Assembly (NCBI GenBank): GCA_002716385.1
Contig: PBAX01000023.1
Coordinates: forward strand, 62,001-126,000
DNA: 64,000 nt
Direction of reading: 5' to 3'
From: Phycisphaerae bacterium
GTDB lineage: Bacteria; Planctomycetota; Phycisphaerae; Phycisphaerales; SM1A02
A program made the position numbers and the translations under genes. Below, piece by piece: positions 1 to 64,000 of the stretch (position 1 is its first letter; the number at the start of each line of letters is the position of its first letter). Below the pieces are notes generated by a model. The model made no database searches. It was not told the DNA's origin and worked only from the letters and a program-made list of their open reading frames with translations.

Positions 1-1
1 G

Positions 2-1717
2 CCGGTCGAGGGCGGTCTGGCCGTGGGTACGATTGCAGCCCAGTCGATCGGTGAACCCGGTACCCAGCTGACCATGCGTACCTTCCACACCGGAGGTATC
101 GCCTCCCGTGGACTGGTCGACACGACCTATAAGGCCACCCATGGCGGAACCATCGAACTCCGCGACTGCAATGAAGTCGAGGTTGACTTCGAAGGTGCCA
201 ACCAGCTCATCGCACTGAAGCGAAATGGCGAAATCCTCATCAAGGATGCCAAGGGACGCGATCTCCAGAAGGAGAAGGTTCCATACGGCGGCATCATTCG
301 CGTCAAGCCCGGCGAAAAGGTCCGCAAGGGGCAGTTGCTGGTTGCCTGGGACCCCCACCGAACACCGATTCTCGCCGAACAGTCCGGACGTGTCAGGTTC
401 AAGGACATCGAGATCGGCAAGACGATCCGCGAGGAAACCGTCAAGGGTGACCGCAAGAAGGAACTGATCGTCATCGAACACACCGGCGAGATGCACCCGC
501 AGATCCTGGTCGAAGATGCCGACGGCAAGATTCTCGACTTCCACCATCTGCCTGCCAAGGCACGCATTGAAGTCACGGAAGGTCAGGAGATTCTGCAGGG
601 CCAGATGCTTGCCCGTCAGCCCAAGGATGTTGCCGGCTCCGCCGACATCGTCGGTGGTCTGCCGCGTGTAACCGAGATCTTCGAAGCACGTGTCCCCAAG
701 GATCCAGCCATCATGTCGACCGTCTCGGGACGCGTCGAACTGCATGACGATCTCCGCAAGGGCAAGATGACGGTCCGCATCATTTCCGATTCAGGACATG
801 AAACCGACCACCATATCCCGCAGAGCAAGCACCTTCTGGTCCATCGTGGAGACTGGGTTGATGCCGGCGATGCACTGACTGAAGGGCCTCTGGTTCCGCA
901 GGAAATCCTCGACATCCAGGGCGAGGAAGCCGTGTTCACCTACATGCTGGACGAAGTCCAGAACGTGTACCGAGCTCAGGGTGTTCCGATCTCCGACAAG
1001 CACATCGAGGTCATCCTCGCCTGCATGCTCGGCAAGGTCATGGTCAAGAAGCCCGGAGACACCCCGATGCTTCCGGAGGAGGTCGTTGGACGACACACCT
1101 TCCGAAAATCCAATCAGGACATCGCCAAGAAGGTCCGTATCAGCGATCCAGGCGATACCAAGTTCGTCGAAGGCGATCTGGTGGAGAGGGATGCCGTCAA
1201 GGAGGCGAACGCGTTGGCAGAAGGCGAAGGAAAGGCCCCGGCCAAGAGCAAGAAGGCCCAGCCCGCCAATGGCCAGACCCTGCTTTTGGGCATCACGAAG
1301 GCATCCCTGCAGTCCGAGTCGTTCCTCTCGGGAGCCTCCTTCCAGGAAACCACGAAGGTCCTCACCGAAGCTTCCCTCAAGGGAGCCGTCGATGACCTGA
1401 AGGGACTCAAGGAAAATGTCCTTCTTGGCCATCTCATTCCAGCTGGCACCGGGTTCAAGACCTACACCCAGATGCGTGTCCAGAAACTCGGCGAGCCAGT
1501 TGCCCCTGAGAATGATCAGGAGACACTCACCGCTATGGCCAGTGAGGACGCAGAGGCTCGTGGAGCCGAGCGGCCACCGATGGTTGAAATTCCGGAATCA
1601 ACCAATCCCCTGTCTGAGATCATCGGTGAGCCCGCCTCAGAGGGCCTCAGCGAAGCAGCCATTCTCGAGGCACTCGAAGGTGCGGCACCAGCTGATCTGG
1701 ATCTGGACACACCTTGA
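2..1717 (+). CDS. rpoC: RNA polymerase subunit beta' (RpoC), C-terminal part, 5' end outside the window
   Basis: This is the C-terminal 571 residues of the largest RNA polymerase subunit; the reading frame is open from base 2, so the gene continues upstream of the window. The first visible residues include the motif TIAAQSIGEPGTQLTMRTFH, highly conserved in the RpoC trigger-loop region. The family's jaw and clamp C-terminal segments follow, ending in the conserved LLGHLIPAGTGF and an acidic tail. The ORF track starts at an internal GTG (23), which is not the real start. The acidic, Ala/Glu-rich last 60 residues vary between lineages. It is followed by a weak hairpin and then an unrelated secreted-protein gene rather than rpsL. 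Identification is very secure. Confidence 0.98.
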   Translation, partial: PVEGGLAVGTIAAQSIGEPGTQLTMRTFHTGGIASRGLVDTTYKATHGGTIELRDCNEVEVDFEGANQLIALKRNGEILIKDAKGRDLQKEKVPYGGIIRVKPGEKVRKGQLLVAWDPHRTPILAEQSGRVRFKDIEIGKTIREETVKGDRKKELIVIEHTGEMHPQILVEDADGKILDFHHLPAKARIEVTEGQEILQGQMLARQPKDVAGSADIVGGLPRVTEIFEARVPKDPAIMSTVSGRVELHDDLRKGKMTVRIISDSGHETDHHIPQSKHLLVHRGDWVDAGDALTEGPLVPQEILDIQGEEAVFTYMLDEVQNVYRAQGVPISDKHIEVILACMLGKVMVKKPGDTPMLPEEVVGRHTFRKSNQDIAKKVRISDPGDTKFVEGDLVERDAVKEANALAEGEGKAPAKSKKAQPANGQTLLLGITKASLQSESFLSGASFQETTKVLTEASLKGAVDDLKGLKENVLLGHLIPAGTGFKTYTQMRVQKLGEPVAPENDQETLTAMASEDAEARGAERPPMVEIPESTNPLSEIIGEPASEGLSEAAILEALEGAAPADLDLDTP

Positions 1718-2042
1718 TTTTTCCATGACTATTCCCCTGCCAAATGGCAGATTCATTGGCCTCGTACCGTTCCAGTGACGGTCGGGGCCAATGCCTTTTT
1801 TGGCCCACCCAGCAAGGCCAAAAGGCCAGACAAGCCCTTTGGCATGCTATTATTAGCCTCGTATCTCAAGAGCGAAAACATGGCTATTCCAAGTGAATGG
1901 CTCCTGCTCGCTGGAGAGGTATCCCATTGACGCTTCTGGCCTGAATCCGTGGTTGGATTCATGCGGTTCAACCGTAGGCTGGCAAACGAACAGGCACCGT
2001 TCTCACCCCTCTGGAACTCGAAGAGTTCAATTGGAGTTACTG
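1718..2042. other. Intergenic region between rpoC and the giant secreted protein
   Basis: This 325-base stretch holds no convincing gene. A 7-bp hairpin GGGCCAA/TTGGCCC lies at 1785-1806, with a T-rich loop but no T-run after it. A second small hairpin, GGCC-AAAA-GGCC, lies just downstream. The ORF track opens the next gene at 1893, but the 50 residues before 2043 look like read-through upstream sequence. An AT-rich TATTAT near 1847-1852 could be a -10 element, but no good -35 could be assigned. Confidence 0.5.
1785..1806 (+). terminator. Weak hairpin after rpoC, possible terminator
   Basis: GGGCCAA and TTGGCCC form a perfect 7-bp stem around an 8-base loop, TGCCTTTT, about 70 bases after the rpoC stop. 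The T-run sits in the loop and not after the stem, so this is not a canonical intrinsic terminator. It may serve as an RNA 3' end or attenuation structure. Confidence 0.3.
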
Positions 2043-5000
2043 ATGATTCGATCGAACCTTGTCACCCTTCTGATCATTCTGACACTTGGTTGGATAGTGG
2101 ATGGCTACGCAGAAGCCGCAAAGCCAACCACACCTGCAGCATCGACTGATGAAACCATCCAACAGTTGCTGAGGATCGTCGGTGTCGATCAGGAGGTCCG
2201 CGATGAAATCGCGTTGAAGCCAAGAGTTCCCATGCGCAAGCCCACCATGCTTGAACGCTCAGGAACCGGGGAGAACGAACGCCTGATCATCAAGTTCACT
2301 GATCAGACTCAAATGAGAATGAATGCCGGCGGCACCCCCTACTCAAAGTCCAATCAGAACATCGATTCCATCGCCGTGATCCTTGAGGAACTCAATCTGA
2401 CGCTTGAGCCGGTCTTCTCGGGACCGGAAGCCCGCATCACCGAACTTATCAATCGTGCCGAAAAGAACTCGGGTCAGGCACAGCCTGACCTAGCTGGCAT
2501 CTTCTATGTCGAAGGAAATCCACAGGACATAGACGGCGCAGCGATGATCCTCCTCCATGACCCACGTGTGGAATGGGCCGGCTATCGCAAGAGCAAATTC
2601 CAGAAGACCGTTTCGGATCGCATCGAAGATGCCATCGACACACAGATGAAACAGGACCCTTCCATGGCGATAGCGTTGGGACAGGGGCCAAAGAGGACGC
2701 AATCAACGGTTGCCCAGTTCGATACGACTGCTCCAACCTTCAACGACGCACGCCCTTCAACAACCCGCTTCGGCGCAATGTCGGACGACACCTCCGATCC
2801 GATGCACTTCGATCAGACCGGCCTTGACACACGAAGAACCGATGGCGGCAATCCCGAAGACATGCCTCAGAGACTGGCACCACCGGCTTGCTGCGTCGCC
2901 AGTCAGGACCTGGTGGACACCGCTGGTGGCTACGGCCCTTTCAATACACCTGGCAGCTCATCTCCGTTCGTATTCAACACATGTCTTGAGCTTGATCAGG
3001 ACACCTGCGATTCAGTCGATGGCGCCTTCATCCTCGCAGGAGACTGTGCCGACCCTCTCGACCCCGCCTTCGTGGTCTGTGAAAACGACGCTCCCGGTGT
3101 CGCTGGATCCGAAGACTGGTCTCCCCTTGGCGCTTGCTGCACCGGCGGCGTCCAGACCTTTGCCACGAGGGATGATTGCCAGGGAGAGTTCATGCATGAT
3201 CAGTTCTCGCGTTTCCAGAATGGAAGCTATCCCACGGAACCACTTGTTGGGGGTCTGGCTCAGAACGGCCGAATCCCCGCCTTGAACCCGGCCCTGAATG
3301 TCGACCTCCTGTCAAAGACCTACGGCTTCGAGAACATGGTTGTTCCGGGCGGCAATGTGATTGCTGCTCAGGCGGAATACGACATTGCAATCGCCGGCCT
3401 TCAACCCGACTTCTCAGTTCTTAGCGGCAATCGAATTCTGAACTCGAATTATTCCTACTACGCAGGCTCAAACGCCTTGCTTGATCCCACAGGCAATGGC
3501 CCTGGTGGATTCCCCGGCGTGCCTGCAAGTGGACAGTGGGTGACCGCTGGTTTCGCATCAAGTGAGCTGCCGGGCGATGTACCCCGGGAACCAATCTTCG
3601 TTAACCAGAATGCCACGGCACCTTACTTCCCCACCAACACTGGAATCGTCGACGCCATGTACGCGGTCGGCTCCAATGGGCCTGGCGGTGCCCCACTAGC
3701 CGTTGGATATGATCCCATCGGCCTCTACTCGGATCCGAGATTCGTCATTCTCTGGGGCCAGCTCGACATTGTCGTCGACACGGTCACAGGACAAGCTGCC
3801 CCCGCCATCCTGAATGGTCCCGGAGGTGGAGGGCTCAATCCACTTGGTGTGAGCGGCGGATTCACGTTCTACTCCCTGAGTCCAAGCTCCGGCACAAACG
3901 TCTACAACCCCAACATCTATCTGGCTGGTCCGCAGGAGCCGGGTGACTATGGGATTTGTTCCTATGGTGTCTGTGCGATCGACTGCTATCAACCCTCGAT
4001 CAATCCACCGGACCAAGGCTGCGGACCGGCAACTGCCTTTGCGGGCTTCGAGATCGGCGACCGGTTCCCAGTCACCGAATCCCCGATCATGGGCGGCATA
4101 ATCGATGTCCCCAACTCAAACGTTGGATGTTCCAGCTTCGTGTATGAGTTCTACTGCCGAAATGCGCTCAATGGCAAGACCATTGTCAGTGATTACAACG
4201 GCACCGGCGCACTCTGGGGCGACCTCAATCAACTACCACCGCCAACACCCGGAATCGCGGTCTGCCAGACCATCAACGCACCATACGGTGAGGCGCCTGC
4301 CGGTTGGTGGAAGGATTACTACGTTCAGGATGGCGGAAACGAGTGCCAGTTCAATGGCGTTCCCGCCTACGAGACCTTTGATCCTGGTGAAGGGCCGAAC
4401 GCCCTGCGTGGCTCGTGCTTCTTTTCGAACATGAACTATCCGGCCATGTTCACCAACACATTTTCTAACTTTCAGCTACAGGCCTTTGGTGACCGCTCAG
4501 AGCTCGCGGACAATCAATTCGAATGGTTCTACGAGCCCTGCTACGGCGGTGACAACCCTGATGCGGACTACTGCCCTGTCAGTTGCTTCCAGAACCCCAA
4601 TGGAACAGATGACGGCCTCGCGGCAGCGGTTTCCACAGTAGCGCCACTCTGTGCTGATGACTCTGGTTGCGCAGGCCCATTCGATCCCAACAACCAGACT
4701 CTCACAACGGCACAAATCGCGGGATGGAGCTTCCTCTGCGCCGATCTGGCCAACCAATTCAAGCTTGATCCGTATTCGCAGGACACCAACAACCCCACCT
4801 ACAACACGCTAGATCCAAACCCCCCCATCCCCAACGTCAGCAGCCTGGTCAATCGTGGAAACCTGTCCATCAGACGCTATCTCGATTTCGATCAGACCAA
4901 CCAACTCGCTGGCCCGTTCACTGAACTGAATACGCTGGGATTGCAGCCTCCATATGCGAGAAACGCGGATGGCTCCATCTGGGACGACCCAAATATCCCG

Positions 5001-7673
5001 GGCAATGACCCCACGCTCATCCAGCCTTCCTTGAACTGCATGATCAACTATGGCGTCCAGAACCAGTGCTTCACGACGTACTTCTCACAGTATCAGCCAA
5101 GCCTCGGATTGGCTCCGAACAGTTCCCTGCCTCCATTCTTCCAGAGACAGAATGGCGGATGCATGGACTTCCAATGCTGCCATACGGTCTGCTCGATCGT
5201 CTACGATCCATCCACGGACGACTTCAACTATGGCGACTGCTGCGATCCGCAGTACGGGTGGACGGAAGAATGCGTCGAGAAGGCCATCGAACTCTGCTAT
5301 GAGAGAGAAGGTGGCACTCAGACCAGATACACACCCAACTTCGTTCCACTTCAGTTTCACCTGAGCCAACGATCGGCAGCTGGCCCACAACCCTTCCGTC
5401 TCTGGGATCAGCCCATGCGAAGATTGGCTGCCGCACCAACTCTGCCGCCGACTGTCATATCTTCGATCCCGGCAATACCGACGTTCCCTGCCGACAACTG
5501 GCTGCAATCCCCGAGCATGGTCCAATGGGTCGTTTCTCCACGAAACGACAATGGCACGGCTCCAATCTTCCAGACATGGGCTGCACCATCCGTCATTGGC
5601 TCGCAATCGACTGCTGGTGTGAAGTATGGACTCCAGATCGGTCCGGATCCACAGACCGGCGAACTCGGACCTATCCTCAATTCCCAGCCCAACACACCCA
5701 ACAGCTGGCAGGAATTCTATTACGGGGAGCCACTCTCATCTCCGCTGACTTTCTATGAATCACAGGGATTGAGCCTGTACGGAACCATGGATCAGTCGAC
5801 ATGGGGAGCGACAGGCCCGGCCGGACTGTCTCCCACCACCGGGCTCTATTCATGGGCCGATTTCCTGCTTTCACTTCAGCCAAACAACGGCCCCGCCGGC
5901 CCTGGAAACAGTGGAGCCTTCGGATTCGGCGTGAACATTGCCGTGCTTGATACCTCGGCATGGATTCAGGAATACACAAACGCTCAAGGCCAGCTTGTTG
6001 GCGCGATCCACGAGGACCTTGGAAACGTACTCATGGAAGGACCCGCCACCGGAGATGAATTCGTACCCATGGGGTTCGAGCCCTTCACCTTCGAACCACA
6101 GCGAGGCACGGCTGTCCTCGGAACCATTGCCGCGTCACAGAATGGATTCGGGACCGATGGCATCGCGCTTCAGGCAAATACGATGTTCTTCCCGGTCATG
6201 ACCTCACAAGGATCCGTGGATCGCGAGTTCAATGCGTGGCTCTCGGCTATGACCCATCTCAAGCGGGGCGACATTCTCCTAGCGACCTATCCAGGTGGTG
6301 GTGGCACGGACAACATCTGGATTGATGGTGGCGGACCAACGGAAGGCTCCATACTGGAATTGCTCTTTGGGCTCAGTGCGGCACTGGAAATCAGCGTCAT
6401 ACTTCCAGTCGGGGACTTCGGTGTTCAGCTGGGAGGCCTGACTACAGGAGGGCTTGATTCCCTGCCATCCAATGTCCTGAATGTTGGCGCGTCAATGCCC
6501 AGCACGCTGCCGAAGAGGGCATGGTCAAGCAACTACATCGGCGTGGACGACTCGGGCAGCATCCCGATGACCACCGCTATCACACCGATCACGACCACAG
6601 GTGGCGACTGCAACCTTACAAGAGCAGCCATTCAGACGCAGCCTGATCAACCAAGCGACCCTGCTGGATACATCAGCCGCGACATGATGTCTCGTTCCTA
6701 TACGAACGACTTCGGATATGCCTTCGATTCATCGAAGGCTGCAGCCGCCCAGATAGCGGGGGTCGCGGCCTGTCTTCAGGGGATCTCCATGCAGTGGTAT
6801 GGAGCCAGCCAGCCTGGAGCCAACATTGCTCTGATCATCAACAACAATCCGAGGCGACTCGGGGGGCTCTTCAATGGCCCCGCAGCACCAGAGACCACCT
6901 ACGATCAAGCACCGCTTGAAGGCACTGGCTGGCAGTACGGCCTGGGTACCCCGGATGGCGGGCTACTGACCCAGTACATCGGCCTGATGTCCGATCCTGC
7001 CCGGGCAGCTGTAGATATGGTGATTAATCCCGAATGGGACGTTGAAGCTCCGGCAGACATCCTCACGCAAGCAGAGTTCATACGTGGATATCAACTTGGT
7101 GGGGACTACACCTCTCTGCAGCAGCCTGGTGACAGCAATGAGATGATCGGCTATTCCCAGTTCACCTACGCGTTCATTCCATATGAGCCTGATTTCTTCG
7201 TCCCGGGTGCTCCGTTCAACTACAACGCGTCATTCGACTTTGGAAACGAGGAAGCTGGAGAAGTCACAGACTTGTTCATTCATGGAAGATCCACCAACAA
7301 GGATCTATTCGAGGAGAACAGTCTGGCGTTCGATATCCAGATGACGCTGTCACCTGATCCAGAAGAGGCGCCAGTCCCGCCGACATCACTCCTCGCGGCA
7401 CCTTTCAGCCCATTGCGTCAGGGATTTGCCTACAACTATGTGACAGAGCAGTGGGATCTTATGGACAACACAGTCGGATTCTACCCACTCTTCACGTTCG
7501 AACCGCCAAGCGCCACAGATGGCCGGGACTACCTCGGTTTCGAAGGGGCGTTCGATGTCCGGTTCGTACTCACCCTTCCGAGAGATATCTTCGATGATGA
7601 TGGATTCCTCAATGAATTCGTCGTCTTCTACGACTATGTGAGCCTGCGAGTCTCGGGCCCGATCGATCCCTGA
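2043..7673 (+). CDS. Giant secreted subtilase-like protein with substituted catalytic residues
   Basis: Exported protein of 1876 residues. The start is placed at ATG 2043 (MIRSNLVTLLIILTLGW...) because a clear signal peptide begins there; the 50 extra residues of the ORF track lack one. The middle is Cys-rich, with a GACC-type module near residue 363 and a CC-x-x-VC/DCC module near residues 1041-1080, both typical of Phycisphaerae secreted proteins. Residues about 1295-1600 follow the subtilase (S8) order: NIAVLD with Asp1303, RGTAVLG where HGT-x-VAG is expected, PVGDFG where AGN-x-G is expected, and SSKAAAAQIAG where GTSMAAPHVAG is expected. Ungapped, His becomes Arg1354, the oxyanion Asn becomes Asp1458 and the catalytic Ser becomes Lys1565. 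The C-terminus is probably a beta-sandwich. The fold is inferred from motif order. If correct, it is a pseudoprotease with a binding or structural role. Confidence 0.75.
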   Translation: MIRSNLVTLLIILTLGWIVDGYAEAAKPTTPAASTDETIQQLLRIVGVDQEVRDEIALKPRVPMRKPTMLERSGTGENERLIIKFTDQTQMRMNAGGTPYSKSNQNIDSIAVILEELNLTLEPVFSGPEARITELINRAEKNSGQAQPDLAGIFYVEGNPQDIDGAAMILLHDPRVEWAGYRKSKFQKTVSDRIEDAIDTQMKQDPSMAIALGQGPKRTQSTVAQFDTTAPTFNDARPSTTRFGAMSDDTSDPMHFDQTGLDTRRTDGGNPEDMPQRLAPPACCVASQDLVDTAGGYGPFNTPGSSSPFVFNTCLELDQDTCDSVDGAFILAGDCADPLDPAFVVCENDAPGVAGSEDWSPLGACCTGGVQTFATRDDCQGEFMHDQFSRFQNGSYPTEPLVGGLAQNGRIPALNPALNVDLLSKTYGFENMVVPGGNVIAAQAEYDIAIAGLQPDFSVLSGNRILNSNYSYYAGSNALLDPTGNGPGGFPGVPASGQWVTAGFASSELPGDVPREPIFVNQNATAPYFPTNTGIVDAMYAVGSNGPGGAPLAVGYDPIGLYSDPRFVILWGQLDIVVDTVTGQAAPAILNGPGGGGLNPLGVSGGFTFYSLSPSSGTNVYNPNIYLAGPQEPGDYGICSYGVCAIDCYQPSINPPDQGCGPATAFAGFEIGDRFPVTESPIMGGIIDVPNSNVGCSSFVYEFYCRNALNGKTIVSDYNGTGALWGDLNQLPPPTPGIAVCQTINAPYGEAPAGWWKDYYVQDGGNECQFNGVPAYETFDPGEGPNALRGSCFFSNMNYPAMFTNTFSNFQLQAFGDRSELADNQFEWFYEPCYGGDNPDADYCPVSCFQNPNGTDDGLAAAVSTVAPLCADDSGCAGPFDPNNQTLTTAQIAGWSFLCADLANQFKLDPYSQDTNNPTYNTLDPNPPIPNVSSLVNRGNLSIRRYLDFDQTNQLAGPFTELNTLGLQPPYARNADGSIWDDPNIPGNDPTLIQPSLNCMINYGVQNQCFTTYFSQYQPSLGLAPNSSLPPFFQRQNGGCMDFQCCHTVCSIVYDPSTDDFNYGDCCDPQYGWTEECVEKAIELCYEREGGTQTRYTPNFVPLQFHLSQRSAAGPQPFRLWDQPMRRLAAAPTLPPTVISSIPAIPTFPADNWLQSPSMVQWVVSPRNDNGTAPIFQTWAAPSVIGSQSTAGVKYGLQIGPDPQTGELGPILNSQPNTPNSWQEFYYGEPLSSPLTFYESQGLSLYGTMDQSTWGATGPAGLSPTTGLYSWADFLLSLQPNNGPAGPGNSGAFGFGVNIAVLDTSAWIQEYTNAQGQLVGAIHEDLGNVLMEGPATGDEFVPMGFEPFTFEPQRGTAVLGTIAASQNGFGTDGIALQANTMFFPVMTSQGSVDREFNAWLSAMTHLKRGDILLATYPGGGGTDNIWIDGGGPTEGSILELLFGLSAALEISVILPVGDFGVQLGGLTTGGLDSLPSNVLNVGASMPSTLPKRAWSSNYIGVDDSGSIPMTTAITPITTTGGDCNLTRAAIQTQPDQPSDPAGYISRDMMSRSYTNDFGYAFDSSKAAAAQIAGVAACLQGISMQWYGASQPGANIALIINNNPRRLGGLFNGPAAPETTYDQAPLEGTGWQYGLGTPDGGLLTQYIGLMSDPARAAVDMVINPEWDVEAPADILTQAEFIRGYQLGGDYTSLQQPGDSNEMIGYSQFTYAFIPYEPDFFVPGAPFNYNASFDFGNEEAGEVTDLFIHGRSTNKDLFEENSLAFDIQMTLSPDPEEAPVPPTSLLAAPFSPLRQGFAYNYVTEQWDLMDNTVGFYPLFTFEPPSATDGRDYLGFEGAFDVRFVLTLPRDIFDDDGFLNEFVVFYDYVSLRVSGPIDP

Positions 7674-7702
7674 TCGAGCATGGCACAATCCAAACCATTT
7701 CA

Positions 7703-7733
7703 GCCGCCGCTGCACACCGCAGCGGCGGCTTTT
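7703..7733 (+). terminator. Strong intrinsic terminator after the subtilase-like gene
   Basis: A perfect 11-bp GC-rich stem, GCCGCCGCTGC/GCAGCGGCGGC, with a 5-base ACACC loop is followed at once by TTTT. It lies 30 bases after the stop codon at 7673, so the giant gene is transcriptionally separated from the peptidase gene downstream. Confidence 0.9.
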
Positions 7734-7822
7734 CTAGGTACATCGAATAGTGTGATACGCTTGCCATTGGATTGAACGCATTTGATCTTCCGATTATCCG
7801 TCATTCATCTCCCGGGGAAATT

Positions 7823-9622
7823 ATGAATATGTTCAGCGGTCGACTGTACTGGCTTATCTTCGCCCTATTCATCATCTCACCTTCTGTCGCCTCGGCACAG
7901 ATGGCCGACAAGAAATCGAGCCCATTCGAGGCTTTGCGATGGAACGAAGATTCGCCGGAAGTCATGGTTCAGTCCGACTGGTACCGACCTCTGACTATTC
8001 AGGGGGTCGATGTCGAGCGAATCCTCGCGTTCTGCAAAAGCAGTTACGGCGGCAAGGCAAGGAAGCGATTCGGAGAGGATCTACCAGTCGCCTTGCAGGC
8101 GATGGGACACCCACTCCCTGCCAAAGTCACACTCAAGTTGCAGCGGATCAAGGATGGCGAGGTGATAACACTCGCCGATGTCCCAAGCACCAAGAGCAAT
8201 CGAAAAGCGATCTGGAGAGCCAATCAGACGACACAAGCTGGTGATGAGCAGCCACGAGGACGATCGAACCCAAGCCGCATCTCACGCCAGGAGGCGTTGG
8301 CTGATCTAGCCGCATTTCAGATGCAACTCGATGACCAGTTCGCCTATCGACATCTGAAGGATGTCGATCTGGATGGCGAACTTACCAGATTCAAATCCTC
8401 TTTAGGTGAGCAGGTCGAGGTCGAGGATCTCACCATCCAGCTGCACAAGCTGATGATGTCATTCGGGGATGGGCATGCTCGCGTTAGGAGTCGCCATATG
8501 CCACGGCCAACGAGCCATCCCCCGTTTCTTCTCGAAGAGACCTCAAAGGGGATCGTGGCGTTCATGCCGGATCGCAGTCGATTCCTCGATCCTGAACGGC
8601 CCTACCTTCTGGCCATCGATGGACACGAGATCGACGACCTCATCGACGTCGTGCGTCCGATCGTCCCAGCTGGAAGTACACAACTGGTTCGATCCCGCGC
8701 CTTGCGTGAAGTTCGCACGCTGGAAATGATCCGTGAACTGCTGCTGGAAGAGCCCGCGAAAGAAACCCTCACATGCATGCTGGCAAGCGGACCGACGGAC
8801 ACCCAACCTGTGAGATACCTGCATCAAATGAACTCAAAACGACCGATCTACGGCGACTGGCCCAACTTGAAGAGCGGAATCATCGATTCAGACATCGGCT
8901 ATCTACGTATCGAGGAAATGGACGATCGTCTCATTCCTCGAATCAGAACGAGCATGGATGAATTCCGCGACACGAAGGGTCTCATCGTGGATGTTCGAGG
9001 CAATGGCGGCGGAACCAGGCTGCCCTTGATTGTCCTCGCCGGCTACCTGCTGGGACCGGACGAGGATCCATGGGTCGGCAGCGTGGCACGCTACCGAACG
9101 AGTGACCGCTTTGGTCGTGATCATCTTGACGCCCGGTACATGTACCGGGCCGACGACCCCCGCTGGTCGAGTGATCAACGGAGAGTCATCACGGATCTTG
9201 CCGAAGATTTCCAACCCGAGTGGGATCACCCCGAGGGATTCAGCGACTGGCATTATCTGGTTCTCGATCGCACCGGCGTGGATGACGAGTATTTCTACGA
9301 CAAACCGGTCGTGATCCTGTCGGATGCGAATTGCTTCAGTGCCACGGATATCTTCCTTGGTGCTCTGTCCGGCCGACCGAGGGTCACGCTGATGGGTGCC
9401 CCCAGTGGTGGTGGCAGCGCCAGGTCGCAGAGATTCGAACTTCCAAACAGCGGCATCGAGATCAGCTGCGCATCCATGGCATCCTTCCGACCCGACGGTC
9501 GACTCTACGATGGACGCGGCATCGAGGTCGACATCGAGATCGATCCCGATCCGACCTTCTTCCTCATGAACGGCAAGGACAATGTCCTTGAGGCGGCCGT
9601 GGAGCACATTCGATCCAACTAG
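7823..9622 (+). CDS. Secreted S41-family (tail-specific/tricorn-like) peptidase
   Basis: Exported protein of 599 residues. ATG 7823 was chosen because GGGGAAATT precedes it and a signal peptide ending near SVASAQ starts there. The C-terminal half has S41 hallmarks: LIVDVRGNGGG at about residue 390, then DANCFSATDIF with the likely nucleophile Ser506, then a glycine-rich segment. Aligned with the Ctp/Prc subfamily, the general-base Lys 25 residues after the Ser is Gly here (SGGGSAR). It therefore probably belongs to the tricorn/IRBP-like branch that uses a Ser/His/Ser/Glu arrangement, or is inactive. It is a single gene behind a terminator. The substrate cannot be inferred. Confidence 0.8.
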   Translation: MNMFSGRLYWLIFALFIISPSVASAQMADKKSSPFEALRWNEDSPEVMVQSDWYRPLTIQGVDVERILAFCKSSYGGKARKRFGEDLPVALQAMGHPLPAKVTLKLQRIKDGEVITLADVPSTKSNRKAIWRANQTTQAGDEQPRGRSNPSRISRQEALADLAAFQMQLDDQFAYRHLKDVDLDGELTRFKSSLGEQVEVEDLTIQLHKLMMSFGDGHARVRSRHMPRPTSHPPFLLEETSKGIVAFMPDRSRFLDPERPYLLAIDGHEIDDLIDVVRPIVPAGSTQLVRSRALREVRTLEMIRELLLEEPAKETLTCMLASGPTDTQPVRYLHQMNSKRPIYGDWPNLKSGIIDSDIGYLRIEEMDDRLIPRIRTSMDEFRDTKGLIVDVRGNGGGTRLPLIVLAGYLLGPDEDPWVGSVARYRTSDRFGRDHLDARYMYRADDPRWSSDQRRVITDLAEDFQPEWDHPEGFSDWHYLVLDRTGVDDEYFYDKPVVILSDANCFSATDIFLGALSGRPRVTLMGAPSGGGSARSQRFELPNSGIEISCASMASFRPDGRLYDGRGIEVDIEIDPDPTFFLMNGKDNVLEAAVEHIRSN

Positions 9623-9777
9623 TATCGATACCAATAGGACAAATCCAAGCATCCACTGCCTGCGATTTGAAAATAACATGGCCCTGACGAGCCACTCAGA
9701 CGTCCTCTCTGAGTAAATCTGTTGAAGATTCCAGCCCACTTAGCCAAACTAGCACTTGTTCGAAGGAGACAAGGTCA

Positions 9778-11784
9778 ATGAGGCCGACTGGTTCATTACT
9801 AGCATGCCTAACGCTGGGTCTGCCCACTGCATCAGCAGATGTAATAAAGGTCCCTGACCAATATGAAACCATACAGGCTGCTGTTGACGTCGCAGTTGAT
9901 GGTGACGTGATCCTCGTTTCTCCTGGCGTCTATACATCTGCCCAGGAAGGGCACGTTGTACTTGTATTCGAAAAGACAATCACCATTCGATCAGCAAAAG
10001 GTCCGGAGGCCACCATCATCGATGGCGAAGATGCTCGTCGATGCATCGCATGTATCGATTGCAAAGATGGAACTATCGAAATTGATGGCTTCACACTCAC
10101 CAACGGCAACAGTACCTCCTTCGACTATGACAGCGACGGAGAATCAAGCTACTGGGAAAACGACGGTGGCGGGGTACTGCTTCACAACAATGACGATGTA
10201 CGTATTGAGAACTGCATCATCACTGAAAATCATACCGAGTCATGGGGAGGCGGAATTTTTGATTATAAAAACAATCATACCGCAATCATTGGCTGCACAA
10301 TCGAAAACAACAACGGATTCGTTGGTGCTGGAGTCGCCAATTATGAAGGCGAAACATTCACGATTGACTCATGCCTGATCAGAAACAATGATGCCGAGTA
10401 TTACGGCGGCATATACTCCTTCTACTCGCCTGATTCCAAAGTCGTGAATTCAACAATCACACATAACACCAGCCTTCAGAGTGGAGGCGGCATCGCCTCT
10501 GATCTTATCACCCTTGAGAATGTCATTGCCTGCGAGAACATCCCTGATCAAATACTTGGATATTGGCAAAACAATGGAAGAGTGTGCCTATCCAATTCAT
10601 GTGACGATGAAAATCAAGACGGTATACCCGACGTATGCCAAAGTGATTCAAGCGATGGAACGCTCAATGTGCCATTGGATTTTCCAAACATCCAAGACGC
10701 AATCGACGCCGCCAGTTACGGAGACACTATCCTAGTCGCCCCAGGGACCTATTCGAGCACAGATTCTCATGTCCTGAACACTGGTGGCAAACCCCTAACC
10801 ATTCGGGCGACAGGATCCCCACAAGAAACCATCCTAGACGGCAATGCTGTCATGCCAGTTGTCGTCTGCACCAGTGGCGAAGGAACCACGACAGTTATCC
10901 AAGGATTCACGATCCAGAATGGCCTTTCAAACTATGGAGGCGGCATTCGTTGCGTCTACAGTGGGCCTGTTTTTCGTGATTGCGTGATCCGTGAGAACAT
11001 CGCAGAATATGCTGGCGGCGGAATCTATTTCGACAACAGCAATAGCACCATGACGGATTGCGTCGTAACACTGAATAAGGAACTGGGAGGAGGAGTCGGC
11101 GGCGGCGGCATATATTGCCGTGGTGGCTCTGATGTAACACTTCACAGCTGTCTCATAACAGATAATGAAGGTTATATTGGCGGTGGTCTTTCAATAAACC
11201 GCTCATCGATTACCGCAACGGACTCGATGTTCATCAACAATATAGCCACAGATGATGAATATCCGGATTGGTCGGGTGGAGGCGGGATCACTGGCTACGA
11301 AGCTGATCTGGAACTGAATCAATGTGAAATCAGCAACAACTACACTTCCGGAAGAGGTGGCGGAATTGATCTCGCTGCTCAATCAAGCCTGACTGCCATG
11401 AATTGCGTGATATCAAACAACGTGTCAACAGATGATGGTGGCGGAATACACTCAATTGATAGCACTATGCTACTAACCAGCTCAACGATCTGCGGCAATG
11501 CCCCCGATCAGATCTACGGCCCATGGACTGATGGCGGTCAGAATACTGTTGAATATATCTGTCCAAATGATTCTGGAGCGTGCTGTATATCGACATGGGT
11601 CGTCTGTGAGATCTCCGATGAATTCGATTGTCTTCGATTTGGAGGGACATGGATGGGAACAGGCACGACCTGTGAGGAATCGGCATGCCCATCCCAATGC
11701 ATTGGCGATGCAAATGGTGATGGAAATGTTGGAATCAACGACATTCTGCTTGTCATTGCGCAGTATGGCGCAACCTGCCCATGA
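9778..11784 (+). CDS. Secreted parallel beta-helix protein with GACC module and half dockerin
   Basis: Predicted secreted protein of 668 residues with an AAGGAG-type ribosome site 10-15 bases before ATG 9778 and a signal peptide of about 20 residues. Two homologous units follow. Each opens with a VP-x-(D)-(Y/F)-x-(T/N)IQ-A-(V/I)DA-x-x-GD motif and an APGTY/SPGVY strand, and continues as repeated GGGI-x-x-x/NC-x-I-x-x-N turns typical of right-handed beta-helices of pectate-lyase-like folds. A GACC six-cysteine module lies near residues 600-640, then one EF-hand-like dockerin repeat (CIGDANGDGNVGINDILLVI) where relatives have two. No catalytic signature is visible, so carbohydrate binding or structure is as likely as lyase activity. 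It is markedly AT-richer than its neighbours. Confidence 0.8.
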   Translation: MRPTGSLLACLTLGLPTASADVIKVPDQYETIQAAVDVAVDGDVILVSPGVYTSAQEGHVVLVFEKTITIRSAKGPEATIIDGEDARRCIACIDCKDGTIEIDGFTLTNGNSTSFDYDSDGESSYWENDGGGVLLHNNDDVRIENCIITENHTESWGGGIFDYKNNHTAIIGCTIENNNGFVGAGVANYEGETFTIDSCLIRNNDAEYYGGIYSFYSPDSKVVNSTITHNTSLQSGGGIASDLITLENVIACENIPDQILGYWQNNGRVCLSNSCDDENQDGIPDVCQSDSSDGTLNVPLDFPNIQDAIDAASYGDTILVAPGTYSSTDSHVLNTGGKPLTIRATGSPQETILDGNAVMPVVVCTSGEGTTTVIQGFTIQNGLSNYGGGIRCVYSGPVFRDCVIRENIAEYAGGGIYFDNSNSTMTDCVVTLNKELGGGVGGGGIYCRGGSDVTLHSCLITDNEGYIGGGLSINRSSITATDSMFINNIATDDEYPDWSGGGGITGYEADLELNQCEISNNYTSGRGGGIDLAAQSSLTAMNCVISNNVSTDDGGGIHSIDSTMLLTSSTICGNAPDQIYGPWTDGGQNTVEYICPNDSGACCISTWVVCEISDEFDCLRFGGTWMGTGTTCEESACPSQCIGDANGDGNVGINDILLVIAQYGATCP

Positions 11785-11841
11785 CTCCACCTGCATCACT
11801 CGTCTAGAAATCTGATTCTTCAATGCCATATACAGAGCAGA

Positions 11842-12744
11842 ATGATGACGAAGGGACATACCCAAACCAATCAACCAGTCTCAGTAATCGGCCTCGGCGC
11901 CATGGGATCGGGGATTGCGAGTACATTCTTGGATGCGGGATGCCAGGTGTCCGTGTGGAATCGATCCCGGAAAAAGATCGATGCCTTGGCCTCACTTGGA
12001 GCGCACGCCTGCGATAGTCCCACAAATGCCATCCAGGCCAGTCCTCATATCGTGGTCTGCCTTACGGGCTACGCCGCATGGGAGAACGTAATCCAAGACC
12101 ATCGGCTCCAGAACCATCTCGAAGACAAGTTCATCATCCAGCTGACAGGCGGCACGATCGATGAGGTACAGACACACGCTTCATTGATCGAGGAAAATCG
12201 CGGCCGGATAGCGGACGGCGCCTTGATGTGCTTTCCCCGCCAACTGGGCACAGAAGATGCCTCCCTCTTGATGGCTGGCAAGGCTGAAGTGCTTGAAGAG
12301 TGCGATGGATTGCTTCGCCTGCTTGATCCGAACTGGACGAATCTGGGGGACGATTTGACGAAGCCCTCAATCCTGAGCCGATCACTGACCGCCGGCATCG
12401 TCACCTCATTGATCGGTCTTCTGAATGGAATGGCCATCTGCCGGGCAGGCGGTATTCCGCTCGAACTCTTCATGCAGCACATGGAGAAAGCGGAATCAAT
12501 TGTGCCTGCAGAGAAGCGGAGGCTGATCGAAGCCGTCCGGGAAGGCCGCACCGAGGAGACCCAGGCATCCATCAAGACATGGACAGGGGCGCACGAAACC
12601 ATCCATTCCGTAGCCGAACAACTCGGAACCAATCTCGTGCTTCAAGATTCGATCAAGTTCGTCCTGCAGGAAGGTCAGAGACTGGGCCTTGGCGAACATG
12701 ATCTCTCCGCCATCATCGATGTCTTCATATCAAAGAAAGCATGA
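11842..12744 (+). CDS. NAD(P)-dependent oxidoreductase, beta-hydroxyacid dehydrogenase superfamily, imine-reductase-like
   Basis: Protein of 300 residues, normal for the family. The N-terminal Rossmann fold shows VIGLGAMGSGIA with an NRS segment after strand 2, typical of NADP-preferring members. The central motif GGTIDEV...ADGALMCFPRQLG resembles imine reductases (DGA-x-x-x-P-x-x-IG). The catalytic Lys of classical 3-hydroxyisobutyrate dehydrogenases (GxxGxxxKxxxN) is not seen; that helix reads SRSLTAGIVTSLIGLLNG. I infer an IRED-like or orphan beta-HAD reductase of unknown substrate. Start could be 11842 or the adjacent ATG 11845. Its stop overlaps a GTG/ATG-rich start region of a small membrane protein, suggesting co-transcription. 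Confidence 0.8.
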   Translation: MMTKGHTQTNQPVSVIGLGAMGSGIASTFLDAGCQVSVWNRSRKKIDALASLGAHACDSPTNAIQASPHIVVCLTGYAAWENVIQDHRLQNHLEDKFIIQLTGGTIDEVQTHASLIEENRGRIADGALMCFPRQLGTEDASLLMAGKAEVLEECDGLLRLLDPNWTNLGDDLTKPSILSRSLTAGIVTSLIGLLNGMAICRAGGIPLELFMQHMEKAESIVPAEKRRLIEAVREGRTEETQASIKTWTGAHETIHSVAEQLGTNLVLQDSIKFVLQEGQRLGLGEHDLSAIIDVFISKKA

Positions 12745-12755
12745 AAGGAATCGTG

Positions 12756-12950
12756 ATGATGAAAGGTCTCAATTCACGCGGAACGCTTTTCTGGATCGTG
12801 CTGCTCATCGCCACAGCCATCCCACCTGTGACCACACCGGTCGATAAATGGACCGGATGGACCGTGTACTCGCTTGTGGGCGCCATCGTCTGCATCGTGG
12901 GTTTGATCGTGGCGTTTGTCAGAAGCCATGGGCCCACTAAGGAGTCGTGA
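12756..12950 (+). CDS. Small two-span membrane protein, unknown function
   Basis: Short protein of 64 residues with two predicted transmembrane segments (FWIVLLIATAIPP and VYSLVGAIVCIVGLIVAFV) joined by a short loop containing DKWTGW. ATG 12756 is preferred because AAAGGAA lies 6-8 bases upstream; the ORF track begins at 12741, where the ATG overlaps the previous stop. Either choice implies translational coupling to the oxidoreductase. No family is recognised. It ends 28 bases before a convergent gene. Confidence 0.55.
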   Translation: MMKGLNSRGTLFWIVLLIATAIPPVTTPVDKWTGWTVYSLVGAIVCIVGLIVAFVRSHGPTKES

Positions 12951-12978
12951 ATGATGGCGTGCCGAAACGCCTATCGCT

Positions 12979-13407
12979 TCAGACCTTCTCGAACACCAAC
13001 TGAAGCTGGTTGCCCGGACGAGGAATCTCGACATTGGTCATGAAGGCCTTGATGAGCGCGAGCCCACGACCACTGGCGATCGTCAGGTTCTCATCGGCGG
13101 TTGGATCGGGCACAGTCTCGGGATCGAAACCCGGCCCCTCGTCCTGAATGCTCATCTCGATACGGGTCTCGCTTACCGAGCAGGAGAAGAGAATCCGCTT
13201 CGACTCGTCGCCACCGTTGCCATGCATCATGGCATTGGTCAGAGCCTCCTCGAGTGACAGACGGACGGCGAAACTCGCCGACTCATCGAAACCCTTCGAC
13301 GTACATGCCTCGAGAACCTCGCCCACAGCGACATCGATCTCTGCTCGCTTGCTGGCCAGATCGTATTCCTTGTGCCAGGCGTCGGGATTCATCTGTTCAC
13401 TGGACAT
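12979..13407 (-). CDS. Anti-sigma-factor-type serine kinase, RsbW/SpoIIAB-like HATPase
   Basis: Cytoplasmic protein of 142 residues with a single GHKL ATPase domain. The N box reads LSLEEALTNAMMHGN, the G1 box is DEGPGFDPETV, and the G2 box is SGRGLALIKAFM. These match RsbW-like serine kinases, which bind and inhibit a sigma factor and phosphorylate a STAS antagonist. The STAS gene lies just upstream on the same strand (70-base gap), so the two probably form a partner-switching pair. No sigma factor gene is in the window, so the regulated target is unknown. The molecular function is secure; the partner assignment is inferred. Confidence 0.88.
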   Translation of the reverse strand: MSSEQMNPDAWHKEYDLASKRAEIDVAVGEVLEACTSKGFDESASFAVRLSLEEALTNAMMHGNGGDESKRILFSCSVSETRIEMSIQDEGPGFDPETVPDPTADENLTIASGRGLALIKAFMTNVEIPRPGNQLQLVFEKV

Positions 13408-13477
13408 CCGTTTGGTGGCCCCTGCTGAATTGGAACTGATACCGTCGAGGAGTCGACTGAAGCGTCCCTTCTATCTC

Positions 13478-13828
13478 TCAGGAGAAAGACTCGCGAGCAG
13501 ACAGAGAGGTGTCGTGAATCGAGAAGATTCGATCAAGTTTCGTGATCTTGAAGATCTCGAAGATCTCCGGCGCGATGTTCGCCAGACACATCCGACCACC
13601 GCCATCCTTGCTCCGGTTGTTGACGGTGATCAACACGCCAAGCGCCGCGGATGAAAGGTGACGAACATTTCCGAAGTCGATGATCAACTTGGGAGCCGCC
13701 TTGCCTTCAAGCGCAGCGTTCAATTCAGTGCCGATCTGCTGGATGTTGGCTTCATCCAGAATGTCCTGCTGAATGAACGAGACCTCGATCACACCACCTG
13801 CATCATCAATCTTAAGCATGTCGCTCAT
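13478..13828 (-). CDS. STAS-domain anti-anti-sigma factor
   Basis: Protein of 116 residues covering one STAS domain. The strand KLIIDFGNVRHLSSAALGVL carries the Ser-Ser pair, one of which is the usual target of RsbW-like kinases. A ribosome site, AGGGA, precedes ATG 13828 by about 5 bases. It is immediately upstream of the HATPase kinase gene on the same strand and 32 bases downstream of the secretin gene, so all three may be read as one minus-strand unit. When dephosphorylated such proteins sequester the kinase and release a sigma factor or another output protein. Confidence 0.9.
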   Translation of the reverse strand: MSDMLKIDDAGGVIEVSFIQQDILDEANIQQIGTELNAALEGKAAPKLIIDFGNVRHLSSAALGVLITVNNRSKDGGGRMCLANIAPEIFEIFKITKLDRIFSIHDTSLSARESFS

Positions 13829-13860
13829 CGGAATCCCTTACAGAAGTCGAAGCCCATTGA

Positions 13861-16833
<2,973 letters not shown>

Positions 16834-17043
16834 GAAAATCTCCGTCTCCCTCTCAATGGAGGGATTCACCTCGTCACAACATCCAGCCAACCGAATCGAT
16901 CCGATGATGCAGAGACAGCATCGAGCCCAATTCCGGCTGGGCGTTCATATCGACCCTCACGGGCCTGAGAAGGCGTACTTTAAGTGCCAGAAGGCTGGTG
17001 GGCAACCGACATTCCCAAAGGGCATCAGATGGATTCAATGGGA

Positions 17044-18210
17044 TCAGACCGAACGTGCCTTTGCCTGGTCCATCAACTTGACGAACTCACGGAAAAGGTG
17101 GCTTGATTCATGAGGCCCAGGCGATGCTTCAGGATGAAACTGAACGGCGAAGATGGGCTTCTGAAGGTGCCTGAAGCCCGCCACGGTCTGATCGTTCAGA
17201 TGCACGTGAGTCACCTCACAACCAGCCTCCAGCAGGCTCTCCTGATCGACACAGAACCCATGGTTCTGACTCGTGATCTCCACTCGGTCCCTTATAAGGT
17301 CTGAAACGGGCTGATTTGCCCCTCTATGGCCAAATGGAAGCTTCCAGGTCTTCGCCCCGAGGGCCAGAGCCAGAAGTTGGTGCCCTAGACAGATACCGAA
17401 GGTTGGTATCTCGCCAGCCACCTCAGAAAGAGTCTCAATCAGCCCCTTGACGGCTGCTGGGTCCCCTGGACCGTTCGAAATGAAGAGGCCGTCGACGCCT
17501 GATTCACGAATTTGAACCGGCGTCACATCGGGGCCAACCCGTACAACTTCACAGCCAAGATCTGCTAAATGTCTGTAGATATTGTGTTTACCGCCGCAGT
17601 CGACCGCTAGCACCCGTCTTTTTCGATCTGTTGAGAGCTCTTCATCCAGACCAAGTTGAGGCCGCCAGTCCCCCAGCGTCTCCTCCCAGGGTGCATCGCT
17701 GCGACAAGCCGCCTGCTCGGCCAGGTTCTGACCGGCCATTTCAGGACTTTTTCTGGCCATTCCAACCAGATCCTCATCGGAGAGTGAATCGTCCAGACTG
17801 ATGACACCCCTGAGCGCTCCCGAAATCCGCAGGATCCTGACCAGAGCTCTGGTATCAATGCCCTCGATGGCTGGAATTCCATGAGCCGCCAGCCAGGGGC
17901 CCAGCTCCTGGGTGGATCTGGAGTTCGAGGCGATAAGAGATTTTTCTCGAATCACGAATCCCGAAACCTTGGGGCCATCGGACTCCACATCCTCGGGGCA
18001 GATGCCGTAGTTGCCGATCTGGGTGGCCGTCATCACGAGTATCTGCCCGGAGTAGCTCGGATCGGTCAAGGACTCCTGATAACCGGTCTGGGCCGTATTG
18101 AAGACGACTTCACCAACACCTTGCATGCCGGCACCGGATGCACCGAAGGAACTCCCGTGGAAGATGGTGCCATCTTCGAGAGCCAAACGGGCCGACTTGG
18201 GTTCATGCAT
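17044..18210 (-). CDS. carA: Carbamoyl-phosphate synthase small (glutaminase) subunit
   Basis: Protein of 388 residues, the normal length. It supplies ammonia from glutamine to CarB for carbamoyl phosphate in pyrimidine and arginine synthesis. The N-terminal CarA domain shows LEDGTIFHGSSFGA and GYQESLTDPSYSGQIL. The class I glutaminase domain has the nucleophile in FGICLGHQ (about residue 272) and the His/Glu pair in AVQFHPEASPGPHES. The ORF track starts at GTG 18216; ATG 18210 two codons later is equally possible. It is divergent from priA with under 40 bases between them, so their promoters overlap. carB is not in the window. Confidence 0.97.
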   Translation of the reverse strand: MHEPKSARLALEDGTIFHGSSFGASGAGMQGVGEVVFNTAQTGYQESLTDPSYSGQILVMTATQIGNYGICPEDVESDGPKVSGFVIREKSLIASNSRSTQELGPWLAAHGIPAIEGIDTRALVRILRISGALRGVISLDDSLSDEDLVGMARKSPEMAGQNLAEQAACRSDAPWEETLGDWRPQLGLDEELSTDRKRRVLAVDCGGKHNIYRHLADLGCEVVRVGPDVTPVQIRESGVDGLFISNGPGDPAAVKGLIETLSEVAGEIPTFGICLGHQLLALALGAKTWKLPFGHRGANQPVSDLIRDRVEITSQNHGFCVDQESLLEAGCEVTHVHLNDQTVAGFRHLQKPIFAVQFHPEASPGPHESSHLFREFVKLMDQAKARSV

Positions 18211-18249
18211 GTTCACAGCTGGTAAACAGTGTATATGGAGATTGGCCAG

Positions 18250-20559
18250 ATGAGTATCCTCCCAGAGATGCAGGAGCTTTTTCCACAGGCCAGAGTCGGC
18301 TTCGCCAGAGTTGCTGTCGAGCGAGGACTCGATCGCTATCCCGGCGGTCTGACCTATGCCCTGGATGAAACCCTTGCCGATCTGAAACCTGGGGAACGAG
18401 TGATTGTTCCACTAGGCCGGGGGAACTCCCCTACCGGCGGGTATGTCGTTGAAAGACTCGAATCCGTCGAGAACCCGCAGACGATGAAACATGTCATCAA
18501 GCGGGATGACTCCGCCCCCAGACTCCCGGTCGATCTGCTGAAGCTTGCCGAATGGATCGCCAGCTACTACATGGCACCACTGGGCCTCACCATCTCGGGC
18601 ATGCTGCCCTCCGCGGTGCGGCGAGGCACCGGCTCCGTCACGGTTCGACTGATCGATCTGGCGATGCAGGAGGAGGAGAGCAGACCACGCTCCCCCAAGC
18701 AGCGACACGTTCTGGAGACGATCCGCAATCTGCCGGCCGAGGAACGACCCATCGAACGCCGCAGGCTCGCGACCTTGTGCGAACTCAAGACCTGTGGACC
18801 AGTGGATCGTCTGGTTGCCTCAGGACATCTTGAAGAGACCAGACACACCTCGATCGAAGCCGCCTGGAGAAAAGCCGCTCCGGAAAGAGCCAATCCACCG
18901 ACACCAACGGAACGACAAAGGTCGATCATCGACGACATCACCGCCGTCATCGATGAGGGATTCGGAGTGCATCTCCTTCGTGGCATAACCGGCTCCGGCA
19001 AGACGGAGGTCTACATCCGTCTGATCGAACAGGTTGTCCGACGCGGAAAGATCGCACTCGTGCTCGTTCCTGAAATCTCACTGACCCCACAGACTGGCGG
19101 GCGGCTGACCAGCCGTTTTCCGGAACACCGGATCGCGATCCTTCATTCCGGACTCACGGATGCTCAGCGAAACCAGCAGTGGGCCAAAGTCGTCAACGAT
19201 GAAGTCGACATCGTTCTGGGTGCACGAAGCGCCGTGCTGGCGCCATTGCGACACCAGAGACTCGGACTGATCATCGTGGACGAGGAACATGACCAGTCCT
19301 ACAAGCAGGATTCGACGCCGCGGTATCACGGCCGGGACGTCGCCGTCCGTCTGGCTCAGATGTCCGGCTGTGTCGCCGTTCTGGGATCAGCGACCCCATC
19401 GATCGAGTCATGGGCCAACGCCACTCAACGAGGCGTGTACAAACTGCATGAAATGCTCGAACGGGCGCCGGGCCTGACCATTCCATCGGTACGACTTCTA
19501 GACATGGCCGAACAGAGACGTCATCTGCCACAGGGCCAGTCGATGCTTCTGGGCCCAGTTCTCGAAGACGCCCTACAGAGAACGCTCGATGACGGAGGGC
19601 AAGCGTTGCTGCTCCTCAACCGACGAGGCTTCGCTTCCTACATCACCTGTCGAAGCCGTGGATGCGGATGGGTTCTCAAATGCGATCAATGTGATTCGAC
19701 CATGGTCATGCATCGACAACGTGATCTGCCTCGCGGCGGCTTCGTCCGATGTCATCATTGCCAATCGGAACAACGAGTACCGAGGACATGCAAGGCCTGT
19801 GGTGGCGGACTCGGCGCATTCGGACTCGGAACCCAGCGTGTCGAGGAAACATTGGCCGCCAGATATGACGCACTTGTCCCAGGCGAAACGCTGCAAAGAA
19901 TCGACTCCGACACCATGCGTCGATCCGAGGATCTCCATTCCGTTCTGGAAGCCTTCGGACGGGGAACCGTCCGTGTGCTTCTTGGAACCCAGATGATCGC
20001 CAAGGGGCTCGACTATCCGGGCGTGCGACTGGTGGGCGTGATCGATGCGGACACATCTATCAACCTTCCCGACTTCCGCGCCTCGGAACGAACATTCCAA
20101 CTTGTCTCACAGGTCTGTGGCAGATGCGGCCGGGGAGACAAGCCTGGCATGGCCATCATCCAGACATTCAATCCCGATACCCCCGCGATTCGTCTGGCGG
20201 CGGAGAATCGATACCGCCAGTTCGCCGAGGGCGAACTGGCGGATCGCACGGTCTGCGGACTCCCACCAACCCGCCGCATGGCCCGACTGGTCATCTCCGA
20301 TCGGGATGAGCTGCGCTCCCATGCCGAGGCCGACCGACTTCGAACAGGTTTGCAAACCCATCTGGAGGATTCCGTGGAACTCCGGGGCCCGAGCCCATGC
20401 GTGATCACCAAGCTTTCGGGCCGATTTCGCAACCAGATCGAGCTCTATGCCCCAACGGCTCATGCCCTTCACGGGACCCTCTCGAAGGCTCGGGATGCCG
20501 GGCTCTTCGATCGGGCCGACCGAGTTGCGATCGACATGGACCCCGTTGCACTGATGTAG
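18250..20559 (+). CDS. priA: Primosomal protein N' (PriA replication-restart helicase)
   Basis: Protein of 769 residues. ATG 18250 is preferred because GGAG lies 9 bases upstream; the GTG 18229 of the ORF track is a weaker option. The N-terminal DNA-binding region precedes a superfamily 2 helicase core with Walker A GITGSGKTEVYIR (about residue 245) and Walker B DEEHDQSYKQ. The zinc-binding insertion has paired cysteines (CRSRGCGWVLKCDQC and CHHCQ...CKACGG), followed by helicase motifs around GTQMIAKGLDYPGV. PriA reloads the replisome at stalled forks. It is the first gene of a plus-strand run leading into sucA. Confidence 0.96.
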   Translation: MSILPEMQELFPQARVGFARVAVERGLDRYPGGLTYALDETLADLKPGERVIVPLGRGNSPTGGYVVERLESVENPQTMKHVIKRDDSAPRLPVDLLKLAEWIASYYMAPLGLTISGMLPSAVRRGTGSVTVRLIDLAMQEEESRPRSPKQRHVLETIRNLPAEERPIERRRLATLCELKTCGPVDRLVASGHLEETRHTSIEAAWRKAAPERANPPTPTERQRSIIDDITAVIDEGFGVHLLRGITGSGKTEVYIRLIEQVVRRGKIALVLVPEISLTPQTGGRLTSRFPEHRIAILHSGLTDAQRNQQWAKVVNDEVDIVLGARSAVLAPLRHQRLGLIIVDEEHDQSYKQDSTPRYHGRDVAVRLAQMSGCVAVLGSATPSIESWANATQRGVYKLHEMLERAPGLTIPSVRLLDMAEQRRHLPQGQSMLLGPVLEDALQRTLDDGGQALLLLNRRGFASYITCRSRGCGWVLKCDQCDSTMVMHRQRDLPRGGFVRCHHCQSEQRVPRTCKACGGGLGAFGLGTQRVEETLAARYDALVPGETLQRIDSDTMRRSEDLHSVLEAFGRGTVRVLLGTQMIAKGLDYPGVRLVGVIDADTSINLPDFRASERTFQLVSQVCGRCGRGDKPGMAIIQTFNPDTPAIRLAAENRYRQFAEGELADRTVCGLPPTRRMARLVISDRDELRSHAEADRLRTGLQTHLEDSVELRGPSPCVITKLSGRFRNQIELYAPTAHALHGTLSKARDAGLFDRADRVAIDMDPVALM

Positions 20560-20630
20560 GGGTCGGAACTCGTAAATCCAGTGTGGATTGGAGCCCTCCA
20601 GCCCCTTCAAGGAGGTTTGCCCGTGCTAGA

Positions 20631-23453
20631 ATGCCGTTCTTCGGCGATCACATGAGCGACCAACCACAGCAACCCGCCAAAGATCCAGCCCCAGCGGCTC
20701 CTTCCATCAATGGATGGAATGGCGCCTATGTGGACGAGCTCTACCAGCAATGGCAAGCGCAACCGGATTCCGTATCCGAACAATGGAGCTCCTTCTTCGA
20801 AGGATTCGATCTTGGCTATCGAGTTCCGACGGAAGATGGTCTGGATGACGGCGCACCGGTCAATCAGGTCCAGCTGGCCATCGACAGGCTGATCCATCGG
20901 TATCGCGATGTCGGCCATCTGGCCGCCAATCTCGATCCACTGCAACTGCATGAACGAACCTGTCAGGATCTGGACCCCGCTTCGGTCGGTCTTGGAGAAA
21001 GCGATCTCGACAAGACCGTGCAGACCGGCGATCTTCCACTGGAGGACACGGCACGGGTACGCGACGTCATCGAGTTCCTGCAGAGGACATGGTGCGGATC
21101 ACTTGGTGCGGAGGTCTCCCACATCCGGGATGACGAACGGCGGCGATGGCTCTACCAGTACATAGAGAAGATCGGCGGCCATTCCAATACAAGCGAGGAG
21201 ATCCAGAAGCGCATTCTCAGGGAACTCCAGCAGGCCACCGGCCTGGAACGCTTCCTGATGCGACGCTACATCGGCAAGAAATGGTTCAGCCTCGAAGGCT
21301 GCGAGACGCTCATACCGATGCTGAATGAACTTCTTGTCGCAGCCTCAAATGACGATGTCAAGGAAATCGCCTTCGGCATGGCGCATCGTGGACGCATCAA
21401 TGTCCTAGTGAACATTCTCGAGAAGAGCTACGACCAGCTGTTCACGGAATTCGAGGAAGCGTGGAAAGAGGACTTCATCGGTGCCGGCGGCGATGTGAAA
21501 TACCATCGTGGCTACAGCAGCGACGTCGAGACGGATGCGGGGAAGCCACTGCATCTTTCCATGTCATCGAATCCCTCCCATCTGGAGTGGGGACATCCTG
21601 TCGTGATCGGACGAGCGCGTGCCAAGCAACGGCTCCGTGGTGATTCGAAACGAACCAGCAGCGTGCCGGTGCTCATTCACGGGGACTCCTCCCTTCCCGG
21701 ACAGGGCATCACCCAGGAACTGACCAATCTCGCCAGACTCAAGGGCTATCGAGTCGGCGGCTCCATCCATCTGGTCATCAACAACCAGATCGGCTTCACG
21801 CTCGAACATGAGCAGGCCTTCAGCGGCATCTACTGCACCGATTTCATGCGGGGCATGGACATCCCGGTCTTCCATGTGAATTCCAGGGATCCCGAGATGG
21901 CTATCGCCGTCATGCTGATGGCCTACGAATATCGAAAGACCTTCCAGGAGGATGTCGTCATCGATCTCTGGGGCTTCCGGAAATTCGGGCACAACGAGAC
22001 GGACGAACCGTCCTTCACCAATCCCATCATGGCCGAAGCCATCAAGCGGACACCATCGATTCTCGACATCTATGCCAAGACACTCACGAAAGCAGGGGTC
22101 GTCGGAAGCGAGGAATCCGATCAGACCACGCAACGTCTGATGGAGTTGATGGACGAAGCCCAGCAAAGAATCAAGCAGCAACCGGTTCGGCCGACCCCGA
22201 TGGCCATGGACGATCATTCGACATGGGCCGGCTTCTCGCTCGACTATGACCACGAACCGGTGCCGACATCCGTTCCCAGAACGCGTCTCCAGCAGATCTG
22301 CGAAGCGCTTGGCAAGGTACCGGAAGGATTCTCGCTGCATCGAAAGCTCGAGCGGATTCTCGAGAATCGGAGCAAGGCCATTGCCGACGATCTGCCGCTG
22401 GACTGGGCGATGGGCGAACTACTCGCACTGGGCTCGCTTCTGGGCGAAGGCGATGACATCCGCTTCACTGGAGAGGACTGCCAGCGAGGCACGTTCAGCC
22501 ACCGTCATGCGGTCCTGTTCGACGGCAAGACGGGCGAACCGTGGGTTTCGCTGAACCATCTCGGCGATCAGCAGGGCCAGTTGTGCATCTACAACTCGCC
22601 GGTCACCGAAGGCGGCTGCATTGGATTCGAATACGGCTACTCGCTCGGCGATCCCAACATGCTGATCATCTGGGAAGCCCAGTTCGGCGACTTCGCGAAT
22701 GCCGGTCAGGTCTACTTCGATCAGTTCATAGCGTCAGCCCAGAAGAAATGGGGACGAAGCAGCGGGCTTGTCTGCCTGCTTCCTCACGGCTATGAAGGCA
22801 TGGGACCGGAACACTCCTCAGCCAGAATCGAACGATTCCTCCAACTCTGCGCCGACGAGAACATGGAAGTCGTCAATCCGACGACGCCGGCTCAGATGTT
22901 CCACCTTCTAAGAAGACAGATGCTGCGGAGCTTCCGCAAGCCGCTGATAGTCTTCACGCCCAAGAGTCTGCTCAGACACCCGATGGCCACATCCAGCGTG
23001 TCAGATCTGGTTGATCGTGGATTCCATCGAATCATCGACGAGACCGATCTCGAAGGCGTCACTCCATCAGAGGCGACATCCGTATTGCTCTGCAGCGGCA
23101 AGATCTATTACGACCTCATCAAGCATCGCGAGGAAACCGAGCAATCCGGTTGCCCGATCGTCCGTATCGAACAGCTATACCCGTTCCCTGAACCGGAGGT
23201 CAAGGCACTCTTCGATCGGTATCCAAAGGCCAGCTTCTCATGGGTTCAGGAAGAACCACAGAACAACGGCGCCTGGTGGTTCGTCTACGACTGGTTCCAG
23301 CAGAAGTTCGATCGACCACTCCAGTACATCGGTCGACCGGCCAACGACTCCCCTGCCGTTGGCTCTTCGGGTGTACATCGTGAAGAGCAGGATGCCATTC
23401 TGGCGCGGGCGTTCCGTGCCGGCGCAACCAAGCCCGTGTCCGCGAAGCGTTGA
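20631..23453 (+). CDS. sucA: 2-oxoglutarate dehydrogenase E1 component
   Basis: Protein of 940 residues from ATG 20631, the expected length. It is the thiamine-diphosphate decarboxylase of the TCA-cycle 2-oxoglutarate dehydrogenase complex. The N-terminal E1o segment AYVDELYQQWQAQPDSVSEQW is typical. Downstream are MAHRGRINVL (about residue 250), FRKFGHNETDEPSFTNP (about 450) and the C-terminal transketolase-like region with HGYEGMGPEHSSAR. AAGGAGG lies 15 bases before ATG 20631, a long spacing; ATG 20652 (MSDQ...) is an alternative. The ORF-track start (20397) lies inside priA and is not credible. sucB follows after 24 bases. Confidence 0.96.
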   Translation: MPFFGDHMSDQPQQPAKDPAPAAPSINGWNGAYVDELYQQWQAQPDSVSEQWSSFFEGFDLGYRVPTEDGLDDGAPVNQVQLAIDRLIHRYRDVGHLAANLDPLQLHERTCQDLDPASVGLGESDLDKTVQTGDLPLEDTARVRDVIEFLQRTWCGSLGAEVSHIRDDERRRWLYQYIEKIGGHSNTSEEIQKRILRELQQATGLERFLMRRYIGKKWFSLEGCETLIPMLNELLVAASNDDVKEIAFGMAHRGRINVLVNILEKSYDQLFTEFEEAWKEDFIGAGGDVKYHRGYSSDVETDAGKPLHLSMSSNPSHLEWGHPVVIGRARAKQRLRGDSKRTSSVPVLIHGDSSLPGQGITQELTNLARLKGYRVGGSIHLVINNQIGFTLEHEQAFSGIYCTDFMRGMDIPVFHVNSRDPEMAIAVMLMAYEYRKTFQEDVVIDLWGFRKFGHNETDEPSFTNPIMAEAIKRTPSILDIYAKTLTKAGVVGSEESDQTTQRLMELMDEAQQRIKQQPVRPTPMAMDDHSTWAGFSLDYDHEPVPTSVPRTRLQQICEALGKVPEGFSLHRKLERILENRSKAIADDLPLDWAMGELLALGSLLGEGDDIRFTGEDCQRGTFSHRHAVLFDGKTGEPWVSLNHLGDQQGQLCIYNSPVTEGGCIGFEYGYSLGDPNMLIIWEAQFGDFANAGQVYFDQFIASAQKKWGRSSGLVCLLPHGYEGMGPEHSSARIERFLQLCADENMEVVNPTTPAQMFHLLRRQMLRSFRKPLIVFTPKSLLRHPMATSSVSDLVDRGFHRIIDETDLEGVTPSEATSVLLCSGKIYYDLIKHREETEQSGCPIVRIEQLYPFPEPEVKALFDRYPKASFSWVQEEPQNNGAWWFVYDWFQQKFDRPLQYIGRPANDSPAVGSSGVHREEQDAILARAFRAGATKPVSAKR

Positions 23454-23477
23454 CTCAAGATCCAGGAGCAATGATCC

Positions 23478-24752
23478 ATGCCTGTTGAGATCGTCATTCC
23501 GAGCCTGGGAGAATCCATCACCGAAATCCGTCTTGGCCAATGGCTCAAGCAGGATGGCGACTGGGTCAACCAGGACGAGTCTTTGGTTGAAATCGAGTCG
23601 GACAAGGTCACTCAGGAACTTCCGGCCCCCGCATCCGGCGCATTGAAGATCACGGAAGTCGAGGGTGCCGATCTACCGATCGGTGCCACAATCGGATCAA
23701 TAGACACTGAAGCCGCCAAACCGGCGACTTCCGAACCGGCCGCCCCTTCCCAGCCCGAGGCGTCGGCGACAACCGAAAGCCCAGCACAACCCGCGGCGCC
23801 CATTGCACCGCAGGCGACTCGTGTGGAAATCGCGACGGAATCCGCCGCTGCATCCGCTCCCGTGCGAGCCACATCGATGGCGAAGAAGATCGCCGAGGAG
23901 CGAGGCGTTCCGCTGACCAACATCCATGGCTCGGGAACGCAGGGCCGGATCATGAAAGCCGATGTCCTTTCCGCCCCCACCGGCGGTGGATCATCGATTC
24001 AATCGTCAGGCCCAAACTCGCAGCCACTGGCCATCGATGGCGAGCGTGGCGTGCGTCGCAAGCGATTGAGCAAACTTCGAATGCGAATCGCCGAACGACT
24101 GGTCGCCGCCCAGCACAACGCGGCCATGCTCACAACCTTCAATGAAGCGGACATGTCAGCCGTGATCGCCATGCGATCCCTCCACAAGGAGGAGTTCAAC
24201 GATCAGCATGGTGTGAAGCTCGGCTTCATGTCCTTCTTCGCCCGTGCCTGCGTCAGCGCCCTGAAGCAGGTGCCCGCGATCAACGCCTTCATCGATGGCG
24301 ACGAACTCGAGTACCACGACTACGTCGATCTCTCCGTCGCCGTTGGAACCGATCGTGGTCTGGTGGTACCGGTCATACGGGATGCCAACAGGAAGTCCTT
24401 CGCCCAGATCGAGGGTGACATCGCGTCGCTTGCTGATCGTGCCCGCAAGGGCCAGTTGTCCGTCGAGGACATGACTGGCGGCACCTTCACGATCAGCAAT
24501 GGCGGCGTCTATGGATCCATGATGTCGACACCGATCCTGAACCCACCGCAATCCGGAATCCTCGGCCTCCATCGAATCCAGAAGCGGCCGATGGAGGATC
24601 CCGACAACCCCGGCCAGATCGTTCTCAGACCGATGATGTATCTGGCCCTCAGCTACGACCATCGAGTCGTGGATGGCAGCGAAGCCGTCGGCTTCCTCGT
24701 GCATGTGAAGAACTGCATCGAGGATCCGGAACGTCTGCTGCTGGGACTCTGA
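23478..24752 (+). CDS. sucB: 2-oxoglutarate dehydrogenase E2, dihydrolipoyl succinyltransferase
   Basis: Protein of 424 residues, standard for the family, with an AGGAG site before ATG 23478. There is one N-terminal lipoyl domain with the lipoylated lysine in ESDKVTQE (Lys43). An Ala/Pro-rich linker follows, then an E3-binding domain ([21 protein letters not shown]). The C-terminal catalytic domain ends with [12 protein letters not shown], carrying His395 and Asp399. It forms the complex core and passes succinyl to CoA. It is co-directional with sucA. The E3 (lpd) gene is not in the window. The succinyl assignment rests on the sequence and the sucA neighbour. Confidence 0.96.
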
Positions 24753-24757
24753 TCCAG

Positions 24758-25702
24758 GTGTCCGGAATCGAGCACGGACATGTGCCAGTTCTTCTCGATG
24801 AGATAATGGAAGCCCTGTCGCCCGGACCAGGCGATGTGGTCCTCGACTGCACCCTTGGTCGAGGCGGACACGCGTTGGCGATGGGAGGAAGGATCGGACA
24901 AGACGGACTGCTCATCGGCGTCGACCGTGATGCCGACAATCTGGCCTATGCCGGCAAGCGTCTCGAGGAAGAAGGCGTCCCGCATCTCACGATTCACGAC
25001 TCCTTCGTCTCCATCACCCGTCATCTAGCGAAACTCGAAAGATCGGTCGATGTGGTACTGGCGGATCTGGGCGTCTCGTCAAACCAACTCGACACCCCCG
25101 CTCGTGGATTCGGCTTTCAGGAAGACGCGCCGCTGGACATGCGACTTGATCACTCCGGCGACACCGAGGATGTCCGGGGGCTGTTGGCTCGTATCGGAGA
25201 AAGCGAACTGGCCCAGCTGATCCGGACCTTCGGAGAAGATCCCTATGCAACGACGATCGCTCGCAAAATCGTGAATGCCAGAGAAGATGGACCCATCACG
25301 ACAACTCGCCAGCTGGCCGATCTGGTCAAAGCCGCCTACGGAGCCAAGGCTCATGCTTCCAGAGTCCATCCGGCCACCCGCACCTTCATGGCACTCCGAA
25401 TCGCCATCAATGAGGAAATCCCATCTCTGGAGATACTCCTGGACCTGATCAGTCGCGGATGTGAAACCGCCTCAGCCGGTGGCTGGATCAACGAAAACGC
25501 CAGAATCGGCATCATCTCCTTCCACAGTCTGGAGGATCGACCGGTCAAGCAGGCCTTCTCCCGTTGGCAGAAACAGGGGCTGGTAGCGGGTTTAACGAGT
25601 GGAGTTGTCCGGCCTGGGGAGGCTGAAATTCAGGCCAATCCCAGAAGCCGCTCGGCAAAGTTCAGAGCGGTTCAGGTTACAGGGCCCAATAGGCCGAAAT
25701 AA
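24758..25702 (+). CDS. rsmH: 16S rRNA (cytosine-1402 N4)-methyltransferase
   Basis: Protein of 314 residues with a GTG start 5 bases after the sucB stop, indicating coupling. The SAM-binding motif is VVLDCTLGRGGHALAM. Further signatures are VLADLGVSSNQLD, RGFGFQEDAPLDMR and ISFHSLEDRPVKQAF near the end. RsmH methylates C1402 of 16S rRNA and usually opens the dcw cell-division cluster behind mraZ. Here mraZ is absent and sucB occupies that place, but division-type genes follow. Confidence 0.97.
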   Translation: MSGIEHGHVPVLLDEIMEALSPGPGDVVLDCTLGRGGHALAMGGRIGQDGLLIGVDRDADNLAYAGKRLEEEGVPHLTIHDSFVSITRHLAKLERSVDVVLADLGVSSNQLDTPARGFGFQEDAPLDMRLDHSGDTEDVRGLLARIGESELAQLIRTFGEDPYATTIARKIVNAREDGPITTTRQLADLVKAAYGAKAHASRVHPATRTFMALRIAINEEIPSLEILLDLISRGCETASAGGWINENARIGIISFHSLEDRPVKQAFSRWQKQGLVAGLTSGVVRPGEAEIQANPRSRSAKFRAVQVTGPNRPK

Positions 25703-25819
25703 AGGGATAGGAAATGCCATCGACGTGGCCCCGCTCATCGCATGGAAGCGATGCCGGGACGACCAGGCACAGGAATCACCGGATATTGGATGTCCGGACA
25801 CGCATGGACGCGGGAGTCA

Positions 25820-26512
25820 ATGACTCGAGAGAACAAGCTGGCTTTGATTGTCGGGTTCGGGCTGGTGCTCTTCATGGGCATTCTGGTCTCCGATCACCTC
25901 TCGACTGCTCGTAGGGAAGCCTCCGCCTCTCTCCATATGAATGCCGGTATCAGTCAGAAGTCCGTGATTCCAGGTCAGGGATGGCTGGTCTACGGCATGG
26001 CTCAGGAACCTGCCGTCATCGAGCCGGTTACAACCATGGAGCAAGCGGTCACAACGCCTCCCATCAGCAAAGACACGATTCCAATCGCCGATCCCGCCGA
26101 ACACTCCCCGCATCATGTGGTAAGTGCGGGCGACACATTGCAGTCGATCTGCAAGCGACACTACGGGAATGCCACGCTCTACATCGCACTGGCACGTTAC
26201 AACCGCATTCCGGATCCGAACCGTCTGGCCCTTCGAACCCGGCTGCTGCTGCCCAGCGCGGAGATGCTGATCAATTCGACTGCCCCTGCAATTGTCGAAG
26301 AAACGGAGCCGATCGCAAGAACCGTCCCGAACGAGGATCTGGGAATGGGCGCCTATACGGTTCAGGCGGGTGACACGCTTTCCGAACTGGCTCAGAAGCT
26401 TCTCGGGTCCGCCAGAGAAACCGATCGGCTCTATGAACTCAATCGTGATGTGCTTAGGGATCAGAATGATCTGCGGGTCGGCGCCTCACTCCGCTACCCG
26501 CTTACCAACTGA
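25820..26512 (+). CDS. Membrane-anchored protein with two LysM domains
   Basis: Protein of 230 residues. ATG 25820 was chosen because GGGAG precedes it and it begins with a short positive segment and a membrane helix (residues about 7-24, LALIVGFGLVLFMGILV). LysM domain 1 spans about 99-146 (VVSAGDTLQSICKRHYGN) and LysM domain 2 about 179-227 (YTVQAGDTLSELAQKLLG). LysM domains bind N-acetylglucosamine in peptidoglycan. Its place between rsmH and the ftsL/ftsI-like genes suggests a periplasmic wall-binding role in division or elongation. That role is inferred from position only. Confidence 0.88.
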   Translation: MTRENKLALIVGFGLVLFMGILVSDHLSTARREASASLHMNAGISQKSVIPGQGWLVYGMAQEPAVIEPVTTMEQAVTTPPISKDTIPIADPAEHSPHHVVSAGDTLQSICKRHYGNATLYIALARYNRIPDPNRLALRTRLLLPSAEMLINSTAPAIVEETEPIARTVPNEDLGMGAYTVQAGDTLSELAQKLLGSARETDRLYELNRDVLRDQNDLRVGASLRYPLTN

Positions 26513-26524
26513 GGCTCGCGATCG

Positions 26525-26791
26525 ATGACTGCCAAGATCATGTTGATAGTGCTGGGGCTCGGAGTGACCGCCATGGCGTTGCTCTCCCAGCGACAACAGC
26601 GAATCGACACGGCCTACGAAATAACGAGAATCCATTCCAGATGCGACGATATCCGAACCTCACTTTGGGATGTTAGGCGTGCCATCGCACAGGAAATCGT
26701 TCAGTTGAAGCCGGAGACGCCGATGGACACCCTCAACAGGCCCGAGGTCGTGCATCATCGGTCGGATGAGGACAGCGTCAATGGCGGGTAG
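26525..26791 (+). CDS. Small bitopic membrane protein, FtsL-like by position and shape
   Basis: Protein of 88 residues with one N-terminal membrane helix (IMLIVLGLGVTAMALL) followed by a predicted helical, charged segment (ITRIHSRCDDIRTSLWDVRRAIAQEIVQL) that could form a coiled coil. This is the architecture of FtsL. It sits between rsmH and the division transpeptidase, where ftsL lies in most dcw clusters, and overlaps the transpeptidase start by 11 bases. FtsL is poorly conserved in sequence, so the call rests on topology and synteny. Confidence 0.55.
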   Translation: MTAKIMLIVLGLGVTAMALLSQRQQRIDTAYEITRIHSRCDDIRTSLWDVRRAIAQEIVQLKPETPMDTLNRPEVVHHRSDEDSVNGG

Positions 26792-28556
26792 CTCGCACGC
26801 CGACATCACCAACATTCAGCAGAGACAGTCGCGCCGCATAGCCTTCTGGGCGATCGGATGCAGCATCATCGCCTGCGTGGCGATGCTCGGAATCAGCCTG
26901 CGAGTTCTGCAACTCAAGGTGGCACCAGACAGCCGACTCCAAGCCATCATGGGGGATCCCATCTCGACCCGACCCAGCGTCGGGAGACGTGGAGATCTGA
27001 TCGATCGTCGTGGGAGACTGCTGGCCACGTCCACCATAGGCTGGCGACTCTTCATTGATCCCACTCTGGTCGATGATCTGGGAACCATAAGCGTTGAACT
27101 TCAGGACCTGATCGGACTCGATGCGATCGAGACCGATCGAAAACTCAATCGAAGGCTGCACTCGAGATTCGTTCCCGTCAGCAACATCCTGGAGGACTGG
27201 CAGGTCGACCGGATCAACTCGGCGGATCTGCGGGGAATCGGACTGGAACGAAGGCTGGTTCGCTCCTATCCACAGGGAAGCACCGCCGCCCGACTCGTTG
27301 GGACAGTGGGATTCGATCATCAGGGACTCGGTGGACTTGAACATGCACTTGAAGATCAGCTGCTCGGTCAGGGTGGGAAACTTCGCTATCTGAGAGATGT
27401 CCGGAATCGGCCGATGTGGGTCGCTTCCGATGGCTATGAACCTCATGTGGATGGCGAACCGGTTCGACTCACCATCGATCTGGCCATCCAGAGGTACCTC
27501 GAGGAAAGACTTCAGGAAGCGGTCGACGACTGCAACGCCGGAGGCGGTCGAGCGATTGTCATCGATCCCCAAAGCGGGGAGATACTTGCACTCTCGGACA
27601 TCATCAACAAACGTGAGGGCTGGCCGGGGCAACCGGAAGATCCATTGCGTGAGAAACATGAAAGACTGGGCCGCAATCGATGTGTGACCGATCCCTACGA
27701 ACCGGGATCGACCTTCAAACCATTCGTCTGGGCCGTGGCCACGGAATCCGGTGCCGCCGATGCCTTGGAAGTGCTGCCCACACCCGCTGCCACGCCATAC
27801 AGGACCAGCACCGGTCGCAGAATCCGGGATGTGCACTACTACGGTCCGGTCACATGGCGACGGGTGCTCGTGAAATCCCTCAACAGTGGGATGGCCATCG
27901 TCGCCGAGCGGATCTCCGAGGAGGCGATGCAGGGATGCGTTGAACGATTCGGATTCGGACAGCGAACCGGATGTGGAATCGCAGGCGAGACGGCCGGACT
28001 GGTCACACCTTCAAAGTCATGGAGCAGCTACACGCAGGTGAGCGTGTCCATGGGACACGAGATCGCCGTCACTCCACTGCAGATGGTCCGTGGATTCGCC
28101 GCCTTTGCCCGTGACGGCTCGCTACCGTCACTTTGTCTCGTGTCAGAAGACGAGTCGACTCTGATCCGACAACAGGCGATCTCGGCCGATATGGCTCGAG
28201 AGGTGCGTGAGATCCTTGAAGAAGTCATGACGGATGGAACCGGACGCAAGTCGCAATCCGAGCAATACAGGCTCTTCGGCAAGTCGGGGACCGCCCAACT
28301 TCCCAAGAGCGAAGGCGGCGGCTATCACCAGGACCGCTACATATCGAGCTTCATCGCGGGCGCACCGTTCGACACGCCCGAGGTCGTCGTCCTCTGCGTC
28401 ATCGATGACCCGGATCGTTCGCTCGGCGCATGGTATGGCGGACGTGTCGCCGGCCCCGTCACCAGAGACGTCATTGACTTCTCACTTGAGTACATGGGCG
28501 TTCCTTCAGACAAGTTGCCCCAAGACGCATCTCTGAGCGACCGTCGAACGAACTGA
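26781..28556 (+). CDS. ftsI: Peptidoglycan D,D-transpeptidase FtsI/PBP2-like
   Basis: Protein of 591 residues from ATG 26781 with one N-terminal membrane helix (IAFWAIGCSIIACVAMLGI). The dimerisation domain includes RRGDLIDRRGRLLA. The penicillin-binding domain has all three motifs: STFK with nucleophile Ser310 and Lys313, SLN at 366-368, and KSGT at 501-504. It crosslinks septal peptidoglycan, and the intact motifs argue that this planctomycete makes peptidoglycan. The gene overlaps the FtsL-like gene and ends 2 bases from a convergent gene, so the usual mur/fts continuation of the dcw cluster is missing here. Confidence 0.93.
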   Translation: MAGSSHADITNIQQRQSRRIAFWAIGCSIIACVAMLGISLRVLQLKVAPDSRLQAIMGDPISTRPSVGRRGDLIDRRGRLLATSTIGWRLFIDPTLVDDLGTISVELQDLIGLDAIETDRKLNRRLHSRFVPVSNILEDWQVDRINSADLRGIGLERRLVRSYPQGSTAARLVGTVGFDHQGLGGLEHALEDQLLGQGGKLRYLRDVRNRPMWVASDGYEPHVDGEPVRLTIDLAIQRYLEERLQEAVDDCNAGGGRAIVIDPQSGEILALSDIINKREGWPGQPEDPLREKHERLGRNRCVTDPYEPGSTFKPFVWAVATESGAADALEVLPTPAATPYRTSTGRRIRDVHYYGPVTWRRVLVKSLNSGMAIVAERISEEAMQGCVERFGFGQRTGCGIAGETAGLVTPSKSWSSYTQVSVSMGHEIAVTPLQMVRGFAAFARDGSLPSLCLVSEDESTLIRQQAISADMAREVREILEEVMTDGTGRKSQSEQYRLFGKSGTAQLPKSEGGGYHQDRYISSFIAGAPFDTPEVVVLCVIDDPDRSLGAWYGGRVAGPVTRDVIDFSLEYMGVPSDKLPQDASLSDRRTN

Positions 28557-28558
28557 TT

Positions 28559-29953
28559 TCAAGCCACTCGGCGATCGAGCCCGTACCGCTTCATCTTCTT
28601 GTAGAGCGTCGTGCGATTGATGTCTAACGAAGTCGCCGTCTCCTGACGATTCCAGTTGTTGGCGTCCAACGCACCAAGAATGATGCGTCGCTCGGGAACT
28701 TCAAGCGCCTCGCGCAGTGTCAACCCGGGATCGACAGACGAATCCGTCTCGATAGAACCGATGGTCGTGGCTGCACGTGATCGCCCAAGATCGGATGGAA
28801 GATCTGCCTCGCCGATCACCACGCCCTTGGCCAGGACAACCGCCCTCTCCATGACGTTTTCAAGTTCACGTACATTGCCGGGCCAATCGTGGTCCCGAAG
28901 TCTGGAAGCCGCGACCTCGTCGATGCCGATCAGACGTCGCCCCAGCGACTCGGCCTTCTGTGCCAGAAAATGCTCGGCCAGAGGAATCACGTCTTCGACA
29001 CGATCTCGAAGTGAAGGAAGGCTGATGTCTATCACCTTGATTCGATAGTAAAGATCCTGCCGGAACGTACCCTCTGCCACCAGTTGTTCAAGTGGCTGAT
29101 TGGTGGCCAGAATCACTCTGGCATCGACTTCGATAGGCGTGTTGGAACCGACCGGCTCGACGACACGTTCCTGCAGAACTCGCAGCAGCTTCAATTGCAT
29201 CGATGGCGGCGCCGAATTGATCTCATCAAGGAAGATAGTCCCGCCGCAGGCTGCCTGGAACTTTCCTTGCTTGTCCGCATGAGCCCCTGTGAAGGCACCC
29301 TTGACATGGCCGAACAATTCGGATTCCAGAAGCGTTTCCGGAATGGAACCGCATGAAATCTCTACGAATGGGGCATCGCTTCGTGGGGACTGCTCGTGAA
29401 TGGCGCGGGCAATCATGCTCTTGCCGGTGCCCGACTCACCATTCATGAGGACCGTAGTCGGCGCCGCCGCCACGGACCGAGCCACCTCGAACACATGATG
29501 CATTCTGGGATCGCTTCCGACCATGGCGCCATAGTCGCCATCACCTTCTGCTTCAGGTCGAACCAACAGCTGGCTTCGTGTCAATGCCCGATCAACCGCC
29601 TCGCAAAGACGAGCCGTCGTCACCGGTCTGACAAGATAATCAGAAGCGCCTCGTCTCATCACGCCAACAGCGTCCTCGACGGTACCGAAGGAGGCCAGAA
29701 CAATCGGTACGACACCACTGCATCGCTGAGAGATATCCAGAACCTGCTGGCCATACTCGGCAATACCACCCAGCAGGATGACTCCGGGATTCTGCCCCTT
29801 GGATCGGAGTGATCGGATCTCATTGATGGGATCAATCGAATCACCGGGTATCGCGGGGTACCCTTCCGCCTGTAAACGGGTGCAGGTTGCCTGAGCAACT
29901 GATGGATCTGAATCCAAGACCAGTATTACCAACGATTTGTCTACGGCATTCAT
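28559..29953 (-). CDS. Sigma-54-dependent NtrC-family activator with degenerate receiver domain
   Basis: Protein of 464 residues. ATG 29953 is chosen because GGGAGG lies 8 bases upstream; the two preceding codons of the ORF track are TTG. Residues 1-125 form a receiver-like domain. It keeps the acidic pair (LDSD, Asp14 and Asp16), but the phosphoacceptor position reads LLGGIAEYG (Gly62) and the conserved Lys is Arg109. The AAA+ domain has Walker A GESGTGKS, the sigma-54 contact GAFTGA and Walker B GGTIFLDEI. A Fis-type helix-turn-helix ends the protein (NRQETATSLDINRTTLYKKM). It should activate sigma-54 promoters, but probably not through canonical phosphorylation. No paired kinase is adjacent. 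Confidence 0.92.
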   Translation of the reverse strand: MNAVDKSLVILVLDSDPSVAQATCTRLQAEGYPAIPGDSIDPINEIRSLRSKGQNPGVILLGGIAEYGQQVLDISQRCSGVVPIVLASFGTVEDAVGVMRRGASDYLVRPVTTARLCEAVDRALTRSQLLVRPEAEGDGDYGAMVGSDPRMHHVFEVARSVAAAPTTVLMNGESGTGKSMIARAIHEQSPRSDAPFVEISCGSIPETLLESELFGHVKGAFTGAHADKQGKFQAACGGTIFLDEINSAPPSMQLKLLRVLQERVVEPVGSNTPIEVDARVILATNQPLEQLVAEGTFRQDLYYRIKVIDISLPSLRDRVEDVIPLAEHFLAQKAESLGRRLIGIDEVAASRLRDHDWPGNVRELENVMERAVVLAKGVVIGEADLPSDLGRSRAATTIGSIETDSSVDPGLTLREALEVPERRIILGALDANNWNRQETATSLDINRTTLYKKMKRYGLDRRVA

Positions 29954-30083
29954 CAACAAGGCCTCCCATGGACAATCCCGGTGACTCCCCTCCGGGCACC
30001 GGGAAGGCCCGTGAGGTGCGGAATCGACACTTCTACGAACACGCTCAACTCAATGTTGCGTCAGGACAACAAATTCTTCTGAT

Positions 30084-30111
30084 TTGCCCTCACAAACGGA
30101 ACTGTTGTTAT
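30084..30111 (+). promoter_or_regulatory. Putative sigma-70-type promoter for the small RNA
   Basis: TTGCCC (30084-30089) and TGTTAT (30106-30111) each match four of six consensus positions, with a 16-base spacer. They would start transcription near 30117-30118, at the first base of the long-range helix. The match is modest and is supported mainly by its position relative to the terminator. Confidence 0.35.
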
Positions 30112-30116
30112 TACAG

Positions 30117-30273
30117 GACCTTATCCACAGGCATGTCACGTTGAGCTGAGCCCACAGATCAATAGTTGGAAATCCTGGAAAGGATTCTTGAATGGGCCCC
30201 TACCCCGAGTTAGCCTAAGGTCATGCCGCTGGGGAGCTTCTGGAGGAGAAAGCTTTTCAGCGGCTGTTTTTTT
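30117..30273 (+). ncRNA. Candidate structured small RNA, about 157 nt, own terminator
   Basis: Not a family I recognise. GACCTTA (30117-30123) is fully complementary to TAAGGTC (30216-30222), closing a domain of about 100 nt. Inside, GGC/GCC extends the closing helix. GCCCA/TGGGC forms an inner stem, and AATCC-TGGAAA-GGATT an apical hairpin, with a large unpaired region on both sides between them. A bulged hairpin with an outer 7-bp stem GCCGCTG/CAGCGGC then leads into TG and seven Ts (30267-30273). The T-run is on the plus strand only. A closing stem, bubble and apical stem resemble 6S RNA topology, but I see no conserved 6S sequence. It might instead be another regulatory RNA. Confidence 0.5.
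30225..30273 (+). terminator. Intrinsic terminator of the candidate small RNA
   Basis: GCCGCTG pairs perfectly with CAGCGGC. An inner AGCTTCT pairs with AGAAAGCT with one bulge around a GGAGG loop. TG then T7 follows. On the minus strand the same hairpin is followed by ATGACC with no T-run, so the terminator is oriented for plus-strand transcription and not for the UbiA-family gene. Confidence 0.8.
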
Positions 30274-30288
30274 CTCAATTGCGTGTGC

Positions 30289-31314
30289 TCAACGGAATCG
30301 CAGTCGGCCAGGCCCGAGTCCGGATACCTCCCGGGCAACCGTCATCACGACGAATCCGACCAGCCCGAATATCAGGAAGCCGACAGCCGGAATCCACATC
30401 CCCAGTGCCGCGAACCAGGCAGCCGCATAGGCGGCATGCCAGGCGGCACCGTAACGTTTAAGCCGTTCACTGGCACGTTGACCGGTCCCCGCCGTCCTGA
30501 TCTTCCACCAACCGATGAAGGCCATCAGAACGGTGGCCGCGAGCGGCCACATCAGATCCAAGGAACTGTCACCACCGGGCCACAGTGGCAGATCTCGCAG
30601 TGGTCTCACCAACAGAACCGCGGCTGACCAACAGCACCAACCAGCCAGGATTCCAAGAAAACCTCTTGGTGATATGCGAGGCCGCTTGTCCTCGAGCAAA
30701 TGGACCAGCAACGCCAGAATCATGACGTGACTCATGACCAGCCAGATGGCCAGCAAGAGCGGCATTCGATAACTGGGGATCAACATGTGGACCCCGTATA
30801 CGAGTCCTATGGTGACGATTCCGACCGGAGGTATGAAACGGCCGGCAGCGTTGTAGAACATCAGGGCCGCCGCCACGATCATCGTCAGGAAGACGCTGTC
30901 TCTGCCCAGCAGCATGGCACCTAGGATGGCGATCAGAAGTAGGCCGACCAGTCCGATGACCGCCTGCGTGATCTGGATGTTGCCGGCCGGCAGTGGTCGC
31001 TCGGGACTAAAGGCCCGATCGTGTCGAACATCCAGAAGATCGTTGAGAACCGACCCATATCCGAACAGACCGATGGCGACCATCAGGGCGCCCGCCAACT
31101 CGACCAGTAGCCCCGTCACGGTCCAATCGGAAATCTGATTTCGCCATCCGAGCTGTACCAGGACCGTGACGAACCAGATATCGCAGAGGGCACCGAATCC
31201 CGCAGCGATGCGGGTCAGTTCCACGGCAGTCAGGATCCTGTTGAGCATTCCAGCCATCAGAGCAACTTCCAGAGGCCGAATGGTGTTCCCAGCCGCCCGG
31301 CGAACCCGTACCAT
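30289..31314 (-). CDS. UbiA-family prenyltransferase, integral membrane
   Basis: Protein of 341 residues with about eight or nine hydrophobic helices. The first Asp-rich motif is present as NDLLDVRHDRAF (NDxxDxxxD), which binds the Mg-diphosphate of the prenyl donor. ERPLPAG follows, as in UbiA/MenA/chlorophyll-synthase-like enzymes. The acceptor cannot be deduced; quinone, haem or lipid prenylation are all possible. The first visible ATG is 31314; ATG 31257 (MAGMLNR) is an alternative that removes a charged leader. It is divergent from ribH with a gap of about 54 bases. Confidence 0.85.
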   Translation of the reverse strand: MVRVRRAAGNTIRPLEVALMAGMLNRILTAVELTRIAAGFGALCDIWFVTVLVQLGWRNQISDWTVTGLLVELAGALMVAIGLFGYGSVLNDLLDVRHDRAFSPERPLPAGNIQITQAVIGLVGLLLIAILGAMLLGRDSVFLTMIVAAALMFYNAAGRFIPPVGIVTIGLVYGVHMLIPSYRMPLLLAIWLVMSHVMILALLVHLLEDKRPRISPRGFLGILAGWCCWSAAVLLVRPLRDLPLWPGGDSSLDLMWPLAATVLMAFIGWWKIRTAGTGQRASERLKRYGAAWHAAYAAAWFAALGMWIPAVGFLIFGLVGFVVMTVAREVSGLGPGRLRFR

Positions 31315-31368
31315 ACCCTGCTGGTCCCCTGAGCAGAAACCATCTGATCATGGCCGAAAGAGACATCA

Positions 31369-31875
31369 ATGGTTCAACCGCAGAAACAACATGGCCCGGA
31401 TCTGGAAGCCGATACGCTTCGGATAGCGATTGTCACCAGCAGCTATCACGCGGAGATCACTGGCCCTCTCCGACGTGCAGCCGAGCAGGCCTTCCTTGAT
31501 GCTGGCGGACAACCCGATCGTCTGATCTGCATCGAATCACCCGGAACCTTCGAACTGACGGCCATCTGCCGCGGACTGACGGTGGACAAGGGACACCGGA
31601 CCCCCGATGCCGTGGTGGCCCTCGGGTGCGTGATCACCGGAGAAACGACACATGATCGCTACATCTGCCAGAGCGTTTCCGAGGGCCTCACGAACCTCAC
31701 CATCCAGACCGGCGTGCCAATCGCGTTCGGTGTCCTGACCTGCCAGACCATGGAGCAAGCCAAGTCGCGTTCCGGGGGCGAACACGGCAACAAGGGCCTG
31801 GAGGCCATGCATGCAGCCATAAGGACGGCCCATGTCATTCGGGGCCTCGATTCCGGTGGAGCTCCCCAAGCATGA
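31369..31875 (+). CDS. ribH: 6,7-dimethyl-8-ribityllumazine synthase
   Basis: Protein of 168 residues, the normal size. It condenses the ribityl-pyrimidine with 3,4-dihydroxybutanone phosphate in riboflavin synthesis. Signatures are IAIVTSSYH at the substrate site, SPGTFELT, and GCVITGETTHDRYI with the catalytic His, then GVPIAFGVLTCQTMEQA. An AAAGAG site precedes ATG 31369. The stop overlaps the nusB start as ATGA, a common ribH-nusB arrangement. Confidence 0.97.
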   Translation: MVQPQKQHGPDLEADTLRIAIVTSSYHAEITGPLRRAAEQAFLDAGGQPDRLICIESPGTFELTAICRGLTVDKGHRTPDAVVALGCVITGETTHDRYICQSVSEGLTNLTIQTGVPIAFGVLTCQTMEQAKSRSGGEHGNKGLEAMHAAIRTAHVIRGLDSGGAPQA

Positions 31876-32336
31876 CTGGCCTGAGAAACAGAAGACGTGT
31901 GGCGGTACAGGCTTTGTACCAGTTGGACAACAGTGGTCCTCAGGACGAATCACTTGTTTCCAACGAGGCGATACGTGAATTCATCGAAGCCGACGAGATC
32001 TCCGAGGAGGTCTTTCAGGAAGGGCTTCAACTTGCACGGGATACCTGGTCGCATCGTGAGGCCGCTGATTCGGATCTGGAACCGCTCACACCGGACTGGC
32101 CGCTTCATCGCCAACCCGTCGTCGACCGCAATCTCCTGAGACTCGCCTGGTACGAGATGAACAAGGCCGGCACACCACCCAAGGTTGTCATATCCGAATC
32201 CGTCGATCTTGCTCGGGAGTTCAGCACGGAACAGTCACCGAGTTTCATCAACGGTGTACTTGATCGTCTGTATCACGACATGATCGAGGCATCCGAGCCA
32301 TCAACAGAATCGACTCCGCCGGATCCGGCTTCCTGA
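31872..32336 (+). CDS. nusB: Transcription antitermination factor NusB
   Basis: Protein of 154 residues, all-helical. The start RNRRRVAVQALYQLD and the C-terminal DRNLLRLAWYEM, PPKVVISESVDLAREFS and SPSFINGVLDRL are family signatures. NusB binds boxA RNA with NusE (S10) to support antitermination, mainly in rRNA operons. It overlaps ribH by four bases and is followed 5 bases later by ftsY, so the three form one operon. Confidence 0.95.
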   Translation: MTGLRNRRRVAVQALYQLDNSGPQDESLVSNEAIREFIEADEISEEVFQEGLQLARDTWSHREAADSDLEPLTPDWPLHRQPVVDRNLLRLAWYEMNKAGTPPKVVISESVDLAREFSTEQSPSFINGVLDRLYHDMIEASEPSTESTPPDPAS

Positions 32337-32340
32337 ACAC

Positions 32341-33264
32341 ATGGGACTATTCAAGAGCACACTTTCAGCATTGAAGAAAGGCCTGGGGCGAACGCGGGAT
32401 GCCATCACATCCCCGATGGGGCTCCTATTGCGTGGAAGACAGCTCGACGATGCAACCGTCGATGAGATCGAAACCTGCCTGCTCCGCTCCGATGTCGGAG
32501 TCAAGACGACCGAATCCATCATCACCGGACTACGTGAAGCAGTGAAGGAAGGACAGTTGCAGCGTGGCGAGGAGGCCATCGACTTCCTCCAACAGCGATT
32601 GCGGGATCGAATCGGCACGGAGGATCGCTCGCTGGCTCGTGCGCCAGAATCACCCACGGTCATACTGGTCGCAGGGGTCAACGGTGTCGGCAAGACGACC
32701 AGTGTGGCCAAGATCGCGTACGCACTGATGCAGGAAGGGCGAAGCGTACTTGTGGCGGCTGCGGACACCTATCGTGCCGCCGCGATGGAGCAGCTGGGTG
32801 TCTGGTCCGAACGATTGAAGTTCGATCTCGTGCGTGGCCAGTCGGGCGCGGATCCTGCAGCGGTGGCCTTTGATGCCGCCGAAGCCGCCATCGCTCGTGG
32901 GGTCGACGTCCTTCTGGTCGATACCGCTGGACGAATGCATACCGAAGCGGGCCTGATGAGACAGCTGGGGAAGATCCAGTCGGTTATCCAGAAGAAGATC
33001 CCGAACGCCCCACATGAGGTCCTGCTTGTCCTCGATGCGACCCAGGGCCAGAACGCTCTTGCTCAGGCCGAGGCCTTTGGTGAAACCGTGGATCTGACCG
33101 GGATCGTGCTGGCCAAGCTGGATGGGACCGCCCGAGGCGGCATTGTGCTGGCCATCCATGAAAGTCTCAATATCCCGGTGAAACTCGTCGGACTGGGCGA
33201 ACGGCCGGAAGACATCGAGGCCTTCGATCCGGAAGTGTTCATTCAGGCCATGTTCGGCGACTAG
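32341..33264 (+). CDS. ftsY: Signal recognition particle receptor FtsY
   Basis: Protein of 307 residues containing only the NG GTPase domain, without the long acidic A domain of enterobacterial FtsY. G1 is GVNGVGKTTSVAKIA, followed by AADTYRAAAMEQL, DTAGRMH and the G4 motif AKLDGTARGG. The C-terminal GLGERPEDIEAFDPEVFI distinguishes FtsY from Ffh. It docks ribosome-SRP complexes at the membrane. It is operonic with nusB. Confidence 0.96.
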   Translation: MGLFKSTLSALKKGLGRTRDAITSPMGLLLRGRQLDDATVDEIETCLLRSDVGVKTTESIITGLREAVKEGQLQRGEEAIDFLQQRLRDRIGTEDRSLARAPESPTVILVAGVNGVGKTTSVAKIAYALMQEGRSVLVAAADTYRAAAMEQLGVWSERLKFDLVRGQSGADPAAVAFDAAEAAIARGVDVLLVDTAGRMHTEAGLMRQLGKIQSVIQKKIPNAPHEVLLVLDATQGQNALAQAEAFGETVDLTGIVLAKLDGTARGGIVLAIHESLNIPVKLVGLGERPEDIEAFDPEVFIQAMFGD

Positions 33265-33301
33265 CCCCCACCGCCCCCTCGATTCGCGTCAATCAACCTC
33301 C

Positions 33302-36300
33302 ATGGCGTATCATCTGCCTGTGCAGAGTAGAAGCCGACGGCGTGACGTGAACGGATGCACGTGGCTGATCGTGGCCGTGCTCGGATTAACAGCAGCAATG
33401 CTGCCGGGCCATACCTGCGCTGAGAACATCAATCCCATTCCCGCGATGGCCGGAGATCGTCTCGGCGGACTGGTGCTGCCGGTGGAACCGCGAGATGGCC
33501 CCATCCAGATCAATGCGATGCGAGCATGGACGTGGTCCGTAGAGGAAACCAAGCGGCTGATGCTTTCAGGGGATATCGAGATCCACATCGCTGACTTCTC
33601 CTTCGAGGGGGAAACCGCCGTTGTATGGCTCGATCGAATTCCCAGTGAAGACGGGTTGATCAATCAGATCGTGGTCTTTCTTCCGGAGGTCACCAGTCGT
33701 ACGAGTCAGGCTGGCACGGGACCTCAGGGACGAAATCTGTTGATCACCGGAAGTTCCCGTGGTGACGTCGGGTTGAACACTTCCGTGTTCACGCCATACA
33801 GACCCACCGGACAGGATGCGTTGCTTGACCTGGCCCAGAAGAGACTCGCCGCCTACGTCGGCCGTCTACAGAAGACACGACCTGTACTGGACAACATTCC
33901 GCAACTGATCGATCCCACACCTGCCGAGCAATGGGCCCCCACGCTCGGCGGCAGCGTCGAGGTCGCCGCGGCTGCCGCCAATGCTTTGCCAAGAGCCCTC
34001 AATCAGGAGGACTCTGGATGGCTCAGGAGTCCCCAGGGCATCGTCGCCTTCTCCGCCGATGAACTAAACTTCGAAACCGAGGATGACGAGAACGTGCTTC
34101 TTGCCGACGGCTCCGTCGTCGTGTCCTATCGTCCGACCGGTGTTGCCGACACGACCGGTGCCCTGCGACTTTCTTCGGAACGTGCCGTCGTCTTTCTGGA
34201 GCCGGGCTCGATCCGTGATACGGCCGCTTCGCAGATGAGTGTGGATTCCATTCGCGGGGTCTACCTCGAGGGCAATGTCATCGCGGAAGCTGACCGCGAC
34301 GACTACATGGTTCGCGCACCGCGAATGTACTACGACTTCAAGACCGATGAAGCCGTGATGGTGGATGCGGTCATGCGTACATACGACCGCGAGACCAACT
34401 CACCTGTCTTCGCGAGGGCGTCCGAACTGAGACAGGTATCCGCCAATAGATGGACGGGCAAGGATGTCAATGTCTCTGCCTCGGCCTTCTTCCAACCAAC
34501 GCTTTCAATCGGATCGCGTGCGGTCACCATCGATCGTGTTCCCGGAGGACTGAATGAAGAAGGTGCGATGGTCGAATCCTCGATACTCGTGGATGCTCAG
34601 GACAATACGCTCCGTGCCGGCGACATGCCGTTCTTCTACTGGCCACGCTTCAGGGGCGGCGTTGACAACATCCCGCTACGAGGCGTCCGCACCGGATTCG
34701 GCGACTACGAGGGCGTGATGGTGGAGACCACATGGGACGTCTATTCCCTGCTGGGCATCAAGCGTCCCGAAGGCATCGACATGACGATCGATGCGGATGG
34801 CTTCTCCAAGCGAGGCGGCGGCCTGGGCTACGATCTCGTAATCGATCAGCTCGGCCACCAGGCTCAACTCGACCTGTACGGAATGTACGACAGCGGGCAG
34901 CAGGTTACCGACACCGGGATTGTGCAGGATGTGCCCAAGGAGATCCGCTACGCGACATTGTGGGAGAACACCCTGCAACTCGATCCCGACTGGACCATCC
35001 AGACGCAGGCAGCCTGGTTCTCCGATTCGACCTTCGTGACCGCATGGCGACCGGACGACTACCGCAACCGTCGCGAGTACGAGACCTCCGTCTATCTGAA
35101 CTGGCAGGGCGAGAACGATTCGCTCTCCGCCCTGGGCAAGTACAACCTCAATGACTTCCTCTCCAACAGCTGGCTGACGGCTTCGCTGGGATACCAGACC
35201 GAGAAACTCCCCGAGGTCATCTACCAGCGGTACGGCGACTCGTACTTCGGCGACCGACTGTCCCACTCCTGGGATTTCAGACTGTCTCGACTCAGGGCGT
35301 CCATCCCATCCGGCACTCTGGAGGACAACGGACTCCGAGCCGGAACCTACACCGATCAGAACGGACAACCCCTCCCCTCGTGGGCACTCATCGAGGATGC
35401 CGCCCAGTTCCAGTACATGAGACGTTCATGGGTCAACAGGGTCAGTTCCCGACAGGAACTGGCCTACCCGATGAAGTTCGACGGGTTCAATGTCACACCG
35501 TTCGGCATGGCTCAGGGCATTGGCTACTTCGAGGAGGAGACGACCAATCCAGATGACACCGACCAGTTCAGGATCTACGGCAGTGGCGGTGTCAAACTGG
35601 ACACACAGTTCCAGAGAGTCATGAATGATGTCCAAAGCGACTTCTTCGGACTCCATCGACTGAGACACATCATCGAGCCATATGCGGTGCTGTGGTATGG
35701 AGCCGCGAACTACGATCCGATCGATTTTCCCAACTACGATCCTGAAGTCGACAATCTGAACAAGGGTGGCGCTGTCCGTGCAGGCATGACCCACACCTTC
35801 CAAACCCATCGTGGCGGACCGGGTCGTTGGCACTCGGTCAACTGGCTCACACTCGACACGAATGTCGTCTTCAGCACCGGGGATCGAACCGAACGATACC
35901 CCTATACCCAGTGGTTCGATTGGCAGCCGGCGTATTCCCAGCTTGGCAACTTCTTCAATGGCTCCGCGGAATGGCAGCTCAGCGACTCGCTGGCACTTCT
36001 CTCAACCGGCACCGTCGACTTTGACCTTGGCGGATTTTCCCGCGGATCGGTTGGCGTCGAAGTCAATCACACACCGCAGTTCAGCACCTTCGTCGAATAC
36101 CGGTATGTTCAGGCGGGCGAGAGCAAGATCCTGTCGCTTGGTGCCAACTATCAGATATCTGACACCTATGTGATTGCCGTTCTGCCCCAATACGACTTCA
36201 GTGCCGACAAGTTCCAGTCTGTCAGGGCGGACATCACCAGAGCTTTTCCCGATTTCGATCTGAGCATCTTCGTCGACTATGACCAGATCAGAGGCGAGAC

Positions 36301-36337
36301 TCGGTTCGGCGCCTCCCTCGGCGAAGTGAACTTCTGA
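33302..36337 (+). CDS. lptD: LptD/OstA-like outer-membrane LPS-assembly protein
   Basis: Exported protein of 1011 residues with a signal peptide after an Arg-rich n-region. The N-terminal part has OstA/LptA-like beta-jellyroll strands (LADGSVVVSY, VYLEGNVIAEADRDDYMVRAPRMYYDF), the segment that receives LPS from LptA. MPFFYWPRFRGG near residue 445 matches the LptD transition motif. The rest is a large beta-barrel with alternating aromatic strands ending in F. LptD inserts lipopolysaccharide into the outer leaflet. It lies immediately upstream of rsmA, recalling proteobacterial lptD-surA-pdxA-rsmA order. It is divergent enough that the symbol is used by homology only. Confidence 0.82.
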   Translation: MAYHLPVQSRSRRRDVNGCTWLIVAVLGLTAAMLPGHTCAENINPIPAMAGDRLGGLVLPVEPRDGPIQINAMRAWTWSVEETKRLMLSGDIEIHIADFSFEGETAVVWLDRIPSEDGLINQIVVFLPEVTSRTSQAGTGPQGRNLLITGSSRGDVGLNTSVFTPYRPTGQDALLDLAQKRLAAYVGRLQKTRPVLDNIPQLIDPTPAEQWAPTLGGSVEVAAAAANALPRALNQEDSGWLRSPQGIVAFSADELNFETEDDENVLLADGSVVVSYRPTGVADTTGALRLSSERAVVFLEPGSIRDTAASQMSVDSIRGVYLEGNVIAEADRDDYMVRAPRMYYDFKTDEAVMVDAVMRTYDRETNSPVFARASELRQVSANRWTGKDVNVSASAFFQPTLSIGSRAVTIDRVPGGLNEEGAMVESSILVDAQDNTLRAGDMPFFYWPRFRGGVDNIPLRGVRTGFGDYEGVMVETTWDVYSLLGIKRPEGIDMTIDADGFSKRGGGLGYDLVIDQLGHQAQLDLYGMYDSGQQVTDTGIVQDVPKEIRYATLWENTLQLDPDWTIQTQAAWFSDSTFVTAWRPDDYRNRREYETSVYLNWQGENDSLSALGKYNLNDFLSNSWLTASLGYQTEKLPEVIYQRYGDSYFGDRLSHSWDFRLSRLRASIPSGTLEDNGLRAGTYTDQNGQPLPSWALIEDAAQFQYMRRSWVNRVSSRQELAYPMKFDGFNVTPFGMAQGIGYFEEETTNPDDTDQFRIYGSGGVKLDTQFQRVMNDVQSDFFGLHRLRHIIEPYAVLWYGAANYDPIDFPNYDPEVDNLNKGGAVRAGMTHTFQTHRGGPGRWHSVNWLTLDTNVVFSTGDRTERYPYTQWFDWQPAYSQLGNFFNGSAEWQLSDSLALLSTGTVDFDLGGFSRGSVGVEVNHTPQFSTFVEYRYVQAGESKILSLGANYQISDTYVIAVLPQYDFSADKFQSVRADITRAFPDFDLSIFVDYDQIRGETRFGASLGEVNF

Positions 36338-36394
36338 TTCGACTCCGGGGCCGGATCGCATACTTCCAATCTGGCGTTCATGGAATGGCATCGA

Positions 36395-37216
36395 ATGCAG
36401 ACTCTCTCTGAAATACGCGAACTTCTGGATGAACGAGGCCTGAAACCACTTCGCCGTTTCGGCCAGAATTTCCTTCACGATCAGAACCAGTTGCGGAAGC
36501 TCGTCGATGCCGCCGACATATCTCCCGGCGATCTCGTTCTGGAAGTGGGTCCGGGAACCGGGACACTGACGGAAGCACTTCTGGAGAGAGAGGCTCGAGT
36601 CATCGCCGCTGAAATCGATGAAGGCCTGGCCGATCTCGTACGCGATCGCTTCGGCGAACGAATCATCTTGATTCGCGGCGACTGCCTGGCCTCCGGCCGC
36701 CGATTAGCGAAGCCCATCGAGGACGCTCTGGGAGATTCCTCATGGTCATTGATCGCCAATCTTCCATACCAAGCCGCCAGTCCCCTGATGATCGAGCTTC
36801 TCCTGAATCACCCACGGTGCAAGGGGCAGCATGTAACCATCCAACGCGAAGTAGCTGATCGCCTTGTCGCCGCACCAGGCGACAGACAGAGAGGACCACT
36901 CGGCATCCTCGCCAGCACCTTCGGTGAGGTCGAACGCATCGGCGACATACCAGGCAGCTGCTTCTGGCCCGCCCCCAAGGTCACCAGCTCCATGGTTTCG
37001 ATACGACCAGGACCCAGCAGACCCGAAATCGATGGCAACGACTTCGCTCGCTTCATATCGATGCTGTTTGCACAGAGACGTAAACAACTGGGTCGGATCT
37101 TCGGACGTGACACCGAACTACCATTCGGCATCGATCCCATGTGGAGAGCCGAGGTACTCTCAGACCGTCAATTGATCGAACTCTTCCACTGTGTCGGCGA
37201 CACACTGGACGCCTGA
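36395..37216 (+). CDS. rsmA: 16S rRNA dimethyladenosine transferase (RsmA/KsgA)
   Basis: Protein of 273 residues, typical length. It dimethylates A1518 and A1519 of 16S rRNA. Motifs are LRRFGQNFLHD at the N-terminus, LVLEVGPGTGTLTEALL for SAM, AAEIDEGLADL, and the catalytic SLIANLPYQAASP. ATG 36395 (MQTLSEIRELL) is preferred since GGAATGG precedes it; ATG 36380 is five codons earlier. It ends 4 bases from the convergent efp gene. Confidence 0.96.
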   Translation: MQTLSEIRELLDERGLKPLRRFGQNFLHDQNQLRKLVDAADISPGDLVLEVGPGTGTLTEALLEREARVIAAEIDEGLADLVRDRFGERIILIRGDCLASGRRLAKPIEDALGDSSWSLIANLPYQAASPLMIELLLNHPRCKGQHVTIQREVADRLVAAPGDRQRGPLGILASTFGEVERIGDIPGSCFWPAPKVTSSMVSIRPGPSRPEIDGNDFARFISMLFAQRRKQLGRIFGRDTELPFGIDPMWRAEVLSDRQLIELFHCVGDTLDA

Positions 37217-37220
37217 CTGC

Positions 37221-37796
37221 TCAGGCCTTGCCCAGATAATCGCCGTTGTCGGTGTTGATCTTGACTACCTGACCGATCTCGATGAAAGGAGGAACCCGCA
37301 CACGGGCCCCGGTTTCAACCGTCGCTTCCTTGAGCTGATTGGTCGCCGTCGCACCCTTGGGCTGGGCGATGGTGTCCGTCACAGCCAATTCGACGGATGC
37401 AGGAAGATCGACTCCCAGACATCGACCGTCATACATCATCACGGTCACGTCCAGATTCTCCTTAAGCCACTGACTCTGCTCGACCGGAATCGAATCCGAA
37501 TCAATCTCGATCTGGTCATAGGTCTCCCCGTCCATGAACACGAAGGGACCATTGCCCTGTCCACTGCTGTCATAGAGATACTGCATGACACGCTTGTCGA
37601 TGTTGACATCCTCGAGCTTGTCGGATGAATTGAAACGATTAATCTTGATCGTCCCCGTCTCGACATTCTTCATCTTGGCCTGGACATAGGCCGGCCCCTT
37701 GCCGGGCTTGACGTGCTCGGTTCCGATCACGGTGTTCAACTGTCCGTTGAAGATCAGAGCCTGACCTCGTTTCAAATCTGTAGCCTTGATTGGCAT
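37221..37796 (-). CDS. efp: Translation elongation factor P
   Basis: Protein of 191 residues from ATG 37796, which follows a GGAG site; the ORF-track start adds nine implausible residues. Three beta-barrel domains are recognisable. The domain I loop VKPGKGPAYVQ carries the lysine that is modified in many bacteria, and domain III ends with GARVRVPPFIEIGQVVKINTDNGDYLGKA. EF-P relieves ribosome stalling at polyproline. No modification enzyme (epmA or ymfI type) is nearby, so the modification state is unknown. Confidence 0.97.
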   Translation of the reverse strand: MPIKATDLKRGQALIFNGQLNTVIGTEHVKPGKGPAYVQAKMKNVETGTIKINRFNSSDKLEDVNIDKRVMQYLYDSSGQGNGPFVFMDGETYDQIEIDSDSIPVEQSQWLKENLDVTVMMYDGRCLGVDLPASVELAVTDTIAQPKGATATNQLKEATVETGARVRVPPFIEIGQVVKINTDNGDYLGKA

Positions 37797-37850
37797 CTGT
37801 TCATCTCCAGAAAGGTTTGACAAGTAATCAGATGGTATCGACTCGGGGCA

Positions 37851-39443
37851 CTAGCGTGCGGTGGCCTCTGCGCGTGTTTCCCTCAGAACCGTCACCTTGA
37901 TCTCACCGGGGAAGGTCATTTCCTCCTCGACACGCTTGGCGATCTTCTCCGCGATTCTGAAGGCGTCGTCGTCATCTGCTCGATCTGAGTTCACGATGAC
38001 ACGCACCTCTCGTCCTGCCTGAATGGCGAAGGCCTCGGCCACGGAGCTGTCTTCCTTGGCGATGCCTTCCAGCTGCTGGAGCCTCTGGACGTACATCTCC
38101 ATCGACTCGCGTCTGGCACCCGGCCTCGCACCGGAGACGGCATCGGCCGCCATGACGATCGGGGTATAGGGTGTCGTCGATGGAATGTCGGAATGGTGAC
38201 CACCGATGGCGTTCAGAACAGCCTCGGATTTCTCTCCATATCGCTTGGCGAATTCCATTCCGATGGCCGGATGCCCCCCTTCCATCTCATGGTCCATCGC
38301 CTTTCCGATGTCGTGGAGGAACCCACATCTTCTGGCAAGCTCGCCGTCGAGTCCTAGCTGATCGGCGATGATCTGACTCAGGTAGGCGACCTCGATGGAA
38401 TGCCTCAGGACATTCTGCCCGAAGCTCGTCCGGAAATGCAGCTTGCCCATGGCTTCCACGATCTTTGGATGCAGGCTTCGTATGTTGGCCTCGAGGGTGG
38501 ATTCGTTGCCCATCGCGACGATGCGTTCATTCATGTCCTTGCGTACACCGGCAACTACTTCCTCAATCCTCGAGGGATGCACGCGGCCGTCGGTGACGAG
38601 CTTCTGAAGCGCTTCGCCGGCAATGGCTCGGCGAATCGGATCGAAACAGGAGACGGCAATGACACCCGGCGTGTCATCGACCATGACGTCCACACCAGTG
38701 GCCCTCTCAAGCGCTCTAATGTTGCGCCCCTCGCGACCGATGACCCGGCCCTTGAGATCGTCGGAGGGGATCTTGACTGCCTTGACGGTAGAATCCGCGA
38801 CATGCTCCGCAGCAAACCGCTGAATGGCCATCAATGTGATCTCTCGGCTGTCGCTTCGAGCTGACTGCTCGGCACTCTCCATGATTTCCCTTCGAACGGC
38901 CGCCGCATCGTGCTTGCTCTGCTCTTCGACGCGTTCCAGAAGCAGGGCCTTGGCATCCTCGATACTCATGGACGAGACGTCGGCCAGTCTGGAGGTGATG
39001 TCCTCCTCCCGCTGATCGAGCGACTTGTCCCGCTCCTGAAGATCTTTCTCGAGCGTATCGAGTTCGTTTGACCGACGATCCTGCTTCGACTGCCGCTTGT
39101 CCGCCTGCTGCAGCTTCTTTTCAAGACTGTCTTCACGACGATCCAGCCGATCCTGGTCCTTCTTCAGACCGGCACGAAGACCATCAAGTTCCTTTTCCAG
39201 ACTGTCCCGCCGTTCGCGGACATGGCGTTCTGCGTCGAGCTCCGCCTTGTTGCGTATGGTCTCGGATTCGGTGGTCGCCGACTGGCGAATGCCCTCGGCC
39301 TCGCGCCTGGCGGTTCGGATGGTGCCACCAATCATCAATTTGATGAGCGCCGCACCGGCAACAACGCCGACAACCAGACAGATCAGTCCGATGGTAATGC
39401 CTTCAGCATCCAGAATTTCCGCGAGACTGGCTACAGCAATCAC
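37851..39443 (-). CDS. rny: Ribonuclease Y
   Basis: Membrane-anchored endoribonuclease of 530 residues. GTG 39443 is the start, because GGAGG lies 5 bases upstream and the protein then begins with a single membrane helix (ITIGLICLVVGVVAGAALI). The 42 extra ORF-track residues are not supported. A long coiled coil (about 40-200) is followed by a KH domain (LKGRVIGREGRNIRALE) and an HD domain with GFLHDIGKAMDHEMEGGHP and the metal ligands HHSD. RNase Y initiates mRNA decay in bacteria lacking RNase E. It is co-directional with efp downstream. Confidence 0.97.
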   Translation of the reverse strand: MIAVASLAEILDAEGITIGLICLVVGVVAGAALIKLMIGGTIRTARREAEGIRQSATTESETIRNKAELDAERHVRERRDSLEKELDGLRAGLKKDQDRLDRREDSLEKKLQQADKRQSKQDRRSNELDTLEKDLQERDKSLDQREEDITSRLADVSSMSIEDAKALLLERVEEQSKHDAAAVRREIMESAEQSARSDSREITLMAIQRFAAEHVADSTVKAVKIPSDDLKGRVIGREGRNIRALERATGVDVMVDDTPGVIAVSCFDPIRRAIAGEALQKLVTDGRVHPSRIEEVVAGVRKDMNERIVAMGNESTLEANIRSLHPKIVEAMGKLHFRTSFGQNVLRHSIEVAYLSQIIADQLGLDGELARRCGFLHDIGKAMDHEMEGGHPAIGMEFAKRYGEKSEAVLNAIGGHHSDIPSTTPYTPIVMAADAVSGARPGARRESMEMYVQRLQQLEGIAKEDSSVAEAFAIQAGREVRVIVNSDRADDDDAFRIAEKIAKRVEEEMTFPGEIKVTVLRETRAEATAR

Positions 39444-39972
39444 GGGAACCTCCAATCGACACACGGGAGAAACCGTGTGAATATGGCTGCTCTTCCAGAA
39501 AACCAAACCGCTCGTGGAACACAGACGCCCAGACCGACACCGGCCTGAACAGGAAATGAAATGCATCAATCACGTCAGTAAGGACAGACTCGAAAGCCTG
39601 ATCCATTCGTGCCTGAATGAGGGGTCACCCGAAGCAACCGTTTCACTTCCTCCTGCGGGTGCTGATTCGATGATGCCATCGAATCTCTGTTTCATTGAAT
39701 TGTGAAGGCGAATCTTCTCGCCACGAAATCAAAGAACAAACCTGAATCTATCGGTAACCCGAGGCCATCGAATCTATCGGGCCAAATGAGGCTGACCGCC
39801 GGCAGATGCCGGTACGAGCGGCTCTACCCTGGGGAGAACCGATTAAAAAGGGCGTGGTGATCAACGAGTACGTCCCGCGATCGGACACCCAGTCATAAGG
39901 TATTCATTATCCTGCCATTGGCTGTGTCATGTCAAGGATTCAAATGGTCCTAATCCAAGGTAGCTTCCGTTC
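39444..39972. other. 529-base divergent intergenic region, no gene recognised
   Basis: This gap separates rny (minus) from the ABC-2 permease (plus) and must hold both promoters. The only ORF of note, 39514-39705, has no ribosome site or recognisable product. It contains an exact 11-base direct repeat, GAATCTATCGG, at 39744-39754 and 39770-39780. A short hairpin CCGGC-AGAT-GCCGG lies near 39799-39812. I could not match the hairpin-rich middle part to any riboswitch or known RNA. Confidence 0.5.
39744..39780. repeat. Direct repeat pair GAATCTATCGG
   Basis: Two exact 11-base copies at 39744-39754 and 39770-39780 lie 26 bases apart start to start, about two and a half helical turns, in the divergent rny/permease intergenic region. 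This could be a paired protein-binding site, but nothing else supports that. Confidence 0.4.
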
Positions 39973-41826
39973 ATGCCGGTGTTTTTGAACTGGTTTCTGA
40001 GACTCATCCCCACCAACCCGATCTGCATCCGGATCGTCGCTGGCGGAGGTCGCAGATGGCGTGACATGCTCATTCGCGCCCTCTATCTGGGCATCATGAT
40101 CGCGTTGATGCTGATCGTGCTCATTGGGAATCTGGGATCGGGGTACTTCTCGATGCGAGGCCTCGCTTCCAGCGGTGCCTCGATCTTCCAGATGACCTCC
40201 TATGTGCAGGTCATTCTGATCTGTCTGCTGACGCCGATCTTCATGGCCGGTGCCATCGTTCAGGAATCCAACCCCCGAACATGGGACATCCTGCTCTCGA
40301 CACCACTGAACTCCGCCCAGATCGTTCTGGGCAACATCTTCGGACGGCTGTTCTTCATAGTGACGCTGCTGCTGGCAAGCCTGCCGCTTTTCATCTTCCT
40401 CCAGATGTTCGGAGGCGTCCCTGACCAGACCATCATTGAAAGCTATGCCGTGGCGATTTGTTCGGCCCTGCTGGTGGCGTCCATTGCCGTGACACTCAGC
40501 GTGACCCGTACCATCGGCAAGAAAGCCGTGTTCGTCTTCTATGCCATCATCGTGCTCTATCTTGCCGGCACCTTCATCCTCGACGCCATTCTTCGTGTCC
40601 CTATCACCACGACGACAGGCATGTCCGCCGAGTCGACCACCTGGTTGACTCCAATCAATCCGTTCCTGGCCATCGAAGCGTTGCTCCAACCGAGCACCTA
40701 CCAGACACCGGAACTCTGGGGCAGAAGCTGGCTCGTATCGCAGTGGATGATGCATCCCGTCGAGACCTTCAACTGGCTCTGCTGTCTCATATCACTGGTG
40801 CTCGTAATCTACGCGACGCTTCGAGTTCGTCTGCTCATGTTCCCCAGCCTGAACATGGACTGGATGCAGAGACTCTTCAAGCTCTCCCCAAGCAATGCCA
40901 TCACCAGGCTCCCCCGCCCGGTCGGACAGAATCCGATCGCCTGGCGAGAATCCCACCTCAGACGGAACCTCTTGTCGATCTGCTCGAGATGGGGCTTCTT
41001 CATCGTTGGCCTGCTGCTCCTGACGGCTGTACTGGCCAACTACGCCATGTCGGATGCACAACCCGCCGACATTCGTACGACTCGGCTCCTGCTGACCGGA
41101 CTGTTGATGGCCGAAGTCATCATCGTCGCATTGACCGCGATCAATCTCAGCGCGACTGCCGTCAGCGGCGAGCGTGAGGACGGATTCCTCGACCTGATTC
41201 TGACGACCCCAATCCAGCCCGCCGCCTATCTGGCCGGCAAGAATCTGGGGCTGGTGAGATATCTGATGCCGATGATCGCGCTGCCGGTGATCAGCATGCT
41301 GATACTTTCGTTCTTCATGTATGTGGGAGGGTTTGGAACCCCTGTGGTTTTCGAACGTACGATCAACAACGGCATGGTCGTCCAGGAACCGTTGATCATC
41401 CCGGCTCTGGGCATCTCCTTCATGCTGGTGTTCATACCGTTCATAGCCTTCTGCGTCATGGTCGGACTTCACTGGTCGATACGTTCACGTGGCACCGTCG
41501 GCTCGGTGGTAGCCACCGTCCTGCTTCTGTCCGCCATGTTTCTGCTTCTGGGTCTGTGCGTGACGCCCGCTGGCACGAACCTGCCGATGCTGGGCGTGCT
41601 GCTGACAACTCTCAATCCGGCGAATATGCTCCTGACGCTCGAGGATCCGGTTTCATGGCTTAAAGAGAGCTGGGAAAGCGATAAGACGGGCGGCACGATC
41701 CAGCTGCTGATGATCATCGGCGGGATGATAAGCGGCGGCTTCTATCTCGGCGTGGCCTGGGCCATGCACAAGTCGATGAGCCGGACATTCATGATGACGG
41801 TGAGGCGACTCTCGGGAACCCAATGA
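39973..41826 (+). CDS. ABC-2-type transporter permease, internally duplicated
   Basis: Integral membrane protein of 617 residues with about twelve hydrophobic helices. Two halves carry the same amphipathic signature: TWDILLSTPLNSAQIVLGNIFG near residue 97 and GFLDLILTTPIQPAAYLAGKNLG near 406. Each precedes several membrane helices, as in ABC-2 permeases, so two permease units appear fused. No ABC ATPase, periplasmic protein or substrate clue is adjacent; the nearest genes are rny and the pdh operon. Start at ATG 39973 has no strong ribosome site. The transported substrate is unknown. Confidence 0.75.
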   Translation: MPVFLNWFLRLIPTNPICIRIVAGGGRRWRDMLIRALYLGIMIALMLIVLIGNLGSGYFSMRGLASSGASIFQMTSYVQVILICLLTPIFMAGAIVQESNPRTWDILLSTPLNSAQIVLGNIFGRLFFIVTLLLASLPLFIFLQMFGGVPDQTIIESYAVAICSALLVASIAVTLSVTRTIGKKAVFVFYAIIVLYLAGTFILDAILRVPITTTTGMSAESTTWLTPINPFLAIEALLQPSTYQTPELWGRSWLVSQWMMHPVETFNWLCCLISLVLVIYATLRVRLLMFPSLNMDWMQRLFKLSPSNAITRLPRPVGQNPIAWRESHLRRNLLSICSRWGFFIVGLLLLTAVLANYAMSDAQPADIRTTRLLLTGLLMAEVIIVALTAINLSATAVSGEREDGFLDLILTTPIQPAAYLAGKNLGLVRYLMPMIALPVISMLILSFFMYVGGFGTPVVFERTINNGMVVQEPLIIPALGISFMLVFIPFIAFCVMVGLHWSIRSRGTVGSVVATVLLLSAMFLLLGLCVTPAGTNLPMLGVLLTTLNPANMLLTLEDPVSWLKESWESDKTGGTIQLLMIIGGMISGGFYLGVAWAMHKSMSRTFMMTVRRLSGTQ

Positions 41827-41843
41827 TCCCGGGGCCCCTTCCC

Positions 41844-43187
41844 CTACACCAGAATCTGAGCGGGATTCTCGATGTACTCGCGAAGTGACACGAGATACTG
41901 AGCCGCGGTCGCACCATCAACGACTCGATGGTCGTTGCTGAGCGTGGCATTCATCTCATATCCGACGGCGAGTTCCCCATCCCTGACGACCGGCTTCTGG
42001 ATAGCCGCACCGGCTGCGAGAATGGCGCTGTTGGGTGGATTGATGATCGCCGTGAAGTCATCCACGCCAAACATTCCGAGATTCGAGATCGTGAACGTCG
42101 AATCGGCCATCTCATCCACGGTGAGCCCACGCGTACGTGCCTTTTCAGACAACGCCTTTGTTTCAGCGGAGATCACACGGATGCTCTTTCTATCGGCATT
42201 GCGGATGGTGGCCACGACGAGCCCCCCACCACGCTCCTGCGGAAGCGCTATCGCCACACCGATGTTGACGTCACCGTGGTAGACGATCGAATCACCTGCC
42301 CATGAGGCGTTCATCAACGGATTCGCATACATGGCCAACGCACAGGCTCTAACGAGAAGATCGTTCACGCTTATCTTCGAGCCGGTACCAGCCAACTGGC
42401 TGTTGAGCGAGGACCGAAGCGCCATGAGTGGATCGACATTGAAGGTCATACTGACCTGGTAATGGGGAATCGACTGCTTCGAATCGACAAGTCTCTGGGC
42501 GATCGTCTGCCGCATGCCCGTCACCGGCTCACGATGCGACTGCAGCGAACCTGGAATGGCAATCAGGTCGGATGACTGTTCGGGCGCCGCCGCAACCGGC
42601 GTCGCCGGTACCGCGGTCGGCGGTGGAGTCATGGATCGCTGAGCGGGCTTGGCTGCCGGCGCCACGGCTGATCGCGTCTCCTCCCCGGCACCAGCTGCCG
42701 CAAGGACATCTCGTTTCACGATTCGACCGGACGGCCCGGAGCCGACCAGTGAATTCACATCGACACCGTGGGCCTCGGCCAGACGCCTGGCCACCGGCGA
42801 GATTCGCACCTGACCATCGCTTCCCCGGGTGGGCTGACGTTCCGCAGCCTGTGGCGCGGGGGCCACCTCTGCTGGCTTGTCAGGCTCGGTCGACGGCGAT
42901 GATGCCGCTGGTGCCGCTGGTGTGGATGAGACATCGTCGGCGGATTCATCCTCCTCGAGGAGGACGGCAACCACGGTACCGACCTCGACGGCCTGCCCCT
43001 CGTCGACTGCGAGACTGTTGACGGTTCCATCATCGAAGGACTGCATTTCCATGGTGGCCTTGTCCGTCTCGACATCCGCAAGGACGTCTCCGGCGGATAC
43101 CTCATCGCCCTCGGCGATGTGCCACTTGATGATGGTCCCCTTCTCCATCGTGTCGGAGAGTCGCGGCATCGTGATCTCGATGGTCAT
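41844..43187 (-). CDS. pdhC: Pyruvate dehydrogenase E2, dihydrolipoyl acetyltransferase
   Basis: Protein of 447 residues. The N-terminal lipoyl domain has the lipoylated Lys43 in ETDKATMEM. An Ala/Pro/Ser linker leads to an E3-binding domain (ISPVARRLAEAHGVDVNSLVGSG), a second Pro-rich linker and the acyltransferase domain ending SNDHRVVDGATA with His420 and Asp424. It is the last gene of pdhA-pdhB-pdhC, 15 bases after pdhB, so acetyl transfer from pyruvate is the natural assignment. It differs clearly from the sucB product at 23478. Confidence 0.95.
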   Translation of the reverse strand: MTIEITMPRLSDTMEKGTIIKWHIAEGDEVSAGDVLADVETDKATMEMQSFDDGTVNSLAVDEGQAVEVGTVVAVLLEEDESADDVSSTPAAPAASSPSTEPDKPAEVAPAPQAAERQPTRGSDGQVRISPVARRLAEAHGVDVNSLVGSGPSGRIVKRDVLAAAGAGEETRSAVAPAAKPAQRSMTPPPTAVPATPVAAAPEQSSDLIAIPGSLQSHREPVTGMRQTIAQRLVDSKQSIPHYQVSMTFNVDPLMALRSSLNSQLAGTGSKISVNDLLVRACALAMYANPLMNASWAGDSIVYHGDVNIGVAIALPQERGGGLVVATIRNADRKSIRVISAETKALSEKARTRGLTVDEMADSTFTISNLGMFGVDDFTAIINPPNSAILAAGAAIQKPVVRDGELAVGYEMNATLSNDHRVVDGATAAQYLVSLREYIENPAQILV

Positions 43188-43202
43188 GGACGTTCGTCTT
43201 TC

Positions 43203-44186
43203 TCAGGCGTTGTACGTGGCGCTTCGAACCGCTTCGCAGATCTTGCGGGGATTCGGAAGCATTTCCGCTTCAAGATTGTGAGCATACGGTGCCGGCACAT
43301 CATCGCTATGGACACGATGGACATGGTTGTCCAGATCATCGAAGCAGTGCCTGTGGACTTCCGCAGCCACCTCTGAACCAACCGAAGCGAACGACCACGA
43401 CTGATCGACGACGACGCAGCAGTTGGTCTTTCGAACGGAGGTCACGATTGTCTCGATGTCCAGCGGCTTGATGGATCGGCCGTCAATGACTTCGCACTCG
43501 ATGCCTTCCTTCGCCAGCTGTTCCGCGGCCTCCATGCAGAAATGCACGGGGCGACCGAAGCTGACAAGCGTGCAATCGGCACCCTCTCGCCGAACGATGG
43601 CCTTGCCGATAGGAAGTGCATAGGCTTCTTCCGGGACTTCCCCGGTCATCGAAAGCATTCGCTCCGACTCCAGACAGAAGACCGGATCGGGATCACGAAT
43701 CGCGGCCGTGAGCAGCCCCTTCGCATCGTATGGATCGGATGGAATCACGATCTTCAGACCCGGGACATTCGCATACAGCGATTCGACACACCATGAATGA
43801 GTCGAGCCCAACTGGCCACCGGCGCCATCATTGCCTCGGAAGACGATCGGCACCTGAAGCTGGCCACCACTCATGTAGAGCATTTTGGGAGCGTTGTTCA
43901 GAATCTGATCGGCGGCGACGAGGCTGAACGACCAGCTCATGAACTCGACGATCGGCCGCAGGCCCATCATGGCCGCACCGATGCCCAGACCGGCGAAGCC
44001 AGTTTCGGAGATCGGGGCGTCGATGATTCTCTTGGGGCCGAATTCATCAAGCATGCCACGGCTCACCTTGTACGCACCGTCGTACTCGGCGACCTCTTCA
44101 CCAATGAGGAAGACTCTCGGGTCGTCCCTCATCTCATCCGACATCGCCTCACGAAGGGCATCTCTAAATTCGATGGTCCTCGACAT
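43203..44186 (-). CDS. pdhB: Pyruvate dehydrogenase E1 component, beta subunit
   Basis: Protein of 327 residues from ATG 44186, preceded by GGGGAGG. The start overlaps the pdhA stop as ATGA; the ORF-track extension of 43 residues lies within pdhA. Signatures are SRTIEFRDALREAMSDEM, FLIGEEVAEYDGAYKVSRG, APISETGFAGLGIGAAMMG and EFMSWSFSL. With the alpha subunit it forms the thiamine-diphosphate E1 heterotetramer that decarboxylates pyruvate. Confidence 0.96.
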   Translation of the reverse strand: MSRTIEFRDALREAMSDEMRDDPRVFLIGEEVAEYDGAYKVSRGMLDEFGPKRIIDAPISETGFAGLGIGAAMMGLRPIVEFMSWSFSLVAADQILNNAPKMLYMSGGQLQVPIVFRGNDGAGGQLGSTHSWCVESLYANVPGLKIVIPSDPYDAKGLLTAAIRDPDPVFCLESERMLSMTGEVPEEAYALPIGKAIVRREGADCTLVSFGRPVHFCMEAAEQLAKEGIECEVIDGRSIKPLDIETIVTSVRKTNCCVVVDQSWSFASVGSEVAAEVHRHCFDDLDNHVHRVHSDDVPAPYAHNLEAEMLPNPRKICEAVRSATYNA

Positions 44187-45319
44187 CAGGCGTCCTCCCC
44201 ATTGGAGTCTTTCATGAAGTTCGGCAGGGATGTCCCCGTGTAGGGGCCCCATTTCTCTATGTACACGTCCTTGTAGAGTTCCTCGATGCCAGGCTCGGGA
44301 GAGGCCTCGGCCCACTTCACGGCTTCGCGGATCTCGACACGAACTTCTTTGTTCATGGCCTTTATGTCCGATTCCTCCATGACACCACTTGAGATCAGGA
44401 ACTTCGCCAATGCCTCGATTGGATCATTGGCCTCGTTTTCCTGCTCCTCCTCAGGCGTCCGGTACTTCCGTGGATCGGAAACAGAATGGCCCTTGAAGCG
44501 ATAGCACTTCATGTCGACGAATGCGGGACGAGGATTCGCCCGGATGTCGTCCACCAGCGACTTCATGGCCGGATAGGTCTTGGTGATGTCCATGCCGTCG
44601 ATACAGACGGAATCCATGTGATAGGCGACACCCTTGTCGACGAGATTCTCCGCCGCGGAAGTGCAACGATCGATGGCCGTGCCCATGGCGTACTTGTTGT
44701 TCTCCACGATGAATATGACCGGAATGTCCATGACCTTGGCAAGGTTGGCCGCTTCATGGAATGCGCCCTGATTCAGAGCACCATCCCCCAGGAAGCAGAG
44801 GGTGACTCTCGTGTTGGTTCCACCATTGAGCACCTCGTCTTCATACTTGGTGGCAAAGGCGAGCCCAGCACCAACCGGAGTCTGGGCGCCGACGATGCCG
44901 TGGCCACCGTACATGTGGTTGGGCACATCGAAGAAGTGCATGGATCCACCCTTGCCCTTGGCACATCCATCGATGCGACCGAAGAGCTCCGCCATGCCCA
45001 CCTTGGGGTCCAGCCCTCGGGCCAATGCATGGCCGTGGTCACGGTAGGCGGTGATGACCGGATCGTTGTGTTGAAGCGCCGCAAGCGAGCCAACCGCAAC
45101 GGCTTCCTGACCGTTGTAGACATGCAGAAAACCACCCGCCAGCTTGTTCTGATAGGCCTGAACGGCCCGAATCTCGAACTCGCGGATCATCTTCATGTCA
45201 CGAAGCCACTTGATGAGGACATCGGGCCCCGGAAGAGGAGGCTGCTTGGAGCCCTCGGGGGTCGTGGTTGACTTGGTTTCTTTCGAGGTCGGAGGCACGG
45301 TGATCTGTTCCATGGTCAT
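44186..45319 (-). CDS. pdhA: Pyruvate dehydrogenase E1 component, alpha subunit
   Basis: Protein of 377 residues. The ORF-track start is a TTG; ATG 45319 is preferred, with ATG 45313 possible. An N-terminal Lys/Pro/Thr-rich extension precedes the conserved fold. Key motifs are YRDHGHALARG, KGKGGSMHFF and the thiamine-diphosphate motif GDGALNQGAFHEAANLAKVM ending near VENNKYAMGT. It is the first gene of the minus-strand pdhA-pdhB-pdhC operon. No E3 gene follows; the complex presumably shares E3 with the 2-oxoglutarate dehydrogenase. Confidence 0.96.
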   Translation of the reverse strand: MTMEQITVPPTSKETKSTTTPEGSKQPPLPGPDVLIKWLRDMKMIREFEIRAVQAYQNKLAGGFLHVYNGQEAVAVGSLAALQHNDPVITAYRDHGHALARGLDPKVGMAELFGRIDGCAKGKGGSMHFFDVPNHMYGGHGIVGAQTPVGAGLAFATKYEDEVLNGGTNTRVTLCFLGDGALNQGAFHEAANLAKVMDIPVIFIVENNKYAMGTAIDRCTSAAENLVDKGVAYHMDSVCIDGMDITKTYPAMKSLVDDIRANPRPAFVDMKCYRFKGHSVSDPRKYRTPEEEQENEANDPIEALAKFLISSGVMEESDIKAMNKEVRVEIREAVKWAEASPEPGIEELYKDVYIEKWGPYTGTSLPNFMKDSNGEDA

Positions 45320-45405
45320 GAGCTTCAAATCTATGGCAGCACCCGAAATAGGTACTGGAACCCTCAGTATAGCGGGCCTGAGGCCATGAAGCCCCCCTCA
45401 GATGC

Positions 45406-45810
45406 TCAGTTCACCACCTCAACCAGCACCCTCGCCCGGCGAGCAGGCGGCATATCGGCCTCCCAGGGCCGCTTATAGTCGAGTTGGAGCTCGGCCTTTC
45501 CCGGAGAAGCCCCTCTGATGACCCACCATTGCCGCCCAGGGGCACCGACAAGCCCGTCAGGGGAGTCCGTATCGGTGTATCCCGTCTTCGCGACGGTGAC
45601 ATGGTCCATGCCGGTGCTGCTTTCCGTATTGATGACCCATTGGAATCCGGTTGTCCGATTGCTGACCAGAAAGAATCGCTGCGTGCCGCCTAACTTCACA
45701 GTCAGCTGCTGAGCGTCCGCCTGATCGGGGCCACCCCCGGATGACGCGCATCCACTTAAAAAGCTCATTGCCATGAGCACAATCGCTGCAATCTGGGCAC
45801 CAGTACGCAT
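45406..45810 (-). CDS. Lipoprotein of the chagasin-like cysteine-protease inhibitor family (I42)
   Basis: Protein of 134 residues. ATG 45810 has AAAGGAGG 7 bases upstream. A lipoprotein signal ends in LSGC, giving lipidated Cys21. The rest is a single immunoglobulin-like domain with the three inhibitor loops of chagasin in order: NRTTGFQW (51-58, family NPTTGY/F), the Gly-rich GAPGRQWW (89-96) and RPWE (114-117). Known family members block papain-like (C1) proteases with these loops. The surface anchoring suggests protection from self or foreign proteases. Its target is not in the window. It lies upstream of pdhA on the same strand but 86 bases away. Confidence 0.8.
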   Translation of the reverse strand: MRTGAQIAAIVLMAMSFLSGCASSGGGPDQADAQQLTVKLGGTQRFFLVSNRTTGFQWVINTESSTGMDHVTVAKTGYTDTDSPDGLVGAPGRQWWVIRGASPGKAELQLDYKRPWEADMPPARRARVLVEVVN

Positions 45811-46040
45811 CAATCAGCCTCCTTTGGACAGCGTTCAATGATAAACCAATTCCCTACATGGTTCCCGATCTCTCAATAGGATGTGAAGACAAGTGGAGGG
45901 AGCAAGGCCGGAGAAGATCCCTCGTCCCGGACTTGCAGGGAGTACCAGATGGCCTGAAGCACCTTGCACGCGCAAGACCCGGCTCTCTGGGACAGGCTCG
46001 GAATCGAATCAAGCAACATGTGTGTCCTTGAACTGAATCT

Positions 46041-47930
46041 ATGACTTCAAGATTTCCCATCAACATCATGGCCCCGCTGCTCATCGGAATACCCGTGCTG
46101 GCACTGGGCATCTGGCTTTCGATGATGTGGAACCACGAGTCGAGAATCGCGGTCGCGGAACTGGCCCACGAAAAGATCGAACAGATCCATGAACTGGCGG
46201 CTTTGAAGATCCACGACATGACCACGATGCCTCCGATGATCTGCGAACTGAACGAGGACCTCATCCGTGACGGGGATCTGGATACCTCAGACCTGAGAAG
46301 CTGGCATCCGAGATTGTTCGACGAACTTCAGGCCTTCGAAATGCTCAGTTCCATCACATGGGGTTCGGAAGATGGACGTGGACTCTGGGTGGCGCGCTAC
46401 GCGGACGGAAACTTCTATTTCGACCTGAAGGAGAACGGCAACTCGACCGTCATGAACGAGTGGCGGCTCAATGAGAACGGCACGATCATCGAACATACGA
46501 TGCACAGGTTCGAATGGGATCTCTTCAGCCGTCCCTGGTATGCGACCCCCAAGTCCAGAGGCGAAGCGTCATGGACCGAACCATATCTCTGGGCGGGAGG
46601 CGATCAGACCGACAAGACCACGGTCGGTGTGTCGTATGGTCTCCCGCTGTACAGGGAGGACGGAAGCCTCATCGGCGTCATTGACGCCGACTTCCAACTC
46701 GGCGATCTGGCGGAGTTCCTGAAGACCATCGAGACCGGAAGGGACGGCGTGGTCATTCTGTCGACCGATGATGGTCAGTTGCTGGCTGCATCCAACGAGA
46801 TTCCCTTCAGTGATGGCGACGGCGTGCTTCAACACCTCTCAACAGCCGATGATGTGGTGATCGCCCAGATGGGCGTACTCGTCGAAGAGACCGTCTCCAG
46901 CCATGACGTCAGCGAGACCATCACGATCAAGAACAAGAGCTACTACATGCACATTTCCCCGGTTGGAGAGGAGCAGGGACTGGACTGGCAGCTTGTCACC
47001 ATCATTCCGACCAATGCCTTCATCGGGAACATAGAGGCTCATTTCAGGCAGAGCATGTTTCTGAGCATCGCCGCCGTGATCTTCGTCGTGATCATCGCCA
47101 GCGCGATGGCTCGATGGCTCTTGAATCCGCTGAGCACCTTGATATCGAAGTTGAAACTGGTGGGCGAAGGCCATCTCGATACTAAGGTCCAGCTTGGAAC
47201 AGCCAAGGAGTATGTCAATCTGGGCGCCGCCATCAACGAGATGACCTCCAGCCTGCATGCCTCCCAGAGCCGGGAACAGTTCCTGCGGAGGGAACTGGAT
47301 CATCGGGTCAAGAACATGCTGGCCGAGATTCTGGCGCTCTGTCGACAGGCGGCGGATCGAAGCGACACGGACCGCAAGCTGCTTGACGATCTCGTCTCGC
47401 AGGTAGCCAGCCTCACGGGCGTTCATGATCTTCTCGGCAAGCGAGGCGCCGAAGGGCTTCACCTGAGGGAACTCATCGACTCCTGCTCGAGCCCCTATGT
47501 CCAATCGAACTCACAGATAGAAAAGGAAGGCCCCGTGGCCTTCATCAAGCCCAATGCCGCCATGTGCCTGGCACTTGTCACCAATGAACTGGCCAACAAT
47601 GCCAGAAAGTACGGGGCGCTTTCCATCGAGAACGGGCTCATCAGGACCTCGTGGTCCATCGATGACCCGAATGGCGACTACAGCGGAGTTCTCAAATGGA
47701 CCTGGGAGGAAGTTCGAGGCGTTGCCCCGGATGGCAAATACAAGAACGGATTCGGCACGCAGATGATCGAGGCCATCATTCCCTATGAGATCTCGGGCAC
47801 TGCTTCGATCGACTTCAACAGCAACGGTCTCCTCTTCACTGCGACCATTCCATTGAACTGCTTCATTCTCAAGAACGAGGATGACGACGGCGACGAAGAT
47901 GACGAACAAGGGACACTGATCAATGACTGA
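46041..47930 (+). CDS. HWE-family sensor histidine kinase with extracytoplasmic sensor and HAMP
   Basis: Protein of 629 residues. A membrane helix (about 10-28) is followed by a periplasmic domain of about 300 residues with a Cache/PDC-like pattern (DLFSRPWYATPKSRGEASWTEPY, GVSYGLPLYREDGSLIGVIDADF). A second membrane helix (near 337-360) precedes a HAMP segment. The kinase region begins RRELDHRVKNMLAEI with phospho-His421. It has the HWE hallmarks NELANNARKYGALS, WTWEE and GFGTQMIEAII. Small organic ligands are typical for such sensors; the ligand here is unknown. The stop region overlaps the response regulator by 8 bases. Confidence 0.9.
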   Translation: MTSRFPINIMAPLLIGIPVLALGIWLSMMWNHESRIAVAELAHEKIEQIHELAALKIHDMTTMPPMICELNEDLIRDGDLDTSDLRSWHPRLFDELQAFEMLSSITWGSEDGRGLWVARYADGNFYFDLKENGNSTVMNEWRLNENGTIIEHTMHRFEWDLFSRPWYATPKSRGEASWTEPYLWAGGDQTDKTTVGVSYGLPLYREDGSLIGVIDADFQLGDLAEFLKTIETGRDGVVILSTDDGQLLAASNEIPFSDGDGVLQHLSTADDVVIAQMGVLVEETVSSHDVSETITIKNKSYYMHISPVGEEQGLDWQLVTIIPTNAFIGNIEAHFRQSMFLSIAAVIFVVIIASAMARWLLNPLSTLISKLKLVGEGHLDTKVQLGTAKEYVNLGAAINEMTSSLHASQSREQFLRRELDHRVKNMLAEILALCRQAADRSDTDRKLLDDLVSQVASLTGVHDLLGKRGAEGLHLRELIDSCSSPYVQSNSQIEKEGPVAFIKPNAAMCLALVTNELANNARKYGALSIENGLIRTSWSIDDPNGDYSGVLKWTWEEVRGVAPDGKYKNGFGTQMIEAIIPYEISGTASIDFNSNGLLFTATIPLNCFILKNEDDDGDEDDEQGTLIND

Positions 47931-48291
47931 GCAGAATGAAAAACTTCTCGTGGTCGAAGACACCTTTCTGATCGCGATGCAGCTGCAGATCGATCTGAAA
48001 TCTCTTGGCTATTCGGTTGCGGGACCCGCCCCGTCCGTCGAACGGGCATTCAAGCTTCTTGATCGAGAAACCATCAAGGCTGCCCTTCTCGATGTCCATC
48101 TCGGGAACGAGAACTCGATTCCAATCGCCAACAAGCTCACCGAGCTCGACATCCCGTTCCTCTTCATCACGGGCTTTGAACGGGTGCAGGTCGATTCCAA
48201 GCAATTCGATAACCACATGCTGCTGAGAAAACCGATCAATCTCGAACAGCTCGACACGGCCATGCACAAGCTGCTGGAGAAGAACGAATGA
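47923..48291 (+). CDS. Single-domain response regulator
   Basis: Protein of 122 residues, a receiver only. VVEDTFLIA carries the acidic pair, AALLDVHLG has phosphoacceptor Asp57, FITGF supplies the Thr, and LLRKPINLEQL supplies the Lys and Pro. There is no output domain. It overlaps the HWE kinase gene by 8 bases, so it is very probably the cognate partner and works by protein contact or as a phosphate relay or sink. HWE kinases are often paired with such short regulators. It ends 37 bases from a convergent gene. Confidence 0.93.
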   Translation: MTEQNEKLLVVEDTFLIAMQLQIDLKSLGYSVAGPAPSVERAFKLLDRETIKAALLDVHLGNENSIPIANKLTELDIPFLFITGFERVQVDSKQFDNHMLLRKPINLEQLDTAMHKLLEKNE

Positions 48292-48328
48292 TCATCCCGG
48301 CAGCATCGGCCTGCAGAGGATCGCGGCG

Positions 48329-50158
48329 TCAGCTCCCCGACGCCCCCGACTCGATGGCATCCAGCTCGGTCCATCTCGCGTAGAGCGACCGGACCCTGTC
48401 CTGAGCCTGAGACAATGACTCGTAGATCTCGGCCGCCTTGATGTGATCATTGAGCACATCGGGTTCGGCCGCCTGCTTTTCCAGTTTCTCCACGAGCGAC
48501 TCCGCATCGAGAATCGATTGCTCCATCGATTCATACTCTCGGCGTTCCTTGTAGCTGAACTTGCGAGTCCGGACCGGTTGACCATGATTCGACGGCTTGC
48601 TGGCGGTTTCAGGGGAAGAAGCGGACTTCTTCTCATCGAGTTCTCTTCTGGCCCTGCTCCATTGCTCGTAGGTCTGATGGATTCTGGCACCACCATGACC
48701 ATCGATGCCAAGATACTCGGTCGCGATACGCTCCAGCATGAAACGGTCATGGGTCACCAGGACAATCGCCCCGGGGAACTCAAGGAGCGCCTGTTCGAGA
48801 ACCTCCATCGATGGAATATCGAGATCGTTGGTGGGCTCGTCCAGAAGTAGTACATCCGCGGGCTTCAACATCAGATTGGCAATCAGAAGTCGAGCCTGTT
48901 CTCCTCCGGAAAGATTGCCCACCGTGGTCGCCAGCTGATCTGGCTCGAAGAGGAAACGCCGAGCCCATCCGGTGACATGAACCATCTTCTCGCGATACTC
49001 CACCATGTCCCCCACCGGACACAAGGCCTCCTGCAGCGTCTGGTCGGCAACAAGCGTCGAACGATGCTGACTGAATGTCACGACGCGCAGATCCACGGCC
49101 TTCTTGATGCTGCCTGAATCGGGCGTCAGTTCCTCGTTCATGAGTCTGAGCAGTGTCGTCTTGCCGGAACCATTCACACCCAGCAGACCGATTCGCTGTC
49201 CCGGAGACAGCATGATCTCCAGTGAATCGAAGAGTTTCTTTCCCCCCATCGACTTGGACACGGCATGCAGACCAAGCAGCTTGTTCGTCTTTCTCTCCGT
49301 GGCCTGGAAGTCGATTGTTGTCTTCTGCTCCGGGGCCGCGTTTCGATCTCTGGTCTGCTTCAGTTCCTCCCGACGCTGACTTGCCGCCTCGACCTGCGTC
49401 TTGTTTCTGGTCTGCCGACCCTGGATGCCCTGACGAAGCCAGGCGGTATCCCGCCTCACCTTGTTGGCCAGTGCCGATTCAGCAGCCTCCTGTGAATCCA
49501 GAAAAGCCTCCTTGCGACGCAGGAACTCCGAATAGTTGCCATTGGCCTTGAAGGTCCCACCTGGATATGCCTTGGACAATTCGACGATGGCCGTAGCCGT
49601 GTTCTCGAGGAACACCCGATCGTGGGTCACGAAGATCATGGCGATTCGAGACTGCTTCACGAAGGACTCGAGCCAGAGTACGCCATCGAGATCCAGATGG
49701 TTGGTCGGTTCATCCAGAAACAGCACATCCGGTTCCCTGGCGACAGAGCAGGCGATCGCCAACCGCTTTCGCCAACCACCGGAGAGTTCCTCGACAGGCT
49801 TCTCGAAGTCGTCGAAACCCAGCTTTGAAAGCGTGATGGCAGCAGACGTATCTGGATCCGAATGCATTCCAGCATCGCGTCCCAATGACCGAAGGACTGC
49901 CGACATCGGCGTGTCCGCCTGCTCGAACCGGTCATCCTGTTCGATGTAGACCATTCTGGCGTTGCGTCGACGGACGACTTCGCCTTCATCCGGGGATTCC
50001 AGCCCAGCCAGTATCTTCAACAGCGAGGACTTACCCGCTCCATTCGGTCCGATCAAGCCCACACGATCACCATCCTCCATGTGCAACGAGACACCCTCGA
50101 AGAGAGTGTTGGCCGGATACGCCTTCGTGATGTCGCTTGCGGAAATAATGGTGGCCAT
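48329..50158 (-). CDS. ABC-F family ATPase, Uup-like
   Basis: Soluble protein of 609 residues. ATG 50158 begins the conserved MATIISASDITKAYPANTLF. There are two ABC domains: Walker A GPNGAGKSSLLK and GVNGSGKTTLLR, signatures LSGGWRKRL and LSGGEQARL, and Walker B LFLDEPTNHLDL and LLLDEPTNDLDI. No membrane domain is present. The C-terminus (about 510-605) is a charged coiled coil like that of Uup, which binds DNA or ribosomes. ABC-F proteins act on translating ribosomes; the Uup assignment rests on the C-terminal extension. Confidence 0.92.
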   Translation of the reverse strand: MATIISASDITKAYPANTLFEGVSLHMEDGDRVGLIGPNGAGKSSLLKILAGLESPDEGEVVRRRNARMVYIEQDDRFEQADTPMSAVLRSLGRDAGMHSDPDTSAAITLSKLGFDDFEKPVEELSGGWRKRLAIACSVAREPDVLFLDEPTNHLDLDGVLWLESFVKQSRIAMIFVTHDRVFLENTATAIVELSKAYPGGTFKANGNYSEFLRRKEAFLDSQEAAESALANKVRRDTAWLRQGIQGRQTRNKTQVEAASQRREELKQTRDRNAAPEQKTTIDFQATERKTNKLLGLHAVSKSMGGKKLFDSLEIMLSPGQRIGLLGVNGSGKTTLLRLMNEELTPDSGSIKKAVDLRVVTFSQHRSTLVADQTLQEALCPVGDMVEYREKMVHVTGWARRFLFEPDQLATTVGNLSGGEQARLLIANLMLKPADVLLLDEPTNDLDIPSMEVLEQALLEFPGAIVLVTHDRFMLERIATEYLGIDGHGGARIHQTYEQWSRARRELDEKKSASSPETASKPSNHGQPVRTRKFSYKERREYESMEQSILDAESLVEKLEKQAAEPDVLNDHIKAAEIYESLSQAQDRVRSLYARWTELDAIESGASGS

Positions 50159-50376
50159 GGATCGCTCCGCCGTGCCGGCGGCCCTGATACTTGAACCAAC
50201 ATGGTAGTGCAGGCGCCTCGGTTCATGAGCCATCTGTTAACAAGGCCGTGAGGAACTACAATCCAGCACTGCCAGAATGCAGCCCAGAACGACGGCGATC
50301 CCCACCGTCGCACCACTCATCTCCGCCTTCCTCACCCTTAATCGGATGAGGACGTTCTCGACAAAGGAACAATCAA

Positions 50377-51672
50377 ATGCTTCGCCTACTTGGATTGCTT
50401 GTATGTCTCGTTGTGGCCTTCGAGATCTCGACCGAAGTCGCCTGCGCCCACTTCCTGTTCGCACACGTCATTCGTGGATCCCAACCGAGAGTTGAACTTC
50501 ATTTCGCGGAGAGCGCCTGGGATTTCAGTGCGAACGATCGAATGGTCAGCCTCATGGGATCCGCTCGCTCATGGCATGCGGACGGCCAAACTCTGGAGTT
50601 TGAATCGAAGCCCCACGCGATGGTCTGCCCCATGGAGTCGGACCAGAAGATCGCCTGCTCCGAATTCACCTATGGACTCATGTCCCGAGGAGAGACCTTC
50701 CTGCTCCGGTACCACGCCAAGGGCGTTGACGGGATAGAGGCAGCGGAAACAAATGGTGGACTCCACGCCGAGATCGTCGCCACACCTTCAGAGGACGGGC
50801 AACTGATCGTGACCGTGCTTTCGAAGGGCACCCCCTTTCCGGGCGCGGAGATCATCGTCCCAACGAGCGGCATGAACACCGAAGAGATGACCACCGATGA
50901 AAATGGGCAGATTCGGATCAACACTCCGACAACTTCGTTGTACTCGTTCAGGGCCATGGTCCCTGAGGAACGAAGTGGAACTCATGATGGCAAGCCGTAT
51001 GAACTGGTTCGCCACTACACGACCCTTACCGTACATGACCATGAGAATATCCCGGAAGGTTCGGATGGTCTCGCGTGGGCGATCCTTCAGGATGCACAAC
51101 ATTGCAATGCCGCCACTGTAGGTGGCAGCTGGAATGCGAACTTTCGCATGACGGACGCTTCGGGCACACTGCAAGGCAAGCTGATGCATGACGGTCAATC
51201 GGCCCGAATCACCGAACCAGAGGAGGCCAGCGATCGGACAATCCAAACGATTGGTTCGATTCGGACGATTCACCCCGCGAATGACATCGCGATTGGATTC
51301 GAAGATGCAAGAACAGCAGCGGCGGGCTGCCGGATCGTGATCCCCGAACATGGGATGACCTATGTGATCAAGGACCGAGTTGTCGAAACGATCATCGAAA
51401 GCTCCGACGATGGAAGCAGACGCATAGATGTCACTGGAAGAACCCGACTCGAAGATGGACGCATACTCCCAGAGCGACTCGTGATCACTGAGTTCGATTC
51501 GAATGGCACCATCGAGTCGGTCACGCTCACGTCGGAGAACTACGTCGATCAGAATGGCGATCATGTACTGAAGAGTGTTTCTCACAATCACATCAACGGT
51601 CCAGGCAAATCTGACCAGACAGTGATTCGTCTGAGTGATGTTAGACAGCAGGATTCGACCAGCAGCCGATGA
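50377..51672 (+). CDS. Secreted DUF4198-like protein with C-terminal beta-rich domain
   Basis: Exported protein of 431 residues with an AAAGGAA site before ATG 50377 and a signal peptide ending near EVACAH. The mature start AHFLFAHV with ELHFAESAW resembles DUF4198/NikM-like periplasmic proteins, in which an N-terminal His after signal cleavage can bind metal. Residues 120-220 look like a carboxypeptidase-regulatory-type sandwich (PFPGAEIIVPTSGMNTEEMTT). The last 210 residues, starting LAWAILQDAQHCNA, form another beta-rich domain vaguely like DUF3386. The combination is unfamiliar, and a metal-related role is only a guess. It is a single gene. Confidence 0.65.
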   Translation: MLRLLGLLVCLVVAFEISTEVACAHFLFAHVIRGSQPRVELHFAESAWDFSANDRMVSLMGSARSWHADGQTLEFESKPHAMVCPMESDQKIACSEFTYGLMSRGETFLLRYHAKGVDGIEAAETNGGLHAEIVATPSEDGQLIVTVLSKGTPFPGAEIIVPTSGMNTEEMTTDENGQIRINTPTTSLYSFRAMVPEERSGTHDGKPYELVRHYTTLTVHDHENIPEGSDGLAWAILQDAQHCNAATVGGSWNANFRMTDASGTLQGKLMHDGQSARITEPEEASDRTIQTIGSIRTIHPANDIAIGFEDARTAAAGCRIVIPEHGMTYVIKDRVVETIIESSDDGSRRIDVTGRTRLEDGRILPERLVITEFDSNGTIESVTLTSENYVDQNGDHVLKSVSHNHINGPGKSDQTVIRLSDVRQQDSTSSR

Positions 51673-51829
51673 CCTTCACCTGATTGGCCAAAGCAAATCT
51701 CCTGTAGAAGACATGCATTCTTGCCTGATGGTGAATACCTCCACTGCAATCTTGAATGCACATTTGAATAGGCTCAAAGCCGCTTGGTATTGAATCTCTG
51801 TCTCAATTGCTTGTTTGAATGCGCACCTC

Positions 51830-51857
51830 TTGAAGTATGAACCACCGCGGCGATAAT
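51830..51857 (+). promoter_or_regulatory. Predicted promoter of the four-gene dockerin operon
   Basis: TTGAAG (51830-51835) and GATAAT (51852-51857) are separated by 16 bases and match four and five of six sigma-70 positions. The start point would be near 51864, about 36 bases before ATG 51900. It is the best promoter-like sequence in the AT-rich 227-base leader. Confidence 0.45.
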
Positions 51858-51870
51858 GCACGCAGTGCAT
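51856..51870. promoter_or_regulatory. Perfect dyad over the predicted -10/start site, possible operator
   Basis: ATGCAC-GCA-GTGCAT is a perfect 6-3-6 inverted repeat that overlaps the end of the predicted -10 element and the start point. This is a classic position for a repressor operator; it could also be a 5' mRNA hairpin. Confidence 0.4.
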
Positions 51871-51899
51871 AAACGTTTGACTTCATTAGGGGGAATTTA

Positions 51900-52643
51900 A
51901 TGAATCGTCTTCAAACACTTCTCACGTTGGCAATGGTGTGCCTGTTCATGGGCATGGCCCATGCAGAAACCCACGTCCTATATCCGATCGATTCCGCCAG
52001 AACATCACCAAGTTCCAACTGGGGTTCATGCTGTGGTGTCAGCAGTTTCGATACCGGCGGCTCCACCATCTCGATCAATGCCTGCACCTACCAGGGCGGG
52101 TATTGCATGGGCGATACCCACAGAGCGGTGTTCCTGTTCGAGATGCCTCAACTGACACTGGGCTCCACCATTGATCTGATGGTGCTCAATGGTGGCCGCT
52201 CAGGCGCAACCGGCTCGGGATCCATCGCCTGGCGATGGACGAACTCGCCAACGCTCTCGACGATCGATATCACCGACACGATCTATTCACCAGATGTTTC
52301 GCAGACGATCAACTGGTCAGGAGGATCCACCTACTCCATCACCACGCCTTCTGCGTTCTACGAGGGCGGCATTGGTGACTATCTGATGGTGTCCGCGTCG
52401 ATCGGCAACTCATATGCCATGTCGCTATCCAACTCCGGATCCACCGCCAGCAAGCTGGTCTTCTCCAGCCAACCGGGATGTCCGAGCGACTTCGATGCCA
52501 ATGGATCGGTCGATGTCAGCGATGTGCTCACGCTTCTCGGAGCCTATGGAACCACCAGTAGCGATCATGATCTCGATGGAGACGATTATGTCGGCGTGAA
52601 CGATCTTCTTCTTTTACTGGATGCCTTTGGAGAGTGCCCATGA
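51900..52643 (+). CDS. Secreted DNRLRE/CBM96-like protein with dockerin, paralogue 1
   Basis: Exported protein of 247 residues. AGGGGGAA precedes ATG 51900 and a signal peptide ends near MAHA. Residues about 25-190 form a beta-sandwich-type domain with an early Cys pair (GSCCGVSS) and the segment HRAVFLFEMPQLTLGSTIDLMVL. That segment corresponds to the (L)xRFDLSxIPxGATIxSAxL stretch of DNRLRE/CBM96-like domains. Two EF-hand-like dockerin repeats end the protein (DFDANGSVDVSDVLTLLGAYG and LDGDDYVGVNDLLLLLDAFG). It is the first of four coupled paralogues; its stop overlaps the next ATG as ATGA. Binding or structural use is inferred. Confidence 0.8.
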   Translation: MNRLQTLLTLAMVCLFMGMAHAETHVLYPIDSARTSPSSNWGSCCGVSSFDTGGSTISINACTYQGGYCMGDTHRAVFLFEMPQLTLGSTIDLMVLNGGRSGATGSGSIAWRWTNSPTLSTIDITDTIYSPDVSQTINWSGGSTYSITTPSAFYEGGIGDYLMVSASIGNSYAMSLSNSGSTASKLVFSSQPGCPSDFDANGSVDVSDVLTLLGAYGTTSSDHDLDGDDYVGVNDLLLLLDAFGECP

Positions 52644-53509
52644 ACCACATGGCGGTTTACATTCTCTCAGCCTTTCTTCTTTGCTCGGCTTCGTCACAGG
52701 CGGCCGTAGAGACCATCGATATCCCCTGGTCGCAGACCGCCAGCATGGGTGCCACAAACTGTTGCACCTACAGCTCGTTGACCAGCTGGAATGGTGAATT
52801 CACCTACTCGAAAAAATGTTCCACATATGCAGGGTCCTGCATGGGTTCGCGCAGAGGCGCCTTCTGGCATTTTGATCTCTCCGCCATTCCCTCCGATGCC
52901 ACAATCGTGTCCTGCTCATTCCGAGGCATGACCGAGTACCCAGATATGGGCGGAGATACGACGATCGGAATCGAGGGGACGACCGGATCTCTCACTACAT
53001 CGATGGCATTTTCAGTCATCAATTCCCCGCAATGGCAGTACAGCGGCTATTTCTGGGGTGGCAACTTCACGTTCAGCCTGCCCAGCTCGGTCGTAGAATC
53101 GGCACGTGATGATGGAATGCTCACGATCTACGCCTATGTCTCCAACAGCGGCGGAGTCAACGTTCACAACACCGGCTCAAACGCCGCACGACTGAATGTC
53201 GTACTCGATGTGCCGTCCATCTATGGCGCTTGCTGCATGGATTCGGGCAACTGCGTCGTGATCAATCAGCTGGCTTGCGAGAATGCAGACTTTGATTTTC
53301 TCGGCGAGGGCACGGAATGCCCCGAGGACAGCTGTCTTGAGTGTGCAGGCGATCTGAACGGGGACAGCGCATCCGATGTCGATGACATCCTGATGCTTCT
53401 TCAGAACTACGGCATGACAGGCGATGCACTGGATGGAGATCTTGACGGCGACGATGATGTCGACGTAAATGATCTCCTGGCATTACTGTCCTACTTTGGA
53501 GATTGCTGA
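52640..53509 (+). CDS. Secreted DNRLRE/CBM96-like protein with GACC module and dockerin, paralogue 2
   Basis: Exported protein of 289 residues from ATG 52640, preceded by GGAGAG; the GTG six bases earlier is unlikely. After the signal peptide comes the same sandwich domain as paralogue 1, with TNCCTYSS and RGAFWHFDLSAIPSDATIVSCSF. Unlike the other three it then has a GACC six-cysteine module (about 193-230), followed by two dockerin-like repeats (DLNGDSASDVDDILMLL and LDGDDDVDVNDLLALL). Its stop overlaps the next start as TGATG. Confidence 0.8.
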   Translation: MNHMAVYILSAFLLCSASSQAAVETIDIPWSQTASMGATNCCTYSSLTSWNGEFTYSKKCSTYAGSCMGSRRGAFWHFDLSAIPSDATIVSCSFRGMTEYPDMGGDTTIGIEGTTGSLTTSMAFSVINSPQWQYSGYFWGGNFTFSLPSSVVESARDDGMLTIYAYVSNSGGVNVHNTGSNAARLNVVLDVPSIYGACCMDSGNCVVINQLACENADFDFLGEGTECPEDSCLECAGDLNGDSASDVDDILMLLQNYGMTGDALDGDLDGDDDVDVNDLLALLSYFGDC

Positions 53510-54255
53510 TGAAATTTACATCAAGAATCATCCTAGCCAGCTTGGCACTGACGGCAATACCTGGTCATGCAGAGATGCAGATCGCAGAGATCGAGGATAC
53601 GCAGGCTGTACAACTCTGGTGGAGCGGGGGATTCCAGTGCGCCAACAACTACTGGTACAGCAATCCACCGATGATGCAGGGTGGCTTCTGCACGCTGAAT
53701 ACCATCGACTACACCTACAGTGGAAAGAAGATCTCCTTGTGGCGATTCAATCTGTCCACGATTCCCGAAGCGGCGTCCGTCATCTCACTGAAGATACGAC
53801 TCGAAGGATCCGCCACATGGGGGCAGCAGGGCAACCTCTTCAAGCTAGGTATGAAAACGGGTACGGGCGCCTTGACCATTCAGGATGGAGAGGCCCTCTA
53901 CAACCAGGGTGAAATTTTCGCTCAACCGGCACCCTCCGAGTCCATGGAATACGAGCTCGATACGAATCACATCATCGAGGCCCAGGGCACCACCGATTGG
54001 CTGGTCGTGAGCATGTCGGCGGAGTATTCATCATCCACGGCCTATCTTGACACGAATGCCGCACTGATCGTCGGGTACGACCTGGAGACCTGCGAAGGCG
54101 ACTTCAACCAAAACGGCGAGGTCGATGTCGATGATTTACTGGCCTTGATCAATGCCTATGGCAACTTGGACAATCAGTATGACCTCGATGGAAATTCACT
54201 GATCAACGTCAATGACGTCCTTCTGCTTCTAACCGCGTATGGTGAGTGCCAATGA
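53509..54255 (+). CDS. Secreted DNRLRE/CBM96-like protein with dockerin, paralogue 3
   Basis: Exported protein of 248 residues. ATG 53509 overlaps the previous stop and GGAG lies 9 bases upstream; the ORF track's TTG is not needed. The signal peptide ends near PGHA. The sandwich domain contains ISLWRFNLSTIPEAASVISLKI, matching the DNRLRE pattern. The two dockerin-like repeats (FNQNGEVDVDDLLALINAYG and LDGNSLINVNDVLLLLTAYG) are nearly identical in DNA to those of paralogue 4. The next gene's ATG overlaps this stop. Confidence 0.8.
   Translation: MKFTSRIILASLALTAIPGHAEMQIAEIEDTQAVQLWWSGGFQCANNYWYSNPPMMQGGFCTLNTIDYTYSGKKISLWRFNLSTIPEAASVISLKIRLEGSATWGQQGNLFKLGMKTGTGALTIQDGEALYNQGEIFAQPAPSESMEYELDTNHIIEAQGTTDWLVVSMSAEYSSSTAYLDTNAALIVGYDLETCEGDFNQNGEVDVDDLLALINAYGNLDNQYDLDGNSLINVNDVLLLLTAYGECQ
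54076..54134 (+). repeat. Near-identical dockerin-coding segment, copy 1
   Basis: This 59-base segment of paralogue 3 matches 54837-54895 in paralogue 4 with two mismatches, both silent third-position changes. The flanking domain-coding DNA is much more diverged, so the dockerin part was duplicated or converted more recently. Confidence 0.85.
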
Positions 54256-55019
54256 TGACCCCTCTTCGTTCCATGCCGATTGTCCTTGGCCTCATGATGC
54301 TGCTTAGTTTTCCAGACATGAGCCGAGCAGAAACGACCGTGGTCTATCCTGTTCAGTCAGGATTGATCTCTGATGGATCCTGCTGCAGCCCATACGGCTA
54401 CTCCAACAGCACTTCTGCGACGTTTTCCCTGACAGGATGCTTCAGTGACCCCCACTACGGCTGTTGGAATAATCGTGAACGCGGCGCCTGGCGATGGGAT
54501 CTTGCAAACGCCCTGCCGGAAAACGCCGTCGTGACATCTGCCCATATTCACTGGGATCATCCGGATCTATGTGATGCATGGAGCGTGTATCTCTGGATTG
54601 ACGCCGGCACCCAGACCCTCAGCTCGAGTTATTGTCAACAGATTCGCAACAACCCGGATCAACAGTATTCGGAGCAGACGTACTACGCCTCGACCTTCTC
54701 ATGGGCTCTTGATGAATCTGTGATGGACGAAGCCTTGAGCGGAGGGTATCTGAGCCTCGTTAATCAGATTGGGTCCAGCGGACAGGGCTGCCTGATGCAC
54801 AGCCTCGGTACCGACGGAGTCCGAATCGTCATTGAATACGACCTGGAGACCTGCGAAGGTGACTTCAACCAAAACGGCGAGGTCGATGTTGATGACCTGC
54901 TCACTCTCATTTCGGCGTATGGCCTGGCGAATGAACAGTATGACCTCGATGGGAATGGCTTCATCAATGTCAACGATGTCCTGTTGATGCTTGGCTACTT
55001 CGGCGACAGCTGCGGCTAG
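54252..55019 (+). CDS. Secreted DNRLRE/CBM96-like protein with dockerin, paralogue 4
   Basis: Exported protein of 255 residues. ATG 54252 overlaps the previous stop as ATGA. The signal peptide ends near SRAE. The domain shows GSCCSPYGY and RGAWRWDLANALPENAVVTSAHI, the same layout as its three upstream paralogues. It ends in two dockerin-like repeats (FNQNGEVDVDDLLTLISAYG and LDGNGFINVNDVLLMLGYFG). It is the last gene of the coupled operon and is convergent with the sulfotransferase. Confidence 0.8.
   Translation: MMTPLRSMPIVLGLMMLLSFPDMSRAETTVVYPVQSGLISDGSCCSPYGYSNSTSATFSLTGCFSDPHYGCWNNRERGAWRWDLANALPENAVVTSAHIHWDHPDLCDAWSVYLWIDAGTQTLSSSYCQQIRNNPDQQYSEQTYYASTFSWALDESVMDEALSGGYLSLVNQIGSSGQGCLMHSLGTDGVRIVIEYDLETCEGDFNQNGEVDVDDLLTLISAYGLANEQYDLDGNGFINVNDVLLMLGYFGDSCG
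54837..54895 (+). repeat. Near-identical dockerin-coding segment, copy 2
   Basis: Second copy of the 59-base segment, in paralogue 4, 761 bases downstream of copy 1 with two mismatches. Confidence 0.85.
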
Positions 55020-55065
55020 TGGTTCGCCCTCACAACGGCCCCGTTCAAATTTCAGATAGATTCAT

Positions 55066-55905
55066 TCAAGCCAGCTCGTAGCCGTAGGCTTCAAGCTCGC
55101 TGCCAGCAACTGCCTGGAAGTCCTGAACCTGCTGATTCGTCAATTCATCACGCCAACGACCGACGGTAGCACTGGTGATCGGCTGGGCGAGTCTCTGATG
55201 TCGCTCGAAGGATGATCTTGCATCGGCCTGCACCTGAGTCGCCTCGAATTGGGACGACTCAAGCTCCAGATCAAGAAAGGCCATGACCTTCGCGAGGTGC
55301 AACTGAGGATCGCTGGTGAAATCCTCGTAGCGAACCGTATGCACGATGGGATCGTCCTTCACGGAAAGGCCTGCATCGATGCATCGTTTCCAATATCTCG
55401 CATAGATGGCCGGGGAATTCAACCTGACGTTCGGATGCTTCCGGGAGGAGCAGTAGGCATCCCGACCATCACGAACCACGTTCACGAATCTGGCATTCGG
55501 AAAATAACGGGTGAGAAAACCGATGTGCAGCACGTGCTGTGGGGTCTTCTCGATCAAGGTACGACCTTCATTCCTGGACTCGAGTAGCCGAGCCGCTCTG
55601 GTGAAGAAGTCGACGATGTCGGAAGACTCCGAGAACAGCTGCCGATTCTCCTCGCGGGACAAACCAAAATGATCCCTGCTGAATATGTTCCTCAAGGAGA
55701 TCAAGCCCGTCTCCTGCTGCATGCTGAAGAGCTTGCTATGCGAATTCAGAACTCGCTCCATGAGCGTGGTTCCACTCCGAGGTGCCCCCACCACGAAGAT
55801 GATCCGATGATCGCTGGTCTTCCTGGGTCTTCGCCAACTGATGTTGCGAAAGACCTGATGAGGCGCCTTGATGTAGGAACCGAGAATGACCTGTACGGAC
55901 TTCAT
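55066..55905 (-). CDS. Sulfotransferase family protein
   Basis: Protein of 279 residues. The 5'-phosphosulfate-binding P-loop of sulfotransferases is present as VVGAPRSGTTLMERVLNSH (about residue 37). The 3'-phosphate-binding region FVNVVRDGRDAYCSSRKHP follows near 137. It would transfer sulfate from PAPS to an acceptor that cannot be named; polysaccharides, lipids or tyrosines are options. It lies inside the secreted-dockerin island, facing the four-paralogue operon. No signal peptide is visible, so it acts in the cytoplasm or at the membrane face. Confidence 0.87.
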   Translation of the reverse strand: MKSVQVILGSYIKAPHQVFRNISWRRPRKTSDHRIIFVVGAPRSGTTLMERVLNSHSKLFSMQQETGLISLRNIFSRDHFGLSREENRQLFSESSDIVDFFTRAARLLESRNEGRTLIEKTPQHVLHIGFLTRYFPNARFVNVVRDGRDAYCSSRKHPNVRLNSPAIYARYWKRCIDAGLSVKDDPIVHTVRYEDFTSDPQLHLAKVMAFLDLELESSQFEATQVQADARSSFERHQRLAQPITSATVGRWRDELTNQQVQDFQAVAGSELEAYGYELA

Positions 55906-55989
55906 GTGGACGCGACCTCTTGCACAATCGAAAACTCAACCAGAGCCTACCACAAATGTCACACACCCCCTCCAGATCCACTCACCGAT

Positions 55990-56027
55990 AGAAACGCCCC
56001 TGGCTGAGTATGTACAGACCAGGGGCG
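55990..56027 (-). terminator. Hairpin terminator after the beta-propeller dockerin gene
   Basis: CGCCCCTGG (55995-56003) and CCAGGGGCG (56019-56027) form a perfect 9-bp stem. Read on the minus strand it is followed by TTTCTAT. It lies 30 bases after the minus-strand stop at 56057. The T-run is short, so efficiency is uncertain. Confidence 0.6.
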
Positions 56028-56056
56028 CAGGAAAGACTGTGTTTTCCTCGTGACAA

Positions 56057-57562
56057 TCAGTCGCCGCAATCATCCCAGTTCTTCAGGATGAAGAGAACAT
56101 CCGATACATCGATCGACCCGTCGTCGTTCAGATCCGCATTCGGTTGATCGGTGCCATAGGCCGAGAGAACCAGCAGCAGATCATCTACACCGACCAATCC
56201 ATCTCCCTGCACATCCGCCTCACAACGGCGGATCTTCATCACCATGCCATCGGATTGATTACCCATGGAGGTGTTGTTTGTAAATCCGCAGATATAGACA
56301 TGTCCATGCGAATCGACAGCCACATCGTGACTCTCATCCGCAAAGCCCGCATGATTCCAGAGCCCGGTCTCGATCACGTCCCCATCGGCGCTCAAGGAGA
56401 CCGCCATCTGCATGGCATCGATCCCGGCATCGACACTCTGGCTGTAGGTTCCCGTCAGCTCGATGCGACCATCCTCATGAGTTGCCATTCCGTTGATCAG
56501 ATGATCATCGTCTCCAAAGAGCTGCAGATTGACATGCGACCAATCAATTGAACCATTCGGTCCGACCTTCATGGCGAATATGCTTTTCGCTGGGAACCAG
56601 CACGCCCCACCGATGAGGACGCTGTCATCGGACTGCAGAGCCACATCCGTCACGATGATCGAGTCGGCTTCCTGATGGGAATACGGCGTCATCCACTTGA
56701 GGTCTCCTTCAGGCGTGAGCAGTGCCACATAGACCGATGAGGACCAGTTTCCTCCGGACAGATTCCCCGCCACTCTCCAATTACCCTGAGAGTCGACCTT
56801 GATGAACGATCTCTCCGAGAGACCCGTACCTTCCGGGTTGACCAGATGGGTCCATTGTTCGGTCCCGCCAGCATCGAGCGACGTGTAGAAGTGACCCGAA
56901 CCGTCCTGATCACTCCACAGACCACCCACCAGCACATCACCATCATCGTTCAATTGGATTTCAAGTGACATCTCGATACCCGACTCGACACGATCGATGG
57001 AGCTGGCCCATTCGAGGTTTCCCTGATTGTCCAACGAACGGACTTGAATCGATTCGTAGGCGATGTTGTCGACGATGCATGTCCGTCCATCCGGACCTGT
57101 GGTCAGGCGGGCCTTGTGAGCCGAATTCCATGACCCATTCAGGCCGTTGTCGGCGAACTCGCGTGTCCATTCCACCTCGCCCGTGGATGAGACTCTCGCG
57201 ACCAGCAGCTTCCGTTCAGTCCAGCCATGATCATCATCCTGTATCCATCCAAGAATGGTCACCGCCCCATCGGGCGCCTCGGCTGCATCCAAAAGCCAGT
57301 CATTCTCGTACTTGCTTCCTGCGAACTCGAGTGTCCATGCGGTGGACATGTCCGCCTGGACCCTTCGCACGGCGATATCCGATTTGCCCGATTCATCTCT
57401 CGTCTCACCAAAGGCCGTCACGCCGCCCGACTCACTTGGAATCAGAAGACGATAACTGGCATCCGATGTGATGTTCATGTAGCCGGGAGTCTGCAATTCG
57501 GCCACAGCGGGTGTCGCGATAGCACACAGGACCATACCTGTCGTTGTCTTAAAGCCCATCAT
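56057..57562 (-). CDS. Secreted beta-propeller-like (SBBP-type) protein with dockerin
   Basis: Exported protein of 501 residues with a GAGGAAAG site before ATG 57562 and a signal peptide ending near AVAE. The body consists of repeated units such as G-x-x-x-W-x-x-x-(F/I), D-x-x-G-x-(V/I)-x-(I/V)-x-G, for example SSTGEVEWTREF, DNQGNLEWASSI and DAGGTEQWTHLV. This is the pattern of SBBP/PQQ-like beta-propeller blades, probably seven. Two dockerin-like repeats follow (VQGDGLVGVDDLLLVLSAYG and LNDDGSIDVSDVLFILKNW). No catalytic residue can be named. It is divergent from the beta-helix gene. Confidence 0.8.
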   Translation of the reverse strand: MMGFKTTTGMVLCAIATPAVAELQTPGYMNITSDASYRLLIPSESGGVTAFGETRDESGKSDIAVRRVQADMSTAWTLEFAGSKYENDWLLDAAEAPDGAVTILGWIQDDDHGWTERKLLVARVSSTGEVEWTREFADNGLNGSWNSAHKARLTTGPDGRTCIVDNIAYESIQVRSLDNQGNLEWASSIDRVESGIEMSLEIQLNDDGDVLVGGLWSDQDGSGHFYTSLDAGGTEQWTHLVNPEGTGLSERSFIKVDSQGNWRVAGNLSGGNWSSSVYVALLTPEGDLKWMTPYSHQEADSIIVTDVALQSDDSVLIGGACWFPAKSIFAMKVGPNGSIDWSHVNLQLFGDDDHLINGMATHEDGRIELTGTYSQSVDAGIDAMQMAVSLSADGDVIETGLWNHAGFADESHDVAVDSHGHVYICGFTNNTSMGNQSDGMVMKIRRCEADVQGDGLVGVDDLLLVLSAYGTDQPNADLNDDGSIDVSDVLFILKNWDDCGD

Positions 57563-57877
57563 GTTCTTTCCTCAGTTTCCTGTTCATTACCGAAACCATC
57601 GTCATCCAGACATCTGGAATGACCTCTCAACGGACCTGCGGACGTCAGGAGAGGATCTTTCAGCAAATCTCCGGAATATGATCGACTTTCATAAATTCCA
57701 TCCAAATGCGGCTCGGCGCATCAACAAATGGGCGTGATGGACCAGAAACCAGCCCAGACAGACTCGCTCACCGCCAAATGCAAACTTCTCGACAACGTGG
57801 TTGAATACGCACTGTGAATTCGCAATCATGTGCTGGATCGCCCTGAAAATCACCAACATCTTCCGTGGGGGGAGAAC
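57563..57877. other. 315-base divergent intergenic region
   Basis: This gap lies between the propeller gene (minus) and the beta-helix gene (plus). No coding frame or RNA is recognised. It includes the near-palindrome TCCAGA-CA-TCTGGA at 57605-57618 (6-bp arms), which could be an operator for either gene. Confidence 0.45.
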
Positions 57878-59077
57878 ATGAACTGGAAAATGACTAGCTC
57901 GATTGTCCTGCTGACCTACTTCGCCGTAGCAAGCATCGCTCTTTCGGAGACCATATATGTGCCGGCGGATCATTCCACCATTGCCGCTGCAATCGACGCA
58001 TCCGATAACGGCGATGTGATTGAAGTATCATCGGGCATCTATAACGAGAATTCGCTGGATACTTCAGGCAAGTCCATCACCATCTTGGGGACGATTGAAG
58101 CGGATGGCACCCTGGGAACCATCATCGATGGGAATCTGTCTGGCAGCGTATTCCGATTCAATTCCGGGGAAGGCCCGGACACGATGCTCAAGAATCTCGT
58201 AATCAGAAACGGGGACAGCCCACAAGGCGGCGGCATCTTCTGCTCCGGAACCGATCCGACAATTAAAGGCTGTCTCCTGACCGGGAATTACGGATACACG
58301 GGCGGCGGCATCTCCTGCTACTACAGCGATCCCACCATCACTAATTGCATCTTCTTGAACAACTCCTCCGATACCTATGGTGGCGGCATCCGCTGCCTGC
58401 AAAGCAGCCCCGTCATCAGAGACTGCACCTTCATCGAAAATTCGACACTGCAGAATGGTGGCGGAATCTTCCTGACCAACAATTCGAATGCCGAAATCCA
58501 GAATTGCACGTTCACGGAGAACTTTGCCGGCCTCAATGGCGCAGCGATCATGGTGGAGGTGAGCAACGCCCAGCTTCTAGATTGCACAATCAAAGGCAAC
58601 ACCGCCAGCCAAAGCGGTGGTGGCGTCTATGTGATCAGCGGCAATCCAACATTCACGGATTGCAACATCAACAACAACGAAGCAGGATCCCGTGGTGGCG
58701 GGCTCTATTGCTCAACAAGCAGCCCATCAATAGACGGTTGTACCATTTCAGCCAACTACGCCGCCAACACCGGCGGTGGCATCTATTCCACGACGACGAG
58801 CAGCCCGCCATTGTCGGACAGCAATGTCTGCGCGAATATTCCCATACAGATCTATGGCAATTGGGATGACGAGGGCGACAATGTAGTCGCGGACGTATGC
58901 CCCGCCGACTGCATCGGCGATGCCACCGGAGATGGATATGTGGATGTGAATGATGTCCTCTACCTGCTTTCAGCATGGGGAACGAATGATCCAAACGCTG
59001 ACTTCGACGACAACGGCACAGTGGATGTCGACGACATACTCGAGTTGCTGAGTCGATACGGAACCATATGCGAGTAG
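57878..59077 (+). CDS. Secreted parallel beta-helix protein with dockerin
   Basis: Exported protein of 399 residues. ATG 57878 follows GGGGGGAG and starts a signal peptide (MTSSIVLLTYFAVASIALS); the ORF-track extension of 16 residues is not needed. The beta-helix opens with VPADHSTIAAAIDASDNGD and EVSSGIYNE. About ten turns follow of the form GGGI-x-C-x-x-S-x-P-x-I-x-x-C-x-(F/I)-x-x-N. A C-terminal pair of dockerin-like repeats ends it (CIGDATGDGYVDVNDVLYLL and DFDDNGTVDVDDILELL). The N-terminal motif is the one duplicated in the genes at 9778 and 60810. Function is unknown; polysaccharide binding or cleavage is possible. Confidence 0.82.
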   Translation: MNWKMTSSIVLLTYFAVASIALSETIYVPADHSTIAAAIDASDNGDVIEVSSGIYNENSLDTSGKSITILGTIEADGTLGTIIDGNLSGSVFRFNSGEGPDTMLKNLVIRNGDSPQGGGIFCSGTDPTIKGCLLTGNYGYTGGGISCYYSDPTITNCIFLNNSSDTYGGGIRCLQSSPVIRDCTFIENSTLQNGGGIFLTNNSNAEIQNCTFTENFAGLNGAAIMVEVSNAQLLDCTIKGNTASQSGGGVYVISGNPTFTDCNINNNEAGSRGGGLYCSTSSPSIDGCTISANYAANTGGGIYSTTTSSPPLSDSNVCANIPIQIYGNWDDEGDNVVADVCPADCIGDATGDGYVDVNDVLYLLSAWGTNDPNADFDDNGTVDVDDILELLSRYGTICE

Positions 59078-59135
59078 CGTCTCGATTGATGACGACTCGT
59101 CGAAATATGAGGCCAGACGAAGGACGGATGTTCGA

Positions 59136-60575
59136 TCAGAATTCGTACTGAAGCTGGGCTCGTATCAGCCACTGCCCCGACTGGTTGCCGTAGTCGGGAC
59201 GCCATCCATTTCCACGACCGGGCCAGAAGGCGACGCCCGGATTCGTGTCCGGATTGCCTCCCTCGCGATTGGCACCCGGACCTTGTGCCAGATTCGAGAA
59301 CGAATAACCGAAGTCGCAGGTCAACTTCACATCCTGGATTCCGATGGGCCACCAGTTGAAGCCAACAGTCAGCGTTGAAAGATGGCCCGTCTCACCGGGC
59401 AACTGCAACGAACCACGATAATCACTGATGTCACCGAGTTCGTACCTGCCGTACAACTGCACGTTTTCGGCAACAATCACACCCCCCTGTCCGATCCACC
59501 CCCATGAACCGATCGTATCCTGATCGAGATCCAATGCTCCATTGCGACCATTGCCTAGCACGAAGTATGTGAAGGCTGTCCAACCCTTGTCGAACATGGA
59601 TAAATCCACTGTGAATCCGAGACTTCGTTCGGCTTCAGCGTTGGCATACACCCATTCACGTTCGGAATTCTTGAGCATGTACCACTGGAACCCGGCACCG
59701 AGCATGAGACCGAATTCATCAGCATCCTTGTTGGTCAATGTGTCGAAGTCCGCATGTTCACCCGCCAGCACGAGCTCCGCTCTGGCAAGAATGCTCCTCA
59801 TGCGGGTTCTGTAGGCCCCCACATTCAACTGCCGTGGGCCGTCGTTGTACATGGCTCGCAGATGAAAAGGAGCGACATCCCATCCCAGCTCAAGACCCTG
59901 CGTCCAGGCATAGGTGAAGGCATGATTGACCATGGATCGTTCAACGGCCAGCTGATAGGCGCTAGGGACGATTTCCTCTCGAAGGTACGGACCCTTGTAC
60001 TGCCCGAGCCTGAAGAACATTCCATTGTCGAAACGTTTCTGAATGAAGGCGTTTTCTATGAACACATTCGATTCGGAACTGTAGGCCAACGTTCTCGTGT
60101 TGGTGGCCAGGGTCAATCGATAGGAGATCGATGGATCGAAGAGATGCCCATGGAAGTGCAGCTTCGATCGCCGGAGCTCGAACTGTTCCGTATCCTCCTT
60201 GCCCTCGGTCTGGCCCGGCATCCTGTTTCGATGATCCAGAATCCAGCGGAACTGCAGTTGACCCCGGAACTTGAGCAGGAATCTGTTGTCAGGGGTCGAC
60301 ACGAAGTAGCCATCCTCGTATCCGATGATCGTATTAACGCCCTGAAGACTGGATCGGGTATCGGCATCCGCCAGAACATTCAAGGCTATGTTCCTGATGT
60401 CCTCGGTTCGCTCTCGTGTCAACCAGTCTTCGTCGCGGGCAGCCTCCATCTTCTCAACCTGATCCCAGATGGCATCTATCTGAGCTTCGATGACATCATG
60501 CGATTCAGAGCCCCGTGCAATGCCGCAGAGGAGCACTGCCATCAGAGATATGAAGAGGAATTTGGAAGCAATCAT
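59136..60575 (-). CDS. OprO/OprP-type outer-membrane porin
   Basis: Exported protein of 479 residues. ATG 60575 starts a signal peptide (MIASKFLFISLMAVLLCGIARG), so the longer ORF-track start is not used. A short helical, charged N-terminal segment (HDVIEAQIDAIWDQVEKMEAARDED) may be a trimerising coiled coil. The barrel follows with the OprP-like opening LKFRGQLQFRWILD, ELRRSKLHFHGHLFD and FRLGQYKGPYLREE. The C-terminus is QLQYEF with the terminal Phe recognised by the BAM machinery. Phosphate or polyphosphate preference of OprP/O is family knowledge and not shown here. It is divergent from the M43 protease gene. Confidence 0.87.
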   Translation of the reverse strand: MIASKFLFISLMAVLLCGIARGSESHDVIEAQIDAIWDQVEKMEAARDEDWLTRERTEDIRNIALNVLADADTRSSLQGVNTIIGYEDGYFVSTPDNRFLLKFRGQLQFRWILDHRNRMPGQTEGKEDTEQFELRRSKLHFHGHLFDPSISYRLTLATNTRTLAYSSESNVFIENAFIQKRFDNGMFFRLGQYKGPYLREEIVPSAYQLAVERSMVNHAFTYAWTQGLELGWDVAPFHLRAMYNDGPRQLNVGAYRTRMRSILARAELVLAGEHADFDTLTNKDADEFGLMLGAGFQWYMLKNSEREWVYANAEAERSLGFTVDLSMFDKGWTAFTYFVLGNGRNGALDLDQDTIGSWGWIGQGGVIVAENVQLYGRYELGDISDYRGSLQLPGETGHLSTLTVGFNWWPIGIQDVKLTCDFGYSFSNLAQGPGANREGGNPDTNPGVAFWPGRGNGWRPDYGNQSGQWLIRAQLQYEF

Positions 60576-60809
60576 GTGGACACGGTAATGGAAGGGAAAA
60601 GAGAGGACCATATCGGCCATAAAAGCCTCGCAACAGCTTTCCCGAGCCCCGACAGAGACCCTGCTGCGGCTCTTCATGTGGGAAAATCTTGGTTTTCATG
60701 CATTCAATGACACGTTTGCACGATGTTTACAATCGGATTGTTGAATCATCAACCCAAATTCACCACAATGGGTTGGGTAGAGAATTCTAATTCTGGGGAG
60801 CGGACCACC
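60576..60809. other. 234-base divergent control region between porin and M43 protease genes
   Basis: The AT-rich gap must contain promoters for both genes. No ORF in it has a ribosome site, and no clean promoter pair or hairpin stood out. The ORF track extends the protease gene back to 60723, but those 29 residues lack a signal peptide, whereas ATG 60810 has both GGGGAG upstream and a signal sequence. Confidence 0.45.
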
Positions 60810-63662
60810 ATGAAAATCATGATCATTTCAATCGCAAGTCTACTGTTGGCAGCAAGTCTAGATGCTGCCGCAGTCAACTCATACATATCCAACAGGGATG
60901 CCGAGGTGATGGGACCGACGATGAATGCTCCTGAAAGGAACCCCTCCCCCAATGGCTGGATATGTGGCTCCGTCCCAACCCCTGAAGAAGAAGCACTCAT
61001 GCAGCGGCTTCTAGAGGATGGTACGTGGGACAAGTTCAAGCAGAGAGATCTCAGTTCCGACCGAGGCACGAAGTATGTGAATGTCACCTTCCATCTCATT
61101 GGATATTCAAATGGATCCGATGCGCTTGATGAAAGCTATCCGCAGATACTGATAGATCAACTAAATGAAGTAATGGATGGAACCGGCCTGCAATTCTGCA
61201 TCAAGGGCGACCTCCTCTTTTACTACGACGACGACCTGGCCGTTGTCAACTATTTCGACCCAAGCACCTATCCGACCATTGGCTTCTTGCCAGACACGAT
61301 GAACGTCTACTGCGTTCCCGAACTGATAGGTGCAGGCGGATTTGCCTCCTATCCGAATGGGACACTCTTCGTGATGGCAAATTATGCCGCCGTACCCGGA
61401 TCTGGCGTATTCGGCCATGAAGCTGGTCATTTTTTCAGCTTGCGACACACCTTCGACACTGCAGCTGGAGTCGAGTGCGTGGACGGCAGCAATTGCGGCT
61501 CAGCCGGCGACTTGATCTGCGATACCCCTGCAGATGACAATGGAGGATTTGGATTCAATTGCCAGTACGTCGGCAACGGGACGGATCCATGTAATGGTGA
61601 TCCCTATTCACCACTTGAAGACAATCTGATGTCTTACAACAGTTATCTGTGTCTTCAGGAATTCACGCCCCAGCAGAAATCTATCATCGTCTCCGTTGCG
61701 GAGACATTTCGAGCCCAGTTGCTAACAGACGAACCCTGTGATCCAGCTCTACCAACGGGAGCCTGCTGCATAGGGAACGGCTGCTCGGTACAGAACTCGC
61801 CCGACTGCATCGAAGCCGGCGGACAATTTCTTGGCGATGGCACAGATTGCGATGACGATCCATGTGGAGGGGGGCCCAACACACTGATCGTCGATAGCGG
61901 CGGAACCGGCAACTTCACCGACATCCAGAGCGCGCTCGATTTCGCCTCTGACGGCGACGAGATCGTCGTCTACCCAGGCACCTACAGAGGCTCTGGACTC
62001 GATGTAGCGGACACCAAGGGGAAGGCCGTCTGGCTTCACAGCAGCGAAGGTCCGGAAGTGACCTTCATCGCCGGGCAGAGTGCCCGACGCGGGGTCCTCT
62101 GCGACAGTGGCGAGACCGCCGACACCATCATCGAGGGATTCACCATTCGCAACTGCGCCGCCCCCCTGTACGATCTTTTTGGAAACGGCAATGCCAACGA
62201 ATTCCAGCTTGGTGGCGGCATTCTCGTGAAGGATTCCTCTCCGACCATCATCGACTGCATCATCGAGAACAACACCGCTCCTGGAAACGGATTCGGTGGC
62301 GGAATCTTCACTGGCGCCATCGATGGCCAGTGCCAGCCGAACTTCATCAACTGCTTGATCAGCAACAACAGCGGAAAAAACGGAGGCGGCGTCTACGCCT
62401 ACTACGGATCGCTGGACATGCAGAGCTCCCGTGTCTCGGAGAACATGGCCAGTGGCACGCTCGGAGGCGGGTTCTTCATCGACAACGCGAGCGTGACACT
62501 CGGCGACATGGAGGTCTGCGCCAACACACCCGATCAGATAGCCGGCGACTGGAACGATGCAGGCGGCAACTATGTCAGCGGCATCTGTCTCAGCACCGGT
62601 GCCTGCTGCATCGGAAACGACTGCACGGTCGAGACATCCGATGACTGCGATGCCAACGGTGGCAAGTATGTCGGCGATGCGACTCCGTGCGAAGGCAACA
62701 CCTGCTTCACCGGCCCCACCACCTGGACGGTCAGCGCCAATGGTCCCGCCGATTTCAACGACATCCAGTCGGCTGTTGATGCCGCCTATGACGGCGACGA
62801 GATCATCGTCTATCCGGGTGTCTACACGAGCACCCATCCAGGCCATGTCGTGGATCTCATGGGCAAGGCCATCTGGCTCCACAGCATCGATGGACCTGAG
62901 ACGACCATCATCGATGGCGAATCGTCGCGCCGAGGCGTCGTGTGCTTCAATGGCGAAGATCAGGGAACCCTGATTCAGGGCTTCACCATCACGCAATGTC
63001 TGGGCATCGAGTACGACTACGATGGCAGTGGCGGTTATTCCTGGTGGGAAGTCTGCGGTGGCGGCGTCTACTTCCGTGGAGCAAGCCCCAGCCTGAGCGA
63101 CTGCATCATCACATCGAATGTCAGCGGATACGGTGGCGGCGGAATCTACTTCGAATCAAGTGATCCCGTCATCTCCAACTGCATCATCACGAACAATCAG
63201 GCCCAGTTCGGCGGTGGCCTGACCGGCTTCTCGAACCCGAGCTACTCGATCGAGAGCTGCGACATCAGCGGCAACTTCGGTTTGAATGGCGGTGGCATGT
63301 TCGTGCAGTCATGCGGGGTGGGTACCATGACCAACTGTCTGGTGATCGCCAATAGCGGCATGAGTGGAATCGTGAACCAGATCTCCGAGCCACCCACGCT
63401 GATCGACACGACGGTGTGCGAGAACGAGATGTACCAGATCCAGGGCGACTGGACCGACGGCGGCGGCAACTCCGTCGATGACGTGTGCCCGAGCTGCATC
63501 GGCGATGCCACCGGCGACGGCGTCATCGATGTGGACGATGCCCTCTACGTGATCTCGAGCTGGGACACCCCCGACCCGAACGCCGACTTCGATGAAGACG
63601 GCCTGGTGGACACGGACGACATCCTGATTCTGCTGAGCCAGTTCGGAGTCGTCTGCGAGTAG
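60810..63662 (+). CDS. Secreted M43-type metalloprotease fused to two GACC/beta-helix units and a dockerin
   Basis: Exported protein of 950 residues with a signal peptide ending near SLDAAA. The protease domain covers about 90-305. The zinc motif is HEAGHFFSLRH (His203, Glu204, His207, His213), followed by GDLICDTPAD and a Met-turn (NLMSYNSYLCLQEFTPQQ), as in pappalysin/cytophagalysin M43 enzymes. It appears catalytically intact. Then come GACC module 1 (about 315-350), beta-helix 1 (357-595), GACC module 2 (597-630), beta-helix 2 (634-890) and two dockerin-like repeats (894-950). The two GACC/helix units are clear internal duplicates. The protease part is AT-richer than the repeat part. Confidence 0.88.
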   Translation: MKIMIISIASLLLAASLDAAAVNSYISNRDAEVMGPTMNAPERNPSPNGWICGSVPTPEEEALMQRLLEDGTWDKFKQRDLSSDRGTKYVNVTFHLIGYSNGSDALDESYPQILIDQLNEVMDGTGLQFCIKGDLLFYYDDDLAVVNYFDPSTYPTIGFLPDTMNVYCVPELIGAGGFASYPNGTLFVMANYAAVPGSGVFGHEAGHFFSLRHTFDTAAGVECVDGSNCGSAGDLICDTPADDNGGFGFNCQYVGNGTDPCNGDPYSPLEDNLMSYNSYLCLQEFTPQQKSIIVSVAETFRAQLLTDEPCDPALPTGACCIGNGCSVQNSPDCIEAGGQFLGDGTDCDDDPCGGGPNTLIVDSGGTGNFTDIQSALDFASDGDEIVVYPGTYRGSGLDVADTKGKAVWLHSSEGPEVTFIAGQSARRGVLCDSGETADTIIEGFTIRNCAAPLYDLFGNGNANEFQLGGGILVKDSSPTIIDCIIENNTAPGNGFGGGIFTGAIDGQCQPNFINCLISNNSGKNGGGVYAYYGSLDMQSSRVSENMASGTLGGGFFIDNASVTLGDMEVCANTPDQIAGDWNDAGGNYVSGICLSTGACCIGNDCTVETSDDCDANGGKYVGDATPCEGNTCFTGPTTWTVSANGPADFNDIQSAVDAAYDGDEIIVYPGVYTSTHPGHVVDLMGKAIWLHSIDGPETTIIDGESSRRGVVCFNGEDQGTLIQGFTITQCLGIEYDYDGSGGYSWWEVCGGGVYFRGASPSLSDCIITSNVSGYGGGGIYFESSDPVISNCIITNNQAQFGGGLTGFSNPSYSIESCDISGNFGLNGGGMFVQSCGVGTMTNCLVIANSGMSGIVNQISEPPTLIDTTVCENEMYQIQGDWTDGGGNSVDDVCPSCIGDATGDGVIDVDDALYVISSWDTPDPNADFDEDGLVDTDDILILLSQFGVVCE
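61755..62580 (+). repeat. GACC plus beta-helix unit, copy 1 within the M43 gene
   Basis: This segment encodes GACC, then IQSALDFASDGDEIVVYPGTY and helix turns ending in CANTPDQIAGDWNDAGGN. It parallels 62599-63480 in order and in many nucleotides (for example GACGGCGACGAGATC in both). It is an intragenic duplication. Confidence 0.8.
62599..63480 (+). repeat. GACC plus beta-helix unit, copy 2 within the M43 gene
   Basis: Second copy: GACC, IQSAVDAAYDGDEIIVYPGVY, helix turns, then CENEMYQIQGDWTDGGGN. It is richer in G and C at third positions than copy 1. Confidence 0.8.
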
Positions 63663-63691
63663 ACGTCGTACGTCGAATCCCATCTATTCCA

Positions 63692-63724
63692 AGCGTCCCG
63701 ACAGGCCCTCTGTCGGTACGCTTA
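63692..63724 (+). terminator. Hairpin terminator after the M43 protease gene
   Basis: AAGCGT-C-CCGACAG pairs with CTGTCGG-T-ACGCTT: 13 base pairs with one mismatch around a GCCCT loop, followed by ATATTTG. It lies 30 bases after the stop. The stem is strong but the T-run is weak. Confidence 0.65.
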
Positions 63725-63802
63725 TATTTGCCTGAACTTGTGACTTCAACTATTTTCGTGTACTTATTTATTCTCAAACATACGAATGGAACAAACACAT
63801 CA

Positions 63803-64000
63803 ATGGAAACGACAGAAGCAATCTATTCAAGGCGAGCCGTCAAGCACTACGATCCCGATCACAGATTCACTGAAGACGAGATCCGCAAGTTGTTCGAGGC
63901 GGCCATTCAATCGCCGACGTCCTTCAACATCCAGCACTGGCGATTCGTTCTTGTTCGCGATCCCGAGCTACGAGCCAGGATACGGGCGGTCGGAAACGAT
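63803..64000 (+). CDS. Nitroreductase-family protein, N-terminal part, cut by the window end
   Basis: The first 66 codons of a gene running off the window; it is not in the ORF track. ATG 63803 opens METTEAIYSRRAVKHYDPDH, followed by TEDEIRKLFEAAIQSPTSFNIQHWRFVLV. The early Arg-Arg/Ser-Arg motif and the SPTSFNIQ(H/P)W segment are the FMN-binding signatures of the nitroreductase superfamily. Substrate cannot be predicted. No strong ribosome site is seen upstream. Confidence 0.85.
   Translation, partial: METTEAIYSRRAVKHYDPDHRFTEDEIRKLFEAAIQSPTSFNIQHWRFVLVRDPELRARIRAVGND

Follow-up and report, generated by a model that had tools for sequence, protein, structure and literature searches.

The plus strand of the intergenic region at positions 30084 to 30273 of the window (the whole stretch of 64,000 nucleotides of a Phycisphaerae bacterium contig that was analyzed) appears to hold a stand-alone gene for a non-coding hairpin RNA of about 50 nt, which would act in trans through a Shine-Dalgarno (SD)-like loop, a reading to which we assign a probability of roughly 0.6. 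That the gene exists, with the anatomy of a small RNA family described here, is very likely; that its loop acts in trans by base pairing is put at slightly under even odds. Comparison between genomes supports the putative promoter, the hairpin and the strand that carries it, the invariance of the loop, and the conserved genomic place. We are dealing with a real, conserved small RNA family that is smaller than and different from the RNA proposed in an earlier note on this DNA and that is apparently undescribed, as we found no description of the hairpin RNA in the literature (the Rhodopirellula-1 motif [PMC2864571] lay outside the comparison).

Homologues were collected by DNA similarity, a hairpin-only pattern, a covariance model, further pattern searches, and synteny from the UbiA gene, which yielded 30 sequences from 19 of the 45 sampled genera of one Phycisphaerales family. 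When 101 genomes were searched at the DNA level, seven gave matches, the genome of origin included, with the 3′ hairpin as their common part, and when the corresponding intergenic regions of other genomes are brought into a common orientation, they align with an almost invariant hairpin. The hairpin-only pattern search covered the family, and the covariance model covered 400 genomes of the order; genomes with homologues are mostly metagenome assembled, the closest members being Phycisphaerales assemblies (GTDB) such as UBA854, UBA3158, UBA3160, and ALOHA_ZT_39. The RNA occurs once per genome, which rules out a repeat element, and mostly at a conserved genomic place; among 29 further genera whose UbiA locus was inspected, 21 showed no sign of it there. 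Three other copies of TTCTGGAGGAGA in the genome of origin lack such a terminator hairpin and resemble coding sequence. Matches in families f2, f4, and f6 were discarded as ordinary mRNAs with CTGGAGGAGA as their SD or as sequences in which such a hairpin is not combined with a T-tract. In genus g79 of family f2, loci L057, L058, and L059 share a conserved leader ahead of a short secreted-type protein, which consists of a TTG-17-TAnnnT promoter, a GC-rich hairpin, and a CTGGAGGAGA SD.

The hairpin itself, of the terminator type, occupies positions 30225 to 30264 of the plus strand and has 17 to 18 bp, one bulged purine on its 3′ side, and an apical loop, GGAGGAGA, at positions 30242 to 30249. 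The earlier note had recognized this bulged GC-rich hairpin, the T7 tract that follows on the plus strand (positions 30267 to 30273), and the lack of any plus-strand protein gene ending there, all of which we confirm. The folding z score of the hairpin is −4.0 at the window locus and averages −5.2 over 26 homologues. When the ten homologues found first are aligned, the 19 stem pairs are formed in 97.4% of cells, two-sided changes occur in 8 of the 19, and the covariation score is reached by none of 500 shuffles; in a control in which the pairing partner was slid by 1 to 3 columns, the covariation was lost. From an alignment of seven genomes that spans the entire intergenic region, RNAalifold predicts the 3′ hairpin as the sole structure.

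Stem arms are 43 to 46% identical between genera, and every sequence still forms a hairpin of 17 to 23 bp. The loop is 100% identical across all 30 homologues, an invariance that is partly a selection effect because several of the homologue searches used the loop as a query. GGAGGAGA is also present in homologues retrieved by plain DNA similarity, and no UbiA flank was found to carry the promoter followed by a hairpin with a different loop. Because selection keeps the spacing of the promoter, the pairing of the stem (not its sequence), and the sequence of the loop, the loop is probably the working part of the RNA. A protein-coding reading was rejected: chance open reading frames span the site, but homologues diverge with compensation in the stem.

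Directly 5′ of the hairpin lies a putative promoter composed of a −35 element, TTGAAT (positions 30188 to 30193, plus strand), and a −10 element, TAGCCT (positions 30211 to 30216, plus strand), with a spacer of 17 nt. The corresponding pattern, TTG-N(16-18)-TAnnnT, is found in this place in 29 of 30 homologues (0.46 expected from shuffles) and in 21 of the 22 homologues recovered by searches that did not use the promoter. Ten aligned homologues are gapless from −35 to −10, and the distance between −10 and the hairpin varies by up to 4 nt, an arrangement that fits a promoter ahead of a start site. The hexamers are only moderately similar to those of Escherichia coli sigma-70, and a scan requiring 9 of 12 consensus positions misses them.

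With a start some 7 nt beyond the −10 element and termination in the T-tract, we infer a transcript of about 50 nt (about positions 30223 to 30273, plus strand; 44 to 71 nt in homologues, with a median of 56), which is probably in essence the hairpin alone. Its strand is indicated by the T-tract, since at least five T's within 9 nt after the hairpin are present in 29 of 30 homologues on the plus strand versus 2 of 30 on the minus strand. The plus strand also gives the better fold in 25 of 26 homologues, and the G-U pairs, which account for 78 of 539 in the homologue stems, would break on the opposite strand. A minus-strand reading, as the 3′ untranslated region of the UbiA gene, was accordingly discarded (T-tract absent in 28 of 30, fold weaker). 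The locus, with its predicted transcript, combines what characterizes a terminator-ended bacterial sRNA gene: a promoter and a terminator of its own, non-coding sequence, and conservation across genera.

The earlier note had instead proposed an independently transcribed RNA of about 157 nt, closed by a long-range helix between GACCTTA (positions 30117 to 30123, plus strand) and TAAGGTC (positions 30216 to 30222, plus strand). A stand-alone, plus-strand, non-coding gene with a terminator survives from this proposal, but its length does not, since the conserved promoter at positions 30188 to 30216 sits 3′ of most of the proposed RNA. The two 7-mers are exact complements, as claimed, but 47% of dinucleotide shuffles of positions 30084 to 30273 also contain an inverted 7-mer pair separated by 40 nt or more. 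The left arm lies outside the family-wide RNA, and the right arm is made up of the final nucleotide of the −10 element together with those leading up to the start. Nor is there support for the apical hairpin, inner stem, and large bubble drawn between the arms, because the interior (positions 30117 to 30222) folds no better than shuffles (z of −0.23; 75 of 200 as good). A promoter-like pair had also been placed upstream of position 30117, where the consensus scan finds none and where conservation of the second hexamer fails even within the genus.

Covariation among relatives, which the note had named as a check, is borne out for the 3′ hairpin and fails family-wide for the long helix: across 25 sequences, the −10 region has no excess of upstream complementarity (mean z of +0.11). 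Within the genus of origin, five sequences keep the 7-bp helix 91% paired, 4 of its 7 pairs have changed on both sides, the covariation score is matched by 4 of 500 shuffles, and RNAalifold applied to these sequences also picks the helix, as would be expected if this genus made a longer RNA of about 157 nt closed by GACCTTA and TAAGGTC, perhaps as a second transcript. This within-genus signal is weak, since it comes from just five related sequences and the region aligns poorly, and the frequency with which such a pair arises by chance, the missing family-wide signal, the overlap of the right arm with the conserved −10, and the shuffle-like folding of the interior make the longer RNA highly unlikely.

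A resemblance to 6S RNA (RF00013) had been suggested from the topology of the longer RNA. The likeness, an analogy of the earlier reader only, consists of an independent transcript with a terminator, whereas 6S RNA has a closing stem, a large open-promoter-like bubble, and an apical stem in about 150 to 200 nt; here, the interior folds like shuffles, and the seven-genome consensus contains the 3′ hairpin alone. The proposed check against Rfam with Infernal, 6S models included, gave no match at the site. Rfam 15 yielded no family at the gathering threshold in the window, at the site under permissive filters, or in five homologous loci (only weak, unrelated matches), and RF00013 had no match in the window or in those five loci. 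With a better 6S candidate on another contig, C22, 6S identity was rejected for the hairpin locus. That candidate, the sole 6S-like match in the genome of origin (G000:C22:48717-48870, equivalent to L001 1501 to 1654, minus strand), is full length though below threshold (29.3 bits; cutoff of 46.4) and is likely the genome's 6S RNA, in a lineage for which the Rfam 6S model appears to be a poor fit.

In the window, the RNA is flanked by a divergent gene for a sigma-54 activator (positions 28559 to 29959, minus strand), an adjacency correctly given in the earlier note, and by a convergent gene for a UbiA-family prenyltransferase (positions 30289 to 31314, minus strand), beyond which lie ribH, nusB, and an FtsY-like gene. 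The activator has a Fis-type helix-turn-helix and a degenerate, receiver-like N terminus (Response_reg score of 16.6 bits, below the cutoff). In other genomes, too, the RNA usually has a UbiA-like gene converging on it from one side and a histidine kinase/sigma-54 regulator locus diverging from it on the other. Genus g31 lacks the UbiA neighbor and retains the kinase, and genus g41 carries the RNA 3′ of UbiA in the same orientation; the general function of the RNA can therefore be neither to act as an antisense to UbiA nor to insulate UbiA from the regulator. Genus g1, unlike other genera, has no kinase between the sigma-54 activator and the RNA.

Two further elements lie on the regulator side of the intergenic region. 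Positions 30051 to 30075 contain a dyad-like element (AATGTTGC...GCATCATT in members of the genus, AATGTTGC...CAACAAAT here), whose CATGTTG...CAACATG counterparts precede kinase/regulator genes in other genera; it is possibly an operator of the divergent regulator locus. Positions 30083 to 30105 hold a block, GCCC(C/T)(T/C)ACAAACGGAACT, that is strongly conserved within the genus and that is better placed to control the divergent regulator gene than to serve as a plus-strand promoter.

Under the reading that we prefer, a housekeeping-type promoter (positions 30188 to 30216) would start transcription near position 30223, and RNA polymerase would make one long hairpin and stop in the T-tract behind it. 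The RNA would then consist of little besides its terminator hairpin, whose tip keeps GGAGGAGA exposed, and this loop may work in trans as an SD-like, G-rich seed. Its predicted targets are CU-rich, either segments of other RNAs that resemble UCUCCUCC or the CCUCC of the 16S rRNA 3′ end, and such pairing would make the RNA a decoy or a sponge. Its action would be independent of Hfq, because no Hfq was found: PF17209 has no match in 16 genomes of the family, the genome of origin included, while control genomes were positive. CU-rich RNA, the 16S anti-SD, and CsrA are candidate partners, and the 8-nt loop could also be a protein site instead of a base-pairing seed. The most extended form of the proposal, in which a terminator-hairpin RNA serves family-wide as an SD mimic without Hfq, is a decoy that captures the ribosomal anti-SD, CU-rich sRNAs, or CsrA, and is coupled to a two-component locus, is tentative and, in our judgment, rather doubtful.

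Binding of CsrA by the loop is a fair rival to base pairing. The GGA loop would then make the RNA an antagonist of the Csr/Rsm type that keeps CsrA off mRNAs, with the neighboring two-component locus in control; BarA/UvrY (GacS/GacA) controls CsrB. The RNA resembles CsrB/CsrC and RsmX/Y/Z in having GGA in a hairpin loop (twice here), a two-component locus nearby (its usual neighbor being the histidine kinase/sigma-54 regulator locus), and CsrA in the genome. CsrA is encoded in 177 of 181 genomes of the family, usually in two copies, and because it is nearly universal, its presence or absence is uninformative as a test. The two CsrA-type genes per genome are a canonical and a divergent one (e.g., G000:C27:139416 and G000:C1:99011), and genera g2, g6, g18, g28, g42, and g43 show only the divergent CsrA. 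Many genera with canonical CsrA, however, lack the RNA at the UbiA locus, and a single hairpin of about 50 nt offers one site, whereas CsrA-family sRNAs normally have several. CsrA binds preferentially to RUACARGGAUGU or to ANGGAN in a loop and favors weak stems (PMC7652899), but neither ANGGA nor ARGGA occurs in any of the 30 homologue loops, all of which are GGAGGAGA, and the 17- to 23-bp stems are far more stable than CsrA prefers. Moreover, the regulation of CsrA in Planctomycetes has been proposed to be the task of FliW (PMC4682653), and we regard a Csr/Rsm-type antagonist as unlikely.

The loop might also act on the ribosome directly, its SD mimic docking on 30S subunits and tuning initiation. 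GGAGG is a perfect complement of the anti-SD; of the 8 positions of GGAGGAGA, 7 are complementary to UCACCUCC, the known 16S end; and in other parts of the order, CTGGAGGAGA functions as an SD located a few nucleotides 5′ of ATG (L040 and L057 to L060). A stretch of the genome of origin that contains GGATCACCTCCT, used as a stand-in for the 16S tail although not clearly 16S, forms a duplex with the loop of about −11 to −14 kcal/mol; because neither of the two GGATCACCTCCT stretches found is clearly 16S, only the universally known anti-SD was used for the comparison. Pure anti-SD pairing, however, leaves the invariance of the A at loop position 6 unexplained, as this base mismatches the anti-SD and never becomes U, and SD use by the genes of the window is weak (GGAG upstream of 15 of 35, versus 6 in the offset control), which together render a direct 16S decoy quite unlikely. 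A further alternative is a plain terminator or insulator between converging units, its loop fixed for terminator efficiency, and a strong hairpin with a T-tract is nearly always present, in most genera at the UbiA/regulator locus position. We nonetheless consider it very unlikely: there is no same-strand gene to end, a promoter lies directly ahead in 29 of 30 homologues, terminators have no need of an invariant 8-nt loop on freely changing stems, and the RNA persists in g31 without a UbiA neighbor and in g41 downstream of UbiA on the same strand.

For a small hairpin RNA with a predicted trans-acting loop, the closest analogue in design is the alpha-r14 sRNAs of Alphaproteobacteria (NfeR1 and its relatives, the "cuckoo" RNAs), which display an ultraconserved short loop motif, CCUCCUCCC, on stems of highly different sequence and of which NfeR1 is tied to the NtrBC two-component system (PMC10746234). 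They differ in carrying the anti-SD loop CCUCCUCCC on three hairpins, whereas the RNA described here, from Phycisphaerales, is a single hairpin of about 50 nt with a loop of the opposite polarity (SD-like GGAGGAGA). Membership in the alpha-r14/cuckoo group was rejected because the loop of the transcribed strand is GGAGGAGA, not CCUCCUCCC, and because the opposite strand is without a T-tract in 28 of 30 homologues. RosA of Bacillus subtilis and RsaI of Staphylococcus aureus are stand-alone sRNAs whose G-rich regions pair with C-rich sRNAs (PMC8216469), and the hairpin RNA is like them in being a stand-alone sRNA with a G-rich region, which would have a similar pairing role. RosA, however, is about 225 nt long with several G-rich regions and has no known sequence relation to the hairpin RNA.

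To our knowledge, very little is known about the regulatory RNAs of Planctomycetes. Because the 8-nt loop never varies in this family, the promoter is conserved, and the genomic place is mostly fixed across 19 genera, the gene, its size, and its partner lend themselves to direct testing. If the reading as an SD mimic or decoy is true, this would be an unusually small regulatory RNA and a mirror image, of opposite polarity, of the CCUCC-loop sRNAs of Alphaproteobacteria.
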